A program made the translations under genes and the position numbers. Under the pieces are notes generated by a model. It did no database searches, had not been told where the DNA came from, and was given only the letters and a program-made list of their open reading frames with translations. From Arthrobacter sp. Bz4 (GTDB taxonomy: Bacteria > Actinomycetota > Actinomycetes > Actinomycetales > Micrococcaceae), in the NCBI RefSeq assembly GCF_003075455.1, contig NZ_QDAE01000017.1, positions 1 through 64,000 on the forward strand: a DNA stretch of 64,000 nucleotides, in the 5' to 3' direction. Of the stretch, positions 1 through 64,000 are shown in pieces. Numbering within the stretch: the first letter of the stretch is position 1; every line of letters starts with the position of its first letter.

Positions 1-31
1 CCAGTTTATGGCGTTCGGGGGTGGTGCTGGG

Positions 32-1459
32 CTACTGCGGAGGGCGGGTCATGGAGAGCACGTCGAGGGAGTCGTCGAGCTGCTGCTCGGTGAGCTCCCC
101 GCGTTCCACAAACCCGAGGGCGACGACGGCCTCCCGGACCGTGAGGCCCTCGGCGACGGCCTTCTTGGCGATCTTGGCTGCGTTCTCGTAGCCGATGTAT
201 TTGTTCAGCGGGGTCACGATCGACGGCGATGCCTCGGCCAGGAATCGGGCCCGCTCCTCATTGGCGGTGATGCCGTCGATCATCTTGTCGGCCATCACAC
301 GGGTGGAGGTGCTCAGCAGCCGCACCGATTCCAGCACGTTGCGGGCGATGACCGGGATGCCGACGTTGAGCTCGAACGCTCCGTTGGTGCCGGAGATGGC
401 CACCGTTGCGTCATTGCCCATCACCTGGGCGCACACCATGATGACTGCCTCACAGATCACCGGGTTGACCTTGCCGGGCATAATCGACGATCCCGGCTGC
501 AGGTCGGGCAGCGCGATCTCACCGAGGCCGGTGTTGGGCCCCGATCCCAGCCAGCGCAGGTCGTTATTGATCTTGGTCAGTGACACGGCGATGGTACGCA
601 GCATCCCCGAGACCTCAACGAGCCCGTCACGGTTGGCCTGGGCCTCGAAGTGATCGCGTGCCTCGGTGAGGGGGAGCCCGGTGTCGCTGGCCAGCAGTTC
701 GATGACCCGTGCAGGGAAACCGGCCGGCGTGTTGATGCCGGTGCCGACGGCCGTGCCACCCAGCGGTACCTCGGCCACCCGGGGGAGGGAAGCCTGGATG
801 CGCTCGACGCCGTACCGCACCTGGGCGGCGTAGCCGCCAAACTCCTGGCCCAGGGTCACCGGCGTCGCATCCATCAGGTGGGTGCGACCGGACTTGACCA
901 CGGTCTTGAACTCGTCGGCTTTCCGTTCCAGCGATGCTGCGAGGTGTTCCAGTGCCGGGACCAGGTCCTTGGTCAGTGCCGACGCCGCGGCCACATGGAC
1001 GGACGTTGGGAACACATCGTTGGACGACTGTGAGGCGTTGACGTGGTCGTTGGGGTGCACCGAGGTTTCGCTGCCCGCGGCGGCAAGGGCACGGCTCGCC
1101 AGGGTGGCAATGACCTCGTTGATGTTCATGTTCGACGATGTGCCGGAACCAGTCTGGTAAATGTCGACGGGGAAGTCGCCGTCGTAGAGTCCCTGGGCCA
1201 CCTCTTCAGCTGCGGCCTCGATGGCACGGGCGCGCTCGTCGTCGAGCACTCCCAGCTCGGCGTTGGCGGTCGCCGCAGCCTTCTTGATGCGGGCCAGCGC
1301 TTCGATGTGCGCGCGCTCGAGGCGGGTGCCGGAGATGGGGAAGTTTTCCACCGCGCGTTGGGTCTGGGCACGGTAGAGCGCGTTGACCGGAACCCGGACC
1401 TCGCCCATCGTGTCGTGTTCAATACGGAATTCGGCGTCGGATCCAGGCGATTGAGTCAT
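32..1459 (-). CDS. fumC: Class II fumarate hydratase
   Basis: Interconverts fumarate and L-malate in the TCA cycle; cytosolic homotetramer in the family. The 475-residue product has the usual class II length. The superfamily signature [11 protein letters not shown] starts at residue 323, and [10 protein letters not shown] (about 103-112) and [11 protein letters not shown] (about 145-155) are the other two conserved regions that build the active site. I place the start at the ATG giving [10 protein letters not shown]; an in-frame ATG 12 codons upstream would add a non-conserved leader. Transcribed away from carbonic anhydrase and glpX; the fumC/glpX/DUF4245 neighbourhood is also found in M. 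tuberculosis. Nothing in the sequence looks damaged. Confidence 0.97.
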
Positions 1460-1498
1460 GCGCCAATTCTCGCCGGTGGGGCTACAAGGCACCAAATC

Positions 1499-2113
1499 CT
1501 ACAAGGCACCAAATCCGGAAACGATCTCAGCCTTGCCGTCCTCAAGCCGGTAGGTGACACCTATCACGGCTGTGGTGCCGTTCTCGACGGCGTCGGCGAT
1601 GACCCGCGAGGAATCGACCATGCGTTTGGAGGTCTGTTTGATGTGCTCAACGACCGTCGCGTTGATGTCCGTAACCCCGTTGCGTCGGGACGTGAGGACG
1701 GAGGGAGTGATCCGTTCCACCAGTTCGCGCAGGAAACCGGCGGGCATCTCCCCGGAGTCGATTGCGTCAATGGTCGCCGAGACGGCTCCGCAGCGGTCAT
1801 GCCCAAGGACCACGATCAGCGGAACATTCAGCACGCTCACACTGAACTCCAGGGATCCCAGCACCGCGTCGTCGATGACCTGCCCCGCGGTGCGCACCAC
1901 GAAGATGTCGCCGAGGCCGAGGTCGAAAATGATCTCGGCGGCCAGCCGGGAATCCGAACAACCGAAGATGACAGCGAAGGGGTGCTGGGTGTCAACCAAA
2001 GAGGCACGATGCAGCGCGTCCTGATTCGGGTGCGAGGAGCTGCCCGAAACAAAACGCAGGTTTCCGTCACGGAGGCGGGACCAGGCATCAACGGGGGTCA
2101 GTTCGTTATCCAC
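1499..2113 (-). CDS. Beta-class carbonic anhydrase
   Basis: Hydrates CO2 to bicarbonate in the cytosol. The 204-residue product has the beta-class zinc ligands: CSDSR near residue 51 (Cys, with the Asp-Arg dyad) and GHDRCGAV near residue 104 (His and Cys, spaced HxxC). The length fits a compact bacterial enzyme. It lies about 40 nt upstream of fumC on the same strand and may be cotranscribed with it. Family assignment is sure; the physiological role (bicarbonate supply for carboxylations such as the nearby purine steps) is inference. Confidence 0.95.
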   Translation of the reverse strand: MDNELTPVDAWSRLRDGNLRFVSGSSSHPNQDALHRASLVDTQHPFAVIFGCSDSRLAAEIIFDLGLGDIFVVRTAGQVIDDAVLGSLEFSVSVLNVPLIVVLGHDRCGAVSATIDAIDSGEMPAGFLRELVERITPSVLTSRRNGVTDINATVVEHIKQTSKRMVDSSRVIADAVENGTTAVIGVTYRLEDGKAEIVSGFGAL

Positions 2114-2151
2114 GGCACAACCTTACGCCGGTTCCAGCCCACGATTGGACT

Positions 2152-2781
2152 CTAAGACGCGGCTAGATCGTCGAGGATTGCAGCGCCGAGCACGTCGAAT
2201 TCAGCGAGATCGGCGGTACCGTTCAGAATCAGGGTGTACTCACCGGTCTCTGCGGTGAGGAAGGTGTCACCCGACGAACTGTCCAGCAGTTCCCAGTCGA
2301 GGGTGTCGATGGTGCGTTGGCCCGACACCTGGGCGCCGTCGAACCGCTGCGCCGTCCAGGTGGGGTTGGCGTTGTCGGTCTGGGTGAGCTGGATGAACTG
2401 CCGCTCGGGGGTGAGATAGCCCACCTCCCAGAAGGGGACGCCGTCGCTGCCGCCGGTGTTCCAGCGGGCGAAGTTCGAGGTCCACCCTGCCGGCAGGTCG
2501 GGTGCCAGTGGAACATAGCCGGCAATATCCGCTGCCTCGGACGACACGTTCGGTACATCAATATCCCGGGCATAGGTCTCGGCCGTGTGGGTGGGATTGA
2601 ACAGCAACACCGGCAGCACCAGGCCGAAGGTCGCCGCAATTGCTATCAGCATGCCGACGACTGTCGAGTTGGCGCGCTTCGCCTGCTTTGGCGTCAATAC
2701 CGGCGTGACTGGCGGTTCAGTGTCGGGGCGCGCGTCGCCGTCGGTGGGGTGCTCTGTCGATCCGGGCTGGGGGGTGCTCAC
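2152..2781 (-). CDS. DUF4245 family membrane-anchored protein
   Basis: Protein of 209 residues with a hydrophilic Pro/Asp-rich N terminus, one membrane segment (about residues 33-53, [20 protein letters not shown]) and an extracytoplasmic C-terminal domain typical of DUF4245. I chose the GTG that gives [10 protein letters not shown]; the open frame continues much further upstream, but that part is antisense to glpX and has no family resemblance. It is divergent from glpX, as Rv1100 is next to Rv1099c in M. tuberculosis. Function unknown. There is no lipobox, so it is probably a single-pass anchored protein rather than a lipoprotein. Confidence 0.85.
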
Positions 2782-2950
2782 ACATCTATTTTCCACCACT
2801 TGCGGGTGCGCACCTATTCGGGCCCCGCCGTCTCGTATCGTCGTCACGCATAGTGCGGGCAGACCAGCGGCCACTATGATTGCGGCAGGGGATAAGTCCC
2901 GCAGCTTTCGCCAGCAATGGCACAGCACCGCTTCGACGATGAGGATTGAC

Positions 2951-3988
2951 GTGTCCAACAACGCCAAATCAGCCCAGTATTCAACGCTCTCCCGCTCGCT
3001 GGCGGTCGGCGACGACGAGCCGGACCGCAACCTCGCCCTGGAACTGGTCCGTGTGACCGAAGCTGCGGCCATCGCCGGTGGCCATTGGGTCGGGTACGGC
3101 GACAAGCTCAAAGCGGATGGTGCAGCAGTCGACGCCATGCGCTCGCTCCTGTCAACGGTCCACTTCAACGGCGTCGTGGTCATTGGCGAGGGGGAGAAGG
3201 ACGAAGCCCCCATGTTGTACAACGGCGAGCGGGTCGGGGACGGTAGCGGCCCCGAGTGCGACGTCGCTGTCGACCCGATCGATGGCACCCGCCTCACCGC
3301 GCTCGGCATCAACAATGCGATTGCGGTGCTTGCGGTCGCCGAGCGCGGCACCATGTTTGACCCTTCCGCCGTGTTCTACATGGAGAAGCTGGTTACCGGC
3401 CCGGAGGCCGCCGACATGGTTGATCTGCGCCTCCCCGTCAAGCAGAACCTGCACCTGATCGCCAAAGCCAAGGGCAAGTCGGTCAACCAGGTGACAGTGA
3501 TGATTCTGGACCGCGACCGCCACCGTCCCCTGGTCGACGAAATCCGTGCCGCTGGTGCGCGCACCAAGTTCATCATGGACGGCGACGTGGCCGGAGCCAT
3601 TGCGGCAGCGCGTGAGGGCACCGACGTCGACGCCCTGATGGGTATCGGCGGCACCCCCGAGGGCATCGTTGCTGCCTGCGCCATCAAATCGCTGGGCGGA
3701 GTGATCCAGGGCCGGTTGTGGCCCACCAGCGATGAGGAAAAACAGAAGGCCATCGACGCCGGTCACGACCTTGATCGGGTGATGTCCACCTCAGACCTGG
3801 TAACCAGTGACAACTGCTACTTCGCTGCCACCGGCATCACCGACGGCGATCTGGTGCGCGGTGTCCGTTACAACAAGGGTAAAGTCCTGACCCAGTCCAT
3901 CGTGATGCGGTCCAAGTCGGGAACCATCCGCGTGGTCGACGGCGAGCACCAGGCCCACAAGTGGGAAAGCTACGCGCGTCTGAAGTAG
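2951..3988 (+). CDS. glpX: Class II fructose-1,6-bisphosphatase
   Basis: Dephosphorylates fructose 1,6-bisphosphate in gluconeogenesis; metal dependent. The product of 345 residues contains the GlpX hallmarks [11 protein letters not shown] (metal-binding acidic motif), [10 protein letters not shown] (phosphatase signature) and [14 protein letters not shown]. The GTG start is preferred because GAGG lies 6 nt upstream and [11 protein letters not shown] matches the expected N terminus; an ATG four codons earlier (2939) overlaps that ribosome-binding site. It is the main actinobacterial FBPase, and no class I enzyme is seen here. Divergent from DUF4245. Confidence 0.96.
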
Positions 3989-4028
3989 GACGCCCGGCGG
4001 GTTCTCGATCAGCGCTAGGGTTGAGGGC

Positions 4029-5060
4029 ATGACCCTTACTGTTGTGCAATGCGTCGACGAGTCCCGGTGGGACTCCGCTGTGAATGAGCTGCTGGGGCAC
4101 CCCCAGCAGCTCTGGGGCTGGGGCAAGACCAAGGCCGCCCACGGGTGGAGTGTTGACCGGGTGCTGATGCAGGACGACGGCGTACTGGTGGGCTGCGCAC
4201 AGGTGCTGCTCCGCAAGCTTCCCGTGCCGTTCAGGTCCCTGGCGTACTGCCCGCGCGGGCCACAGACAGTGCCGGGGCGCGAGGCCGACGTGCTGGGCGC
4301 GCTGGAAGTCTATGTCCGCCAGGCGCACCGGCCAGTGGCGTTGAGCATCGAACCCGACTGGGATGCCGATGCGGCTCCCGCCATGGCACTGCCGGCAGCC
4401 GGGTGGCGCAGCACCGCGAACACCATCCTGATCGGCCGTACCCTCATCCTCGACCTCACCCTCAGTGAGGATGAGCTGCTCGCCGGGATGAGTAAAAAGC
4501 ACCGCCAATACATCAGGAAGTCCGGCCGGGAGGACCTCGAGTACCGGCAGGTGACCCGTGCGGAGTTGCCCCGGTGCCTTGCCGTCTATCGACAGACTGC
4601 CGAGCGGGCGGGGTTCGGCATCCACGAGAATCCCTACTATCTGGACATCTACGACAACCTTGGCAGCGCGTCGCCGGTGATCGCCGCTTTCCAGGGCGAC
4701 GACGTCGTCGCGTTCCTCTGGCTGTCCGCCAGCGATCACACGATCTTCGAACTCTATGGGGGGATGACTCCCGAGGGGGAGCAGTTGCGGGCCAACTATG
4801 CCCTGAAGTGGTTGGCAATTCAGTCCATGAAGGAGCGCGGCGCGGTGCGCTACGACTTCAACGGGCTGCTCAACGACGGAGTATCCAAGTTCAAGATGGG
4901 CTGGGCCAAGCACGAGAACCAGCTGGCCGGAACCTGGGACAAGCCGCTCTCGCCCCTCTACCCCCTGTATTCCCGGGCAATGCCGTTGGCCCGGGACGGA
5001 GTGCGCCTCGCCCAGGCCACTGCAGCGAAGCTGAAGGCGAAGCTGCCCGGACGCTCCTAG
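4029..5060 (+). CDS. FemAB-type aminoacyltransferase-like protein
   Basis: Protein of 343 residues related to FemA/FemX enzymes, which add amino acids from aminoacyl-tRNA to the peptidoglycan stem peptide. Supporting segments are the GNAT-like core with QLWGWGKTKAAHGW at the N terminus, MSKKHRQYIRKSGRE in the middle and YELYGGMTPEG-like and RYDFNGL strings near the C terminus, followed by FKMGWAKHENQLAGTWD. It stops 2 nt from the convergent ABC-F gene. Micrococcaceae have interpeptide bridges, so a bridge-forming role is plausible but not shown; the amino acid added cannot be read from sequence. Confidence 0.85.
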   Translation: MTLTVVQCVDESRWDSAVNELLGHPQQLWGWGKTKAAHGWSVDRVLMQDDGVLVGCAQVLLRKLPVPFRSLAYCPRGPQTVPGREADVLGALEVYVRQAHRPVALSIEPDWDADAAPAMALPAAGWRSTANTILIGRTLILDLTLSEDELLAGMSKKHRQYIRKSGREDLEYRQVTRAELPRCLAVYRQTAERAGFGIHENPYYLDIYDNLGSASPVIAAFQGDDVVAFLWLSASDHTIFELYGGMTPEGEQLRANYALKWLAIQSMKERGAVRYDFNGLLNDGVSKFKMGWAKHENQLAGTWDKPLSPLYPLYSRAMPLARDGVRLAQATAAKLKAKLPGRS

Positions 5061-5061
5061 G

Positions 5062-6699
5062 CTAGTTGGCGGTGACCTGACCGTCGGCCACGGCCCAGCG
5101 GGAGTCCAGCCTGACATTCTCGAGCAGGCGCCGGTCATGGGAGACCAGGAGCAGCGCACCATCGTAGTTCTCGAGTGCCTCCTCCAGCTGTTCAATGGCC
5201 GGCAGGTCGAGATGGTTTGTGGGCTCGTCAAGCACCAGCAGGTTCACTCCGCGGGACTGCAGGAGGGCCAGCGCGGCACGGGTGCGCTCCCCGGGGGAGA
5301 GGCTGCCCACGGTACCGCTGACCTGGTCGGCCTTGAGCCCGAACTTGGCCAGCAAGGTGCGGACCTCAGCCCGGTTGAGGCTCGGGACCAGCGCTTCAAA
5401 CGCATCGCCCAACGGTTCGGACTCCGCAAACACGCCGCGGGCTTGATCAATCTCTCCCACTGCGACGCTCGCGCCCAGCCCGGCGCCGCCGTCGTCGGGC
5501 ACCAACTGACCCAGCAGCAGGGCCAGCAGGGTCGATTTCCCCGCACCGTTCGGCCCGGTAATCCCAATCCGGTCCCCGGCATTGACCTGCAGCGTGACCG
5601 GCCCGAGAGTGAACCCGCCGCGGCTGACGACCGCGCGGTTGAGGGTTGCCACCACCGAGCTGGAGCGCGGAGCGGAGCCGATGCTGAACTGCAGCTGCCA
5701 TTCCTTGCGCGGTTCGGCCACCTCGTCGAGGCGGGAAATCCGCGATTCCATCTGCCGGACCTTTTGCGCCTGCTTCTCCGAGGATTCCATGCTCGCGCGC
5801 CGGCGAATCTTGTCATTGTCCGGGCTCTTCTTCATCGCGTTGCGGACGCCCTGGGAACTCCACTCCCGCTGGGTGCGGGCGCGGGAGACAAGGTCGGACT
5901 TCTTGTCGGCGAACTCCTCGTAGGCTTCCCGCGCATGACGTTTCGCGACGGCGCGTTCCTCAAGATACGCGTCGTACCCGCCGTCGTAGACGGCAACACT
6001 GCCCTGGGCCAGGTCAAGTTCCACCACCGTGGTGATGCAGCGGGCCAGGAACTCGCGGTCGTGCGAGACCAGGACAACACCGCCACGCAGACCCCGTACA
6101 AACTCCTCCAGGCGCGCAAGGCCAGCCAGATCCAGGTCATTGGTGGGCTCGTCGAGGAGCACGATGTCGAAGCGGCTGAGCAGCAGCGCCGCCAACGACA
6201 CCCGGGCAGCCTGCCCGCCTGAGAGACCGGTCATCGGGGTGTCAGGTCCGAGCGTCAGGCCAAGCTCAGCCAGTACCTGGGGGACGCGGTCGGCGAGATC
6301 GGCGGCCCCACACGCCATCCAGTGGTCGAGGGCGGCCCCATAAGTGTCATTGGCTGCCTGGGTTCCGGAGGCCAGTTCGTCGGCGGCGGCTTCCATCGCC
6401 GCGGTGGCCGCCGTCGTTCCCGTCCGCCGACCGAGGTAGCCCCCGATGGTCTCGTCAGGAAGTCGTTCCTGCTCCTGCGGTAACCATCCGACAAACGCAT
6501 CAGTGGGGGTGGTGGTCACGCTGCCGCCGAGCGGGTCGTCGGCGCCAGCGAGGAGCCGGAGCAGCGTCGATTTACCCGCACCATTGGCGCCGACAACGCC
6601 GACGACGTCGCCCGGTGCCACCGTCAGATTCAGGCCGGAGAAAAGAGTGCGGTGGGCGTGGCCTCCGGAGAGGTCCTTCGCCACGAGGGAAGCAGTCAC
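5062..6699 (-). CDS. ABC-F family ATPase (translation factor type)
   Basis: Soluble protein of 545 residues with two ATPase domains and no membrane segment. Domain 1 has Walker A GANGAGKST (about 37-45), signature LSGGQAARVSLA and Walker B VLLDEPTNDLD. Domain 2 has GPNGAGKST, LSPGERTRAALA and LVLDEPTNHLD. The basic linker between them (about 240-335, rich in Lys/Arg, with AMKKSPDNDKIRRR) is the P-site tRNA interaction motif of ABC-F proteins. Family members act on the ribosome, as stall-relief factors or as antibiotic-protection proteins; which applies here cannot be decided. Convergent with the FemAB-like gene. Confidence 0.92.
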   Translation of the reverse strand: MTASLVAKDLSGGHAHRTLFSGLNLTVAPGDVVGVVGANGAGKSTLLRLLAGADDPLGGSVTTTPTDAFVGWLPQEQERLPDETIGGYLGRRTGTTAATAAMEAAADELASGTQAANDTYGAALDHWMACGAADLADRVPQVLAELGLTLGPDTPMTGLSGGQAARVSLAALLLSRFDIVLLDEPTNDLDLAGLARLEEFVRGLRGGVVLVSHDREFLARCITTVVELDLAQGSVAVYDGGYDAYLEERAVAKRHAREAYEEFADKKSDLVSRARTQREWSSQGVRNAMKKSPDNDKIRRRASMESSEKQAQKVRQMESRISRLDEVAEPRKEWQLQFSIGSAPRSSSVVATLNRAVVSRGGFTLGPVTLQVNAGDRIGITGPNGAGKSTLLALLLGQLVPDDGGAGLGASVAVGEIDQARGVFAESEPLGDAFEALVPSLNRAEVRTLLAKFGLKADQVSGTVGSLSPGERTRAALALLQSRGVNLLVLDEPTNHLDLPAIEQLEEALENYDGALLLVSHDRRLLENVRLDSRWAVADGQVTAN

Positions 6700-6751
6700 C
6701 CATCTATCTTAGGGACTCGGGCCGCAAAGGGCTGCGCTGCACCCCGGCGTC

Positions 6752-6852
6752 GCAGAAAAGTGGCTGGGCTACACTCCGGCCCGCAGAAAAGTGGCTGGGG
6801 TGCAGATAAGTGGTGGGCCAACCACTCAGATGCGGGGAGGCCACTTTTCTGC
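6752..6852. repeat. Short direct and inverted repeats between ABC-F and manA
   Basis: GCAGAAAAGTGG occurs at 6752-6763 and 6783-6794, a variant GCAGATAAGTGG at 6802-6813, and the inverted copy CCACTTTTCTGC at 6841-6852. The direct copies can each pair with the inverted one, giving alternative hairpins just downstream of the manA stop on the minus strand and upstream of the ABC-F gene. It could act as a terminator for manA or be a REP-like element. Confidence 0.6.
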
Positions 6853-6888
6853 GCCCCGGAGCCGATGCAAGGTCCCAGGTGGTGGAGC

Positions 6889-8151
6889 TCAGCCGGCGAG
6901 AGTCACCGCGAAGGCGAGGGCGCCGTCGTCGTCCTGATCGGTGTCGGGCCCGGTACCGGCGGCGAGCTTGACCATGACGGGAGCCTCGTTGGCCGGGACG
7001 AAGGCACTGGAACCGCGAGGCACGAGCAGGTCGCCGCGAGGGGAGTCAAGGACGATGCTGCCCGAGACGGCCAGCACCAACACCGGACCGTTCTGGGCCA
7101 GGGGTACATCAGCGGAGGCCATTGAATCCGACCCGGCGCGGAGCTCAAGGCGTTGCAGGGCGAATTCATCGAACGGCGGGCAGTGCAGTTCCTGGCCAAG
7201 CCCCGTGTGCCGGACCTCGACGGCCGGCACGCTGACCGATTCGAAGCGCACCGTCTTCAGCAACTCGGGAACGTCAACGTGTTTCGGGGTCAGCCCACCC
7301 CGCAGCACGTTATCCGAGGCAGCCATCACCTCAATCCCCAGGCCGCTGAGGTAGGCGTGGACGTTCCCGGCCGGAAGGTAGATGGCCTGACCGGGATCCA
7401 ATGACACCCGGTTCAACAGCAGGGCGACGAGGACGCCGGGGTCGCCTGGATAGTGGTCGGTGAGTTCGCGCACGGTCGCGGCGTCCCTGCCGGGTACCGA
7501 TGCCAGCGCCGTCGCGACTGACTCGGCGGCCTGAGTGGCATCGGCCGTGGTCAGCAGACGGGTGAAGGCGCCACGAAGGGCCTCCCGCTGATCCGCTCCC
7601 TTGAGGTCGCTAACGACGTCGGCGAGTAGCGCGGGCGCGCTGGCCCCGGTGGCCTCAACGGCTGAGATCAACCGCTCGAACACGTCAGCGGCTTCGGACA
7701 CGGGCCGGAACCCGCACAGAGCCTCAAACGGGGTGAGCGCGAATATCATCTCGGGTTTGTGGAACCCGTCCCGGTAATTGCGGTGCGGAGCGTCGGCAGG
7801 TATGCCGGCAGCGTTCTCGGCCGCAAACCCGGCCGCAGCTTGGGTGCTGCTCGGGTGGACCTGGAGGGACAGCGGCGCCGCGGCGGCGAGGACCTTCAGC
7901 AGGAATGGCAGCCGGTCACCGAAACGCTGCACGGCTTCGTTGCCAAGCGCCCGCTCCGGGTCGGAGGCGATCAACTGGTCCAGGAGCTGGCGGGTACCGT
8001 CCTCCAGCACCACCTGGGAGGGTGAGTCTGGGTGTGCTCCCACCCAGAGTTCAGCTTCGGGACCCCCCGAGGGGACCCGGCCGAGCAGCTCAGCGATAGC
8101 CGTCTCGGAGCCCCAGGCGTAGGGCCGCAGCGTGTTCTCCAGCAGGTACAT
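6889..8151 (-). CDS. manA: Mannose-6-phosphate isomerase, class I
   Basis: Zinc-dependent interconversion of fructose 6-phosphate and mannose 6-phosphate, the entry to GDP-mannose and mannosylated envelope glycans. The 420-residue product starts MYLLENTLRPYAWGS and has the type I PMI features: LQVHPS (zinc-ligand region), HKPEM and the signature YLPAGNVHAYLSGLGIEVM, followed by ASDNVLRGGLTPKHVD. It is the last gene of a minus-strand operon purK-purE-LCP-manA, 15 nt after the LCP gene. In M. tuberculosis manA lies near manB and sahH instead; here it has been separated from them. Confidence 0.95.
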   Translation of the reverse strand: MYLLENTLRPYAWGSETAIAELLGRVPSGGPEAELWVGAHPDSPSQVVLEDGTRQLLDQLIASDPERALGNEAVQRFGDRLPFLLKVLAAAAPLSLQVHPSSTQAAAGFAAENAAGIPADAPHRNYRDGFHKPEMIFALTPFEALCGFRPVSEAADVFERLISAVEATGASAPALLADVVSDLKGADQREALRGAFTRLLTTADATQAAESVATALASVPGRDAATVRELTDHYPGDPGVLVALLLNRVSLDPGQAIYLPAGNVHAYLSGLGIEVMAASDNVLRGGLTPKHVDVPELLKTVRFESVSVPAVEVRHTGLGQELHCPPFDEFALQRLELRAGSDSMASADVPLAQNGPVLVLAVSGSIVLDSPRGDLLVPRGSSAFVPANEAPVMVKLAAGTGPDTDQDDDGALAFAVTLAG

Positions 8152-8166
8152 GGCTGACTCGTTTCC

Positions 8167-9759
8167 TTAGGCGGGACTGCATTCCCCGTTGTTGTCCAAC
8201 AGGGTGCTGAGGGTTGCAACATCCCCGATGGTGGCCAGCTGCTGCAGGTACTCTTCAGTAATTTCCGGGGCGGTCACCTGCGCGGGGACGATGGTTGGTT
8301 CCGCCGGTTTGAAGACCGACACCGCTGTGGCTGCCTCCAGTTCAGCTGGGACGGGTGCGTCTGCTGCCGGTTCGGCCCCGGTGGTTTTCGCCAGGGTCTG
8401 CTGCACCCGCTGATGGATTTCCTCGAACACCGGATAGGTGACGAAGTTGTCTGCGGCCGTGCCGAAGTCGGGTGGGCCGATAGTCAGGCGACGGGTTTCG
8501 TGGTCCTTCGCTTTCAGGGCAAGGTCGACGAAGCTCCCCAACTGGTCCAGGGGGATGTCGGTTTCGACGATGTCAGCGCCGGCACTGGCCAGATCCTCGA
8601 ACCGGGTAAGGACGGTCGCCGGATCCAGTTGGGCGATCATGGCCTGCTGGACGCACTGCTGGCGGGCGATGCGGTGATAATCGGTGACGAACTCCCGGGA
8701 TCGTGCGTACCAGAGCGCGTGGTACCCATCGAGGGTCTGCACACCGGGGGCAATCCACCCGGAGGGCGGATAGTGCCGGATCGGGTTGGTGCCGGGGATC
8801 TCTGCGGCGGTGATCGGAACCCACCCGCCAGCGTCGATGGTGATTCCGCCCATGGCGTCGATGACCTGGGAGAAGCCTTCCATGTCGACCAGGATGTAGG
8901 CCTGTACCTCGATCCCCAGGATGCCGCCGGCGGCATCCATCATCGCTTCCGCTCCCGGATCGTCGGACTCCGGGTAGAGGTCGGCATGGTCCTGGGCGAC
9001 TATCGGGTAAAGGCTGTTGATAATGCATTCATCGCCGCAGTTGTACCCGTCCGGGTAGATCTGCCACAGGGGGGAATCCTCGGTGAACGGGGCATTCTGG
9101 AAGTTGCGGGGGATGCTGAAGGTCACTGTGGCCCCGGAAGACGCATCGACGCTGATCACCGAAATGCTGTCGGGCCGGCGTCCGGTCCGGTCCTCACCGG
9201 CGTCGCCGCCCATCAGCAGGAAGTTGTACCGCCCATCAACCGGATCGAATGCGGGCCCGGCCTGAAAGATGGAGCCGAAGGTGCCACGGCTCACATTGAG
9301 CAGATACGCGCCGTAGGCAAGGGATCCGCTGGTAACCACCATCAGTGCCACCAATGATCCGGCGACAACCGGACGCATGGATCGCTCCAGCAGAGGGGGC
9401 CTGATAATCCGCAGGGTGTTCAGGAAGAGAATGGCCCAGGACACGGCAAGTACCAGCAACACGATAATCAGGATGAGTGACCACCACTGGTGGGTCACCG
9501 CGCTCACCAGTGCTGTCCGGTTGGTGACCGCGATGACGATAGCGGCCAACACCGCCAGCCAGACCGCGAAGGTCACCAGAAGCGCCCGCCGGCCCAAGCC
9601 CCGATCGCCGGCGACAATCTGCGCCGAGCCAGGAAGAACCAGGGTCAGCAATAGCAGGACGAAGGCGCGTTTGGTGCGGACCCTGGGTGTCGCTGACTCC
9701 GGGTAGCGAACCGGGTCTGTGAGCAACCATTGCCCCTCCGGGTCGGAAGCCTGGCTCAT
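8167..9759 (-). CDS. LytR-CpsA-Psr (LCP) family protein
   Basis: Protein of 530 residues. A hydrophilic N terminus is followed by about four membrane segments between residues 30 and 160, then an extracytoplasmic LCP domain beginning [20 protein letters not shown] with the conserved Arg/Asp phosphate-binding residues, and [18 protein letters not shown], the second LCP hallmark. LCP enzymes transfer undecaprenyl-linked glycopolymers (teichoic acid, arabinogalactan or capsule) onto peptidoglycan. It overlaps purE by 4 nt (ATGA), so translation is coupled to the purine genes. The multi-pass N terminus is a common actinobacterial variant. Confidence 0.92.
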
Positions 9760-10286
9760 ACGCCGCTCTCCTCGGGCAGGGTCGCTCGCGCCCGAAGGGC
9801 CGCACCCTTTTGAACGGCGGTCTCCCTCAAGCCGGCCGCAAAATCGACGAGCTCGCCTCGGAGGCGTTGCGCCAGGCTGTCCTCGCCGGCCGCAAGCATC
9901 CGCACGACGAGCAGCCCAGCGTTGCGGGCACCACCAATTGAGACGGCGGCAACTGGCACTCCGGCAGGCATCTGAACGATCGACAGGAGGGAATCCATTC
10001 CGTCGAGGTACTTTAGCGGTACCGGCACGCCAATCACCGGCAGCACGGTCACCGAGGCCAGCATTCCAGGCAGGTGCGCGGCGCCGCCCGCGCCGGCGAT
10101 GATGACCCGCAGGCCCCGTTCCTGTGCCTGTTGCCCGTACGCGATCATTTCGGTGGGCATCCGGTGGGCTGAGACGACGTCGGCCTCGAAGGCGACCCCA
10201 AATTCGGTCAGGGCCTGCGCCGCCGCCTCCATGACCGGCCAGTCCGAATCCGACCCCATGACGAGCCCTACCAACGGATTATTCAC
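9756..10286 (-). CDS. purE: 5-(carboxyamino)imidazole ribonucleotide mutase
   Basis: Converts N5-CAIR to CAIR in purine synthesis, the step after PurK. The 176-residue product has the class I PurE motifs [12 protein letters not shown] (residues 12-23), VSAHRMP (about 39-45) and [11 protein letters not shown] (about 66-76), including the catalytic His. Its start overlaps the purK stop by 4 nt and its stop overlaps the LCP start by 4 nt, so the three genes form a translationally coupled chain. Confidence 0.97.
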
Positions 10287-11464
10287 GCGTTTTCCTTCCG
10301 GGTCTTTGAACTGGCGGGCCCATTCCGGAGAATAGCCGCAGTTCGTTCCGCCCTGTTCCGGACGGTTTCGAGGCTTTCGCCTGCCAGAGCCACTGCATTG
10401 ACGTGGCCGATCTTGCGGCCGGGCCTCACATCCTTGCCGTAGGAATGAATTTTCGCAGCTGGTTCAGCCGCCAGGGCCGCGGGGTAGGCGCTAAAGAGAT
10501 CAACGTTGTCGCCACCGAGATAGTTCTTCATCACTGTCACGGTACCCAGCGTTCGGGTGTCGCCCAGGGGCAGGTCAAGGACCGCGCGAAGATGCTGCTC
10601 GAATTGTCCGGTGACTGAGCCGTCCATGGTCCAGTGGCCGGAGTTGTGCGGGCGCATGGCCAGCTCATTCACCATGAAGCCGGTATCGGTGCCCGGGGTC
10701 TGGAAGAGTTCGACCGCCATTACTCCGGTCACCCCCAACTCATCGGCGATTCTGAGCGCGGCCGCACCGATCGACGCCGCAAGGTCCGCGGGGAGGTCGG
10801 CAGCGGGCGCGATTACTTCATCGCAGACCCCGTCCACCTGGATCGAGTGAACGACCGGCCAGGCCCGGGAGGCCCCGGACGGGGTGCGGGCCACCAGGGC
10901 CGACAGCTCACGGCTGAACTCGACCTTGGCTTCGGCGAGCAGCGGGCTGCCCTGGAACCACGCGGCGGCGCGGCCGGCGTCGGCCGGTGTGTCGAGCACC
11001 ATGACGCCCTTACCGTCGTACCCACCGCGGGGGGTCTTCAGGACCACAGGCCACCCAATCCGGTCCCCGAAAACGCACAGTTCCTCGACCGAAGAGACCT
11101 CAGCCCACTCAGGATTGGGGAGCCCCATCCGGTCGATGGCGCGGCGCATCACAATTTTGTCCTGTGCGTGGGCGAGGGCCTCGGGCTGCGGTTGCACGTT
11201 GACGCCGTCGGACTGCAGCGCCCTGAGCAGGTCGCCGGGGACGTGTTCGTGGTCGAAGGTCAGCACATCCACACCGCTGGCAAAGTCCCGGAGATCGTCG
11301 AGGTTGCGGTAGTCACCAATGGTCGAGGAGGCGACAGCGGCTACCGCCGAGACGTCAGGGCCTTCGGCAAGGACACGGAGGGTGAAGCCGAGCTGGACAG
11401 CGGCGGGGGCCATCATTCGGGCTAACTGGCCGCCGCCAACTACGCCTATTACTGGGAAAGTCAC
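10283..11464 (-). CDS. purK: 5-(carboxyamino)imidazole ribonucleotide synthase
   Basis: ATP-grasp enzyme making N5-CAIR from AIR, bicarbonate and ATP. The 393-residue product begins with the PurK N-terminal fold [18 protein letters not shown]; the ATP-grasp part has [14 protein letters not shown] and [17 protein letters not shown], both diagnostic. First gene of the purK-purE-LCP-manA operon and divergent from GtrA. No purine riboswitch was recognised in the 193 bp before it. Confidence 0.97.
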
Positions 11465-11657
11465 GTATTCAGGGTACCCACTGCTCGGCGGTGCGCTGGT
11501 ATGCGAAGCCTGCGCCGGGAGGGTTTCTAGGAATCTCCCATGCTTGACGGCTAAAATAACTCACTGGCCGTTATGCATGGAGCATGGTGGTACTTCATTC
11601 ACGATTGCATGTCCGCGATCAAGGTGAACCAGTCATGCAACCGGACCGCGGAGGGTC

Positions 11658-12263
11658 ATGTTTTCCAGAGTGGCAGAGCGTATCAGGGGCCTAGCCTCCC
11701 TGTTCTGGCGAGAGGTCGCCAAGTTTGGTGCTGTTGGCGGTGTGGCGTTTGTGATCGACAACGGACTGTTCTGGTACCTGATCCACGGCCCCATGGCAGA
11801 CAGCGAGGTCAAGGCGCGTTTCGTCTCCGCGTCAGTCGCTACCGTTTTCTCCTGGATCGCCAACCGTTACTGGACCTTCAGGCGCCGCAGGCAGGCCAAC
11901 CCGATGCGCGAACTGACCATGTTCGTGTTCATCAACGTCATCGGAATGGGAATCGCGGCGGGTTGTGTCTGGATCGCCAAGTATCCGCTCGACATCACTG
12001 ACCGACCCACCCTGTTCTTTGCCGGGATCGTCGGCACAGTGCTCGCCACGATCCTGCGCTTCGTCGCCTACCGGTTCTGGGTGTTCAACGTCGAACTCGA
12101 CGAGGACCCCGCCTTCAGCCACGACCGTGAACTCTTCGGCCACCCCGACGAAAGAAGCACTGATGGTCAAGTGAGCGAGACAAGCGGCGCTCCGGCGGGA
12201 CCCAGGATTGTCGATTCGCTGGACAGCCCGTCGGGGGACCCTACCCTCCCACGCGATCAGTAA
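11658..12263 (+). CDS. GtrA family membrane protein
   Basis: Protein of 201 residues with four membrane segments in the first 140 and the GtrA pattern FGAVGGVAFVIDNGLFW, WIANRYWTF and FVAYRFWVF. GtrA proteins are small flippase-like partners of polyprenyl-phosphate sugar transferases in cell-surface glycosylation. A hydrophilic 60-residue C-terminal tail is unlike the minimal family. GGAGG lies 4 nt before the ATG. Its 3' end overlaps the convergent TIGR03089 gene by 23 nt. The location beside purK matches Rv3277 in M. tuberculosis. Confidence 0.9.
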   Translation: MFSRVAERIRGLASLFWREVAKFGAVGGVAFVIDNGLFWYLIHGPMADSEVKARFVSASVATVFSWIANRYWTFRRRRQANPMRELTMFVFINVIGMGIAAGCVWIAKYPLDITDRPTLFFAGIVGTVLATILRFVAYRFWVFNVELDEDPAFSHDRELFGHPDERSTDGQVSETSGAPAGPRIVDSLDSPSGDPTLPRDQ

Positions 12264-12969
12264 CGCGCTCGCTAGCCAGCAGTTTCTCGGTCAGTTCGAC
12301 ACCCGGGTCGACGACGATCAAGGTGCCCCCGGTGGTCCAGCAGTGCACTGCTGCGGCCAGAGCCGTCTCCAGCGGCAGGTCTGCCGGCACCAGTAAAACG
12401 CCGGCGGGCGTCCAGCCGCAGGCGGAGGCGCGATCGAAGAGGACCTGCATGCCCAGCCCCATGCCATCCTGCTCCACGGCCAGCCGGTCTGCGTCAGCTG
12501 GCGGAAGATCGAAGAACTCATCCCCATAGCTGCGGACCTCGGCGGCATAGTCGACCGCCCCGGCCGGGAGCTGCCCTGGCCACTTCAGGTCGAGCGCGCC
12601 GAGAGCTACCAGCACCAGAAGCTGGGTTGGTCCGGTTACCGTCGCGGCGTCGGAGGAACTCACCACTATGTCCACCGGCTGGTCCGATCCGGCGGAGCCG
12701 TCGACTGGTATGGCCCCTACCTGCCAGCAGGCCAGGGCCCATACGAGGGTTTTCCAATGGCCCGGCAGCTGCAGCGCAACCCGGGTGCCGGCGGTGGCGT
12801 CCAGTTCTTCGACCAGGAGGTTGGAGGTCTTGGCCACCCAGTTGTCCAGTACTCGGCCGGAGAGCTCGATCCGCTCACTGCCCGGCCCATACCAGATCAG
12901 GCGCGGAGCCGACGGGTTCACCGTGCGGAGTTGATTCATGAGCTGGGGGACTGGTGTGGCTGAATCCAT
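12241..12969 (-). CDS. TIGR03089 family protein (acyl-CoA synthetase-like fragment fold)
   Basis: Protein of 242 residues resembling the N-terminal part of adenylate-forming enzymes, e.g. GTRVALQLPGHWKTLVWALACWQVGAIPV, but without the ATP-binding P-loop and C-terminal domain of real ligases. This is the actinobacterial TIGR03089 family of unknown function, so the short length is normal, not a truncation. Convergent with and overlapping GtrA by 23 nt; divergent from whiB across a 331-bp regulatory gap. Confidence 0.85.
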   Translation of the reverse strand: MDSATPVPQLMNQLRTVNPSAPRLIWYGPGSERIELSGRVLDNWVAKTSNLLVEELDATAGTRVALQLPGHWKTLVWALACWQVGAIPVDGSAGSDQPVDIVVSSSDAATVTGPTQLLVLVALGALDLKWPGQLPAGAVDYAAEVRSYGDEFFDLPPADADRLAVEQDGMGLGMQVLFDRASACGWTPAGVLLVPADLPLETALAAAVHCWTTGGTLIVVDPGVELTEKLLASERVTDRVGG

Positions 12970-13141
12970 GACCGGTTGGGGCCTTCCTGGCGAATTTTAT
13001 TTTTCCGTATTTTCTGGCTGATTTTCCTGGCAGGGACGAATCGCCAGTGTCGCGGGGGACACGCCGCCGCCATCGTGACAAACTCTCAGCGTGGCGTGAA
13101 CGGGTTCCCGGGAAATAACTCTATAAGATTCCTCCCAGCGC

Positions 13142-13171
13142 TTGACTGAATACGTATTACACGCGTGTAAT
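13142..13171 (+). promoter_or_regulatory. Candidate whiB promoter with a 16-bp palindromic operator
   Basis: TTGACT (13142-13147) and TGTAAT (13166-13171) are spaced 18 bp and fit a vegetative promoter. The perfect palindrome ATTACACGCGTGTAAT (13156-13171) covers the spacer end and the -10 box. Another palindrome, TTCCCGGGAA, lies upstream at about 13104-13113. The 331-bp gap 12970-13300 has no gene I can support, only these elements and the whiB ribosome-binding site GGGAGGG before 13301. Confidence 0.5.
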
Positions 13172-13300
13172 TAGGTATCGGAAAGTTCCAGCACATCGGA
13201 TACTTGGGCCGCATGCCTCTCGCAAAACACCTTTTTGCTCAGCAGTCGTGCCTGAATCCACCACAGTAGCTGCTGGAGCGGCAACACCGGGAGGGCTGAC

Positions 13301-13885
13301 ATGGGACAGGCAGAGAAGGTCCACGACCGTACGACCATCGAGGCACAGGCATCGGCTCGTTACGGATCACGTGGGGTGCCGAGCGACTGGTTTGTCGATC
13401 CGGCGGACCCTGATGCGGCTGAACGTTACCGGCGTAGCACCGAGAGCTCGCTGGAGGATCAGGCCACTGCCTTCCTGACGGCGCACGAGGCCCTGGCTGA
13501 TGACCCCAGCGAAGTTGAACTGCCCGATGCGCCAGCCGATCCGATGCCCTCCGATCTATTGGCCCCCGAACGCATCTCGTCGCCGTCGAGGCAGGCACCG
13601 GCGCGCAGCGACCAGTCGGTGTGGATTGGGCTCCCCGGGATTGGCCAGGACTTCGACGACGAGGGTGAGCTCGGCTGGCAGGCTGACTCGCTCTGCGCGC
13701 AGACAGACCCTGAAGCGTTCTTCCCTGAAAAGGGTGGTTCCACCCGCGACGCCAAGAAGGTTTGCGGTGCCTGCAACGTGCGGTCGCAGTGCCTTGAGTA
13801 TGCACTCGCCAACGACGAACGTTTCGGCATCTGGGGTGGGCTGTCCGAGCGCGAACGGCGCCGGTTACGAAAGCGAGCGGTCTAA
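13301..13885 (+). CDS. WhiB family iron-sulfur transcription factor
   Basis: Protein of 194 residues whose last 75 form a WhiB domain: DSLCAQTDPEAFFPEKG, then KKVCGACNVRSQCLEYAL (CxxCx5C with the first Cys completes the four [4Fe-4S] ligands), the GIWGG turn and a basic C terminus RERRRLRKRAV that contacts DNA. The first 115 residues are an acidic, low-complexity extension not needed for the domain. The start is supported by GGGAGGG 5 nt upstream of ATG. Its position near purK, GtrA and the metallopeptidase/DUF3499 genes corresponds to whiB2/whmD, a cell-division and septation regulator in mycobacteria; orthology is inferred. Confidence 0.92.
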   Translation: MGQAEKVHDRTTIEAQASARYGSRGVPSDWFVDPADPDAAERYRRSTESSLEDQATAFLTAHEALADDPSEVELPDAPADPMPSDLLAPERISSPSRQAPARSDQSVWIGLPGIGQDFDDEGELGWQADSLCAQTDPEAFFPEKGGSTRDAKKVCGACNVRSQCLEYALANDERFGIWGGLSERERRRLRKRAV

Positions 13886-13914
13886 TTCTGCAGCACCCCC
13901 GCGTCACAGCCGTT

Positions 13915-16900
13915 GTGGTTACCCACAACGGCTCAGCTTTTCTTCCAGCCACCATCGCGGCACTTAGAGCACAGCGGTACCAGCCCAACTTCGTCGTCGG
14001 CGTCGACGCCGGGTCCACTGACGATTCGGCGTCGATCCTGCAGTTGGAGCTTCCGGTCGGCAGCCCAGTGGTCGGCTCGGCGGCGAGAGCCGGTTTTGGT
14101 GCAGCAGTCCGGGTAGGTCTCGCCGAGGTTCCCTCGCGATCCACCGCCGACGACACCCACGAGTGGATCTGGCTACTCCATGACGATTCGGCGCCCGAGC
14201 CGAACGCCCTTGATGAACTCCTGCTCGCCGTCGAGCGCGCTCCCTCGGTCACGGTGGCCGGTTCGAAACAGGTCGAATGGGACAACCGTCGAAAGATCAT
14301 CGACGTCGGTCTGTCCATCAGCCGCTGGGCCGAACGGGTGACCTTGATTGACGTCGATGAACTTGATCAGGGCCAATACGATTCGCGGAGCGACGTCTTT
14401 GCCGTCAACTCGGCGGGCATGCTGGTCCGCCGTGATGTTTGGGAGGCGCTCGGAGGTTTCGACCCGGCGCTGCCCGGTACCGGCGACGACGTCGACTTCT
14501 GCTGGCGTAACCGGCTGGCCGGGCACCGCGTGGTGGTCGTTCCCAGCGCGGTCATGCGCCACGCCGAACCGCGTCTGCATCCCACCGCCGCCCAGCGCGC
14601 CGCCCGCAAGGCTGAGGTCTATCTGCGGTTAAAGCACGCGACGCTGTGGAAGATCCCGTTCCTCGCGGTCGGCGCGGTGATTGGTGGGTTCGGCCGGCTC
14701 CTCATGGGCCTGTTGGCCAAGGACCCGGGGTATGGGTTCAGCCAGTTGTTCGCGAGCATCGCCGCAGTGCTCCGCCCGGTTGACCTGTTCAGGTCCCGGC
14801 GCCGGGTAGCCCTCACGAAGAAGCGCCCTCGCAGTGTGGTGCGGGCGCTGCGCACCAGCCGCCGTGAAGTCTGGTCCCACCGCCGCTCGGTGCTAGAGGC
14901 CTTCTCCGCTGAGGGTCATCTCAGCGAGCAGGCCATTGCCGACGAGCAAAGCACCTACATCCCGTCAGGCGACGCCGCCGAAGATTTCAGCTCACTCGTC
15001 GCACCTTCCCGCACCTGGGTTGGTGTCGGAGCGGTTGCCGCAGCGCTGGCCCTTGCCGCTGTCTCAGTGGTCGCGCTGTACCGGTTCATCGGTGCTCCCG
15101 CGTTGGCCGGGGGAGCACTCCTGCCGGTCTCCACCAGCATGGTCGATATCTGGCAAAACGCCTCGACCTGGTGGATCACCCTGGGTTCAGGCATGTCGGG
15201 ACACGGTGATCCCTTCGGCTATGTGCTGTGGCTGCTGGCCGCCCTCGGCCTGGGTAACGGAAACGCTGTGCTGGTCACCCTGATGCTGCTGGCCCTGCCA
15301 CTCGCCGGGCTGTCCGCATGGTTCGCCACCGGAGCGTTGACCTGGAGCAGGGGACTGCGCTTTTGGGCCGCGTTTTTCTGGGCAGCAGCACCAGCGCTTC
15401 AGGTGGCGCTGGGCAGTGGCCGGCTGGGTGCGTTGATCGCACACCTGCTCCTGCCACTGGCTGGGCTGGCCCTGCTCCGTGCAGTCGGGGCCGCTCGGGC
15501 GCCGCAGCTGGGCGCCCACCTGCAGCCTGGCGACAGGACGCATCCCAGTGCTGTGCCAAGTTTTCCCGCTCACGACGCCGACGACGCGTATGCCCGTCGT
15601 CGCCCCGTCGAGGTGATGCTGAAACCAGGCATCAACGGGGTGCCCAGTTGGACCGCCGCGGCTACTGCAGGGCTCCTGCTGGCGGTGATCACAGCTGGCG
15701 CGCCGTCGCTGCTCCCACTCCTGGCGGTAGGGGTACTCGGCGCGATGCTGTTGCTGCGTCGCCGGGCGAAAACCCTGTGGTGGTCCTTACTGCCACCCCT
15801 GGCTCTGTTCGTTCCGTTCATCGCCTCAACCACAAACCAGCTACGGGCCGTTCTGGGCGATCCGGGTGTGCCGGTTCCCTTCGTCGGGGCTGAACTGTGG
15901 CAGCAACTGCTGGGCTACCCGGTTGCCTTCGAACCGCTGGCCCCGATCGCAGCGCTGCCCTTCCTTCCTGACGGTCCGTGGGCGTTGCTGGTAGCACTGC
16001 TCGTTGGCGGGCCGGCAATCCTGCTGGCCGTTGCAGCCCTGTTTATCCCCGGCCGCGGGACCGCGATGGCTTTGGGGCTCTGGCTTCTTGGCCTTGGAGC
16101 ATTGGTGCTCACCACTGTCCTGTCTTTTGTCGCAGTGTCAGTGGGGTCCTCGGCGCTGATCACCCCCTTCACCGGCCCTCTCGTCTCGGTGTTGATGCTC
16201 GCCATCGCCGCAGCCGCCGTGATCGGGGGAGACAAGGCGATCTCCGCCCACCAGCTACGGACCGCTCGTCGCGCCCGGGCCGACGCCACCGCACCGCGAC
16301 GACGGACCGGCCCTGCACTAGTGGCCGCCGCCGTCCTCCTCGCACTCGGTCCGGCGGTGAGTCTGGCGCTTTGGGCGGTGCCGTCACCAGCCGACAGCGT
16401 TGCTGCCGCGACCACGGATCCGGCCGCCGGCGCAAGCGATTCCGACCCGCAGGGTACCCGCTTCGGCGCCGACATGCTGGTCGCAGCCAGCACCGAACGC
16501 ACTCTGCCCGCGACCGCTGCCGACCGTGGGAACAGTTCAGAGCGCACCAAGTCCCTGGTCCTGAACGTCGACGGCAGCAATAACGTCAGCGCCGCCCTGA
16601 TGCGCAGCGGCGGCACCACCCTCGATCAGCTCTCGCAGCTCTATTCGGCCCGCGGCCTGTACGGCCCACTGGGGTCCGCAGACCTCCGCGAGGACGACGA
16701 GGCGACCGCCGTCATCAGAAGCACCGTCGCGGTCATCGTGGCTGGCTCCGGGTACGACCCACGGGAGGAACTCAGCCAACTGGGGGTGGGGTTCGTGGTG
16801 TTGCAGCAATCGGACTCGGCGGCGGAAGTACTTGCGGGTCAGATTGACTCAGTGCCTGGACTCGTCGCGGTAGGAAATACCAACTCCGGTTGGCTCTGGC

Positions 16901-17514
16901 GCGTGGTACCCCCCTCGAGTGAGGAAAACGTGGCAGCGCCTGAGACCCCCACGGTTGAAGGCTCGACCACCGGAGCGCGCGCGCGGATCGTGGAGGCCGA
17001 CGGAACCACCTCAGTAGTAGTCGATTCAGGGCCCGCGACTGTCACCTCGATCATTCCGGCTGGCTCGGCGGACCGCACCCTGGTGCTGGCCGAACGCGCC
17101 GACGCCGGCTGGCAGGCCACCCTCGATGGGCGTGTCCTTGACTCAGTTGAATCCGGCTGGTCCCAGGCATTCGCCTTACCGGCAGACGGCGGCAGGGTCG
17201 AAGTCAGCTACGAGACACCCTGGGAGCCGTGGGCTGCGATTGGCTCTGCCCTCGTGATCGGACTCACCGTTCTGCTGGCGATCCCCATGCCATCGCGGCC
17301 ACGATTCGTGCGGGCCTACCCCGGGCGTCGCGGCCAGCCGGTCGCACTGGTCCCGCCTTCGGCCGATGAATCTGAGGATGAAGCGGCGGATACCGTGTCC
17401 CCGGCGGACGGTGGATCACCTCACCTCGGCGAGTCATCCAGCCCCGGCGAAACAGCCCGGCTCGGCGAAACACCTGACGAAGTATCGATACTCAGCGGAA
17501 GGGGACGGTCATGA
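13915..17514 (+). CDS. Membrane glycosyltransferase, family 2, very large
   Basis: About 1,200 residues. Residues 1-240 form a GT-A domain of family 2: VTHNG at the very N terminus, VGVDAGSTDDSASIL, LLHDDSAPEPNALDE and GTGDDVDFCWRNRLAGHRV. This is followed by about a dozen membrane segments and an extracytoplasmic C-terminal portion (from about residue 830) with a Ser/Thr-rich tail. The first strand of the GT fold normally reads like VTAVVVTHNG, and those residues are encoded upstream of the GTG given here, back to the whiB stop at 13885; a non-standard start (CTG at 13888 or ATT at 13885) would include them. The stop overlaps DUF5719 by 4 nt, so the two act together, presumably in surface polymer assembly. 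Confidence 0.88.
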   Translation: MVTHNGSAFLPATIAALRAQRYQPNFVVGVDAGSTDDSASILQLELPVGSPVVGSAARAGFGAAVRVGLAEVPSRSTADDTHEWIWLLHDDSAPEPNALDELLLAVERAPSVTVAGSKQVEWDNRRKIIDVGLSISRWAERVTLIDVDELDQGQYDSRSDVFAVNSAGMLVRRDVWEALGGFDPALPGTGDDVDFCWRNRLAGHRVVVVPSAVMRHAEPRLHPTAAQRAARKAEVYLRLKHATLWKIPFLAVGAVIGGFGRLLMGLLAKDPGYGFSQLFASIAAVLRPVDLFRSRRRVALTKKRPRSVVRALRTSRREVWSHRRSVLEAFSAEGHLSEQAIADEQSTYIPSGDAAEDFSSLVAPSRTWVGVGAVAAALALAAVSVVALYRFIGAPALAGGALLPVSTSMVDIWQNASTWWITLGSGMSGHGDPFGYVLWLLAALGLGNGNAVLVTLMLLALPLAGLSAWFATGALTWSRGLRFWAAFFWAAAPALQVALGSGRLGALIAHLLLPLAGLALLRAVGAARAPQLGAHLQPGDRTHPSAVPSFPAHDADDAYARRRPVEVMLKPGINGVPSWTAAATAGLLLAVITAGAPSLLPLLAVGVLGAMLLLRRRAKTLWWSLLPPLALFVPFIASTTNQLRAVLGDPGVPVPFVGAELWQQLLGYPVAFEPLAPIAALPFLPDGPWALLVALLVGGPAILLAVAALFIPGRGTAMALGLWLLGLGALVLTTVLSFVAVSVGSSALITPFTGPLVSVLMLAIAAAAVIGGDKAISAHQLRTARRARADATAPRRRTGPALVAAAVLLALGPAVSLALWAVPSPADSVAAATTDPAAGASDSDPQGTRFGADMLVAASTERTLPATAADRGNSSERTKSLVLNVDGSNNVSAALMRSGGTTLDQLSQLYSARGLYGPLGSADLREDDEATAVIRSTVAVIVAGSGYDPREELSQLGVGFVVLQQSDSAAEVLAGQIDSVPGLVAVGNTNSGWLWRVVPPSSEENVAAPETPTVEGSTTGARARIVEADGTTSVVVDSGPATVTSIIPAGSADRTLVLAERADAGWQATLDGRVLDSVESGWSQAFALPADGGRVEVSYETPWEPWAAIGSALVIGLTVLLAIPMPSRPRFVRAYPGRRGQPVALVPPSADESEDEAADTVSPADGGSPHLGESSSPGETARLGETPDEVSILSGRGRS

Positions 17515-19171
17515 CCGAACCGGGAGCTGAAATCGAGCCGGCGTCACGACCGCGGATCAAGCGGCGGCGGGCCGGTGCCGGTACACTGCGGCGGGCTGTC
17601 GGAATAGGCGCGGGAGTTCTCCTGGTCGGTACCAGCGGCGCGCTGGTGGCCGGCGTCGCCGTCCTCGACCCAACGGGTGCTGCGGCGCAATTCCCCATCC
17701 CGGTCGCTGAGGTGCCAGCGGGCGAGTACACGGGCGTCTGCCCGGCACCGCCGCGGCTACTCGAAAGCGATGCGGCGCTCGCTGACCCGGAGTTCAGTCC
17801 TGAATCAGAGTCGGCTTCCACTACGGTCAGCGGCATGGTGCTGAGCAGCCTCGGCGGGAACCTGCCTGGCAGCATGCTAAGCCCGCTGGGCTCAGGTGAG
17901 GCTCTGGCCACCATCGCGACAGGTGAGTCGGATGAATCCGGGGCAGGCGCGGTCCCGGAGGCCGTGACCAACGAGGACGGGCTGACCAACCGGACGGCGG
18001 GGGTCCTTACCGACCAGACAGCCGACGGGGTCAGCGTCTTTTCGGCCCAACCGGTGGGCAGCCAGCCTGCCACCGCCGGGGCGGTCACGAGTTACACCGC
18101 CACTGACGGTGATTTGGGTGGCCTGGCGATTGCCCACTGTAGAGCGCCCAGCGGCGACTTCTGGATTCTTGGCGCGTCCACCACGGTGGGCGCCACCGCA
18201 GTCCTGAATCTCTCGAACCCGTCGGGCACCCCTGCCACGGTCGACCTTGAGCTGTACGGGACCGAAGGGCCGGTAGAATCGGGGGGTACCCGCGGGTTAC
18301 TCATCGCTCCCGGCGCCACCGAGTCGATCGTGCTCGCTGGTCTCGCCACCGATCAGGACCAGCTGGCGGTCCGCGTGCTGAGCGACGGCGGTCGAGTGAC
18401 CGGCAGCATCCAGCAGAGTGTCTTGCGGGAACTCATCCCCGGCGGTGTGGAGCTTCTCCAGCCAGCGGCTCCTGCAAGCAATACCCAGGTCATCCCGGGG
18501 GTGCGGGTCCAGGATGAGGATATTGCCGACGAAATCAGCGCCCAGGACGGCTATGAGGCTGCCACCCCAGCAGTCCAGATCGTTGTCCCGGGCAGCACCG
18601 ACGCGGTTCTGAATGTCAGGGTCTACGGTTCGGGGGGCGAGGTTGAGCTTCCGGACGGGGGAGTGCTCACCGCAACTGCCGGTGCCGTCACTGGTGTGTC
18701 GCTCGAAAGTCTTCCGTCCGGTGACTACACGGTCGAGGTCACCTCCGACGTGTTGATTTCCGCCTCAGCCAGAGTAAATCGGGGTGTGGAGGCCGGGGAA
18801 CCCGTCGATTTCGGGTTCGCCCCATCCGGAGCACGCCTCGGCAACACCCAGGTGGCAGTGTTCCCCAGCGGGTCCGAGGCGCGCTCGCGTTCGGTGCGCC
18901 CTCGGGTCGGTCTGAGGTTCAGCTCACTCCGGTAAACGAAGACGGAACTCTGCAGGCCGAGCAGACAGTCAGCGTGGCTGGCGGCACCACAGTGAGCGTG
19001 GAAGCAGCGGATCTCGGGGACAACGTGGTGGCGGTCCTGATTGGGGCGTCGGGTGATCCGGTGTACGGCGCCCAGATGCACCAGATGGATGGCGAAGCAG
19101 GGATCTCGGTAACATCGCTACCTCCCGGCAGCGCCGGGCAGCTCAGTGTGCCGGTCAACCTGGGATACTGA
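17511..19171 (+). CDS. DUF5719 family secreted/anchored protein, with an apparent 1-nt frameshift near the 3' end
   Basis: N-terminal membrane anchor (about residues 30-52) followed by a large extracytoplasmic beta-rich domain typical of DUF5719, the usual partner of the preceding glycosyltransferase (4-nt ATGA overlap). The uninterrupted frame ends at 18935 with an atypical basic tail (SRSVRPRVGLRFSSLR). The family-like continuation LAFGAPSGRSEVQLTPVNED reads on in the next frame from about 18884 to a stop at 19169-19171. Restoring one base in the GC-rich run at 18879-18884 joins the two halves. Either a sequencing or assembly deletion or a true truncation of the last 80-90 residues. Function unknown. 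Confidence 0.8.
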
Positions 19172-19186
19172 GTTCTACACCGGCTC

Positions 19187-19230
19187 GGATCAGGCGCCTC
19201 AGGATCAGGCGCCTCAGGATCAGGCGCGGG
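19187..19230. repeat. 15-bp tandem repeat, three copies
   Basis: GGATCAGGCGCCTCA at 19187-19201 and 19202-19216, with a partial third copy at 19217-19230. The third copy contains the stop codon and last codons of the convergent metallopeptidase gene, so the duplication started at that gene's 3' end and spread into the gap. Confidence 0.85.
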
Positions 19231-19720
19231 AACGCCCGTAGGCTGGATCCACGGCTTCGGGCGTCATCCCCAGTAACTCTGCGGTCTGCTCCACTACCAC
19301 GTCGTGGACCAACTCGTTGGGAGCAATGAAGCCACCCGCGGCCAACTCAACCGGGTGCCGGTAGATGATGATGGTCGGCGGCCGGTTTGGGGCGGCGGGT
19401 ATGGCGGTGCCGAGCAGGCCGCGCAGCGATTGTGCGGTCATCGTTTCGAGATTCGCCGGAATGTCCTGGACCACCATTTGCAGATCGAGGATGCGCTCTC
19501 CCCATAGTCGTTCCAACCGCTGGGCCGATTCCATCACCCATTCGTCGAACCGTTCAGATCGGCTGCGCGAGCCGGGAAGGTGCGGTGGGATCATCGGCCC
19601 GCGAAGGCCCCGGCCGTGTCTGTTTCTCCGACGTCGGCTGAAACTCGGGCCGCGATGGGCGGACCCTTTGGCGTCGTCTGGGTCGGTCAACTGCACAGAG
19701 AATGTTGAACTGTCCCGCAT
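19220..19720 (-). CDS. Metallopeptidase-family (minimal zincin, PF06262-like) protein with degenerate zinc motif
   Basis: Protein of 166 residues. The segment RHGRGLRGP (about 35-43) and the domain from VVQDIP through IIIYRHPVEL to LVHDVVVEQTAELLGMTPEAVDP match the actinobacterial minimal metallopeptidase family, placed between whiB2-type and DUF3499 genes as in M. tuberculosis Rv3259. Where the family has HExxH this copy reads HDVVVEQ, so the glutamate and second histidine are absent and catalysis is doubtful; actinobacterial members are often like this. Convergent with DUF5719 and divergent from DUF3499. Confidence 0.78.
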   Translation of the reverse strand: MRDSSTFSVQLTDPDDAKGSAHRGPSFSRRRRNRHGRGLRGPMIPPHLPGSRSRSERFDEWVMESAQRLERLWGERILDLQMVVQDIPANLETMTAQSLRGLLGTAIPAAPNRPPTIIIYRHPVELAAGGFIAPNELVHDVVVEQTAELLGMTPEAVDPAYGRSRA

Positions 19721-19907
19721 GTACTGACTGTAAACCCATTGCGCCCCAATGCAAGGTTTTGGTGGGCCAACCGGGCCCTTAAATACGAGCGGTGCCTAAA
19801 ACAGGATCGGAATGGGACGCAGCGGGTCCGTTGAGCCGAATCAACGCCGCGCTGACCTGCGCCATGATCCCCGCCTTTGAAAGGCCGAGCGGGTAGGCTG
19901 ACTAGTC

Positions 19908-20290
19908 GTGGGATCCCTTCGAACTTGTTCACGCTCTGCCTGTGAGCGCGCCGCCGTCGCGACGCTCACCTTCGTGTACTCCGATTCCACCGCGGTCCTT
20001 GGTCCACTGGCCACCTACGCTGAACCCCATTGTTACGATCTGTGTACCTCTCACGCCGAACGACTGACCGTTCCCCGGGGCTGGGAAGTAGTCAGACTCG
20101 CCCTGCCATCGACGCCACAGGAACCCCACCCCGACGACCTCGTTGCCCTCGTCAACGCCGTCCGTGAAGCTGCCACCGACCGCAACCAGGACACTGGCCC
20201 CGTGATCCGCGGCAACAAGGGAACCCTTGAACCACCCGCTGGCGCAGCGGCGCACGACGCGGGCACCTGCGCATCCTCCGCGAACAGTAG
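19908..20290 (+). CDS. DUF3499 family protein, with an apparent 1-nt frameshift near the 3' end
   Basis: Small cytosolic protein with Cys-rich N terminus (RTCSRSACERAAVATL) and the family core STAVLGPLATYAEPHCYDLC, CTSHAERLTVPRGWEVVRL. GTG start. The raw frame runs on to 20390 with a composition unlike the family (GTCASSANSRILADRSRGGP). In the next frame, from about 20252, the expected C terminus ARRGHLRILREQ is followed by TAG at 20288-20290, giving the normal length of about 127 residues. One missing base between 20230 and 20252 explains both. Function unknown. The gene usually precedes phosphomannomutase, which is absent here. Confidence 0.78.
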
Positions 20291-20370
20291 AATCCTCGCG
20301 GACAGAAGCCGAGGCGGTCCCGGGGCAAATCACGGTTCTGCCTCCGCCATGCCCGCGATAAGCTTGGTTC

Positions 20371-20595
20371 ATGAGCCCCATATCGCCTGATCTGCTTGCT
20401 GTGGTCCGCTGTCCCGTCACTGGCTCAGCGCTGGTTGAAGAAGGGGAGTTCCTGGTTTCCTCTGTGACCGACAGCACAGGAAACCCGGTGCAATACAGCA
20501 TCGACGAGGGCATCCCTGTGCTCCTCCGCCCCGAACTACTAGTAGCAGCCACCGAGGCCGGCTCCGACGAGCACGACGGGCCAGTCGCAAATTAG
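20371..20595 (+). CDS. Trm112 family protein
   Basis: Protein of 74 residues of the Trm112/UPF0434 family: [21 protein letters not shown] at the N terminus, then [14 protein letters not shown]. Eukaryotic Trm112 is a zinc-binding activator of methyltransferases; bacterial members are small accessory proteins of unclear role. Only one clear Cys remains of the zinc site (CPVTG), so metal binding is uncertain. It sits between DUF3499 and sahH. In related genomes it lies beside the phosphomannomutase gene. Confidence 0.85.
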
Positions 20596-20633
20596 TCCCA
20601 GTGCAGCACCAACGAACAGGAATGCGCCACACC

Positions 20634-22124
<1,491 letters not shown>

Positions 22125-22160
22125 CCGCTGGCTTGACGTGGCTGTGACCTAGAGCTTGGC

Positions 22161-22211
22161 CAAAAATGGCTGCCCCACACCGTAAAATCGGTGGTGGGGT
22201 GGCCATTTTTT
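22161..22211 (+). terminator. Rho-independent terminator of sahH
   Basis: AAAAATGGCTGCCCCACACCG (22162-22182) pairs with CGGTGGTGGGGTGGCCATTTTT (22189-22210) around a 6-nt loop. The A-run and T-run make it suitable in both directions; a ribosome-binding site for the next gene starts soon after. Confidence 0.85.
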
Positions 22212-22235
22212 CAGCAGGATTGTGGGTAGGACAAG

Positions 22236-23516
22236 ATGACTGAAGGTCAGCAGGGTATGAGCAGGAGCCGAAAAGGGTGGGTCATCGGTGGGGTGGCGGT
22301 GACGGCTGTCCTGATCGCGGCCGGCGCCGCAATAGCTGTCGCCCCCAACTGGGCCGGGATCGAAAACGTGCCAGCCGCAACCTCCTCACCGAACGCCACC
22401 TCCTCACCGAACGCCACCGTGCCCGAGGCGACGCCGTCCCCAACACCCACGGTGGCGACAGCATTTGAGTTCGGGGCGACTCCCGCCGACAACGCCGAAG
22501 AGGTCAATCCGATCGCGGTGCCCGAAATCCGGGTTGAAAACGCGGTCATCGAAAGCGTGACGCTCCGTTCAGCAGACGGCGGGCAGCCAGTTGAAGGCAC
22601 ATTCAGCGACGGCGATTCGGTGTGGACGGCCAGCGAGCGACTCGAGTTCGCCACCACCTACGACTTCGACTTTGTGCTGGCCGACGCCGCTGGGAATACC
22701 GCCACCGAATCGCAAAGCTTCACTACCGTGATGCCCGCCAACGAAGCCGATGCGGGTATCTACCCGTTGGACGGCACCACCGTGGGAACGGGCCAGCCAA
22801 TCGAGATCAACTTCAGCGAGCCGGTAATTAATCGCGACGACGTGGAGTCAGCGATCACCATTACGAGCTCCAGCGGCCAGGCCGGGGCCTTCCATTGGCT
22901 CAGCGACACCAAAGTGCGATACCGCGCCGAAGAGTTCTGGGCACCCAACAGCACCATCACCGTCGACATGAATCTGTTTGGGGTGGACTACGGCAACGGC
23001 ATGATCGGTAACTTTGACAACCAGATGACCATCAATACCCACAACACCAAACTGGCGGTCGTCGACAACGAGACCAAGATGATGGACGTCTATATTGATG
23101 GGGCCCTGACCCGAAGCTTCCCCATCACTCTCGGAACGGAGGACTGGCCGTCGACGATCGGCTACCACGTGGTGATGGAGCAGTACGAATCCACCAAATT
23201 CACCGCCGAGTCAATTGGGCTGGAGCCCGGGGACGACGCCTACTATGAGCCCACAGTCGTCAATCATGCAAGCCGCATCTCCAACGGCGGTGCTTTCGTG
23301 CACGAAGCGTTGCCTGCCGCCCAGGTCGCGCTGGGTAACATCAACGTCTCCCACGGGTGCATCGGAATGTCTCCTGAGGGAGCCAAGTACTTCTACGACA
23401 CCTTCGGCCCGGGCGACGTCGTTCAGATCAAGAACACCGGCTACGGCCCGATGTTCATCTGGGACGGCTTCGGCGACTGGAACACCCCCTGGAGTGAATA
23501 CAGCAACCAGCCGTAA
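22236..23516 (+). CDS. L,D-transpeptidase (YkuD) with Ig-like domains
   Basis: Forms 3-3 peptidoglycan cross-links outside the cell. The 426-residue product has an N-terminal signal anchor (about 16-36), a Ser/Thr/Pro-rich linker with the 6-residue repeat SSPNAT twice, one or two Ig-like domains (about 75-255) and a YkuD domain. The catalytic motif INVSHGCIGMSPEGAK (about 368-383) holds the His and Cys. There is no lipobox Cys, so the protein is anchored by its N-terminal helix. The start is supported by AGGAC 6 nt before the ATG. Convergent with the RDD gene. Confidence 0.93.
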   Translation: MTEGQQGMSRSRKGWVIGGVAVTAVLIAAGAAIAVAPNWAGIENVPAATSSPNATSSPNATVPEATPSPTPTVATAFEFGATPADNAEEVNPIAVPEIRVENAVIESVTLRSADGGQPVEGTFSDGDSVWTASERLEFATTYDFDFVLADAAGNTATESQSFTTVMPANEADAGIYPLDGTTVGTGQPIEINFSEPVINRDDVESAITITSSSGQAGAFHWLSDTKVRYRAEEFWAPNSTITVDMNLFGVDYGNGMIGNFDNQMTINTHNTKLAVVDNETKMMDVYIDGALTRSFPITLGTEDWPSTIGYHVVMEQYESTKFTAESIGLEPGDDAYYEPTVVNHASRISNGGAFVHEALPAAQVALGNINVSHGCIGMSPEGAKYFYDTFGPGDVVQIKNTGYGPMFIWDGFGDWNTPWSEYSNQP

Positions 23517-23544
23517 CCATCGGAATCCCAGCACGCCTGACGGA

Positions 23545-24348
23545 TTACTGGCTGAACGGCAGCCGGTGTAGCCGCTCGGCAGCCTTGGTGGTGCGTGCAC
23601 GCTGCCGCATCAGCCTTCCGAGGTCCCGCTCCCGACGTTCGGCGAGGACCGCGTTGAGGAAGTCCTCGGGGTGGGTGTCTGCGGGGGGCAGTGGAGCGAC
23701 GTAAACGGACACCTCGGTTGCCAGCTCGGTTGCCAGCGTCTGTCGCGCCATCAGGGTCAGGCGGGGTGCCTGGCCGATGAATGCCGCTACCCGCCGTGCC
23801 AGGGGATCCGGAAGTTGAAGAAGATCCGCGGTGGCAAGCCAGCCCGTGAGATGCGGGGGAGTCACAGCCCGGGTCCGGGGTTTCTCCATCACCCGTTCAT
23901 GCATGGAGTAGGTGCCCGCCAGCAGGTCACCCAGCCGCTTCGAGCGCTCATTGAACACCGCTACCAGGAATGCCAGGGAACCCACCAGCAGGTAGATTTC
24001 GAGGACGGCGAGCATCCCGCGAATGAAGGCATGCCGGAAGCGGATGGCGCCGCCGTCGTCGCGCACTATCCTCAGCCCCATGACCAATCGGCCCAGCGAT
24101 TTGCCCCTGGTCAGGGTCTCGATGGTCACCGGGACCACGAGCACGACGAAGATGACCAGGACCAGGACCAGCGCCTGGCTCAAGGCTGGGTCAAGCGAAC
24201 CCCCCAAGGTGCCGCTGACCCCCAGAATGATCGCCAGGGCCAGAAGGGCCTGGGCGATGATGTCGATGAGCAGGCTGATGCTGCGGGCGCCGAAGGACGC
24301 GGGACGCAACTCCAGGACTACTGCCTCACCTGTCACCACCGAACTCAT
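23545..24348 (-). CDS. RDD family membrane protein
   Basis: Protein of 267 residues with four or so membrane segments in the first 150. It has the RDD-type pattern FGARSISLLIDIIAQ (Arg and Asp in the first helix) and TRGKSLGRLVMGLRIVRDDGG, and a long cytosolic tail rich in charged residues. The start MSSVVTGEAVV is preceded by GGGAG; the open frame continues upstream, where it is antisense to the SpoIIM-family gene. RDD proteins are of mixed function (some are transport related). In actinobacteria an RDD gene is commonly found divergent from a SpoIIM-like gene and near a DUF58/MoxR locus. Confidence 0.9.
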   Translation of the reverse strand: MSSVVTGEAVVLELRPASFGARSISLLIDIIAQALLALAIILGVSGTLGGSLDPALSQALVLVLVIFVVLVVPVTIETLTRGKSLGRLVMGLRIVRDDGGAIRFRHAFIRGMLAVLEIYLLVGSLAFLVAVFNERSKRLGDLLAGTYSMHERVMEKPRTRAVTPPHLTGWLATADLLQLPDPLARRVAAFIGQAPRLTLMARQTLATELATEVSVYVAPLPPADTHPEDFLNAVLAERRERDLGRLMRQRARTTKAAERLHRLPFSQ

Positions 24349-24429
24349 TGCACATCTCCCTGGTCGACCGGGCCCCGGTGGGCCCTTCATCCTGAAGCTT
24401 ATCGGCCGCGGCCCGGCTAAGCTGAAAGG

Positions 24430-25422
24430 GTGGACGTTGATGCTTTCGTTGAGGTGAACCGCCCGGATTGGGAGCGGCTTGATGAGCTGGTCCGCCGGCG
24501 GAAGCTGTCGGGGGCCGAGGCCGATGAACTGCTGGTGCTCTATCAACGCACCTCGACCCACCTGTCGATGATCAGGTCAATCGCCCCCGAGAGTGCCCTG
24601 TCGGGCGCCTTGTCAATGCGGCTGTCCCGAGCTCGGACCCGATTCACCGGCGCCCGCTCCAACTTTATGGAAGACGTCGCAGGTTTCTTCGTCGTCTCCC
24701 TCCCCGCGGCCTTCTACCGGGTGCGGTGGCTGACCGTCGTCGTCGGCGTGCTCTTCATCGGGGTGGCCTGGCTGTACGGTGCCTGGGTGGCTAATACTCC
24801 GGGAGTCATCGCGGCGATGGGCGGCGACGAGTTCGCTGAGCAGTACGTCCAGGAAGATTTCGTCAACTACTACTTCGAGAACCCTGCGGCATCCTTCGCG
24901 GGCCTCGTGTGGACCAACAACGCCTGGATTGCGTTGCAGGCGGTGGCCTTCGGGGTGACTGGCGTCTGGGGGCCGTGGATCCTGTATCAGAATGCCCAGG
25001 GCGTCGGCATGGCTGGTGGCACCATGGCTGCCTACGGTGAATTGGACACGTTCTTCATCTACATCCTGCCCCACGGCTTTATGGAGCTGACGGCCATCTT
25101 CATCGCAGCCGCGGCAGGGTTGCGCATCTTCTGGTCCTGGGTGTCGCCGGGGTCCAGGACCAGGGCCAACGCGCTCGCGGAGGAAGGCCGATCGCTCATC
25201 ACCGTTGCGCTTGGCCTGGTGCTCGTTCTTTTCATCTCCGGGCTGGTGGAGGGGTTCGTTACGCCCAGCCCGCTCCCCGCCTGGCTGAGGATCAGCATTG
25301 GGTTCCTGGTGTTCGCCAGCTACTGGGCCTATACGCTGCTGCTGGGACGCCGGGCGGTGAACGCCGGATATACCGGGGATCTTTCGAGCCTTGACCGGGG
25401 CGAAACGGTTCGCACTGCCTGA
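24430..25422 (+). CDS. Stage II sporulation protein M-like membrane protein
   Basis: Protein of 330 residues with a cytosolic N-terminal helix (VNRPDWERLDELVRRRKLSG) and about six membrane segments. The motif GGTMAAYGELDTFFIYILPHGFMEL is the SpoIIM/DUF95 hallmark. Start is a GTG. The species type does not make endospores, so the name reflects family only; non-sporulating actinobacteria keep this protein beside RDD and MoxR/DUF58 genes, where an envelope or metal-related role is guessed. Divergent from the RDD gene across 81 bp. Confidence 0.9.
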   Translation: MDVDAFVEVNRPDWERLDELVRRRKLSGAEADELLVLYQRTSTHLSMIRSIAPESALSGALSMRLSRARTRFTGARSNFMEDVAGFFVVSLPAAFYRVRWLTVVVGVLFIGVAWLYGAWVANTPGVIAAMGGDEFAEQYVQEDFVNYYFENPAASFAGLVWTNNAWIALQAVAFGVTGVWGPWILYQNAQGVGMAGGTMAAYGELDTFFIYILPHGFMELTAIFIAAAAGLRIFWSWVSPGSRTRANALAEEGRSLITVALGLVLVLFISGLVEGFVTPSPLPAWLRISIGFLVFASYWAYTLLLGRRAVNAGYTGDLSSLDRGETVRTA

Positions 25423-25549
25423 TTTGTTGGTGCTGGCAGGTCCAGGACTTTGGTCAGCCGCCCGACGTCGGACCGGCCTCCACAGGATCCAAGGGGCGCG
25501 GCGGTACGCTCGTTCGTAAGTACTTGCGCAATTTCTAGGAGATAACCCA

Positions 25550-26710
25550 GTGGCTGAAAACGACGAGACCAAGCAGCACACTGGAGCTGACGTGCCAGCC
25601 GGGGAGTCCGCCCCGGAGACGACAGCGATTCCGGTGGAACCGGCTGGTGAATCGGTCATTGCTCAACGGAGTTCACTACCGATGCGCAGGGCGAGCACGA
25701 TGCCGGATCTCAGCCGCTTCGACGACAAGGAGCCGGCCAGGGGTGCAGGTGCGACAGGCCCCGCTGCGGCAGCAACTGCCGAACAGAGCGACCCGGAGCC
25801 GGCCAGTGATTCTGTCGGTGACAGCCCCGCGCCCAGGAGCTCCGTGTCGGACCAGCCTGAGTCCAGCAGCTCCGCGACCAGCGGTACCGTCGACGATCCC
25901 GCGCCTGACACTGCGGCTCTGTCGGCCCGTCCGTCTGAGGAAGAAGCGAAACGTCGGGCCGCCGAACGGGATGAAGCATTCACCAGCAAACCCGTCATGG
26001 CGCGGGTATTCCAGGTCCTGATCGCCGGGTTCTTCCCGATCATGCTCCTCGCGGCGGCGATCCGGGCGGTCACCTCACCTCTCTTCCTCTGGGTGGAGTA
26101 CCACCGGCCGGGCTTCCCGGCCGACAGCTTCGGCTTCAGCACCGACGACCGAATGACCTATGGGTCGTACACCGTCGACTACATCCTCAACTGGGCGTCG
26201 CCGCGCTACCTCGGAGAGCTGGTCAATTCCGACGGCGACCAGCTTTTCCTGGACAGCGAGGTGGGGCACATGCTCGACGTCAAGGTGGTCCTGGTGATCA
26301 GCTTCGCCGTCGCGCTCGCGATGTTCGTCTTCACCATCGCCGCCTGCTGGTACCTGGCGCGCACCTATCCCGGCGGTGTCCGCAGAGGCCTGTTCGCCGG
26401 GGCCCTCACAACCCTGATCCTGATGATTGCACTCACCGTGACTGCCATCCTCGGCTGGCAGACCTTCTTCACCCAGGTCCACGCCCTGTTCTTCGCCGAC
26501 GGCACCTGGACCTTCAGGGCCGACGACACCCTTATCCGGCTCTTCCCGGCACAGTTCTGGATGGACGCAGCAATCACCGTCGCGGCGCTCGTCCTCATCG
26601 TCACGGTGGTCACCCTCGTGCTCACCTGGCCCACAAAGGGCCGACGCGACAGGTCGCGGCTCGCAGGTGAGGCCGCCCAGCAGCGTCGCCTGGATTCGTT
26701 GGCGCTCTAG
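25550..26710 (+). CDS. DUF1461 (TIGR01906) integral membrane protein
   Basis: Protein of 386 residues. The first 150 are disordered and rich in Ala/Pro/Ser/Glu. Then come four membrane segments (about 155-175, 240-265, 285-305, 340-362) with the family strings YHRPGFPADSFGFSTDDRMTYG, EVGHMLDVKVV and FADGTWTFRADDTLIRLFP. GTG start with AGGAG 8 nt upstream. Function unknown; the family is widespread in actinobacteria. The long N-terminal extension is unusual for it. Convergent with the mannosyltransferase gene. Confidence 0.82.
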   Translation: MAENDETKQHTGADVPAGESAPETTAIPVEPAGESVIAQRSSLPMRRASTMPDLSRFDDKEPARGAGATGPAAAATAEQSDPEPASDSVGDSPAPRSSVSDQPESSSSATSGTVDDPAPDTAALSARPSEEEAKRRAAERDEAFTSKPVMARVFQVLIAGFFPIMLLAAAIRAVTSPLFLWVEYHRPGFPADSFGFSTDDRMTYGSYTVDYILNWASPRYLGELVNSDGDQLFLDSEVGHMLDVKVVLVISFAVALAMFVFTIAACWYLARTYPGGVRRGLFAGALTTLILMIALTVTAILGWQTFFTQVHALFFADGTWTFRADDTLIRLFPAQFWMDAAITVAALVLIVTVVTLVLTWPTKGRRDRSRLAGEAAQQRRLDSLAL

Positions 26711-26714
26711 CGAG

Positions 26715-26751
26715 CCAGTCCACCGCTGAGAAGCGAGATGTGGTGGGCTGG
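26715..26751. terminator. Hairpin between DUF1461 and the mannosyltransferase
   Basis: CCAGTCCACC (26715-26724) pairs with GGTGGGCTGG (26742-26751), 10 bp with one G-U pair and a 17-nt loop, 5 nt after the DUF1461 stop. There is no T-run, so termination is only likely. Confidence 0.4.
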
Positions 26752-26863
26752 TGGTTCCCCAGGTCGCCAGAGCTAACCCTTCAGCGGTTTGGCGGAGGTT
26801 GACGGGTTCGAGGCCGGAACGGCGCGGGCTGAACGCCACACGCAATCAGCCCCTTGATGAGGA

Positions 26864-28513
26864 TCAGATCCAGCTGGGCATCCACATGCGAAGCCGCCAC
26901 TGGTCATAGGGGATGAGCTCGGCCGTCCAGATCGGCAGGAAATAGGCGGAGAGCAGCACGGCCGCCGCCACGAACCCGCCGACCAGCATCAGGCCCGTCC
27001 GGCGGCGCGCGGGAGGGGCCCAGGAACGGCCGAGGATCAGGCCCAGGCAGTAGACGAGGGCCAGGATGAGGAAGGGCTGAAAGGCGATGGCGTAGAAAAA
27101 GAAGGTGGTCCGTTCCGGGTAGAGGAACCATGGCAGATACCCTGCCGCGACACCGGCGAGGATAGCGCCAGCGCGCCAATCCCGCCGTCCCACCCAGAAG
27201 AAGATCAGCACGATGAGGGCGATTGCCGCGGACCACCAGATCAGTGGGTTGCCTACTGAAGTTACCGCACGGGAGCAAGCCTCGACTGCGCACCCCTGGT
27301 CGACACCCAAATCACCCTTGTAGTAGAAGGACACTGGTCGGCCCATCACCAACCAGGACCAGGGAGTGGACTCGTACGGGTGTTCGGAGCCGAGACCCTC
27401 ATGGAAGGTATACGCCGCCCGGTGGTAGTCGGCGAGCGACCGGATCGACGCCGGGAGCCACTCCCACGCTGGGGCTGGGTGGTCTGCTGCCCACTGGCGG
27501 TTGTACGCGTCGGAGGACAGGAACCAACCGGTCCACGTGGCCAGATAGGTCAGGGCAGCGAGCGGTACGAGTGAGGTAAAAGCCTGAACCCCGTCCCTTA
27601 GGACAGCGCCGGTAATCCACCGCTGCACCCCGACAACCCTGCGGGCGTTCATGTCCCAGAGCACGGTCATCAGGCCGAACACCGCGATATACGGGATTGC
27701 TGACCACTTGGTGCCCAGGGCCAGGCCAAGACTGAGACCAGCCACAATCCGCCAGGGTCGCAGCCCGAGCCACGGACCGTACAGCAAGTCGGCGGCCGAC
27801 GGTCGAGCGCCGCCCGGGGCCGCAGCCGCCAGCACCGACAGCTTCGCCGCTAGTTTCCGGCGTGCGTGGTCCCGGTCCAGCAGCAGCGCGCCAAACGCTA
27901 CCACCAGCCAGAACATCAGGAACACATCAAGGAGTGACGTCCGGGAATGCACCAGGTGATGCCCGTCGACGGCGGTGAGCAAGCCGGCAGCTGCACCGAG
28001 GATCGGGGAACCGAAAAGCCGCTGAGCGATGAGAGCGATGAAAAGTATGGACAGCGTGCCCACCACGGCGGCGGAGAAACGCCAGCCAAACGGGTTATCA
28101 CTACCGAAAAGGAGCATCCCCATGGCGATCATCCACTTGCCCACCGGTGGATGCACCACATAGTCGGGGGTGCCCAGGATGACCCCGGTATTGCCGCTGT
28201 TGAAGTCGGCGTCGGGGTCCTCGGGCCATTCCCGCTCGTACCCGGACAGCAGGTAGGAGTAGGCGTCCTTGACGTAGTACGTTTCGTCGAAGACCAGGGT
28301 CTCAGGTTCGCCAAGTCTGACGAACCGGAGCAACCCACCGATCACCATGACGGTCAGCGGTAGGAGCCACGCAAGAATTCCCATCGGGAGGCGCTCGCCG
28401 AGTAGCCGACGTCGCAGCACCACCGCGTCATAGGCGGTGCGCGGAGAATGAACCCAGCCGTGAGCCGCCGGAACCCCGGCAGCCGGCGGCGGGGAAACGG
28501 CGGTATGACTCAC
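26864..28513 (-). CDS. Protein O-mannosyltransferase (dolichyl-phosphate-mannose type, GT39)
   Basis: Transfers mannose from polyprenyl-phosphate mannose to Ser/Thr of exported proteins. The 549-residue protein has about ten membrane segments. The first loop contains the catalytic acidic pair FDETYYVKDAYSYLL, followed by HPPVGKWMIAMGMLLFG, and later FPERTTFFFY-like LYPERTTFFFYAIAF, the PMT C-terminal hallmark. The GTG giving VSHTAVSPPP is the chosen start; upstream codons are antisense to rsmI. Divergent from rsmI as Rv1002c is from Rv1003 in M. tuberculosis. Confidence 0.93.
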   Translation of the reverse strand: MSHTAVSPPPAAGVPAAHGWVHSPRTAYDAVVLRRRLLGERLPMGILAWLLPLTVMVIGGLLRFVRLGEPETLVFDETYYVKDAYSYLLSGYEREWPEDPDADFNSGNTGVILGTPDYVVHPPVGKWMIAMGMLLFGSDNPFGWRFSAAVVGTLSILFIALIAQRLFGSPILGAAAGLLTAVDGHHLVHSRTSLLDVFLMFWLVVAFGALLLDRDHARRKLAAKLSVLAAAAPGGARPSAADLLYGPWLGLRPWRIVAGLSLGLALGTKWSAIPYIAVFGLMTVLWDMNARRVVGVQRWITGAVLRDGVQAFTSLVPLAALTYLATWTGWFLSSDAYNRQWAADHPAPAWEWLPASIRSLADYHRAAYTFHEGLGSEHPYESTPWSWLVMGRPVSFYYKGDLGVDQGCAVEACSRAVTSVGNPLIWWSAAIALIVLIFFWVGRRDWRAGAILAGVAAGYLPWFLYPERTTFFFYAIAFQPFLILALVYCLGLILGRSWAPPARRRTGLMLVGGFVAAAVLLSAYFLPIWTAELIPYDQWRLRMWMPSWI

Positions 28514-28575
28514 CTTGCTTATGCTACCGCCAGGGTGGGCCAGCGGCGCTGGCGCTGCGGGTCTACGCTGGAACG

Positions 28576-29538
28576 GTGAATACCACTGGCAACACCCACG
28601 ATGATAGCGACGCTTCGCCCCTGGAATCCGACGCGATCTCCTCTGACGAGGACGCATCCGAAGAATTCGAGACAGCGGCGGATTTCGCCGCACAGGGCAC
28701 TCCCGACGGCGGCCGGATTGTCCTTGCTGCAACCCCGATCGGGAACGCGAACGACGCGTCAGCACGCCTGGTCTCGCTGCTGCAAACTGCTGACATTGTC
28801 GCCGCCGAGGACACCAGGCGGCTGCAACGGCTGCTGAGGGCACTTGAGATCAGGGTGCAGGGCAGGATTGTCAGCTATCACGAGCACAACGAGGTGGCCC
28901 GGACGGCTGAATTGCTGGAACAGGTGGCGGGCGGAAAGACCCTGCTCATGGTCACCGACGCCGGGATGCCGTCAGTTTCCGATCCCGGGTATCGGCTGGT
29001 GGAGGCCGCGATTGCCGACGGCGTCGAGGTCACCATGGCTCCGGGCCCGTCAGCAGTGCTGACCGCGCTTGCCCTCTCAGGGCTCCCGACGGACCGATTC
29101 TGTTTTGAAGGATTCCTGCCGCGCAAGACGGGGGAGCGGAACTCGCGCCTGGCTGAGCTCGCTGACGAACGGCGGACCATGGTGTTCTTCGAGGCACCCC
29201 ACCGCCTCGAGGTGATGTTGAGGTCGCTGCACCAGGTCCTGGGAGCGGACCGCCCGGCGGCGGTAGCGCGGGAGCTCACCAAACGTTACGAGCAGGTACT
29301 CAGGGGCCCACTAGCTGAGCTGCTGGACTGGGCGGAAACCACTGAGGTCAGGGGCGAGATCGCCGTCGTCGTCGGTGGCGCACCACCGGCCGCACCCGCC
29401 AACCCGGCGGACCGGGTGGCCGCAGTAGCCGCTCTGGTGGACGAGGGGATCCGGTTGAAGGATGCCGTGGCGGCAGTCGCCGAGGAATCGCGGATCAGTA
29501 AGCGGGAGCTCTACGCTGCCGTGATCGCCGCGCGCTGA
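28576..29538 (+). CDS. rsmI: 16S rRNA (cytidine1402-2'-O)-methyltransferase
   Basis: Methylates C1402 of 16S rRNA in the ribosomal P site using SAM. The 320-residue product has the tetrapyrrole-methylase-like fold: IVLAATPIGNANDAS, VAAEDTRRLQRLL, VTDAGMPSVSDPGYRLV, FCFEGFLPRK and VARELTKRYEQVLRG. About 45 acidic residues precede the domain; the GTG start is the only good candidate, so the extension seems real. The stop codon is inside a 14-bp tandem repeat. Confidence 0.95.
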   Translation: MNTTGNTHDDSDASPLESDAISSDEDASEEFETAADFAAQGTPDGGRIVLAATPIGNANDASARLVSLLQTADIVAAEDTRRLQRLLRALEIRVQGRIVSYHEHNEVARTAELLEQVAGGKTLLMVTDAGMPSVSDPGYRLVEAAIADGVEVTMAPGPSAVLTALALSGLPTDRFCFEGFLPRKTGERNSRLAELADERRTMVFFEAPHRLEVMLRSLHQVLGADRPAAVARELTKRYEQVLRGPLAELLDWAETTEVRGEIAVVVGGAPPAAPANPADRVAAVAALVDEGIRLKDAVAAVAEESRISKRELYAAVIAAR

Positions 29539-29560
29539 TCGCCGCGCGCTGATCGCCGCG
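29522..29560. repeat. 14-bp tandem repeat across the rsmI stop codon
   Basis: TGATCGCCGCGCGC occurs at 29522-29535 and 29536-29549, with a partial third copy to 29560. The rsmI stop TGA (29536-29538) is the first codon of the second unit. Same arrangement as the 15-bp repeat at 19187-19230. Confidence 0.85.
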
Positions 29561-29743
29561 TCATGACCGGGGTCTGCCGCTACCCACCTGGATATCGTTG
29601 TGCATCTGGACAGCGCAGGACGGGTGACGCCGTGCAGGCTGGCATGGACAGGCCTCCAATCCCGGGTCTAGCGTGGTGCTGGACGGCCAACGCGCCGATT
29701 TCTCGCGATTCCCACCCCGCAAACCCTCTTGGAGGCACCGACT

Positions 29744-31225
29744 ATGGCAGTTACCACCCAGCGTGAGCAGGAACTTTTGGCCCAGGTTCCCACCGGCCTG
29801 CTGATTGGCGGTAGCTGGCGGGACGCCTCGACCGGGAAGACCTTCGACATCGAGGATCCGGCCACCGGGAAGATCCTCAAAACCATCGCTGACGCCAGCC
29901 CCGCCGATGGCATGGCGGCCCTGGACGCGGCCGCCGCCGCGCAGGAGAGCTGGGCTCGTACCGCCCCCCGTGAACGGGGTGAAATCCTGCGGCGTGCCTT
30001 TGAGCTGGTTACCGCCCGCGCGGATGACTTCGCGCTCTTGATGACCATGGAAATGGGGAAGCCCCTCGCAGAGGCACGCGGCGAAGTGACCTACGGCGCG
30101 GAATTCCTGCGCTGGTTCTCTGAGGAAGCGGTGCGCGCGACGGGCCGGTACTCCACCTCACCCGACGGCAAGACCCGGATCCTGGTGAACAAGAAGCCCG
30201 TCGGTCCGTGCCTGTTGATTACGCCGTGGAACTTCCCGCTGGCGATGGCTACCCGCAAAATCGCGCCGGCCATCGCCGCCGGCTGCACCATGGTGCTCAA
30301 GCCCGCCAACCTGACACCGCTCACGTCGTCGTTGTTCGCCGCAGTTCTCGAAGAGGCTGGCCTGCCCAAGGGCGTGCTCAACGTTGTCCACACCTCCGAC
30401 GCCCAGGGCGTCACCGGGCCGCTGATCGACGACAGCCGCCTCCGCAAGCTGTCCTTCACCGGGTCGACCCCGGTGGGCCGCAACCTGCTGGCCGCAGCGG
30501 CGAAGAACGTGCTGCGCACGTCGATGGAGCTCGGCGGCAACGCCCCATTCGTGGTCTTCGAAGACGCTGACGTCGACGCCGCAGTGGCGGGCGCGATGCT
30601 CGCGAAGCTTCGCAACATGGGAGAAGCCTGCACCGCAGCCAACCGGTTCATCGTCCACGAATCGGTGGCGGCTGAGTTCGCCGAGAAGTTCGCTGCGAAG
30701 ATGAAGACGCTCGAAACGTCCCGCGGCACCGAGGAAACCTCGACGCTCGGCCCGCTCATCGATGAGAAGAGCCGCACCAAGGTGCACGAACTGGTCACTT
30801 CAGCACTCGACGACGGAGCCACCTGCCTCGTCGGTGGCGCGCCGGTGGACGGCCCAGGGTACTTCTACCAGGCGACCGTCCTGACCGATGTGGCACCGGG
30901 ATCGCGGATCCTGCAGGAAGAGATCTTCGGTCCCGTCGCGCCAATCATCACCTTCGCCTCGGAGGACGAGGCAGTCCGGCTAGCCAATGACACCGAGTAC
31001 GGACTGGTTGCCTATGTGTTCACCCGCGATCTGAACCGCAGCTTGCGCATCGGTGAGCGGCTCGACGTCGGGATGCTCGGCCTGAACGCTGGCGTGGTGT
31101 CCAACGCCGCGGCGCCGTTTGGGGGAGTGAAGCAGTCCGGGCTGGGCCGTGAGGGTGGTTCCGAGGGGATCGAGGAGTACCTCTACACCCAGTACGTCGG
31201 CATCGCTGACCCCACCGCTTCCTGA
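29744..31225 (+). CDS. gabD: NAD(P)-dependent succinate-semialdehyde dehydrogenase
   Basis: Oxidises succinate semialdehyde to succinate, feeding GABA carbon into the TCA cycle. The 493-residue aldehyde dehydrogenase has the catalytic Glu in MELGGNAPFVVFEDADVD and the catalytic Cys in MGEACTAANR, plus TPWNFPLAMATRKIAPA and the GabD-like end GVKQSGLGREGGSEGIEEYL. GGAGG 8 nt before ATG 29744 fixes the start. Substrate is inferred from the family; a different semialdehyde is possible. Monocistronic, 205 bp after rsmI and convergent with the transglutaminase gene. Confidence 0.9.
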   Translation: MAVTTQREQELLAQVPTGLLIGGSWRDASTGKTFDIEDPATGKILKTIADASPADGMAALDAAAAAQESWARTAPRERGEILRRAFELVTARADDFALLMTMEMGKPLAEARGEVTYGAEFLRWFSEEAVRATGRYSTSPDGKTRILVNKKPVGPCLLITPWNFPLAMATRKIAPAIAAGCTMVLKPANLTPLTSSLFAAVLEEAGLPKGVLNVVHTSDAQGVTGPLIDDSRLRKLSFTGSTPVGRNLLAAAAKNVLRTSMELGGNAPFVVFEDADVDAAVAGAMLAKLRNMGEACTAANRFIVHESVAAEFAEKFAAKMKTLETSRGTEETSTLGPLIDEKSRTKVHELVTSALDDGATCLVGGAPVDGPGYFYQATVLTDVAPGSRILQEEIFGPVAPIITFASEDEAVRLANDTEYGLVAYVFTRDLNRSLRIGERLDVGMLGLNAGVVSNAAAPFGGVKQSGLGREGGSEGIEEYLYTQYVGIADPTAS

Positions 31226-31244
31226 CGACTCGCTGAGGTCATGG

Positions 31245-33581
31245 TCAGGAGTCGTTGGAGAGGGACCTGGGCAGCCACCGAGCCCTGAACCGCACGGTGC
31301 GGCTGCTGCGTTCCCGGAGGGACCGGACGACGGACTCGATGTCCTCCCACCCGGCGTGCACGAGGTGGTCCGGGTGGGCGTACTCCTCAGTCTCGTAGGC
31401 GCAGCTGAGCCGAGCCAGGGCGGTCGCCGCCGCATCATCAATCCTGGTGCTGGCCGCTAGCCGGGTAGCGAAGGTTCGGGGGGTGTCGGTGGGCAGCGCA
31501 GGGTGGCCATAGTCGGCCGCAAGGTCGGTGGCTTCGGCCCAGGCCAGTGTTGCTGCCCCCCTGGATCCTACGGCCGCGTTGAACTTGCGACGGCGATTCC
31601 GGCTGCGCAGGGTGCGCAACAGGAACGGCACGATGAGCAGGAGTGCAGCGACCACCAGTGCCGCTGTGATCAGAGCCGAGGTCTCCCTCGCCCGGTCAGG
31701 ATCGGCTTCTCCGGCAGGCTGGCCGTCGGCGCCCATCGGGGGATCCACTGGCGTGCCCGGTTCGAGCGGCGGATTGCCCCCCGGCGTCAGGTCGTCGGTA
31801 TTCGGCACCGGCGATCCGGGGGCAAAGGCCGTCTGCGCGTAGTCGGGAACCACGCCGCGGGAGGGTGTGGGCTCGAATTTCACCCAGCCGACGCCGTCGA
31901 AATAGAGCTCAGGCCACGCATGGGCGTCCTGGGAGGTCACCGTAAACTCGGTCAGCTCAAGCCCGTCGGGGCCCTGCACCGATCCTCCGGTCGCATCGCC
32001 GGGCGCATAGCCGACAGCCACTCTGCTGGGAATGCCCGCCAGACGGGCCATCACCGCCATTGCACCGGCATAGTGGACGCAGTACCCGGACCGGGATTCG
32101 AGGAAACGGGCAACGACGTCGAGGCTGTTCCCGTCATACCCGCCGTCGACCGGGGCGTCGACCGAATAGGTGAAGGCTGGTCCCCGCAGATAGTTCTGGA
32201 TGGCCAGAGCCTGCTGATAGGGGTTGGCGATGTCGTCGGTCAGCTCCGCGGCCGTGTCCCTGATGATCCCGGGAGTGGTGTCCGGCAGGGCCAGAAACTG
32301 GGCGTCGACAGCCCCCTCGGGGACCGGGCCAATATCCTCCAGCACCTCGCGGGAAAGTTCCGGCTCAGCGCTGCGGACGTCGTACTGTTGCTGGGCGGTG
32401 GACCCGTTATCGGTGGCAATCACGCTGAGGTTCAGCGGATCCCAGGACCAGCGGCCCGAAAGGTTGGAGAAACCCACCGGAGCATAGGGGGCGAGGAGCC
32501 AGGGGCTGGTGAACGAATTAGTGGTGATCCGGGTGGTGGTGACTACTCCGGTGTCGATGGAAGCTCTCACCTCGTCGGTTCCCATGTTCTCCACCCCGGG
32601 TTCCCTGAGGCCGTACCGCTGGTCCGGTTCCCACCGCTGTCCGTCGAAGTCCTCGAGGGTGACAGCCCGGAGGTAGAGCGCATCCGGGGAGTCGGTGGCA
32701 TAGGTAATCTGGCCGTAGCCAGTGGGATTCCGTAGATCATTTCCCAGGGTCACGACCGGATTTAGCCCGGTGGCGGTACCCCACAAATTGACCTTGGCAC
32801 CCTGGGGGAACGCCCCCACATTGAATCCCGGAATGGCCAAGGGGACCAGCACCGTGACCGCCAGGGCCGCGGCGCCGATCGACAACCCGCGGGCCAGCCG
32901 GCCGCCCGAGGCATCGTGGGACGGACCGGCTGCCTGCTGGCTGTCCCGCCACTGGACGCAGCCGAGGATCAGAAGGAAACCCACCACCGCCGCCACGAAC
33001 CCGGGAATTCCAACACTTTGTTGCCGCACGACGGCGGGAATCACCAGGACGGCGAGCAACGCCAGACCGCTGATGGCGGGCATTCTGAGGGTGGTGGCCA
33101 GCGTGTCGGTGAGAATCGCGATCAGACCCAGCCCCGCGCAGATGACCATGAAAATACCGGTCCCGGGCAATACCGGCGCCACCTGTGACACCACCGTGTT
33201 CTCGGCATGATTCAACAGGACCGCCAGCCGCCCGGCCGAGCCTTCGCCGGGGAAGACCCCGAAGACGTTCTGGGTGGGGAAGAACTGCCAGACCAGCGAT
33301 CCCACGAGGGCCAGGATTCCAGCGACCGGGACCAGCGCACCCGGTAGACGGATGCTTCTGGCAACACCCATGACCAGCAGCACACCGCCAACGGTGAATG
33401 CCACCGGGTTAAGCCAGGTCCAACCCAGCACCACCGAATTCAGGTTCAGGGAGGTCAGCATGACGGCGACAAATACTGCTGCCGTCGAGACCCAATGCCG
33501 CTGGTCGGTCCGAAACCGTCGACCGGTTTGCGGCGCCAACCGCTGCGGCGAAAGCGCGGGGCGGGGCAAGGTAGAGGTCAC
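31245..33581 (-). CDS. Transglutaminase-like membrane protein (TgpA type)
   Basis: Protein of 778 residues: several membrane segments in the first 230, an extracytoplasmic domain with the transglutaminase-like triad region (ESRSGYCVHYAGAMAVMARLAGIPSR holds the Cys; QDAHAWPELYFDGVGW the His; the Asp follows shortly), one membrane segment near 650 and a C-terminal DUF4129-like domain. It begins with GTG overlapping the DUF58 stop by 4 nt. MoxR-DUF58-transglutaminase operons are common in actinobacteria; they are thought to assemble or modify surface proteins, but the substrate is unknown. Confidence 0.92.
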   Translation of the reverse strand: MTSTLPRPALSPQRLAPQTGRRFRTDQRHWVSTAAVFVAVMLTSLNLNSVVLGWTWLNPVAFTVGGVLLVMGVARSIRLPGALVPVAGILALVGSLVWQFFPTQNVFGVFPGEGSAGRLAVLLNHAENTVVSQVAPVLPGTGIFMVICAGLGLIAILTDTLATTLRMPAISGLALLAVLVIPAVVRQQSVGIPGFVAAVVGFLLILGCVQWRDSQQAAGPSHDASGGRLARGLSIGAAALAVTVLVPLAIPGFNVGAFPQGAKVNLWGTATGLNPVVTLGNDLRNPTGYGQITYATDSPDALYLRAVTLEDFDGQRWEPDQRYGLREPGVENMGTDEVRASIDTGVVTTTRITTNSFTSPWLLAPYAPVGFSNLSGRWSWDPLNLSVIATDNGSTAQQQYDVRSAEPELSREVLEDIGPVPEGAVDAQFLALPDTTPGIIRDTAAELTDDIANPYQQALAIQNYLRGPAFTYSVDAPVDGGYDGNSLDVVARFLESRSGYCVHYAGAMAVMARLAGIPSRVAVGYAPGDATGGSVQGPDGLELTEFTVTSQDAHAWPELYFDGVGWVKFEPTPSRGVVPDYAQTAFAPGSPVPNTDDLTPGGNPPLEPGTPVDPPMGADGQPAGEADPDRARETSALITAALVVAALLLIVPFLLRTLRSRNRRRKFNAAVGSRGAATLAWAEATDLAADYGHPALPTDTPRTFATRLAASTRIDDAAATALARLSCAYETEEYAHPDHLVHAGWEDIESVVRSLRERSSRTVRFRARWLPRSLSNDS

Positions 33582-35137
33582 GGTTGGCCGCCAGGCGATG
33601 TGGTCGTGGAGCGGACCGCGCCCCGCACCGTGTCAGCTTTAATAGTGCCAGCCCCGACAGTGTGAGCCCCGACAGCGCCAGCCCCGACAGTGTTAGCCCC
33701 GACAGCGCCAGCCCCGACAGTGGTCTTTGCTGTTGATGCGCTGGCCCCGACAGGGGAGTCGAAGTAGGTCCAGGCAGCTGCCAGATCGGCGGAGGGCGAC
33801 ACCGCCACCGCGTGCCAGCCGGCAGCACGCAGGATTTCCATTACCGGATGCAGGTCCTGGGGCCGGTCAGCGACCAGAATTGCAAACGAGGTGGACCCGT
33901 ACTCGGTGGCAGCGGCCAGGTCCCGTGCCTCGGCGACGGTGATGGCGCCAAGGATAGCGATCAGGGGGCCGCGGTTCCGGTAGGAGGCGAGCTTGTCCAT
34001 CATTGGGTCACCAAACGGCTGACGTCGTGCAGACGGTGCTGTGCCGGTGTTGACGGGCGATGGGCTGCGCCGCGAGTGCCGCCGGCTAGTAGTCCGTTTG
34101 GACAGATCGGGGAAGAGCTCCAGAGCGGCCAGCCCCTCCGCAACGTTATGGATCCCCGTCTGTCCTGCGTGTTCCTCGTCCTCCGGCCATGGAGCGGACA
34201 CCGACGATTGCAGGGCTGGGGCGCCGGTCTCATCCACAAACCGCAGGGCATAGTTGCGTTCGAGCAGGTGCGCGGTGATGGACATCGCAGCGATGACCGC
34301 CCATTCGAAGCCCGGAGCAGATCGCAGCGACGTGCCATCATCCTCCAGGTCGGCACCGAATGCGCCGATCACCCCTGAGCTGTACCTGATCTGGCGTTGT
34401 TCGAGGATGAGGGTGGCCTCGGGCGTGGTGACCGACTCTTCCTGGCGCACCATCAACTCATTGTGTCGTGCGGTCGCTGCCCAGTGGACCCGGCGCATCG
34501 GATCGCCGGGCCGATACTCGCGGGTCATGATGTCGTCGTCGCTGGGGTTGGCGTTGCGTCGGGTTGCAGCGAAACCATCGGCGCCCCGGGCGCCGGTCAA
34601 CGGCGAATGGGGCAGCTCCACCGGGGCGGGGGTGACCACCAGCCGGTCGGTGCCGCCCAGGGTATGGAGTGAGGTGCCGAGCCCAAAGGGATCGGTAAAG
34701 GCGGCGGTGACCGGTCCGACGTCGAACACGCCCCGGCCGGAGGAGCGCAGACGATACTCGTACACGCTGGCGCCCCGGGTTGGAAGACGGGACGGGTAGT
34801 GGAACTCGGGGGACTCACCGAACCGGGCGGGCAACATTTCCTGCATCACCATGCTCCCGCTGACCGGGCCGCTCGCTGCGACCGACAGGGTGACGGTCGA
34901 GGTGAAGCCCGTCTCCATGGTCTGCGGGGCGAACTTCCGCTCGACCGTGAAGCGGGGTTTGATCAGGCGCAGCATCAGGACCGACAGGAGCGGGAGGCAG
35001 ATCAGCAGCACGCCAAGGTACAGCAGGTCCCGGCGGCCGAGGAACTGTGCGAACAGGAGTGCAGTCACCCCCGCGATCACCAGTCCCCAACCACGCGGCG
35101 TAAGGACCCGGGACGGCAGTCTGGCGAGCAGTTGCAT
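33578..35137 (-). CDS. DUF58 domain-containing membrane protein
   Basis: Protein of 519 residues with two membrane segments near the N terminus, an extracytoplasmic beta-rich part and the DUF58 core with MTREYRPGDPMRRVHWAATARHNELMVRQEE (about 196-226), a von Willebrand-like module with Asp/Ser metal motifs. The C terminus is a run of near-repeats of TVGAGAVGAN encoded by a 30-bp repeat. Middle gene of the moxR-DUF58-transglutaminase operon: 8 nt after moxR and a 4-nt overlap with the next gene. Confidence 0.92.
   Translation of the reverse strand: MQLLARLPSRVLTPRGWGLVIAGVTALLFAQFLGRRDLLYLGVLLICLPLLSVLMLRLIKPRFTVERKFAPQTMETGFTSTVTLSVAASGPVSGSMVMQEMLPARFGESPEFHYPSRLPTRGASVYEYRLRSSGRGVFDVGPVTAAFTDPFGLGTSLHTLGGTDRLVVTPAPVELPHSPLTGARGADGFAATRRNANPSDDDIMTREYRPGDPMRRVHWAATARHNELMVRQEESVTTPEATLILEQRQIRYSSGVIGAFGADLEDDGTSLRSAPGFEWAVIAAMSITAHLLERNYALRFVDETGAPALQSSVSAPWPEDEEHAGQTGIHNVAEGLAALELFPDLSKRTTSRRHSRRSPSPVNTGTAPSARRQPFGDPMMDKLASYRNRGPLIAILGAITVAEARDLAAATEYGSTSFAILVADRPQDLHPVMEILRAAGWHAVAVSPSADLAAAWTYFDSPVGASASTAKTTVGAGAVGANTVGAGAVGAHTVGAGTIKADTVRGAVRSTTTSPGGQP
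33650..33722. repeat. 30-bp tandem repeat in the DUF58 gene
   Basis: Units built from AGCCCCGACAG plus TGTGAGCCCCGACAGCGCC repeat about 2.4 times. On the coding strand they encode alternating GAGAVGAN/H and TVGA motifs in the last 50 residues. In-frame, so length could vary between strains without breaking the protein. Confidence 0.8.
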
Positions 35138-35145
35138 CCCGCCGC

Positions 35146-36195
35146 CTATGCGCGAAGGTAGGAGTTCGCCGTCGTGCGTTCCACTGGAACCTTCGACAGG
35201 ATGCCCGCCACCACGCTCTGGGGGGTTTCTCCCGCGCTCAGTGCCTTGCGGTCCAGGATCAACCGGTGGGATAACACTGGTTCAGCGACGGCAGCAATGT
35301 CATCGGGCAGCACAAAATCCCTGCTCTCCAATGCAGCGCCGGCCTTGGCAGCACGGAGCAACTGCAGGAGTGCGCGCGGGCTGGCGCCAAGCCGCAGCAA
35401 GTGATGGTCCCGGGTCGCCTGACCGATCGCCACCGTGTAATCGCGCACCGTGGGAGAGACATAGACCCGGCGCACCTGTTCCATCATCGCGGCAACGTCC
35501 GCCACATTCGCCACGGGACGGACCGCTTCCAGCGGAGAGATGGACTGGTGGTTCTGAAGCATCTGCAATTCGGCGCTGCGGTCCGGGTAGCCCATTGAGA
35601 TACGGGCCATAAACCGGTCCCGTTGCGCCTCGGGCAACGGGTAGGTCCCCTCCATCTCGATCGGATTCTGGGTTGCCACCACCATGAAGGGTTCACCCAG
35701 CCGGTAAGTCCCACCATCAACAGTGACCTGGTGCTCTTCCATACATTCGAGGAGGGCTGACTGTGTCTTCGCTGAGGCGCGGTTGATCTCGTCACCGATC
35801 ACGATGTTGGCGAAAACGGGACCCCGCCGGAACTCGAACCGGTGGGTGTCCTGGTTATAGATCGACACCCCAGAGACATCGGACGGCAGCAGGTCCGGCG
35901 TGAACTGGATCCGGTTGACTGAGCAATCGATGGTGCGGGCCAGTGTTTTCGCCAACATGGTTTTACCCACTCCGGGCACGTCCTCCAGCAACAGATGACC
36001 CTGGGCCAGCAACACGGTCAGCGCCAGCCGCGCCGCGGCGGGCTTGCCGTCAATAACCGTGTTGATCGATCCCAGGATCTGGCCAGCGGTTTCGTCGAAA
36101 CGCTGCGCGGTCATCGCTGGAGCATCGCCCAAGGTGGGGGAGTCCTCCCTCCCGGTCCTGCCATTGGGTGAGACGTACTGGTTGTGGGCGTCCAT
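35146..36195 (-). CDS. MoxR family AAA+ ATPase
   Basis: Protein of 349 residues with Walker A GVGKTMLAKTLAR, Walker B/sensor region NIVIGDEINRASAKTQSALLECMEE and arginine-finger region AQRDRFMARISMGYPD. MoxR ATPases act as chaperones for the assembly of their operon partners, here DUF58 and transglutaminase. The ATG giving MDAHNQYVSP is preferred for its GGAAGG; a start 21 codons upstream (36258) lacks one. First gene of the operon. Confidence 0.94.
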   Translation of the reverse strand: MDAHNQYVSPNGRTGREDSPTLGDAPAMTAQRFDETAGQILGSINTVIDGKPAAARLALTVLLAQGHLLLEDVPGVGKTMLAKTLARTIDCSVNRIQFTPDLLPSDVSGVSIYNQDTHRFEFRRGPVFANIVIGDEINRASAKTQSALLECMEEHQVTVDGGTYRLGEPFMVVATQNPIEMEGTYPLPEAQRDRFMARISMGYPDRSAELQMLQNHQSISPLEAVRPVANVADVAAMMEQVRRVYVSPTVRDYTVAIGQATRDHHLLRLGASPRALLQLLRAAKAGAALESRDFVLPDDIAAVAEPVLSHRLILDRKALSAGETPQSVVAGILSKVPVERTTANSYLRA

Positions 36196-36376
36196 GCGAA
36201 CCTTCCGCGTACACTGCACGCCAACGTGCAGTTGAGTCGGCCAGCCCTGGTCAGTCACCCCGGCGGTTGTTCGGTCCGTGGAGTACGCAGCAACTGCTTT
36301 GTTACAGATTACTAGGACAACTTGGTGTCGTGGAGATAAGTTCCTCAGCCAATGTGCCGGTGGCTAGGGTTGGACT

Positions 36377-37306
36377 ATGCCTTCTACAGCTATTCCTCCG
36401 GCCTACCGCCCCGTCTCACCCAGTCCAACCGCCGACGGCGACGCTCCGGTTGGTGCCGGTCGCGAAGACAAGCGGAGCTACCCGCCAGCGCCCGAACCCT
36501 TGCCGGTGCCGGTGATGGACAATCACACCCACCTGGACTTCCGCAGCGGTCTCCCGTTGGTCAGCGTCGCAGCAGCTCTTGATGCTGCTGCCGCTGTGGG
36601 CGTGTGCGGCGCAGTGCAGGTGGGGTGCGATCTCGAGTCATCACGATTCACTGTTCAGGCCATCGATCAGGAACCCCGCCTGCTGGGGGCGGTAGCGATT
36701 CACCCCAACGATGCCCCGCTGCTCGCGGAGCGCGGAGGCCTCGACGCCGCGCTCGCGGAAATCGAAGAATTGGCTACTCATCCCCGGGTGCGGGCCATTG
36801 GGGAGACCGGCCTGGACTACTACCGGACTCCCGCTGCGGGGATCGACAGCCAGCAATATTCTTTTCGACGGCACCTCGATATCGCCAAACGGCTGGATCT
36901 CACGCTCCAGATCCATGACCGGGACGCACACGACGACGTCGTTTCCACCCTTCGCAGTGAGGGTGCGCCGGACCGGGTGGTCTTCCATTGCTTCTCCGGT
37001 GGCGCCGATCTCGCCAGAATCTGCAACGACGCCGGGTGGTACATGTCCTTCGCCGGGACGGTGACCTTCAAAAATGCAGACAATCTCAGGGAAGCGCTGC
37101 GTATTGCCGATCCGGCGCTGGTGCTGACCGAAACTGACGCTCCGTTCCTGACGCCGCACCCGTTCCGCGGCCGGCCAAACGCACCGTATCTGGTGCCCTA
37201 CACGGTCAGAGGGATGGCGGATGTGCTTGACGCCGACCTGGCGACACTGTGCCAGTCGATCGCAGATAACACCCGGCGGGTGTATGGAGAGTGGGAGCTC
37301 GGCTAA
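36377..37306 (+). CDS. tatD: TatD family metal-dependent deoxyribonuclease
   Basis: Protein of 309 residues. After a disordered 45-residue lead the TIM-barrel begins with VMDNHTHLDF (HxH metal ligands), then GETGLDYYRT (Glu ligand), HDRDAHDDV, FHCFSGG and LTETDAPFL (Asp ligand). TatD proteins are 3'-5' DNases used in DNA repair and turnover. Position before rpf and ksgA matches Rv1008 in M. tuberculosis; methionyl-tRNA synthetase, which usually precedes it, is not in the window. Confidence 0.94.
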   Translation: MPSTAIPPAYRPVSPSPTADGDAPVGAGREDKRSYPPAPEPLPVPVMDNHTHLDFRSGLPLVSVAAALDAAAAVGVCGAVQVGCDLESSRFTVQAIDQEPRLLGAVAIHPNDAPLLAERGGLDAALAEIEELATHPRVRAIGETGLDYYRTPAAGIDSQQYSFRRHLDIAKRLDLTLQIHDRDAHDDVVSTLRSEGAPDRVVFHCFSGGADLARICNDAGWYMSFAGTVTFKNADNLREALRIADPALVLTETDAPFLTPHPFRGRPNAPYLVPYTVRGMADVLDADLATLCQSIADNTRRVYGEWELG

Positions 37307-37419
37307 CCAGTGTGGGACTGGCCCGACTTGCCCGTTTATCTCATTTCGGTTACGGTGAGCATTTATTAGCCGGGGTCGGGGAAGGCTTTCCGTCTAATAC
37401 AGTTCTTTTGCGGGATTGG

Positions 37420-37518
37420 CTGGTCGCTGCCGTTCGGGCGACCAGATCTCCCGCCACTAGTGCATGCCTTCACGGCAGTGACGTACCCGGGCCACCGGTG
37501 TGCCAATTTACTGCCGTG
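37420..37518 (+). promoter_or_regulatory. Two perfect stem-loops in the rpf leader
   Basis: Stem 1: CTGGTCGC (37420-37427) with GCGACCAG (37438-37445), 10-nt loop. Stem 2: CACGGCAGT (37471-37479) with ACTGCCGTG (37510-37518), ending 16 nt before the chosen ATG. Actinobacterial rpf genes often have c-di-AMP riboswitches in this position, but the characteristic conserved segments are not seen here, so this would be something else or only a stability element. Confidence 0.45.
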
Positions 37519-37534
37519 TTTCCCCCGTGCCCGG

Positions 37535-38755
37535 ATGAAGTCGACCGTAAGGGACTTTGTGGCGAGCAGAAATCGTTGGATCAAGACAGCCGGCCAGGGG
37601 ATAGTCATGATGTGTCTGGTGCTTGGACTCGTCGCCTTTGTTGGCAACAACAAGTCGATAGTCCTCAACATCGACGGCCAGGCAAGTACCGTTCAGACCT
37701 TTGGCGGAACCGTCGGCGAAGTGCTAGCCAACTCCAACGTCGTCGTTACCGAGAACGACCAGGTCACCCCTTCGCTGGCGGCAGCCGTCGAGGATGGTTC
37801 GGCCATCCAGATCACCAGGGCCACGGCGATCGACGTCGTACTCAACGGAGCGGACACCGTTGTTCACACCACCGGATCGACGGTAGGGGACGTAGTCAAC
37901 GAGCTGGGGGTCGCCGATTCCTCAGCAATTTCAGCTGACCTCGAAACCCGCCTGACTACGCTCAGCTCCGAACTGGAAATCTCGACCCCCAAAAGCGTGA
38001 CCGTGACCGTCGATGGTTCGACGGCAACCCATACATCCACCGTAAAATCGGTTCAGGACCTGTTCGACGAAGCGGAAATTGTTCTCGGTGACGAGGATCG
38101 GGTCAGCGTTCCGGTCACCTCCTCCCTCGTCGACGGCCTTGGGCTGAAAATCACCCGAGTCGACAGCGACCACCGCGAGACCGTCACCGAAAGCATCAGT
38201 TTCACCACCGACGAGGTCCACGACGACACGCTCGATGTGGGCGAGCAGCGCGTTACCAGGGCCGGTGTCGACGGCGAGCGGACCAAAATCTTCACTGCCG
38301 TGGTGATCGACGGTCGGGAGGAGAATCGCGAACTCCTCAGCGATAAAGTCACCCTCGAACCCGTGACTGAACTACTTGCCATCGGCACGCGGGAGCCGAA
38401 GCCAGAACCAGAGCCCGAGACCAAACCGGAGCCGGAGCCGGAGCGCGTGGAGGTGTCGGCACCTGCGGATGAGCCTGAGCCCGCCGGATCAAGCGGCCCC
38501 GCCCCAGCCGGCGGGGCCTGGCAGGCGCTGGCCCAGTGTGAGTCCGGGGGGAACTGGTCCATCAATACCGGAAACGGCTACTACGGTGGACTGCAGTTCA
38601 GTGCCCCGAGCTGGCTGGGTGCGGGTGGTGGCAAGTATGCCCCGCTGCCGCATCTCGCGTCGCCAGCGGAGCAGATTGCCACTGCTGAAGTGCTCAAGCA
38701 AAACGGCGGTTGGGGCCACTGGCCTTCCTGTTCGGCGAAGCTCGGGCTTGGATAG
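37535..38755 (+). CDS. rpfB: Resuscitation-promoting factor (DUF348/G5/transglycosylase)
   Basis: Secreted peptidoglycan hydrolase that stimulates regrowth from dormancy. The 406-residue product has an N-terminal signal anchor (about 18-37), two or three DUF348 repeats (from KSIVLNIDGQ; GSTVGDVVNEL; SVTVTVDGST), a G5 domain (about 210-290), a Pro/Glu linker of PEPEPE units and a C-terminal lysozyme-like Rpf domain with AQCESGGNWSINTGNG containing the catalytic Glu. An in-frame GTG 25 codons upstream is possible, but MKSTVRDFVASRNRW fits better before the membrane helix. Followed by a terminator and ksgA, as in RpfB loci. Confidence 0.92.
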   Translation: MKSTVRDFVASRNRWIKTAGQGIVMMCLVLGLVAFVGNNKSIVLNIDGQASTVQTFGGTVGEVLANSNVVVTENDQVTPSLAAAVEDGSAIQITRATAIDVVLNGADTVVHTTGSTVGDVVNELGVADSSAISADLETRLTTLSSELEISTPKSVTVTVDGSTATHTSTVKSVQDLFDEAEIVLGDEDRVSVPVTSSLVDGLGLKITRVDSDHRETVTESISFTTDEVHDDTLDVGEQRVTRAGVDGERTKIFTAVVIDGREENRELLSDKVTLEPVTELLAIGTREPKPEPEPETKPEPEPERVEVSAPADEPEPAGSSGPAPAGGAWQALAQCESGGNWSINTGNGYYGGLQFSAPSWLGAGGGKYAPLPHLASPAEQIATAEVLKQNGGWGHWPSCSAKLGLG

Positions 38756-38790
38756 CACCTCGGGTAGCGGCCTACGGGCAACCAAACACC

Positions 38791-38823
38791 AAAATCGGGT
38801 TCCCCAGGCGGGGCCCGCTTTTG
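38791..38823 (+). terminator. Rho-independent terminator of rpf
   Basis: CGGGTTCCCC pairs with GGGGCCCG around AGGC, preceded by AAAAT and followed by CTTTTG; about 35 nt after the rpf stop and before the GTG of ksgA. Confidence 0.75.
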
Positions 38824-38849
38824 CGTGGCGCCCGACTACCATGGCTTAG

Positions 38850-39734
38850 GTGACTCAGCCCCCTAACCCCCAGCCGGTCCAACCCCTATTCGGCGCCGGT
38901 GATGTCCGCCGGTTGGCCGCTGACCTGGATTTGCGGCCCACCAAGACCCTCGGCCAGAATTTCGTCATCGACGGCAACACTATTCGGCGGATCGTCGCGG
39001 CAGCTCATATTGACCCGGGAGAGACGGTCCTCGAGGTGGGTCCTGGCCTCGGATCTCTGACGTTGGGCCTTCTCGACGCTGCGGCCCGGGTGGTGGCGGT
39101 GGAAATCGACCCGGTGCTGGCCGGGCGCCTACCGGACACGGTCGCCAGGTGGCGGCCGGAGACTGCAGCCAACCTGGACGTGGTGCTCGCTGACGCGATG
39201 CGGGTTACCGAACTGCCACACCCGCCCACCGCGCTGGTGGCGAATCTGCCATATAACGTCGCAGTGCCGGTGGTCCTGAACCTTTTGGAGAACTTCCCGT
39301 CGCTGCGCCACGGACTGGTCATGGTGCAGGACGAGGTAGCCGATCGGATGGCAGCGGGCCCCGGTTCAAAAACCTACGGGGTACCCTCGGTCAAGGCTGC
39401 CTGGTACGCGACCATGCGCAAGTCGGGCGTAATCGGGATGAATGTGTTTTGGCCGGCGCCGAAGATCGCCTCCGGGCTCGTCGGGTTTGTCAGACACGAG
39501 CCGCCGGCGACGTCGGCCAGCCGCCGTGAGGTTTTCGCCGTCATCGACGCGGCGTTTGCCCAGCGGCGCAAAACATTGCGCGCCGCCCTCGCCGGGTGGG
39601 CGGGCAGCCCGGTCCTCGCTGGAGAGGCCCTTGCCGCTGCTGGCGTAGACCCGAGTCTTCGGGGTGAAATGCTCGACATCGCCGCGTTTGCCCGTATCGC
39701 CGAGGCGAAACCCGTGCAGTCGACCGCTCCGTAA
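38850..39734 (+). CDS. rsmA: 16S rRNA (adenine1518/1519-N6)-dimethyltransferase
   Basis: Also called KsgA; dimethylates two adenosines in the 3' helix of 16S rRNA during 30S maturation. The 294-residue product has [13 protein letters not shown]-binding [14 protein letters not shown] and catalytic [18 protein letters not shown] start. Position between rpf and ispE is conserved. Its 3' end faces DUF3618 across a 146-bp gap that contains an inverted repeat. Confidence 0.96.
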
Positions 39735-39784
39735 TCGAGTCCGTACGTGGTGCTACCCCGGGGATCGTGCTCGTGCGTGGCGCT

Positions 39785-39862
39785 AACCCCGGGGTCGAGT
39801 CAACAGATATGACCGGTTTTCCAACGGATTTCGGCTATTTGCGTTGACTCGATCCCGGGGTT
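39785..39862. repeat. 20-bp inverted repeat between ksgA and DUF3618
   Basis: AACCCCGGGGTCGAGTCAAC (39785-39804) and GTTGACTCGATCCCGGGGTT (39843-39862) are inverted copies with one mismatch and a 38-bp loop. A shorter related unit TGCTACCCCGGGGATCG lies just before it. It could be a bidirectional terminator for the two convergent genes or a small mobile palindromic element. Confidence 0.75.
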
Positions 39863-39880
39863 TGGGACGGCTAGCGCCCG

Positions 39881-40468
39881 CTAGGAGCGGCTGGCTTCGT
39901 TTTGAACGTTGTCTTTCGCGTCCTGGGCCGAGCCTTTGACGTCGGCGGCTGCCGACGTGCCTTCTTCCTTGACAGTGTTCACTGAACTGGCGGCTGTCTC
40001 CTTGACCGAATCCATCGCCTCCTGCGCTGGCTCCTTCAGATCCTCGACAACTGTCTTCGCCGCGTCGGTGACGCTGCTGGTGAGAGGCTCAGCCTTCTCC
40101 TTCAGCGCCGTTGCAGCTTCCTTCTCCTTCTCGCTCGCCGGGATCAGCGATGAAATGAGCATTCCAGCGCCGAACGCGATCAAGCCCGCGGCCAAGGGGT
40201 TACCCCTGGTCTTGTTGCCCAGCTGATGTGGTGCATCCTGGACGGCATCGCCGGCGTTGTGGACTGCCGACTTCGTTCCGCTGGAGGCCTGGTCGGCCGA
40301 GCCCATTACGGAGGTCTTGATTCCTCCAACAGCGCTCCGCACTTTGTCGCCCTGGCGTTGAGCGATGCTGGACGGGCTTACCTTGTCGGCGACGGCGTCG
40401 ACGTCGGTGCCAAGGTCGCGACGGGTGCGTTCAATATCTTCACGAATCTGTTCTGGTGTCTGGCTCAT
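39881..40468 (-). CDS. DUF3618 family protein
   Basis: Protein of 195 residues beginning with the DUF3618 signature PEQIREDIERTRRDLGTDVDAVADKVSP. One membrane segment follows in the middle (LAAGLIAFGAGMLISSLIPA, about 91-110) and then a long amphipathic Ala/Lys/Glu-rich helical tail. The family has no known activity; it is regularly found with a holin-superfamily membrane protein and a similar Ala-rich helical protein, as here. Last gene of the three; 4-nt overlap with the preceding one. Confidence 0.9.
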   Translation of the reverse strand: MSQTPEQIREDIERTRRDLGTDVDAVADKVSPSSIAQRQGDKVRSAVGGIKTSVMGSADQASSGTKSAVHNAGDAVQDAPHQLGNKTRGNPLAAGLIAFGAGMLISSLIPASEKEKEAATALKEKAEPLTSSVTDAAKTVVEDLKEPAQEAMDSVKETAASSVNTVKEEGTSAAADVKGSAQDAKDNVQNEASRS

Positions 40469-40914
40469 GGGGTAGGTTCACCTGGTTTCAGAGTGGGGGG
40501 AATGTCTTTGACGGTTTCGGCTGTCGCGGGCATGCCGCGCACGCTTTTCAGTTCTTTTTTGCCGGTCAACGCAAGCACGGCGGCAATGATGCCCCAGATG
40601 ACTGCGACGATCACTGCAGACCAGCCAAGGCCAACGAGGCCGTCCAGCGCCCACATCAGCGCGAGCGACAGGAACAGCAGTACAAAGTGTCCGGCGATAG
40701 CTGCGCCACCGAACATCCCTGCACCTTTGCCGGCCTTGGTTCCGCTTTCACGGAGTTCGGCTTTCGCCAACTCGAGTTCCTGGCGCATCAGCGTGGAGAG
40801 GTCGCGGCTGACATCACTGAGTAGAGACCCCAGGGATTCGTTGGCGGCCCGGTCCTCGGCCTCGGTGCGCGGCGGCTCGTATGATGGGGGCCCTCCGGTG
40901 TGGGTTCCGCTCAT
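40465..40914 (-). CDS. Phage-holin-superfamily (Actinobacteriophage holin III type) membrane protein
   Basis: Protein of 149 residues: a charged N-terminal part with SLGSLLSDVSRDLSTLMRQELELAKAELR, then two membrane segments (about 63-85 and 93-115), and a short tail. Members of this family are chromosomal and usually not lytic; the name comes from remote similarity. No other phage gene is near. The operon with DUF3618 suggests a membrane-stress or envelope-domain role. Confidence 0.85.
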   Translation of the reverse strand: MSGTHTGGPPSYEPPRTEAEDRAANESLGSLLSDVSRDLSTLMRQELELAKAELRESGTKAGKGAGMFGGAAIAGHFVLLFLSLALMWALDGLVGLGWSAVIVAVIWGIIAAVLALTGKKELKSVRGMPATAETVKDIPPTLKPGEPTP

Positions 40915-41744
40915 CAGCGCAAGTCCCTGTCCAGTGGCCCGTCCTGGGTGCGCCGACCGGGCTCAATGACCGGTTCTGCGGCCAACGGGTCGCTCAGGGG
41001 ATCGCTGAGGTCATGTCCCGAAGCGCCAGTTCCGCTAGCAGCTACTCCCGTAGCACTAGTAACCGGGGTGGCGGCGGTGGGCGAGCTGAAATTATTGGAA
41101 GTATCACGCTGTGCTGGAACCGTCGGCGGGTACTCGGGCGCCGGGTTGGCTGGCGTGGCGTTCTGATCGTCGGATCCCGCCCCAGCCAGGCCTCGGGTGA
41201 GGCGACCAGCGAGCAGACCTGCTCCGGCGGCCATCATCAGGAACGTCCCTGGCCGACGGCTGGCGAATCCCTTCACTTCCTCCAGGAGGGAGCCTGGGTC
41301 CCGGCCTTCCAGCCAACCTGCGACGTCGCCCGAGCGCTGGGCAGCCTGGCGAACGAGGCTGTTGGCGGGTCCACTCTGGTCGCCATTGTCGGCCATCGAA
41401 CCGAGCTCATCACTGATGGAGCGTAAGCCCTCGGCGGCCTTCTGCTGGCTGGCACCGGCCTGTTCCTTGAGATCAGACCCCAGCTCGCCGAGCAGGTTCT
41501 TCGCCTGTGTGCTGGCTTCATCCGCAACATTCTTCGCTTCGGTGCCCGCGGTCTGGGCGACATTCTGTGCTGCATCCAAACCTTCGCGGCCCACCTCTTT
41601 CGCCTGGCCTGTCGCCTGGTCTTTTACCCCGGTGGAGCCGTTGCGTTCTTCGGTGGTTACGGACGAGGTCACCGAGGCGGACTGAACACGCTCTCCTGAC
41701 GGCGCTGCCGTCAATGGGTCCTCTGACCAATTCTGGGTAGTCAT
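40914..41744 (-). CDS. Ala-rich helical protein of unknown function
   Basis: Protein of 276 residues. The middle (about 35-150) is an amphipathic Ala/Glu/Lys/Gln-rich region resembling late-embryogenesis or apolipoprotein-like helices (EVGREGLDAAQNVAQTA, NLLGELGSDLKEQAG). Then comes a short hydrophobic stretch FLMMAAGAGLLAGRLTRGL and a Ser/Thr/Asn-rich tail. First gene of the DUF3618/holin operon, 1-nt overlap with the next. The ribosome-binding site GGAGG is strong. No catalytic motif is seen. Confidence 0.7.
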   Translation of the reverse strand: MTTQNWSEDPLTAAPSGERVQSASVTSSVTTEERNGSTGVKDQATGQAKEVGREGLDAAQNVAQTAGTEAKNVADEASTQAKNLLGELGSDLKEQAGASQQKAAEGLRSISDELGSMADNGDQSGPANSLVRQAAQRSGDVAGWLEGRDPGSLLEEVKGFASRRPGTFLMMAAGAGLLAGRLTRGLAGAGSDDQNATPANPAPEYPPTVPAQRDTSNNFSSPTAATPVTSATGVAASGTGASGHDLSDPLSDPLAAEPVIEPGRRTQDGPLDRDLR

Positions 41745-41769
41745 AGTATTTCCTCCGGATAGTAATCCT

Positions 41770-41798
41770 GCTTACCTTCGCAATGTAAGCACGCTTAC
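41770..41798 (-). promoter_or_regulatory. Operator-like GTAAGC repeats before the DUF3618 operon
   Basis: GTAAGC-AC-GCTTAC is an inverted repeat at 41785-41798, and a third copy of the half-site (GCTTAC) lies at 41770-41775. They lie 26 to 54 nt upstream of the first start codon of the operon, where a repressor or activator would bind. Confidence 0.5.
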
Positions 41799-41888
41799 TA
41801 GTTTTCCGCAATGCTTTTACTTTCGTTTTTGCGGCCTCGACGGCCGCAGGTTTCCCGGTTCAGTGCCCGGTAGCCTAGGTTGGAGACT

Positions 41889-42863
41889 ATGGAGGCAGGT
41901 AAAACGGCAGGACTATTTGGTGGCGTACCAGCCAGCGTCCGAGTCCGCGCGCCCGGAAAGATCAACGTCTCGTTTCGGGTTGGCCCGCTACGGGAAGATG
42001 GCTACCACAGTGTCGCCAGCGTCTATCTAGCCGTTTCCCTGTACGAAGAGGTCACCGCAACCGTCAGTGAAGAACCGGGCACAATTGTGACAGTCAACGG
42101 GCAGGGGTCACTCAACCTGCCGGTTGAGAGCATTCCGCTGGATGCCACCAATCTGGCCGCCCGCGCGGCCGCGCTGCTCGCCGATCTCAGCGAGAACTCA
42201 ACCGGGTTATTGTTGGACATCACGAAGCGGGTACCCGTGGCAGGCGGGATGGGCGGTGGATCTGCCGATGCGGCCGCTACGCTGATCGCATGCGATGCAC
42301 TGTGGAAGAGTGGCTTTTCCCGTGACGAGCTGGCTAACATGGCCGCGGAACTCGGCGCCGATGTTCCGTTCGCACTGGTCGGCGGCACAGCGGTCGGCGT
42401 TGGGGTGGGCGAGCAGCTAACCCCGGCGATTTCCAAAACCCCCCTCTACTGGGTGCTCGTGACCTCTGGCTATGGACTGTCTACGCCAGAGGTCTACCGG
42501 ACTCTCGATGAGATTCGTCTGCGCGAAGGCACCGAACCGGGGGCGCCGCCCGAGATTGACCCACGGATTCTTGGGGCAATGCGGTCCGGCGATGCCCGGG
42601 CACTGGCGGATCTGCTGCACAACGACCTGCAGGCCGCTGCGCTTGAGCTTGCCCCGGGGCTTGTCGACATCCTGAAAACCGGGACGGGCGCAGGAGCCCT
42701 CGCCGGCCTGGTCTCCGGCTCGGGGCCTACCGTCGCCTTCCTTGCGGAGAGCGAAGAACATGCGGCGGCATTGGCCGGACAGCTTACGGATAGCGGCCTG
42801 AAAGCCACAGCCGTGCATGGGCCGGTCTACGGTGCCAGAATTGTTACCGACTACATCGCCTGA
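41889..42863 (+). CDS. ispE: 4-diphosphocytidyl-2-C-methyl-D-erythritol kinase
   Basis: GHMP kinase of the MEP isoprenoid pathway, phosphorylating CDP-ME. The 324-residue product has VRAPGKINVSFRVGPLREDGYHS, the ATP-binding loop VPVAGGMGGGSADAAATL and ALAGLVSGSGPTVAFL. The ATG at 41889 is preferred to the TTG at 41880. Position after ksgA is conserved in actinobacteria. Confidence 0.96.
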   Translation: MEAGKTAGLFGGVPASVRVRAPGKINVSFRVGPLREDGYHSVASVYLAVSLYEEVTATVSEEPGTIVTVNGQGSLNLPVESIPLDATNLAARAAALLADLSENSTGLLLDITKRVPVAGGMGGGSADAAATLIACDALWKSGFSRDELANMAAELGADVPFALVGGTAVGVGVGEQLTPAISKTPLYWVLVTSGYGLSTPEVYRTLDEIRLREGTEPGAPPEIDPRILGAMRSGDARALADLLHNDLQAAALELAPGLVDILKTGTGAGALAGLVSGSGPTVAFLAESEEHAAALAGQLTDSGLKATAVHGPVYGARIVTDYIA

Positions 42864-42928
42864 CCTGCCACCGAAGCTGGGCCAGTTCAAGCCATTTTTT
42901 AACTCCACGATTAGGAAGCAGCACTCCC

Positions 42929-44737
42929 TTGGCACATCTTCTGGGCGCTGAAAGCGTCAGCGTTACGTTTGCCACCCGCACAGTCCTTGACGGCGTTTCC
43001 CTCGGCATCGAGGACGGCGACCGCATCGGGATGGTGGGTCGCAACGGCGACGGCAAATCCACCCTGATGCGACTCCTTGCACAGCGAGCCACCCCCGATG
43101 AGGGACGTGTCACCCGACGACGCGACGTACACGTCGGGTATCTGGACCAGACGGACGTCCTGGACGGTGACCTTAGCGTTGGTGAGGCCATCGTGGGCGA
43201 CCAGGCAGACCATGAGTGGGCGTCGAACCCCAAGATCCGCGACGTAATGGGCGGTCTCGTCGCCGAGGTTGACTGGCATGCGAAGGTCTCATCGCTTTCT
43301 GGTGGGCAGAAGCGTCGGGTCGCGTTGGCGAAGCTCCTGATCGGCGATGACGACGTCATCATGCTCGACGAGCCCACCAACCACCTCGATGTGGAGGGCG
43401 TGGCGTGGCTTGCCCGCCACCTTGCCGAGCGCTGGCGTCCGACCGACGGTGGCCTGCTGGTAGTGACCCACGATCGCTGGTTCCTGGACGAAATCTGTAC
43501 CCGCACGTGGGAGGTGCACGACGGCGTCGTCGACGGGTTCGACGGCGGTTACGCAGCCTATGTCCTGGCCCGCGCAGAGCGTGACCGGATGGACTCGGTG
43601 GTCGAAGGAAAACGGCAGCAGCTGGTCAAGAAGGAACTGGCCTGGCTACGCCGGGGCGCTCCCGCACGGACGGCCAAGCCGAAGTTCCGCATTGAGGCGG
43701 CGAACGCGCTGATCGCGGACGTGCCCGAGCACCGGGATTCGCTCGCGTTGAGCAAGATGGCGATGGCACGTCAGGGCAAAGATGTACTGGATTTGGAGAA
43801 TGTTTCGCTGGCGTTGGGGGAGAAGACCCTCTTCGACGGAATTACTCTCCGGTTGGCTCCCGGGCAGCGGCTGGGCCTGGTGGGCGTCAACGGGTCGGGC
43901 AAGACCACCCTCCTGCGGATGCTGAACGGTGACGTCACTCCTGACGCCGGTCGGCTGAAGAAGGGCAAGACGGTTCAGACGGCAGTGCTCTCCCAGGAGG
44001 TCAAGGAGCTCGACGAACTCGAGCACCTGCGCGTCACTGAAGTGATCGAGCAGGAAAAGCGAGTGTTCAGCGTCGGCGGTCGCGAGGTTTCTGCCAGTCA
44101 GCTGGTGGAACAGCTTGGCTTCACCAACGAGAAGCAGTGGACAAAGGTGAAGGACCTCTCGGGTGGCGAACGACGTCGGCTGCAGCTGCTTCGGCTACTG
44201 GTCGGTGAGCCGAACGTGCTGATGCTTGACGAACCAACCAACGACCTCGACACCGACACTCTGGCAGCGATCGAGGATGTGCTGGACGGCTGGCCGGGTA
44301 CTCTCGTGGTCGTCTCGCATGACCGCTACCTGCTGGAACGGGTCACTGACTCCCAAATGGCGCTGCTGGGTGATGGGAAGCTCCGTGATCTGCCCCGCGG
44401 TGTCGATCAGTATCTGGAACTGCGACGCGCGGCTGAAGCCGGGTCGGGCGCTTCGCCCCTGAACTCCGACGAAGGGCAGAATGGCGCGGAGTCCGCTGCC
44501 AGGTACAGCTCCGAGGAGACAAGACAGGCGAAGAAGGACCTGACCCGCATCGAACGCCAGCTCGGCAAGGCGGCGGCGCAGGTCGAGAAAATTCAGCACC
44601 AAATGAATGATGGAGCTTCGGGAGACGTCGACTTCGACAAGATGGCAACCCTCAATAAGAAACTCCAGGTAGTTCAGGCCGAACAGCAGGATCTGGAACT
44701 GCAGTGGCTTACCGCTGCCGAAGTGCTCGGTAAGTAG
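42929..44737 (+). CDS. ABC-F family ATPase with C-terminal coiled coil (Uup/EttA-like)
   Basis: Soluble protein of 602 residues. First ATPase domain: Walker A GRNGDGKSTL, signature LSGGQKRRVALA, Walker B IMLDEPTNHLD. Second: GVNGSGKTTL, LSGGERRRLQLL, LMLDEPTNDLD. A linker of about 80 residues joins them. The last 75 residues form a helical hairpin (DLTRIERQLGKAAAQVEKIQHQ), as in Uup. The start is TTG with TTAGGAAG 10 nt upstream, giving MAHLLGAESVSV. Follows ispE directly, as in relatives. Confidence 0.93.
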   Translation: MAHLLGAESVSVTFATRTVLDGVSLGIEDGDRIGMVGRNGDGKSTLMRLLAQRATPDEGRVTRRRDVHVGYLDQTDVLDGDLSVGEAIVGDQADHEWASNPKIRDVMGGLVAEVDWHAKVSSLSGGQKRRVALAKLLIGDDDVIMLDEPTNHLDVEGVAWLARHLAERWRPTDGGLLVVTHDRWFLDEICTRTWEVHDGVVDGFDGGYAAYVLARAERDRMDSVVEGKRQQLVKKELAWLRRGAPARTAKPKFRIEAANALIADVPEHRDSLALSKMAMARQGKDVLDLENVSLALGEKTLFDGITLRLAPGQRLGLVGVNGSGKTTLLRMLNGDVTPDAGRLKKGKTVQTAVLSQEVKELDELEHLRVTEVIEQEKRVFSVGGREVSASQLVEQLGFTNEKQWTKVKDLSGGERRRLQLLRLLVGEPNVLMLDEPTNDLDTDTLAAIEDVLDGWPGTLVVVSHDRYLLERVTDSQMALLGDGKLRDLPRGVDQYLELRRAAEAGSGASPLNSDEGQNGAESAARYSSEETRQAKKDLTRIERQLGKAAAQVEKIQHQMNDGASGDVDFDKMATLNKKLQVVQAEQQDLELQWLTAAEVLGK

Positions 44738-44836
44738 GAATTCAAGTGTGAGTGAGTTCCCATTCAAGTACCATCTGCATAAATTGAAGTAGGCGGCAGT
44801 ATTCCGGGTCCACCAGGCGGCGCCTACCTTGGGTGT

Positions 44837-44974
44837 ATGACAAATGTAGCTGGATTACCTCGAGGTAGGCGTCGCGATAAGTACCGGATGCGTCACTCTG
44901 ACAAGCTGGCGCTGGTGGGGGTTCTCGTCCTCACAGCGGTAGCTGCAGCTGTGTTCCTTTTCGCGATTCTGTAG
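44837..44974 (+). CDS. Small predicted single-pass membrane protein (45 aa)
   Basis: A basic N terminus with an Arg/Lys cluster (GRRRDKYRMRH) precedes one hydrophobic helix of about 20 residues running to the C terminus (LALVGVLVLTAVAAAVFLFA). It starts with ATG, but the ribosome-binding site is poor. It lies between the second ABC-F gene and an acyltransferase remnant, in a region with no other intact gene on this strand. Real small protein or chance; I recognise no family. Confidence 0.35.
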   Translation: MTNVAGLPRGRRRDKYRMRHSDKLALVGVLVLTAVAAAVFLFAIL

Positions 44975-44984
44975 AGGCCGACCA

Positions 44985-45129
44985 GGCAGCAGCACGGCGA
45001 TAGCTGTGACCATCAGCCTGCTGCTGATCTACACCTACCATCTGGTGGAGGATCCGATCCGCCGGTCCAACTGGCTCCGGGGCACGCGCGGGCGTATCCG
45101 GAGAGGTCCTCGGGTTCGTATCACCGGGG
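44985..45129 (+). pseudogene. C-terminal remnant of an acyltransferase-3 family protein
   Basis: Without a usable start, this reads AIAVTISLLLIYTYHLVEDPIRR and then a basic tail. The string Y.LVE.PIRR after a final membrane helix is the typical end of acyltransferase-3 (OafA-like) membrane proteins. Some 50 codons remain, so the rest of the gene has been deleted. The remnant abuts the 3' end of the convergent DUF222-HNH gene, whose insertion might have caused the loss. Confidence 0.5.
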
Positions 45130-46832
45130 CTAGAAGGGCGGGGGGATGTCGGGTGGTGGGGCTGGTGGTGGGTCGGCGGTGGTGAGGTAGGTTTCGCCGA
45201 GTGGTGAGATCGCGATGATGGTGCCGGGGTCGGGTTGTTGGTAGTGCCAGTAGCCTTCGGTTTTGAACATGTGGTGGCGTTTACACAGGGACGCCAGATT
45301 CCCGTAGCTGGTTGTGCCTCCTTGGGACCAGGGGGTGGTGTGGTCGAGTTCGCAGAACACCGCCAACCGGTTACATCCCGGATGCCGACACGTCCCGTCC
45401 CGGACCCGGACCGCATCCTTCAGGTCCTGCGGGACCCGGTACGTGGTCGCATCAGCGCCTAACCTGGCCCCGGTAAAGGGGTGGGTGAGGATCCTGGTGA
45501 ACGATGGTGCGTGCCCGGCGAGCTTCCGTGCCGTCTCAGGATCAATCGGACCGTACCCTTCCAGTTCACCCGGGGCATCCCCGCCGAGGAGAGTCATCAC
45601 CGGGACCGTGACGAACACCTTCGCCTGCACACCCCAATACGTGCTCGCCTCCCCCGACTGACCCGACCCGTCGCCACTGTTGGACCCGTTGGACCCGGTC
45701 GACGCGTTATGACCGTTGCCGCCGCTGCCGCCGCTGCCGGGTTCATGATCGCTCCTGGGCGCGGAATCTGCGGGCACGGAATCTGCGGGCACGGAATCTT
45801 CGAGCCCGCTGGTCCCTCTGGCCGGGCCACTCAGGTATCCGGTGGGTCCGGCACTGGTGAGGACATCCACCAGAACATCGGCCCTGAGTTGGGTGAGAGT
45901 CCTGGCCTCGTCCGGGCCCTGCAAGGCCCGGGCTGCGGTGTCGACGCGGTGGAAGATCCCGGCGGCCTGTTCGGAGGGTAGGAAGGCTTGGAGCCAGGCC
46001 ATCCCGTCCTGCGCCGGGTCCAGATACACGCGCCGGTCCTGGAGGCTTTTTGGCGCCGGAGGGTGATTGATTCGGGGTGTAGGGCTTCGCGTAGCCGTTG
46101 GGCTTGGCGGGTGAACTTCGCGACCGTGGTCTGACACGCCAGGCCGATGAGGTGGGCTTCGAACGCGGCCCTCACCGCTGGGACGGTGTTGGGGATGCTG
46201 GTGGCTTCCTGTACCACGGCGGTGGCGTGGCGTTGGGAGAGCTTGCCGTCCTCCAGGGCGCGTAGCGTGGCCGGATACTCACGGGTCAGTAGTTCACTGG
46301 TCTCCAGGAGGAACTCTGCGGTCCGTTCCGGGATGCGCAGTGCGGCGCTGATCTCCGCGCTGGCCAGGGCATGAATACGGTCCAGGTCTTCGACCCAGGG
46401 GTGTTCCTCGGCGATCAGGTCATGAAGATGGGTGGCCGCTTTGGCTTCCTGCGCGTCGACCCAGGACCGCAACACTGCGAGCGTTTTGAGTAGGTTCACG
46501 GTCTGCTGAGCGTTCAACGTCACCATCGCCGCGACCGACACCTGGCCAGACAACGGCAACGGAGCCCCCGGACCGGTCGGATTCGTCGGAGCGGTCGGAG
46601 CGGTCGGAGCGGTCGGAGCGGTCGGAGCGGTCGGAGCGGTCGGAGCGGTCGGAGCGGTCCAGGTCGCTTCCCCGCCCAGCGGACCGCCCGGACCGTACCC
46701 ACCCGCATTCCCCGAAGCAGTGTTCACGGACCCGCTCTCGAAGACGGAACCGGGGCCAGAATCCGGGCCAGAACCGGGGCCGGATTCGGGGGAGAATCCC
46801 GATCCGGGAGCAGAAGCGTCGCTGCCTTTCAT
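45130..46832 (-). pseudogene. DUF222 and HNH endonuclease domain protein, frameshifted
   Basis: Two overlapping frames together make one DUF222-HNH protein of about 567 residues. The N-terminal half (46832 down to about 46045) has a Gly/Ser/Pro-rich start, eight APT repeats and the DUF222 core to ESITLRRQK. The continuation (SLQDRRVYLDPAQDG) is in the next frame and ends with the HNH motif CRHPGCNRLAVFCELDHTTPWSQGG...CKRHHMFK. Adding one A to the run of five at about 46048 rejoins the halves. Such proteins occur in many near-copies in actinobacterial genomes and may be mobile; role unknown. Confidence 0.8.
46585..46656. repeat. 9-bp tandem repeat, eight copies
   Basis: GTCGGAGCG eight times in a row, giving eight APT tripeptides in the DUF222 protein's N-terminal linker. 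Coding and in-frame; copy-number change would only alter linker length. Confidence 0.9.
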
Positions 46833-47215
46833 ACCTTTATTCCATCATCGCCTACTGACAAAATAGGGGCCGATTCAGGGCCACCAAAAAAACTTTTTCA
46901 ACTCTTTTTCGGGCCCACATAACCAACACCGGACCGCCCCCTGGGCACCCGCTGCAACGAGAGATGCAGCGCATCAAGGTGCACGAGTCCGCTGCAGTTC
47001 ACTTCCTGGTGGGAGGGAAATACTGTGTTAGGGCCCATGTGCAGGTTCCATGCTGGAAGGGATGGCCCGCAACCGAGGAAACCCGGCGAGGTGACTCTGC
47101 CCACTTCGCCACGGACTGACCGGATGGGGGCTACCAAGTCGCAGGATGCCCCCGACTCGTGGCAAACTGGATAACCGCGCTTCGGGACGGAAATTAGTCA
47201 GTTCCTTCAGCGCAG
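46833..47215. other. 383-bp gap between the DUF222 gene and tRNA-Gln
   Basis: No gene supported. It contains the DUF222 promoter side (AT-rich, TTGAAAAAG and TATTTTGTC on the minus strand, AAAGG before the start) and the upstream region of the tRNA. An 80-codon minus-strand open frame at 46898-47137 has no recognisable feature. Confidence 0.6.
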
Positions 47216-47287
47216 TCCGCCCTGGTGTAATGGCAGCACCCCAGCCTTTGGAGCTGTGGAGTATAGGTTCGAATCCTATGGGCGGAA
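47216..47287 (+). tRNA. tRNA-Gln (anticodon TTG)
   Basis: 72 nt, with acceptor stem TCCGCCC/GGGCGGA, D arm with GTGTAATGGCAGCAC, anticodon loop CTTTGGA (anticodon TTG, reading CAA and possibly CAG), T loop TTCGAAT and discriminator A. CCA is not encoded. It lies 91 nt upstream of glmU. Confidence 0.95.
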
Positions 47288-47378
47288 CTGTCGGGCGGTA
47301 GTGCCGCGGGTAGTATTGCCGGTGTGAGCCTGTACTTTTCCGGTTGACAGAGAAACTACAGGCAGGAGTGTCTCCTCA

Positions 47379-48932
47379 ATGGGTCCGCAGACCTCAAACA
47401 CGCATCCCCAGGTATCAGACTCAGAGGCAGGAGCACTTCGCCCGGCCGCTGTCATCGTGCTCGCCGCGGGCGCGGGTACCCGGATGAAATCCCGTACACC
47501 GAAGATCCTTCACACTCTGGGCGGGCGATCGATGGTGGGGCATGCCATGGCCGCGGCCAGGGGAGTGGTCCCCGAGGCAATGGCTGTCGTGGTCCGGCAC
47601 GAACGAGACCTCGTCGCCAGCCACATTGCCAGCCTCGACCCGGGAGCGGTCATCGTCGACCAGGACGATGTGCCAGGCACCGGTCGAGCAGTTCAGGTAG
47701 CGCTTGACGCACTTGACCGGGCCGCCGGGGCGCCCCTTGAGGGAACCATAGTTGTCACCTACGGAGACGTGCCGCTGCTGACAGCCGACACTCTCGCTCA
47801 GCTGGTTGAATCCCACTCGACCAAGGACAACGCGGTGACCGTGCTGACCGCCGTTCTTGAGGACGCTACCGGCTATGGGCGGATTCTGCGGGCCGCCGAC
47901 GGCACTGTCACCGGCATCGTCGAGCACAAGGATGCCACCGACGCCCAGCGGTCCATCAACGAGATCAACTCGGGCATCTACGCGTTTGACGCGGCAATTC
48001 TGCGCAGCGCCCTCACCTCAGTCACCGCAGGGAATTCCCAGGGCGAAATGTACCTGACCGATGTCCTAGGCATCGCTTCAGACCGGGGTGGCAGGGTCGC
48101 CGCCGTCGTCTCCGACGATCCTTGGCAGGTAGAGGGAGCCAACGACCGCGTGCAGCTGGCAGCCCTCGGCGCCGAGCTCAACCGTCGCACCCTGACCCGA
48201 TGGATGCGCTCCGGTGTGTCAATCATCGACCCCGCCACCACCTGGATCGATACCTCGGTGCAGCTGGCAGAGGACGTCACGATCCTGCCTGGCACCCAGC
48301 TTCACGGCGCCTGCGAGATTGCGCGCGACGCCGTCGTCGGCCCTGACACCACCCTCACCGATGTGGTGGTGGGGGAAGGGGCGACAGTGCTTCGGACCCA
48401 TGGATCCGGTGCCGCTATCAGCGCCCGCGCCACCGTTGGCCCGTTCACCTATTTGCGACCCGGAACGGTCCTCGGCGAGGACGGCAAGATCGGGGCATTC
48501 TACGAGACGAAGAACGTCATCATCGGTCGCGGATCGAAGCTGTCACACCTCGGGTACGCGGGGGACACCGAGATCGGTGAGGACACGAACATCGGCTGCG
48601 GCAACATCACCGCCAACTACGACGGCGTGAACAAGCACCGCACCACCATCGGCAGCAATGTCCGCACCGGATCGAACACCGTCTTCGTCGCCCCGGTGAC
48701 AATCGGCGACGGCGCCTACACTGGCGCCGGCGCCATTGTGCGCAACGAGGTTCCGCCGGGCGCACTTGCTGTCAACGTCGCACCCCAGCGCACCGTCGAG
48801 GGTTGGGTGCAGGCCAAACGCCCCGCAGCTCAGCCGCAAACGCGGCCCAAGCGGCCGCTCCTGAAAAACTTGCCACCGGTGAATCCACCAGCAGCATCAC
48901 CAGCACTGACGAAAGCGACCGTTCATGAGTGA
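47379..48932 (+). CDS. glmU: Bifunctional UDP-N-acetylglucosamine pyrophosphorylase / glucosamine-1-phosphate acetyltransferase
   Basis: Makes UDP-GlcNAc for peptidoglycan. Of 517 residues, the N-terminal uridyltransferase has LAAGAGTRMKSRTPK and TYGDVPLL; the C-terminal left-handed beta-helix acetyltransferase has FYETKNVIIGRGSKLSHLGYAGD and the catalytic NYDGVNKHRT. A Pro/Lys-rich tail of about 40 residues follows, as in mycobacterial GlmU. The stop overlaps prs by 8 nt. Locus order glmU-prs-(rplY-pth) matches Rv1018c-Rv1014c. Confidence 0.97.
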   Translation: MGPQTSNTHPQVSDSEAGALRPAAVIVLAAGAGTRMKSRTPKILHTLGGRSMVGHAMAAARGVVPEAMAVVVRHERDLVASHIASLDPGAVIVDQDDVPGTGRAVQVALDALDRAAGAPLEGTIVVTYGDVPLLTADTLAQLVESHSTKDNAVTVLTAVLEDATGYGRILRAADGTVTGIVEHKDATDAQRSINEINSGIYAFDAAILRSALTSVTAGNSQGEMYLTDVLGIASDRGGRVAAVVSDDPWQVEGANDRVQLAALGAELNRRTLTRWMRSGVSIIDPATTWIDTSVQLAEDVTILPGTQLHGACEIARDAVVGPDTTLTDVVVGEGATVLRTHGSGAAISARATVGPFTYLRPGTVLGEDGKIGAFYETKNVIIGRGSKLSHLGYAGDTEIGEDTNIGCGNITANYDGVNKHRTTIGSNVRTGSNTVFVAPVTIGDGAYTGAGAIVRNEVPPGALAVNVAPQRTVEGWVQAKRPAAQPQTRPKRPLLKNLPPVNPPAASPALTKATVHE

Positions 48933-49914
48933 GATCACCGCACGCGGCGAGAAGAAACTGGTCCTGGCCTCTGGCCGGGCCCACCCGGAACTTGCGGAGG
49001 AAATTGCTGCAGCACTTGGCACCGAGCTGCTGCCCATCTCCGCCTACGATTTCGCGAACGGCGAGATCTACGTTCGATCCGGCGAGAGCGTGCGCGGCAC
49101 CGACGTGTTCGTTATCCAGGCACACCCGGCGCCCCTGAATAACTGGCTGATGGAGCAGCTCATCATGATCGATTCGCTGAAGCGTGCATCGGCCAAACGG
49201 ATCACTGTTGTCTCCCCGTTCTACCCCTACGCCCGGCAAGACAAGAAGGGACGCGGCCGCGAACCGATCTCCGCGCGGCTCGTCGCCGACCTGTACAAGA
49301 CGGCCGGCGCCAACCGGCTCATGTCCGTTGACCTGCACACCTCGCAGATCCAGGGCTTCTTCGACGGTCCCGTAGACCACCTGATGGCCATTCCGTTGCT
49401 CGCTGACTACATCCGCACCCGGGTCGACGCCGACAACGTCACCGTGGTGTCCCCCGACACCGGCCGGGTCAGGGTAGCCGAGCAGTGGGCCGAGCGGTTG
49501 GGCGGGTCACCGCTGGCTTTCGTGCACAAAAGCCGCGACCTCACGGTTCCCAACCAGGCCGTCTCCAAGCAGGTAGTGGGTCAGGTCGAGGGACGGACTT
49601 GTGTGCTGATCGACGACATGATCGATACTGGCGGGACCATTTCCGGGGCGGTCCAGGTTCTGAAGAACGCGGGCGCCAAGGATGTCATCATTGCCGCGAC
49701 CCACGCCGTGTTCTCGGACCCGGCGGCCCGCCGTCTTTCCGAGTCCGGCGCCCGCGAGGTAGTGGTGACCAACACCCTGCCCATCCCATCCGAAAAGCGG
49801 TTCCCGCAGCTCACCGTGCTCTCAATTGCGCCGCTGATCGCGCGGGCAATCCGTGAAGTGTTCGACGACGGATCCGTCACCAGCCTCTTTGACGGCAACG
49901 CTAGAGTCGACTGA
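48925..49914 (+). CDS. prs: Ribose-phosphate pyrophosphokinase
   Basis: Makes PRPP from ribose 5-phosphate and ATP for nucleotide, His, Trp and NAD synthesis and arabinosyl donors. The 329-residue product has YARQDKKGRGREPISARLVAD (flexible catalytic loop), SVDLHTSQIQGFFDGP and the PRPP-binding VLIDDMIDTGGTI. ATG start lies inside the glmU 3' end (8-nt overlap), indicating coupled translation. Confidence 0.97.
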   Translation: MSEITARGEKKLVLASGRAHPELAEEIAAALGTELLPISAYDFANGEIYVRSGESVRGTDVFVIQAHPAPLNNWLMEQLIMIDSLKRASAKRITVVSPFYPYARQDKKGRGREPISARLVADLYKTAGANRLMSVDLHTSQIQGFFDGPVDHLMAIPLLADYIRTRVDADNVTVVSPDTGRVRVAEQWAERLGGSPLAFVHKSRDLTVPNQAVSKQVVGQVEGRTCVLIDDMIDTGGTISGAVQVLKNAGAKDVIIAATHAVFSDPAARRLSESGAREVVVTNTLPIPSEKRFPQLTVLSIAPLIARAIREVFDDGSVTSLFDGNARVD

Positions 49915-49917
49915 TTG

Positions 49918-49952
49918 GGGTATCGGGATGGCCGTTACGGCCGCCCGATACC
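49918..49952. terminator. Hairpin shared by prs and ugd 3' ends
   Basis: GGGTATCGGG (49918-49927) and CCCGATACCC (49943-49952) are perfect inverted arms with an inner GGCCGT-T-ACGGCC palindrome. The right arm encodes the last codons of ugd. No T-run follows on either side. Confidence 0.6.
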
Positions 49953-51248
49953 CTGGTAGGTCCACCCAGCGGCCCGCCACTGGACTGGATCCAGAACGTT
50001 ACGTCCGTCAAGAATGTTTTTGCTCGTTACCTGCGAGGCCAGGTCCGCCGGACTCAGCGAGCGGTACTGATCCCATTCAGTCAGGACCAGCAGGGCGTTG
50101 GCTTTGGTGACTGCCGCATTGAAATCGGGCTCGTAGGTTAGCTCCGGGAAACGACCCTTCGCATTACTCAGAGCCTCCGGATCGGTAACTGTCACGTCAG
50201 CGCCCTGAAGCTGGAGTTGGGCAGCGATGCTGAGTGCGGGGGAGTCCCTGACGTCGTCGCTATTGGGCTTGAACGCTACCCCCAACACAGTGATCCGTTT
50301 CCCGAGGAGCGATCCGCCCACCAACTGGCGGGTCAGCTCGACGACCCTGATCCGACGTCGGAGGTTGATGTCATCCACCTCCCGAAGGAAGGTCAGGGCC
50401 TGATCAGCGCCGAGCTCGCCCGCTCGTGCCATGAACGCACGAATGTCCTTGGGAAGACAGCCCCCGCCAAAACCGATGCCCGCGTTGAGGAACTTGCGGC
50501 CAATCCTGTCGTCCATCCCGATAGCGTCCGCCAGGAGGGTGACATCCGCTCCCGCCGCGTCGCATACTTCCGCCATCGCATTGATGAAAGAAATCTTGGT
50601 TGCCAAGAACGAGTTCGCCGCCGACTTGACCAGTTCAGCGGTGGCATAGTCGACAACCAGCCTCCTGGTGCCCAGCCCCATCGGTCCCGCATACACCTCA
50701 TCAAGCTGCTCGGTAGCCCGATGCCCGTCCTCGCCGGACGGCACTCCGTACACCAGTCGGTCGGGGCTAAGGGTGTCCTTGACGGCGAAGCCCTCTCGCA
50801 GGAACTCAGGGTTCCACGCCAGGGTGGCTTCGGGAAACCTCTCCAACAGGTCATCGGCGAGCCGCGCAGCAGTACCCACTGGAACCGTTGACTTCCCGAC
50901 CACCAGGTTTCCGGCCTCAAGCGCGTCAATGAGCGAGGAGAACGCAGCGTCCACGTATTTCAGGTCGGCGGCGTATTCGCCCTTCCGCTGCGGTGTCCCT
51001 ACGCAGAGGAAATGCACCTGCGAACCCCGGGCATCCGCGATGTTTGAGCTGAATTTTAGCCGGCCGGTTTGGAGGACTTCGTGAAGAAGCTCCGGCAGGC
51101 CGGGCTCGAAAAAGTGGGACCGGCCAGCCTGGAGTTCGCTGATCTTCCGCTCGTCCACATCGATTGCGACGACTTCGTGTCCCAACTTCGCCATGCAGGC
51201 CGCGTGAACTGCGCCAAGGTACCCACAACCGATAACAGATATTCGCAT
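49935..51248 (-). CDS. ugd: UDP-glucose 6-dehydrogenase
   Basis: Oxidises UDP-glucose to UDP-glucuronate for surface polysaccharides. The 437-residue product starts with MRISVIGCGYLGAVHAACMA (Rossmann GxGxxG), followed by the conserved STVPVGTA and NPEFLREGFAV, and the catalytic Cys in GFGGGCLPKDIRAF (about 258-271), then GVAFKPNSDDVRDSPAL. Convergent with prs; inserted between prs and rplY relative to the mycobacterial order. Confidence 0.96.
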   Translation of the reverse strand: MRISVIGCGYLGAVHAACMAKLGHEVVAIDVDERKISELQAGRSHFFEPGLPELLHEVLQTGRLKFSSNIADARGSQVHFLCVGTPQRKGEYAADLKYVDAAFSSLIDALEAGNLVVGKSTVPVGTAARLADDLLERFPEATLAWNPEFLREGFAVKDTLSPDRLVYGVPSGEDGHRATEQLDEVYAGPMGLGTRRLVVDYATAELVKSAANSFLATKISFINAMAEVCDAAGADVTLLADAIGMDDRIGRKFLNAGIGFGGGCLPKDIRAFMARAGELGADQALTFLREVDDINLRRRIRVVELTRQLVGGSLLGKRITVLGVAFKPNSDDVRDSPALSIAAQLQLQGADVTVTDPEALSNAKGRFPELTYEPDFNAAVTKANALLVLTEWDQYRSLSPADLASQVTSKNILDGRNVLDPVQWRAAGWTYQGIGRP

Positions 51249-51580
51249 GCTGATCCTTCGTACGGCCTGTCCGGGTTTCGTCGGGAAACCCGCCGGGCGT
51301 CCTCGATTTCAACGGTATGTGTCACACATTAGAGGATCATGAGGAACACCAGATGACGACGCCGGCTTCCGGGCTTCGGCGGTGTCCTTCCGGACGCTCA
51401 GGGTGCTGTAGGATTGAACGCGATGCCTAGGCGAGGGAGCATCCCGGTACCTCCGGGAATTGTTCCGTGATCGACGGTGGCTAGTGACGAGAGTCCAACA
51501 CTAAGCGTGTTGACTGTTTCTAGACAGATGCCGATCGTTTGCCCAGCAACGATCCACTACTCGTCAACACAGGAGACTCA
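51249..51580. promoter_or_regulatory. Divergent promoter region between ugd and rplY
   Basis: 332 bp without a gene. It contains the dyad ATGTGT-C-ACACAT (51317-51329), about 70 nt upstream of the ugd start, where a dimeric regulator of ugd could bind. A second dyad, CAACAC-N5-GTGTTG (51496-51512), overlaps a TTGACT (51510-51515) that may be the -35 of rplY. Regulators unknown. Confidence 0.35.
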
Positions 51581-52204
51581 ATGTCTGACCTCACGCTCCC
51601 CGCAGAAGTACGCACCGAATTCGGCAAGGGTGCAGCACGCCGCGCACGCCGCGAGGACAAAATCCCCGCGGTCATCTACGGCCACGGCGCCGATCCCATC
51701 CACGTTCTGCTGCCCTCCAAGGCCACCACGCTGGCACTGCGGACCTCCAACGCCCTGCTTACCCTCGACGTCGAAGGGGAAAAGCACCTCGCCCTCGCCA
51801 AATACGTGGTCCGCAACCCGCTGAAGCGCATCGTCGAGCACCTTGACCTCCTGACCGTTCGTAGCGGCGAGAAGGTCACTGTTGACGTCTATATCCACGT
51901 CGAAGGGGAACTGGCACCGGGTGCCGTCATGAACCTTGAGCACACCTCGGTTGAGGTTGAAGCAGAAGCAACCCATTTGCCGGATTCGCTGACCGTCAAC
52001 GTCGAGGGACGCACCGTCGGCGAGCACATCCACGCCTCAGACATCGAACTGCCGAAGGGCGTCACCCTGCTGATCGAAGACGACACCCTGATCGTCAACA
52101 TCAGCGAGCCGACCGTCCAGGACCTCGGCGAAGATGACGAAGAGACAGTCGCAGAAGGCGACGTTGTAGCTGCCTCCGGCGAGAAGTCAGAAGAAGGCGA
52201 GTAG
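51581..52204 (+). CDS. rplY: 50S ribosomal protein L25 / general stress protein Ctc
   Basis: Binds 5S rRNA in the large subunit. The 207-residue product is the long TL5/Ctc form: an N-terminal L25 domain (EFGKGAARRARREDKIPAVIYG) and a C-terminal beta domain with VNVEGRTVGEHIHASDIELP, followed by an acidic tail. The start is set by AGGAG 6 nt upstream of ATG. It is 19 nt from pth, so probably one transcript. Confidence 0.95.
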   Translation: MSDLTLPAEVRTEFGKGAARRARREDKIPAVIYGHGADPIHVLLPSKATTLALRTSNALLTLDVEGEKHLALAKYVVRNPLKRIVEHLDLLTVRSGEKVTVDVYIHVEGELAPGAVMNLEHTSVEVEAEATHLPDSLTVNVEGRTVGEHIHASDIELPKGVTLLIEDDTLIVNISEPTVQDLGEDDEETVAEGDVVAASGEKSEEGE

Positions 52205-52223
52205 CCACTTCTCCGGCGCGTTC

Positions 52224-52811
52224 ATGGCGACTGACTCCTGGCTTGTAGTCGGGCTCGGCAACCCCGGTCCCGACTACAGGCATAACCGGCACAATGTGGG
52301 ACAGATGGTTCTCGATGTCCTGGGCGCCCGGTTGGGCGGAAAGTTCAAAAGCCACAAAGCTCATGCCGCCGTGCTTGAGGGGCGGCTAGGTCTGGGTGGG
52401 CCGCGGTTGGTGCTCGCCAAGCCGCTGACCTTTATGAACCTGACAGGTGGCCCGGTGAACGCGCTGTGTCGGTTCTACGACATTCCCGCCGAGCGCGTTA
52501 TCGCGGTGCATGACGAGATTGACATCGACTTCAGCACGGTCAAGCTGAAGACCGGTGGCGGTGAAGGCGGACACAACGGGCTTCGCGACATTTCCAAGGC
52601 ACTCGGAACCAAGGATTACCTTCGGGTCAGGGTCGGAGTGGGTCGCCCGCCAGGCCGGCAGGATGCGGCTGACCACGTGCTCAGGGACTTCAGCTCGGTC
52701 GAGAAAAAGGACCTCGCGTTCCTTCTGGAAGATGTGGCCGACGCGGTGGAATCTCTCATCGTGGAGGGCCTTGTCAGCGCTCAGCAGAAGTTCCACTCCG
52801 CTGGGAAATAG
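52224..52811 (+). CDS. pth: Peptidyl-tRNA hydrolase
   Basis: Releases tRNA from prematurely dropped peptidyl-tRNA. The 195-residue product has GLGNPGPDYRHNRHNVG with the catalytic His (about 24), KPLTFMNLTGGPV, and VIAVHDEIDIDF...GGEGGHNGLRDI containing the other catalytic residues. Order rplY-pth is conserved. The hairpin at 52891 terminates the transcript. Confidence 0.96.
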   Translation: MATDSWLVVGLGNPGPDYRHNRHNVGQMVLDVLGARLGGKFKSHKAHAAVLEGRLGLGGPRLVLAKPLTFMNLTGGPVNALCRFYDIPAERVIAVHDEIDIDFSTVKLKTGGGEGGHNGLRDISKALGTKDYLRVRVGVGRPPGRQDAADHVLRDFSSVEKKDLAFLLEDVADAVESLIVEGLVSAQQKFHSAGK

Positions 52812-52890
52812 CGTATAAAGTAAGTTGACAACCACCGGTCAGGGACAGCCAAAGCCCAAACCGCGTCAGGCCTACTAGGCCCCAAATACG

Positions 52891-52952
52891 GGGGCCGACG
52901 TTGGGCGGCCTCTGAGACTGGGCCACCCCCATCCCAACGTCGGTCCCTTTTT
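52891..52952 (+). terminator. Nested hairpin terminator after pth, ahead of the LAL array
   Basis: Outer stem GGGGCCGACGTTGGG (52891-52905) with CCCAACGTCGGTCCC (52933-52947), fully paired with one G-U; inner stem GGCC (52907-52910) with GGCC (52921-52924), loop TCTGAGACTG; then TTTTTG. An upstream GGCCCC (52878-52883) could pair with GGGGCC (52891-52896) and compete with the outer stem. A related element lies at 58315-58370. Confidence 0.7.
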
Positions 52953-53060
52953 GTTGCCCTGGAACTTCTCCTGCCAGGCCCATGAAGCCGAGGTGCCGAT
53001 TCGGCGTGTAATCGGGGCTAAGGATCCGAGTAGTCGTTGCGTGATGCCGCTCGGAAAATC

Positions 53061-53075
53061 GAGTAGTCGCTACTC
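53061..53075 (+). promoter_or_regulatory. Dyad GAGTAG-TCG-CTACTC upstream of LAL regulator A1
   Basis: Perfect 6-bp inverted arms, 3-bp spacer, 74 nt before the A1 start. A direct repeat of the left half (CGAGTAGTCG) lies 33 nt upstream at 53027-53036, and AAGGATCC is repeated at 53020 and 53091. A closely similar dyad precedes the second regulator pair. The 337-bp gap 52812-53148 has no gene, only the pth hairpin and these sites. Binding by the array's own LuxR domains is inference. Confidence 0.55.
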
Positions 53076-53148
53076 ATGCGCGCGATCAGCAAGGATCCTA
53101 TGGTGATCAGTACTTCACACGCTGGGAACGCGAAGGGCTGGTCTCTCC

Positions 53149-55473
53149 ATGAGTTTCGACCTTAATACGTATGTTTACCAAACCCCCCTATCATCACCGG
53201 GCTGTCCCCCGACGAATATGGTTTCTGGTGCGGGACAGGTTCAGCCGCCAACGGCGGGGATCCGCAGACAGCTCGCGGATTCAGTATGCGACCAGTTGGT
53301 TAATGAATCCGGCCCTCCTGGGGTGATTATCGTGGGTGAGGCCGGAAGCGGCAAGACGACAGTACTGCGATCGGTGATTGACCGTTTGCGATCGAGTACT
53401 TGCATTATTCATTTACGTGGCTCGAACCACGATACCCAATTGCGCTACGGCGCCTTGCGCGTACTACTTGCCGACTTGCCCGTCAACATTCTGGAGCACC
53501 CAGTACGGGTAATCACCGGCCTGACCCAGTTACTCGAAGAGCGTGCGTTAGGTCTCCCCAAAATTATTGTGGTCGACGACTCTGAGCTTCTTGATGAGGG
53601 TTCTGCAACCGTGCTGGGGCAGTTGGCTCAAACGGGATCAATTCGGCTACTCGCCGCCTGCGATAATCTTTCAAAAGCGCCAGTTTGTTTCCAGGATCTT
53701 TGTCGGAAGCAAACTCTTGCTCAGGTCAATCTGGCATCGATGACTCAACAAGATGTGGCCGCCGATATGAAGTCCGCTTTAGGGGGAGTGGTGTGTCGGG
53801 CGGCCTCGCTTTTTCTTCATCGGCAGAGTGGAGGAAACCCCCGGCTTCTGAACGCACTAGTAGACGACTACCTCTCCTCGGGTGCGCTGCGCTGTGTCAG
53901 TGGAGTTTGGGTGCTGACTGCTGCCGAGGTGGATCTGGGTCCGGCATCGGCCCGCATAGTGATGGACCAGATTGCAGCTCTCGAACCGTCGCAGCAGCAG
54001 CTGCTTGATGGCCTAGCGGCGGCCGAGGCTACTCCCCTGGCCGCAGTTGCGGCAGATCAATTAGGTGATCTGGATGCACTTCACGAACTGAAGATGGTGT
54101 CGATCGAGAGGGATCATCGGGCTGTCGTCTCGGTCACTGGCCCCCTGCTCAGGGATGCCCTCCTCGGGAGAGCTAGCCGGGTCGATCTGCGGTGGGCAGA
54201 ACAGACAATCGGTTGGGACCCATTGTCTGCCCGGACAGAGAATGATCTCGCGTCCGCGGGACACTTGAACCGCGCGTATCGAGCAGCTTACGACGGCGAT
54301 TATCGTCGGACTATCGACGAGTTGACGTCGCCGACGTTTGATCCTTATGCAATTGATCGAGGCGAGCGTCTTCAGGTATCCATTCTGATGTGTGAAGCCT
54401 TAGCTTTCACCGGCCGAGAGGATGAGGCAAGAGAGACAGCGAAGGCTTTTGCCCCTTCTCGCCTTTCAGACGGCCGGCCGCAGTTGGCACGAATTGCCGT
54501 CACGTTGGCAACGCTGGAAGCAGTGAGTGGAGACATGACGGCGATGCTCGAGGTGGCGGGGCGACACCTCGGTGGGGCGGGACGAAGCACCGGAACGTAT
54601 GAAGAAATCGTCGAGGGTTTGGTCCACGCTGTTGGAGGCCGTCCCGTTGAGGCTGAAAGTTTCTTGACTCCGGCTCTGTCCCAGCTTCAAATATCTGATC
54701 CTGGTGGGGTAACTCCGCTGGTCGCTGCAGCCTTAGCCTGGATTACCTCGGAAGATTCCCCAGAGCGCGCAGAACGATATTTACTGGCGGCCTCTAATCC
54801 GTCCAATAAGGTGCCGTGGATAGTGCGAAGACTAACCAAGCACTTTGCCGCATTGGCTTTGCAGGGCATTGTTTCCGCTGATAGAGCTGCACTTGCATTG
54901 AAGGCCCTCATTGAAGAAGACGGAGAGCGGGGAAACTCTTTCTGGCAACTGCTGACGTTGTCCCACGTACTGAGGCTCGGGGACCAGAGTGTGGCACGGT
55001 CGGTTATGAAACTGGGAGTGACCTGCCAGGGGCGCTACGCATCTCTTTGCGCGCTGTATGCCAAGGGGGTCGAGACGGAAGACCCCGATCTGGTGTTGGA
55101 GGCAATGGGCATAGCCCGGACAAATGGTGACCTGCCATTTGCCCGTGACGCCGCCGCAGCAGCGACTCAGCTCGCTGATCAGTCGGAATGTGCCGGGCTT
55201 AGGGCACATGTCGCTGACCGGGTGCGCGGGATTATTGGATCGACCAGTACAGCTCTAGGGGCACGCCGACAGCTAGCATCCCTAACGACGCGCGAATTAG
55301 AAGTTGTGAAAGCAATGGTGGAGGGCACTACCAACCGGGATCTTGCAACAACTTTGGGGGTCAGCGTCCGCACCGTCGAAGGGCATTTATATCGTGTCTA
55401 CACAAAACTGCACGTCCGGACGAAGTCAGAGTTGCTAGCCAAAGTTGCACTCGGCGAGGTAACCACACAATGA
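53149..55473 (+). CDS. LAL-type LuxR family regulator A1 (AAA ATPase + LuxR HTH)
   Basis: Large transcription factor of 774 residues. The N-terminal AAA/STAND ATPase has Walker A GEAGSGKT (63-70), a YGAL motif (100-103) and intact Walker B VVDD (141-144). The middle (about 300-690) is helical, TPR-like, and probably senses a ligand or partner. The C-terminal LuxR HTH (about 710-774) reads LTTRELEVVKAMVEGTTNRD, then SVRTVEGHLYRVYTKLHV. It resembles the third regulator of the array (A2) more than its direct neighbour, e.g. QLRYGALRVLLADL against GMQYGALNFVLTEL. Overlaps B1 by 4 nt (ATGA). Lower GC than genes before 53 kb. Target genes unknown. Confidence 0.88.
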   Translation: MSFDLNTYVYQTPLSSPGCPPTNMVSGAGQVQPPTAGIRRQLADSVCDQLVNESGPPGVIIVGEAGSGKTTVLRSVIDRLRSSTCIIHLRGSNHDTQLRYGALRVLLADLPVNILEHPVRVITGLTQLLEERALGLPKIIVVDDSELLDEGSATVLGQLAQTGSIRLLAACDNLSKAPVCFQDLCRKQTLAQVNLASMTQQDVAADMKSALGGVVCRAASLFLHRQSGGNPRLLNALVDDYLSSGALRCVSGVWVLTAAEVDLGPASARIVMDQIAALEPSQQQLLDGLAAAEATPLAAVAADQLGDLDALHELKMVSIERDHRAVVSVTGPLLRDALLGRASRVDLRWAEQTIGWDPLSARTENDLASAGHLNRAYRAAYDGDYRRTIDELTSPTFDPYAIDRGERLQVSILMCEALAFTGREDEARETAKAFAPSRLSDGRPQLARIAVTLATLEAVSGDMTAMLEVAGRHLGGAGRSTGTYEEIVEGLVHAVGGRPVEAESFLTPALSQLQISDPGGVTPLVAAALAWITSEDSPERAERYLLAASNPSNKVPWIVRRLTKHFAALALQGIVSADRAALALKALIEEDGERGNSFWQLLTLSHVLRLGDQSVARSVMKLGVTCQGRYASLCALYAKGVETEDPDLVLEAMGIARTNGDLPFARDAAAAATQLADQSECAGLRAHVADRVRGIIGSTSTALGARRQLASLTTRELEVVKAMVEGTTNRDLATTLGVSVRTVEGHLYRVYTKLHVRTKSELLAKVALGEVTTQ

Positions 55474-58154
55474 GCATTCAGGCCGAACCTGGCGGGCTTA
55501 TTGGTCGCGAAAGGGAGGTTGAGGAGATTTCGGCGAGCATTATGAACCCGACCATTGGTGGTGTTTTGGTCTGTGGCCCCTCGGGCATCGGTAAAACGGC
55601 AGTTGTAGACTCCGTGCTGGATCGGTTGAAGTCGAAAACCTTATCGGTTACCGTTTACGCCGATTCAACCCTTAGATGCGTTCCCTATGGTGCGCTGGCG
55701 CCGGTGATCGGGGGTCAGTATCTATCCGATGTAGGCTCGCCCCTTTCAGTACTCCGCCTCATCAAATCGGGTCTTCGGACAACCGCAGCTAGCGATCTTC
55801 GGCTGCCGGTGTTGGTCGTCCTGAGGAATGCCCACCACCTAGATGAGGATAGCGGTCACCTACTAGGACAGCTTGCGGTTGCCGGGGAAATTCGGCTGCT
55901 AGCAGTTTCCGATGAACCCGGGGACAAACCCATAGAACTTCATGAGCTTTGGCGGGATGGACTAGTCAAGCGGGTTGACCTCGCGGCACTTAGCCGTGAT
56001 CAGACCGCTCGACTCTGTCAGCAGCAGCTTGGAGGCACAGTCAGTGCAGGCACTGTAGCTTTGATTTTTGACTGGTCTCAAGGGCGCCCCTACCTTGCCA
56101 GGGCGCTCATCTCCCACTTCATCAGCGCTGGGGCCTTGGTTGAGACAAACGGTGTCTGGTTAATCTCCTCTACCCCGGAGTCTTTAGGTGATGTGCTTCT
56201 TGATCGTGTGAAGAATATCCTCAACGAATGTAGCCCGGCCGAACGCCAGGTGGTGGAAGCGGTTGCATCGGTGGGATGCATGCCCGTGGCCCTTGCTGGG
56301 AAAATTCTGGACGCGGTTGCGATGGACGGAGCGTTTCAGCTCAATCTTCTGGCCTACTCAAACCATCATGGCGGCGCCAAGAGTTGCATAACAGTCGCAC
56401 CAAAGTTGTATGGAGAAGTTATTACAAGCCTCATGCCACCGGGCAGGCGTGTCCAGATCATTCGATGGCTCCAAGAATCGGTGGTGGGTCAGAGTGAATT
56501 GGAGGCCGTCTGCGCCAGTACCCTCGTTACATTCAAGTTGGAACTTGGCTACTCCGTTGACGATCACGATTTGCTAGAAGCGGCACGGCAGGCGAACAAC
56601 GGTTATGCGCCCGGCCTTGCTGAACGTTTTTCTGCGGCAGTAACCTCACGTCAATTCGCCATTGCTGCTCGGGTAGAAAACGCGCGGAGCCTGTTGGGCC
56701 TTGCCGACATTGAAGCCGCAGCGTCCGAAGTTTCTGGCCTGATCGAAAGCGCAACAGATGTGTACACCCTTTGTGCGGCGGCGGTCACCGAGGCACAGAT
56801 TTACCTGCGAGGTGGGGGAGGGCCTGATGGTCTCCTGGCCATAGCGGGAAGGTGGACTAAAGCCGGACATCGACTGCCTCCAGAACAGTTCTTTCACCTC
56901 GAGCGGGGCTCTGCGGTCTTGAAGAATTTAGCATTCAGCCTCGCAGGGGATTATGCCGCCGCCATTTCGGGGCTTCGGCAAATAGTTGAGGAACACTCAC
57001 CGGAGACTCTCGCTAGCGGTTTTGCCCGGGTGCTACTTGGGGAATTGTCGGCGATCACAGGGCGCGCATCCGATGTTAGTGGAACTGTGTGGCGAGCAGT
57101 TTCGGAGACAAGGCCCGGAGGACTGATGGCTGATCACTATCGGGCTATCATCACCCGACAGGGTGTGCTGTCGGTGCAGATCAGAGACGACGCAGCAGTC
57201 GCCCAATTACTGCAATGGCATGAGCAGAACGCTCCGAAACAGGTTCAATACTTTGGCGGGGAAATGACGGCTATCGAAGGAATGATGGAGGTTCGACGCG
57301 GGCGAGTAAGAGCTGGGTGTGAACTACTGGCCGATGGAATCGAAGTGTTGCGATATTCCGATCCAGAATTGGTGCTGCCACTGGCGCTCGGTACTGCCGC
57401 TTTTGCTTGGGGACTTGTCGGCAGGCTGGACAAGTCCACCTCCTATGCACACGATTTAGATGCGCTCCCCTACCAAGGAGACCTACCCCGGCGGCTGGTC
57501 TCCAATGCCTATGTGACAGTTGCACGGTCGTGGCCCGCCGTGAATGCGCCTGATTTATCGGTCGTGGTGGCACGGGCCGATCAAGCCCGGTCCCTCGGAT
57601 TAGTCCACGCTGAAGCCGAGATTCTTGAGATTCTTTTTTTGTTGCAGCATCCAGTGCCGCAGCAGCGATTTCGAACTGTCTCTGAGCGCATTGACGGAAT
57701 CGGCTCTGAAGCTGCTTACATTATGGCTGAGGTGGCCGAATCAAACGATCCAGCTCGATTCACCGCAGCTAGTGATCGGGCGCTAGACAGTGGTCTGCTG
57801 CTGCTAGGTGCTGAATGTCTCGCCAGGGCGGCCGTCTGCTATAACCGTCTGGGGAAGTGGAGGGCCCAACACGCTGTATTACAGCGATTGCGCGGGCTGG
57901 GTCACACGCTCGGGGATGTCCGCACAGCTGCGATTAGTGACAACGCAATGGCCCGGGTCGCGCTAACCCGGCGCGAAAAGGAGATCGCCGCCCTCGCTGC
58001 AGAAGGGGCTGCTACAAGCGAGATAGCGCACAGCCTCACGGTGTCTCCCCGGACAGTAGAGGGGCATCTTTACCGGGTTTATTTGAAGCTTGGTATCAGC
58101 GGTCGTGACGAACTGATGCGGGGATTCGTTTCTGCAGGAGTTACGCCCAAATAG
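55470..58154 (+). CDS. LAL-type LuxR family regulator B1
   Basis: Protein of 894 residues. GREREVEEI at residues 12-20 opens the ATPase; Walker A is GPSGIGKT (36-43), followed by VPYGALAPVI. At the Walker B position it reads LVVLRNAHHLDE (115-126), lacking the usual Asp-Asp, so ATP hydrolysis may be lost. After a long helical repeat region, the HTH is LTRREKEIAALAAEGAATSE and SPRTVEGHLYRVYLKLGI. Closest partner in the array is B2 (e.g. YFGGEMTAIEGMMEVRRGR against LFGGMLEYFEGVVALRQGK). Start overlaps the A1 stop; 450 bp of leader separate it from A2. Confidence 0.88.
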   Translation: MSIQAEPGGLIGREREVEEISASIMNPTIGGVLVCGPSGIGKTAVVDSVLDRLKSKTLSVTVYADSTLRCVPYGALAPVIGGQYLSDVGSPLSVLRLIKSGLRTTAASDLRLPVLVVLRNAHHLDEDSGHLLGQLAVAGEIRLLAVSDEPGDKPIELHELWRDGLVKRVDLAALSRDQTARLCQQQLGGTVSAGTVALIFDWSQGRPYLARALISHFISAGALVETNGVWLISSTPESLGDVLLDRVKNILNECSPAERQVVEAVASVGCMPVALAGKILDAVAMDGAFQLNLLAYSNHHGGAKSCITVAPKLYGEVITSLMPPGRRVQIIRWLQESVVGQSELEAVCASTLVTFKLELGYSVDDHDLLEAARQANNGYAPGLAERFSAAVTSRQFAIAARVENARSLLGLADIEAAASEVSGLIESATDVYTLCAAAVTEAQIYLRGGGGPDGLLAIAGRWTKAGHRLPPEQFFHLERGSAVLKNLAFSLAGDYAAAISGLRQIVEEHSPETLASGFARVLLGELSAITGRASDVSGTVWRAVSETRPGGLMADHYRAIITRQGVLSVQIRDDAAVAQLLQWHEQNAPKQVQYFGGEMTAIEGMMEVRRGRVRAGCELLADGIEVLRYSDPELVLPLALGTAAFAWGLVGRLDKSTSYAHDLDALPYQGDLPRRLVSNAYVTVARSWPAVNAPDLSVVVARADQARSLGLVHAEAEILEILFLLQHPVPQQRFRTVSERIDGIGSEAAYIMAEVAESNDPARFTAASDRALDSGLLLLGAECLARAAVCYNRLGKWRAQHAVLQRLRGLGHTLGDVRTAAISDNAMARVALTRREKEIAALAAEGAATSEIAHSLTVSPRTVEGHLYRVYLKLGISGRDELMRGFVSAGVTPK

Positions 58155-58202
58155 TAGGCGCGTAACGCTGTTCCGCCTTGAAGTAATCGCGGCCCGTAAT
58201 AC

Positions 58203-58217
58203 GAGTAGCTCCTACCC
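58203..58217 (+). promoter_or_regulatory. Dyad GAGTAG-CTC-CTACCC upstream of LAL regulator A2
   Basis: Same as the site at 53061 with one arm mismatch, and the match extends downstream: CGAGTAG-N3-CTAC(T/C)C(A/G)TG(C/T)G. It lies 49 nt after the B1 stop and about 390 nt before A2. The 450-bp gap 58155-58604 has no gene, only this site, the nested hairpin at 58315 and an AT-richer stretch (58430-58490) that could hold a promoter. Confidence 0.5.
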
Positions 58218-58314
58218 GTGTGTGGTCACCGGTCGTTTAATTACGCTTCAGTAGTCTCCCAAAGCAGGGCGCGCTGGCGAAATACCGTTCGCCTGCGGTG
58301 GTGGACCCACGGTC

Positions 58315-58370
58315 GGGCCGGCGGCGGACAGCCTCCTGAGACCGGGCTGACCCCAGCCCGTCGTCGGCCC
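58315..58370 (+). ncRNA. Nested hairpin in the A2 leader, related to the element at 52891
   Basis: Outer stem GGGCCGGCGGCGG (58315-58327) with CCGTCGTCGGCCC (58358-58370), 13 bp with two G-U pairs. Inner stem AGCC (58330-58333) with GGCT (58345-58348), loop TCCTGAGACCG sharing CTGAGAC with the first copy; linker GACCCCA against ACCCCCAT. No T-run follows, so simple termination is less likely than for copy 1. Could be a structured leader RNA. Confidence 0.45.
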
Positions 58371-58604
58371 CACCTTGATAACCACAGCATGCGACAGATA
58401 GTTGTTCCGGCAGGTGGCTGAGAGATATGTCATCCTTTTTAGTGCCTTATTCATCGATCCAGCGTATCGTTATGGTCTAATGCGGTCGGCGTAGGGACGT
58501 TCTCTACATCACCGTAAGACCTGGAGGCGGGAGACAGCCGCTTCCTCGGAACTGCCGGGCTGGGACGACTCGCCGTGCCGACCTGCACCATGTAGTGGGG
58601 CGCT

Positions 58605-61250
58605 ATGTTTGCGGTGCAAGGAGACTGGCCGATTATTGGCCGGGATGAAGAGTTGGACAAACTGCGGGAAGCCGTGCGCAGATCAGACTGTCGCGGTGCG
58701 ATATTGACGGGTCAGGCTGGAATAGGCAAAACGGTTCTGGCGCAGAAGGTGGCCCGCGAGGTCGATGAGGACTATGAGCTTCTCTACATCAGGGGGAGTG
58801 CACTCACCTCGGGTATGCAGTATGGAGCGCTCAATTTTGTTCTCACGGAGCTGGACGATGAGGCCGTCGACAACCCTCTGATCCTCCTGAAGAGTTTGCG
58901 GGATCTGTTTTCAAAACGGATAGCTGGCAAGCAGACACTTATACTTGTTGATAACTTAGAGGATCTAGACAGCGCCTCTGCGATGGCGATAGCACACCTT
59001 GTTCGGGCCGGAGCCGCCAAAGTGCTCCTCATTTGTCAACACCTTCAGGCCGCACCCGACGATTTTAGCGACCTCTGGAAAGACGATCTTATTCACCGGG
59101 TCGATGTCAAACCGTTGTCCCTTGCTGACTCCAATCGATTACTCACCGCAGGGCTTCCTGGATCGGTGTCCCGATCCGTTGTCCTGGATATGTGGCATGC
59201 CAGTGGCGGCAATCCGCTATTCCTGCAGGCCATCGCCCGGGAGCAAGTCGAATCTGGCTACATCACCACCCAAGACGGCATCTGGGTGTCAGGCTCCCGG
59301 AAGACGCCGGATCCTGGTCGTATTATCACCGAACGGATCTCCACCAGTCTCGATCGGTTGACCCCAAATCAGCGAAAAACAGCAGAAATCGTCTCAATCG
59401 TCGGCGTGATCCCGCTGGAACTTCTCGATGAATTCTCGGGCGAGGCCGAGTTGGATGCACTCGTCGAAACAGGGGTCTTCCAGATCGATCATACGCAGCG
59501 GCCGATGGTTCGAATCGCTGTTGGTTTGATCGGCGACGTGATTCGACGACAGGTTCCACTCGGCCGGAGCCGGGACCTTCTTCACCAACTCGCAGCTTCC
59601 TCACTCAGCTTGCCGATGCCAGCGTTAAGCCGGATGAATTATGCGGCTTGGTGCCTGGAATGCTCGATGGACATCGCTCCGAAGTTAGCGATTGACGCCG
59701 CACGGTTAGCGAACCGCTATTACGACACGGATAGTGCACTTCGGTTCTTGAAGGCTGTTCCAGAAGAATTGAAGGGCGCATCGGAAGTCACAGAAGAAGC
59801 ACGTGCATACGGGATACAGGGCGAGACTGATCGAGCGCTGGCCATTCTTGACAAAAATGATGGGTATGCACAGAACAGTTCGTTGCATGAGTGGGTCGGC
59901 ATCCAAATGCTCAGGTGTCGACTCCTCACTAAGAATCCTGATCGTCACACGCAAGTGGATAGCATTCTCCACTTGGTTCGCGAGCGGGTGCAGGAAGAAC
60001 AAGCCGACCACGGGGGTTCGGACGGATTGTTGGTCGAAATCGAGTTACTCGACGCCGAGTTGAGGGCGTACAACGGCAGGTACACATCGATGATTGAGCC
60101 CCTGGATGAGCTACTCAAGCAGGGCGAAGCGATGGATCCAGCTGTGCGTCATCAGTTCTGTGGCTGGCTGGCAGAGGCACTGAGTATGACAGGTCGCCAG
60201 GAAGACGCTGTTCAACTCAGTCGCCTAGTGGTGCTGCGATTATCCGACACCGACGAAGACCCGCTACTCGCAGAGTCCGCCTGGGCACGGCTGTTTTCAG
60301 TCATGCTGATTTCCGGCGAATGGGAACAGTGTCTATCAATGCTGAGTGAACATACGCAAGGATCACTTGCCGGGATCTTTGATGGGACCTCTCTCGAGCT
60401 AGCAGAAGGGTGTCTCTACGCCTACGCCGGCCGGGGTGATGACGCACTCGCTAAGCTCCTTCCAGCCGTCAGCCAGCTTAGGATTCGTGATCACCAGGAT
60501 TTCCTGTCTCTTGCGGAAGCCGCGACTGCATACTCGTACTCCCTCACTGGGGATGTGAAATCATCGATGTCCCACCTCAAGGAGGTGGACTTAGAATCTC
60601 GCCGGTATGACTGGCATACCAGCCGGGCGACTCGGTACTTTGCCGTTCTGGCGTCAACTGCGACCCGCGACCCCCTCCACGCGGCCCAAGACATGCTCGA
60701 GCTAGCAGACGAGGATAGGGCTGAAGGAAACTTGGGACACGAGCTATTTTTTCTCTGCCAGGCAGTCCAGCTCGGACTGGACGATGTGGCTGAGCGGCTA
60801 GCCACGAGCGGGATGGACAGCCAAGGTGCCTACGCAGCTACCTGCGCGCTGTACGGAAAAGGAATAGCATCAGGAGACGCGGACCAGATGCTCAGAGCAG
60901 CCCAGATGGCCGCCGGAGTTGGTAACCTCCGGTTGGCTGTCGATGCTGCTTCCCTCGTGCAGAGACTGACTGCAGGCAGCGCATCGGAAGGAGATAGGGC
61001 GGCCGCTGTCGCCGCGGACGATGTACTCCGATCGCTCGGGCGCGGAAGTGGGGAGTTACGCCAACGGGCGCTTGAAAGCCTAACCGAGAGAGAGCGAGGC
61101 ATAGCACTACTCGTCGCCGAGGGATCGACCAACCGGCAGATAGCTTCGATACTCACCTTGTCCATCCGAACGGTCGAAGGACACATTTATCAGGTATATG
61201 CCAAATTGGGTGTGTCGAACCGTAGCCAGCTGAAGATGATCCTTGCGTAG
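58605..61250 (+). CDS. LAL-type LuxR family regulator A2
   Basis: Protein of 881 residues. GRDEELDKL (12-20), Walker A GQAGIGKT (36-43), YGAL (73-76) and Walker B LVDN (114-117), where the second Asp is replaced. The helical middle and the region GAYAATCALYGKGIASGDAD match A1's GRYASLCALYAKGVETEDPD. HTH: LTERERGIALLVAEGSTNRQ and SIRTVEGHIYQVYAKLGV. The last codons overlap the B2 start by 8 nt. Start ATG has GGGG about 8 nt upstream. Confidence 0.88.
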   Translation: MFAVQGDWPIIGRDEELDKLREAVRRSDCRGAILTGQAGIGKTVLAQKVAREVDEDYELLYIRGSALTSGMQYGALNFVLTELDDEAVDNPLILLKSLRDLFSKRIAGKQTLILVDNLEDLDSASAMAIAHLVRAGAAKVLLICQHLQAAPDDFSDLWKDDLIHRVDVKPLSLADSNRLLTAGLPGSVSRSVVLDMWHASGGNPLFLQAIAREQVESGYITTQDGIWVSGSRKTPDPGRIITERISTSLDRLTPNQRKTAEIVSIVGVIPLELLDEFSGEAELDALVETGVFQIDHTQRPMVRIAVGLIGDVIRRQVPLGRSRDLLHQLAASSLSLPMPALSRMNYAAWCLECSMDIAPKLAIDAARLANRYYDTDSALRFLKAVPEELKGASEVTEEARAYGIQGETDRALAILDKNDGYAQNSSLHEWVGIQMLRCRLLTKNPDRHTQVDSILHLVRERVQEEQADHGGSDGLLVEIELLDAELRAYNGRYTSMIEPLDELLKQGEAMDPAVRHQFCGWLAEALSMTGRQEDAVQLSRLVVLRLSDTDEDPLLAESAWARLFSVMLISGEWEQCLSMLSEHTQGSLAGIFDGTSLELAEGCLYAYAGRGDDALAKLLPAVSQLRIRDHQDFLSLAEAATAYSYSLTGDVKSSMSHLKEVDLESRRYDWHTSRATRYFAVLASTATRDPLHAAQDMLELADEDRAEGNLGHELFFLCQAVQLGLDDVAERLATSGMDSQGAYAATCALYGKGIASGDADQMLRAAQMAAGVGNLRLAVDAASLVQRLTAGSASEGDRAAAVAADDVLRSLGRGSGELRQRALESLTERERGIALLVAEGSTNRQIASILTLSIRTVEGHIYQVYAKLGVSNRSQLKMILA

Positions 61251-63933
61251 GTCTGAGACAGCTGAAGATATACGCTCCCCTCCAACTCATTTGGTTGGGA
61301 GACAAGTCTTGGTCGCTCAAATCCTTGAGCAGTTATCCGAAGCCCATCTTTATGGCGCCCTGGTGGTTGGCGAGCCAGGACTAGGTAAAACTGCCCTGTC
61401 CAGGGCCATCGTCGATGCTCTGGCCGATGAGGCGACCGTTATTCGCATCGGGGCTCAGCCATCTTTGAAAAAGGTTCCTTATGGTGCAATTGCACCGTAT
61501 TTAACGGACCTGTCAGTGGCGGACGCGGGGTCGCCCATCGCGATCTACCGTGCACTCACTAAGCACTTAGGGCAGCAAAAGCCCGGGACTCCGGCGCCGC
61601 TGTTCGTTGTAGACGATGCACACGACCTCGACGATAGTACAAGCGTCCTACTCACCCAGCTCATCGCCACTCGAAGGGCTCGGGCCCTAGTGCTCGCCCG
61701 ACCAACGCCAGGACCGCCGTCTGAGTTCCTCGCGCTCTGGCACGACAATATTTTGCATCGATATGACCTTGGTCCGTTGAATTTCCAAGAGATCCATGAG
61801 CTTTGCGTGAGGGAGCTAGGGGATCAGATTCTTTCAAGCGTGACTGCTCTCCTCAGCAAGACCTCAGAGGGCAATCCCATGTTCTTGCTGGCTTTGCTCC
61901 ACTCGGATACACGTGCGAAGTTTCTCGTCGAGCGAAATGGAGTTTGGTGTCTGGCGGGTGAGCGTCCTGAGATTGACCTTCGACTTACTGACCTCATCCG
62001 GGGACAGTTGCGCGGGCGCACTCCGGCCGAGCTGGAGGTACTCGAAACCGTAGCGCTGGCTGAACCCGTAGCGCTCGGCATTCTGCGGACGAGTTGCGAT
62101 CCCGAAGCCATCGATGCCTTAGCCAGGGACCAGCTGGTGGCCTTTTCGGAAGGAACCGACAAAGGGGTCGCCCTAGCTCACCCTTTGTATGGCGAAGTAA
62201 TACGGGCTCTTGTGCCGATTGGACGAAGTATAGCTATTCGGAGACGCCTCCTGACGCTTTCGGAGTATCAGACAGGGTCAATCGAAGGGTTTCTTCGCTG
62301 GGTTTCGTGGGGCCTTGACTGTGGCGCCAGCATCGACGATGCCACCCTACTGAGGGCTGCAATCGTTGCCAACCGATTGTACGATCCCGCCTTTGCGCTT
62401 CGAGCAGCCCGGGAAGTCCAGGCTCCCGAACTCAGATCACGCGCGCTCATCGAAATTGCCCATGCCCGGATGACTAGGGGCGACTTCACTTACGCACGCG
62501 AGCTGATAGACGAAACCCTGCAGAACTGCGTAAGCCTGCGGATCGCAAAGGAAGCGACATTGCTTTCAATAGACCTGCGGATGCGGTCCAGAAGCAACTC
62601 TGCTGAGATCCGACGTGATGCAGATCGATGGGCCGAGACTATCGACCGAATCGAGCAGCAGCAGGTCGGCGTTTCGGATCGATCCTTGCGGCGCTCCAGG
62701 CTCGGATGCCGCATACTGACGTGCTTCGTGATGAATCTGGATGGTCAGTACCAGGAGTCAGAGAAGTATCTTCTTGAGGTTCGAGATCATCCGGAAGGAA
62801 CCGATGAGACTCGCCTTGCGGCGCTCGCTCTCTTAGGAGAGGTATTTGGGGCGACCGGGCGAGCCCTAGCGGGCGCTGCTGCGACCGCTGAAGCTTTGGC
62901 AATCATTGCGGAGCACGGTCACCGATTCTTGCGTCACCAAGAATTCGTGATTACCCGGCACGGAATGTCGCTAGTCCGGGCGGGATCATGGAAGGAAGTT
63001 GGAACCCTACTGGCGGATCACTCGCAGCCCACCGATGGCGGGATGATGCTCTTCGGGGGGATGCTCGAATACTTTGAAGGGGTCGTTGCCTTGCGCCAGG
63101 GCAAAATGCGGACAGCACGCAAGCGGCTAATACTCGCTGTTGAGGGTTTCAGGGAGTCGGACGTTGCGCAGCTTATGACGATATCGACCGGAATGGCAGC
63201 CTATGCATGCGCAATGGCGGGCGATAGTGCTGGCGCTCAACAGTATGCGAGTGAGTTCGCCGCCCTGCCAGCTTATGGTCCCCTTCAGTCTCGACTCCTA
63301 GGACAGATCTACGTGGTGGGCGCTGAGGCGAGGTTCAAGGGTGCGGCGGGAAGCATCGCTGAACTTCGCAGGATTGCTCACTATGCAAGTAATTCGGGCA
63401 TGAAAGCTTTGGCGGCCTCGGCATTGGAACTCGCAGTCCGGCTCGGCGACACAGCGTCCCTCCCCTCGCTTGACGAGATTACCTCCGTTTTTGAAGGTGT
63501 TGACGGCGCAGTTGTGAATTCTATGGCCGCGGCGATGCGGGCAAAGGAAGCTGCCGCTCTGGAGTCAGCAGCAGTGAAAGCCAAGAACGCGGACTACCCG
63601 CTCATCGCGGCCGAATGCTACGGAACGGCGATTAACATACTCGCTCATAATGGGGCGGGGCAACGGGCACGTGCCCTGCAGTCTCCTTTGAACGAGCTAA
63701 TCGAAAAGCTTGAAGGATTACAAAGGCCCCAATTCTCTGAGTCTCAGTCAGCGACGAAGCTGACGGAACGCGAGCGCGACATCGTCACCCTAGCCTCCCG
63801 GGGGCACTCCAACCGCGACATTGCTGAGCAACAGGGAGTATCGGTGCGCACGGTTGAGGGGCACCTCTACAGGATCTTTGCAAAACTAGGCATCAGCCGG
63901 CGCGAGGATCTCCGGGATGTGGACCCAACGTAG
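61243..63933 (+). CDS. LAL-type LuxR family regulator B2
   Basis: Protein of 896 residues beginning with TTG inside the A2 3' end, so it depends on coupled translation. LVGRQVLVAQ (17-26), Walker A GEPGLGKT (43-50), VPYGAIAPYL (78-87) and intact Walker B VVDD (122-125). Similar to B1 throughout. HTH: LTERERDIVTLASRGHSNRD and SVRTVEGHLYRIFAKLGI. The stop codon TAG is within a dyad that resembles the leader sites. No later start for the frame preserves the GR motif, so TTG is likely right. Confidence 0.87.
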   Translation: MRRSETAEDIRSPPTHLVGRQVLVAQILEQLSEAHLYGALVVGEPGLGKTALSRAIVDALADEATVIRIGAQPSLKKVPYGAIAPYLTDLSVADAGSPIAIYRALTKHLGQQKPGTPAPLFVVDDAHDLDDSTSVLLTQLIATRRARALVLARPTPGPPSEFLALWHDNILHRYDLGPLNFQEIHELCVRELGDQILSSVTALLSKTSEGNPMFLLALLHSDTRAKFLVERNGVWCLAGERPEIDLRLTDLIRGQLRGRTPAELEVLETVALAEPVALGILRTSCDPEAIDALARDQLVAFSEGTDKGVALAHPLYGEVIRALVPIGRSIAIRRRLLTLSEYQTGSIEGFLRWVSWGLDCGASIDDATLLRAAIVANRLYDPAFALRAAREVQAPELRSRALIEIAHARMTRGDFTYARELIDETLQNCVSLRIAKEATLLSIDLRMRSRSNSAEIRRDADRWAETIDRIEQQQVGVSDRSLRRSRLGCRILTCFVMNLDGQYQESEKYLLEVRDHPEGTDETRLAALALLGEVFGATGRALAGAAATAEALAIIAEHGHRFLRHQEFVITRHGMSLVRAGSWKEVGTLLADHSQPTDGGMMLFGGMLEYFEGVVALRQGKMRTARKRLILAVEGFRESDVAQLMTISTGMAAYACAMAGDSAGAQQYASEFAALPAYGPLQSRLLGQIYVVGAEARFKGAAGSIAELRRIAHYASNSGMKALAASALELAVRLGDTASLPSLDEITSVFEGVDGAVVNSMAAAMRAKEAAALESAAVKAKNADYPLIAAECYGTAINILAHNGAGQRARALQSPLNELIEKLEGLQRPQFSESQSATKLTERERDIVTLASRGHSNRDIAEQQGVSVRTVEGHLYRIFAKLGISRREDLRDVDPT

Positions 63934-63945
63934 CTGTTACTACGT
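63928..63945 (+). promoter_or_regulatory. Dyad ACGTAG-CTGTTA-CTACGT at the end of the array
   Basis: Perfect 6-bp arms, 6-bp spacer, overlapping the B2 stop. GTAG/CTAC core as in the two upstream dyads but with wider spacing, followed by GATCAC as the 53061 site is followed by GATCA. May belong to the next gene beyond the window or be a chance palindrome. Confidence 0.3.
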
Positions 63946-64000
63946 GATCACTGCGGCGTGCTGCGTACGGCATCCGCTCGCGGCAAGTAACACCTTCTGA

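Follow-up and report, generated by a model that had tools for sequence, protein, structure and literature searches.

Co-inherited pairs of LAL-type regulators in Arthrobacter, with a predicted phased-box promoter layout and a leader RNA element

MalT, the maltose activator of Escherichia coli, is the type member of the LAL/STAND regulators and acts as one protein, and STAND proteins at large (LAL activators, immune NLRs, and Avs defense proteins) are mostly pictured as one-subunit assemblies or sensor-helper sets. It has been reported that several clusters contain more than one LAL (available parts of PMC3282765 and PMC6784220), and the latter paper's gene table lists further genes between GdmRI and GdmRII. 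PimR, a SARP-LAL, uses cooperative direct-repeat (heptameric) operators upstream of the promoter, according to the available part of PMC5930380. Besides, single LAL genes (airR) of A. agilis UMCV2 have been published, and the available part of PMC9659744 treats them as LuxR solos and describes them as induced by DMHDA.

We analyzed a window of 64,000 nucleotides from Arthrobacter sp. Bz4, that is, the whole stretch G000:C17:1-64000, beyond which the contig continues for 230 bp, to 64230. Four LAL genes stand in a row in this window, as follows.

A1, 53149..55473, + strand: type I A-protein of 774 aa, LAL/STAND activator (ORF; Pfam AAA_16 and GerE; in a clade with type I A proteins)
B1, 55470..58154, + strand: type I B-protein of 894 aa, ATGA overlap with A1 (ORF, Pfam, trees)
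A2, 58605..61250, + strand: type II A-protein of 881 aa (ORF, Pfam, tree, AF2 model with mean pLDDT of 88.6)
B2, 61243..63933, + strand: type II B-protein of 896 aa, beginning with TTG and overlapping A2 by 8 nt (AF2 model with mean pLDDT of 88.0)

The ORFs match exactly the order A1-B1-A2-B2 and the four lengths that an earlier note had read from this DNA, as well as the overlaps of 4 nt (ATGA, A1/B1) and 8 nt (A2/B2) and the gap of 450 bp between B1 and A2 (58155-58604), and the motifs quoted there for the A pair and the B pair are present in the translations. The TTG start and 8-nt overlap of B2 also occur in the two nearest relatives (G007 and G009). In all four proteins, an N-terminal AAA_16 domain and a C-terminal LuxR-type GerE HTH (PF00196) were above the Pfam cut-off, and all four lengths fall within the LAL size range (about 770-1000 aa). 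Neither a SARP domain (Trans_reg_C plus BTAD) nor the autoinducer-binding domain of quorum-sensing LuxR proteins was found among the matches listed at E ≤ 0.1 (25 of 26 for A1). AF2 models of A2 and B2, together with structural matches, place a helical-repeat sensor arm after the NOD in a STAND/MalT-like manner, and the modeled helical part of B2 resembles MalT domain III; in a sequence-profile search of the PDB, the 60 best matches listed for each profile fall mostly on the HTH or the P-loop region and do not span the full length. The window proteins are LAL/STAND regulators; in B1 the Walker-B Asp is replaced by Arg (LVVLRNAH). Upstream, Pfam matches indicate a hexapeptide/nucleotidyl transferase, which we take from gene order to be glmU, followed by prs (ribose-phosphate pyrophosphokinase), a UDP-glucose dehydrogenase on the opposite strand, L25/TL5 (rplY), and pth (peptidyl-tRNA hydrolase).

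Pairwise alignments put the alternation of A and B types far beyond chance. B1 and B2 align over 892 columns (28%, 266 bits), and A1 and A2 over 391 columns at 35% (162 bits) plus 304 columns at 28% (119 bits); A1 and B1 align in the N half (115 bits) and the HTH (50 bits), and A2 and B2 in the N half only (137 bits). Since LAL genes are numerous in actinomycetes and A and B are recognizably paralogous, the four genes might be ordinary tandem paralogues from a local LAL family expansion without common function. Neighbors should then be most alike, but A1 groups with A2 and B1 with B2, and trees holding the opposite arrangement were rejected (p-AU of 6.5e-4 for A1 with B1 and 6e-54 for A2 with B2; 16 rows). 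The A-B-A-B order with short gaps recurs, moreover, in 21 of 70 named loci, and simple tandem expansion, already disfavored by the tree, is very unlikely.

LAL proteins were collected from 23 genomes of the genus and from G028, a member of another family, giving 101 rows (G022, with a fragment match only, was left out), and the roles A and B were assigned by upstream or downstream position in 47 intact pairs. Two G008 fragments, which belong to a type II B split by a frameshift, were dropped along with one pair that had thereby lost its B, leaving 98 tree rows with the 47 pairs. In a FastTree phylogeny of these rows, the roles given by position need one change: one clade takes in all 47 upstream members, and a second clade takes in all 47 downstream members. 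The branch between A and B had a support of 99/97 in an IQ-TREE phylogeny of 32 rows, which has no outgroup, and the same split also takes in a third pair type (G000:C6:119144-124254) and the G028 pair. The root of an additional outgroup-rooted tree was discarded; two of the four long ORFs serving as outgroups (L089 and L091) look wrong-frame. Furthermore, the distance matrices of A and B were correlated over the 47 pairs (r = 0.962), and none of 2,000 permutations was as high; swapping partners within the 18 genomes having at least two pairs gave a mean of 0.36, again with 0 of 2,000 as high. In 37 of 47 cases, the closest A and the closest B from another genome belonged to the same pair. Because upstream and downstream members form separate clades with mirror-image branching, the A-B pair is the inherited unit, and A1-B1 and A2-B2 are, as judged from these trees, two ancient co-inherited operons. 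The role clades, the rejected alternative trees, and the matched distances thus bear out the view that the unit is a coupled A-B pair and not four independent regulators.

Adjacent A-B pairs are common in relatives: with roles given by profile score instead of position, 93 adjacent LAL neighbors at the 70 named loci comprised 86 AB, 4 BA, 2 AA, and 1 BB. The ORF overlap within the 47 pairs was most often 4 nt (18 pairs) and then 1 nt (6 pairs), and larger overlaps probably stem from taking the first possible start codon. An A-profile match at E ≤ 1e-40 was found in 60 of 296 genomes of the class; near-contiguous LAL neighbors outside the family were present, among the matches listed, only in G028 (three candidates scored per genome).

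The coupling is less strict than had been claimed, since 4 of the 101 LAL rows are single genes and G001 has a B-type gene directly behind a promoter without A. At this site (G001:C34:271953-274727), operator and -10 run straight into the B-type LAL gene, with no A between them, a natural loss of A. Such single A-type and B-type genes accord with another explanation, in which A and B are independent activators kept adjacent by operon history, acting as homo-oligomers at different promoters, a behavior reported for GdmRI and GdmRII, and forming no complex. Almost every member of either class has kept Walker A and a complete HTH (the Lys of Walker A is present in 45 of 47 A proteins, with 2 gaps, and in 43 of 47 B proteins), and the available part of PMC6784220 reports that GdmRI and GdmRII are both required while their expression is independent in one strain. 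However, that paper's gene table shows GdmRI and GdmRII to be non-adjacent, with other genes lying between them. The 47 pairs form two clean clades with almost perfectly matched distances, and order and adjacency have survived several relocations (types I, II, and III). We regard independent action as possible but doubtful.

We abandon the idea that the A-B pair was duplicated at this place. Each pair is orthologous to a pair type found across the genus, A1-B1 belonging to the type I clade and A2-B2 to the type II clade, and this orthology rules out a recent local duplication. Type I pairs lie behind glmU-prs genes in G003, G023, and G006 (gene names by resemblance), type II A genes lie directly behind pth and its hairpin in G004, G021, G002, and G017, and in the window genome, G007, and G009 the type I pair is placed between the post-pth hairpin and A2. 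There is no duplication here, because both pair types occur across Arthrobacter and A1-B1 sits between pth and A2-B2. The three types occupy different genomic places. The third type, which is divergent, occurs in the same genomes (in the relatives at G007:C193:82266-87334 and G009:C1:3571681-3576749); it is without the canonical operator, and its B proteins are without the Walker-B Asp.

Three predicted promoters share one layout, in which an operator of the consensus ACGAGTAG-N3-CTACTCGT adjoins a -10 box and is preceded by GTA boxes of one orientation.

P_A1, 53008..53104, + strand: predicted promoter; GTA boxes at 53008 and 53030 (-55, -33), operator at 53059-53077 (TCGAGTAGTCGCTACTCAT), -10 TATGGT at 53099-53104
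P_A2, 58162..58247, + strand: predicted promoter; GTA boxes at 58162 and 58183 (-43, -22), operator at 58201-58219, -10 TACGCT at 58242-58247
P_EPS, 63965..64000, + strand: upstream boxes of a predicted promoter, at 63965 and 63987; the rest lies beyond the window on the same contig

P_EPS continues beyond the window with a box at 64017, the operator (GTA at 64041), and a -10 box (CATAGGCT), giving box offsets of -76, -54, and -24. The -10 of P_A2 is one base further away than in type I promoters, and its box offsets of -43 and -22 are the same in G007 and G009; two more GTA, at -51 and -9, fit the phase described below more poorly.

GAGTAG-N3-CTACTC, a perfect palindrome, precedes A1 by about 75 bp, and B1 is followed by a copy that has one mismatch. 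Three matches with at most 2 mismatches are not unusual for the window, as 8 of 100 shuffles reach three, and the weight of the case therefore rests on conservation in relatives. An operator of this form was found upstream of 13 of 48 A genes of the genus. Seven of these genes have it at -86 to -89, and the six whose start was chosen differently have it at -42 to -159; alignment revealed TTCCTAGGCT-like -10 boxes at a fixed spacing after the operator, without a good -35. An operator acting as a mere RNA hairpin or terminator is disfavored: several type I promoters have two conserved halves, TTCCGTAG on the left and CCACTCGT on the right, that do not pair with each other. The DNA of the B1-A2 leader gave no match when searched against plasmids.

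The bare operator was not enriched (84 exact matches versus 205 for a reversed control in 24 genomes; with at most 3 mismatches, 10 versus 58-81 per genome and strand in three genomes), whereas operator plus -10 gave 36 sites in 30 of 197 family genomes versus 3 control sites. An A-type LAL (E ≤ 1e-30) was present in all 30 of these genomes versus 113 of 197 overall, a co-occurrence with a hypergeometric probability of 8.5e-9 when relatedness is ignored. Conversely, only 30 of the 113 LAL genomes have operator plus -10; most A genes are without a recognizable operator, and type II pairs often lack one. At 56 further named loci, a slightly wider operator-plus--10 pattern was found before 12 of 74 A genes, compared with 18 of 1,120 random pieces and none of 83 B genes; this set omits the 14 loci of the defining genomes, although L314 is near kin of one of them and L316 and G212 are one genome. 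We conclude from these comparisons that the predicted layout is conserved and common to some A genes and EPS genes. A different recurring site, AGGTAG-N3-CTACTCGTG, was observed before small ORFs in L149, L151, L154, L159, L160, L165, and L180, some of them with an excisionase-like HTH by eye; its spacing and -10 are unlike those of the LAL promoters.

Upstream of 34 operator promoters we counted 57 AGTA boxes versus 15 in the opposite orientation, and with one promoter from each of 25 groups (≤55% identity) the counts were 37 versus 8, mononucleotide shuffles giving a mean of 5.6 and a maximum of 15. The box offsets cluster at -20 to -22, -31 to -33, and -53/-54, with a few elsewhere. With the 34 of 87 sites that had a -10 and enough upstream DNA, one taken per ≤55% identity group and the period not fixed beforehand, the phase statistic peaked at 10.6-10.8 bp (R of 0.75) with a mean phase of zero relative to the operator, which 0 of 5,000 random sets reached. 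The GTA boxes lie on one helical face with a period of about 10.7 bp. Repeated-site arrays before activated promoters are a MalT-like feature, and A and B are the putative binders of this one.

The genes behind 30 located sites, assigned as far as possible, were A-type LAL in 13 cases, EPS sugar transferase in 4, UDP-glucose dehydrogenase in 2 (one by near-identical sequence), a contig end in 1, and other or unclear in 10, one of which precedes a polysaccharide deacetylase. The contig-end site is P_EPS of the window itself, where the contig ends before the gene; its counterpart in G007 and G009 leads to an EPS sugar transferase, which in G007 is a polyprenyl glycosylphosphotransferase (TIGR03025, above cut-off) and in G009 a near-identical ORF. 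A copy of the sugar transferase gene in the window genome lies at G000:C9:116764-118257, with 78% identity to the G007 one. The pairs probably regulate exopolysaccharide. An M23 peptidase (Pfam PF01551) is not claimed as a target, the site lying 45-71 bp 3' of the ORF in three genomes; this conserved operator-like palindrome was observed at G000:C26:21580, G007:C43:33539, and G009:C1:3488492, and the genes beyond it differ.

Operator-like sites were also observed before BTAD (SARP-like) genes, at G000:C21:28252-28284, where the site has a -10, and in the relatives L112, L184, L185, L150, and L156. It is possible that these regulator genes form a downstream layer of the regulon. Their sites, in several species, can also be read the other way round, such that a different regulator, perhaps of the BTAD/SARP type, owns the operator and the boxes and has the LAL genes merely among its targets. 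A BTAD orthologue (E ≤ 1e-25) is indeed commoner in operator genomes (10 of 30) than overall (29 of 197), but it is missing from 20 of the 30 operator genomes, all of which have an A-type LAL. Besides, TACTCGT resembles the TACYYMT half-site of NarL-type HTHs, as expected for a LAL HTH. SARPs are believed to recognize direct repeats with a spacing of 11 nt (available part of PMC5930380), which is near the 10.7-bp phase; even so, with the orthologue absent from most operator genomes, BTAD/SARP ownership of the operator is disfavored and seems unlikely to us.

Two copies of a structured RNA element lie in the window.

Leader RNA element, 58308..58385, + strand: structured element of the A2 leader, located 103 nt past the operator (cmsearch E of 6.5e-11; covariation on relatives)
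Post-pth RNA element, 52885..52961, + strand: copy with a U-run between pth and P_A1 (pattern, covariation, covariance model)

In the post-pth hairpin the loop is invariant, and the stem covaries. The core pattern of this hairpin (≤2 mismatches) was present once each in 44 of 197 family genomes versus 2 control matches, and in 33 inspected loci from 30 genomes it lies downstream of pth, at 53-285 nt in 32 and at 1620 nt in one. Among 23 sequences, double-sided changes affect 9 of 19 pairs, and 99.3% of the cells pair; none of 500 shuffles was as high on these measures. The count of further pair types was not above shuffles (352 of 500 as high). The covariance model placed a third copy at G000:C9:118297-118376, which precedes the window genome's sugar transferase gene at a distance of 40 bp. 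In G007, G009, G008, G011, G012, G013, G019, and G062, further copies follow an operator at 220-273 nt and immediately precede sugar-transferase-like ORFs (identified by family search in G007 and G062 and by resemblance in the others), and one in G041 lies 251 nt behind the operator before an ORF with a CoA_binding_3 match. RNAalifold of 19 operator-linked copies, found with a model already holding the outer stem, gave two helices with double changes in 10 of 17 pairs. The element, which has the loop YGAGACC and the linker CCCCAG, was also located at L033:13036-13115. Its assignment to a known RNA family was rejected, as the 4227 Rfam covariance models gave no match at E ≤ 5 in positions 51000-64000 of the window and none at E ≤ 1 in L317, L359, and L364. 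Elsewhere, strict filters left 2 weak matches in 293 genomes of the class (excluding G000, G046, and G075). The element could be an EPS-leader attenuator or antitermination element; its likeness to EPS-leader antitermination signals such as EAR or ops is one of position and in idea only.

In the best reading of these data, which we hold to be reasonably probable, A and B would be MalT-like STAND activators that are made together and activate themselves and EPS genes. Each operon encodes two paralogous MalT-type activators with an ATP-binding NOD, a helical-repeat sensor arm, and a LuxR-type HTH, and the A and B proteins from overlapping genes, perhaps in equal dosage as the earlier note suggested, would assemble, probably together, into an ATP- and signal-dependent oligomer. 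Several protomers might then line up along the boxes, the last one, at an operator owned by A and B, recruiting RNA polymerase, so that the pair would activate its own operon autocatalytically as well as the adjacent EPS operon. A second level of control, acting after initiation, probably comes from the structured RNA that the A2 and EPS leaders contain. A more demanding version, in which an obligate two-subunit STAND activator on the phased array drives its own and the EPS operon and the transcripts pass a family-specific leader RNA hairpin, is put forward only tentatively; if true, much of a bacterial family would possess a MalT-type switch that is hetero-oligomeric and linked to RNA control. 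If a pair of STAND activators is genetically fixed, has a promoter code that can be read, and probably controls EPS, hetero-assembly becomes open to testing in an ordinary soil bacterium. Such a pair also offers a way into LAL genes that otherwise pass as orphan "LuxR solos," with EPS, surface, and BTAD regulator genes as predicted direct targets and with a covarying leader RNA without Rfam match accompanying the pair system.

MalT acts as one protein, whereas the window system consists of two linked paralogues with another operator and another target set. The Streptomyces LALs (AbsR2, PikD, RapH, NysRI/NysRIII, and GdmRI/GdmRII) have the same size and architecture as the window proteins, whose best NCBIfam resemblance is to AbsR2, far below the cut-off; however, the named Streptomyces proteins are mostly antibiotic-cluster regulators, and GdmRI and GdmRII are not overlapping neighbors. 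In the available parts of PMC3282765 and PMC6784220, no family-wide A/B clades are described for Streptomyces LALs. The direct-repeat operators of PimR upstream of its promoter are like the box arrays of the window, but PimR, as far as the available part of its description goes, binds via its SARP domain without a LuxR HTH, whereas the window proteins have GerE and no BTAD match. For A. agilis UMCV2 (G008), airR cluster III spans 507-916 aa (available part of PMC9659744), and G008 has ORFs of 507 and 916 aa; judging from these lengths, the shorter would be a fragment of a type II B protein and the longer an A protein of type I, and DMHDA-induced airR genes may include members of A-B pairs. The same part of that paper contains no pair, operator, or EPS link. 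In keeping with the opinion that no such system had been described, no paired LAL system of this kind turned up in the open-licence papers searched, but single LAL genes of A. agilis UMCV2 are published. No earlier description of the pair inheritance, the phased array, or the leader RNA was found in those papers. The protein class was thus already known, and what is new here is the shared promoter layout of operator, -10, and phased boxes, together with the inheritance in pairs and the leader RNA.
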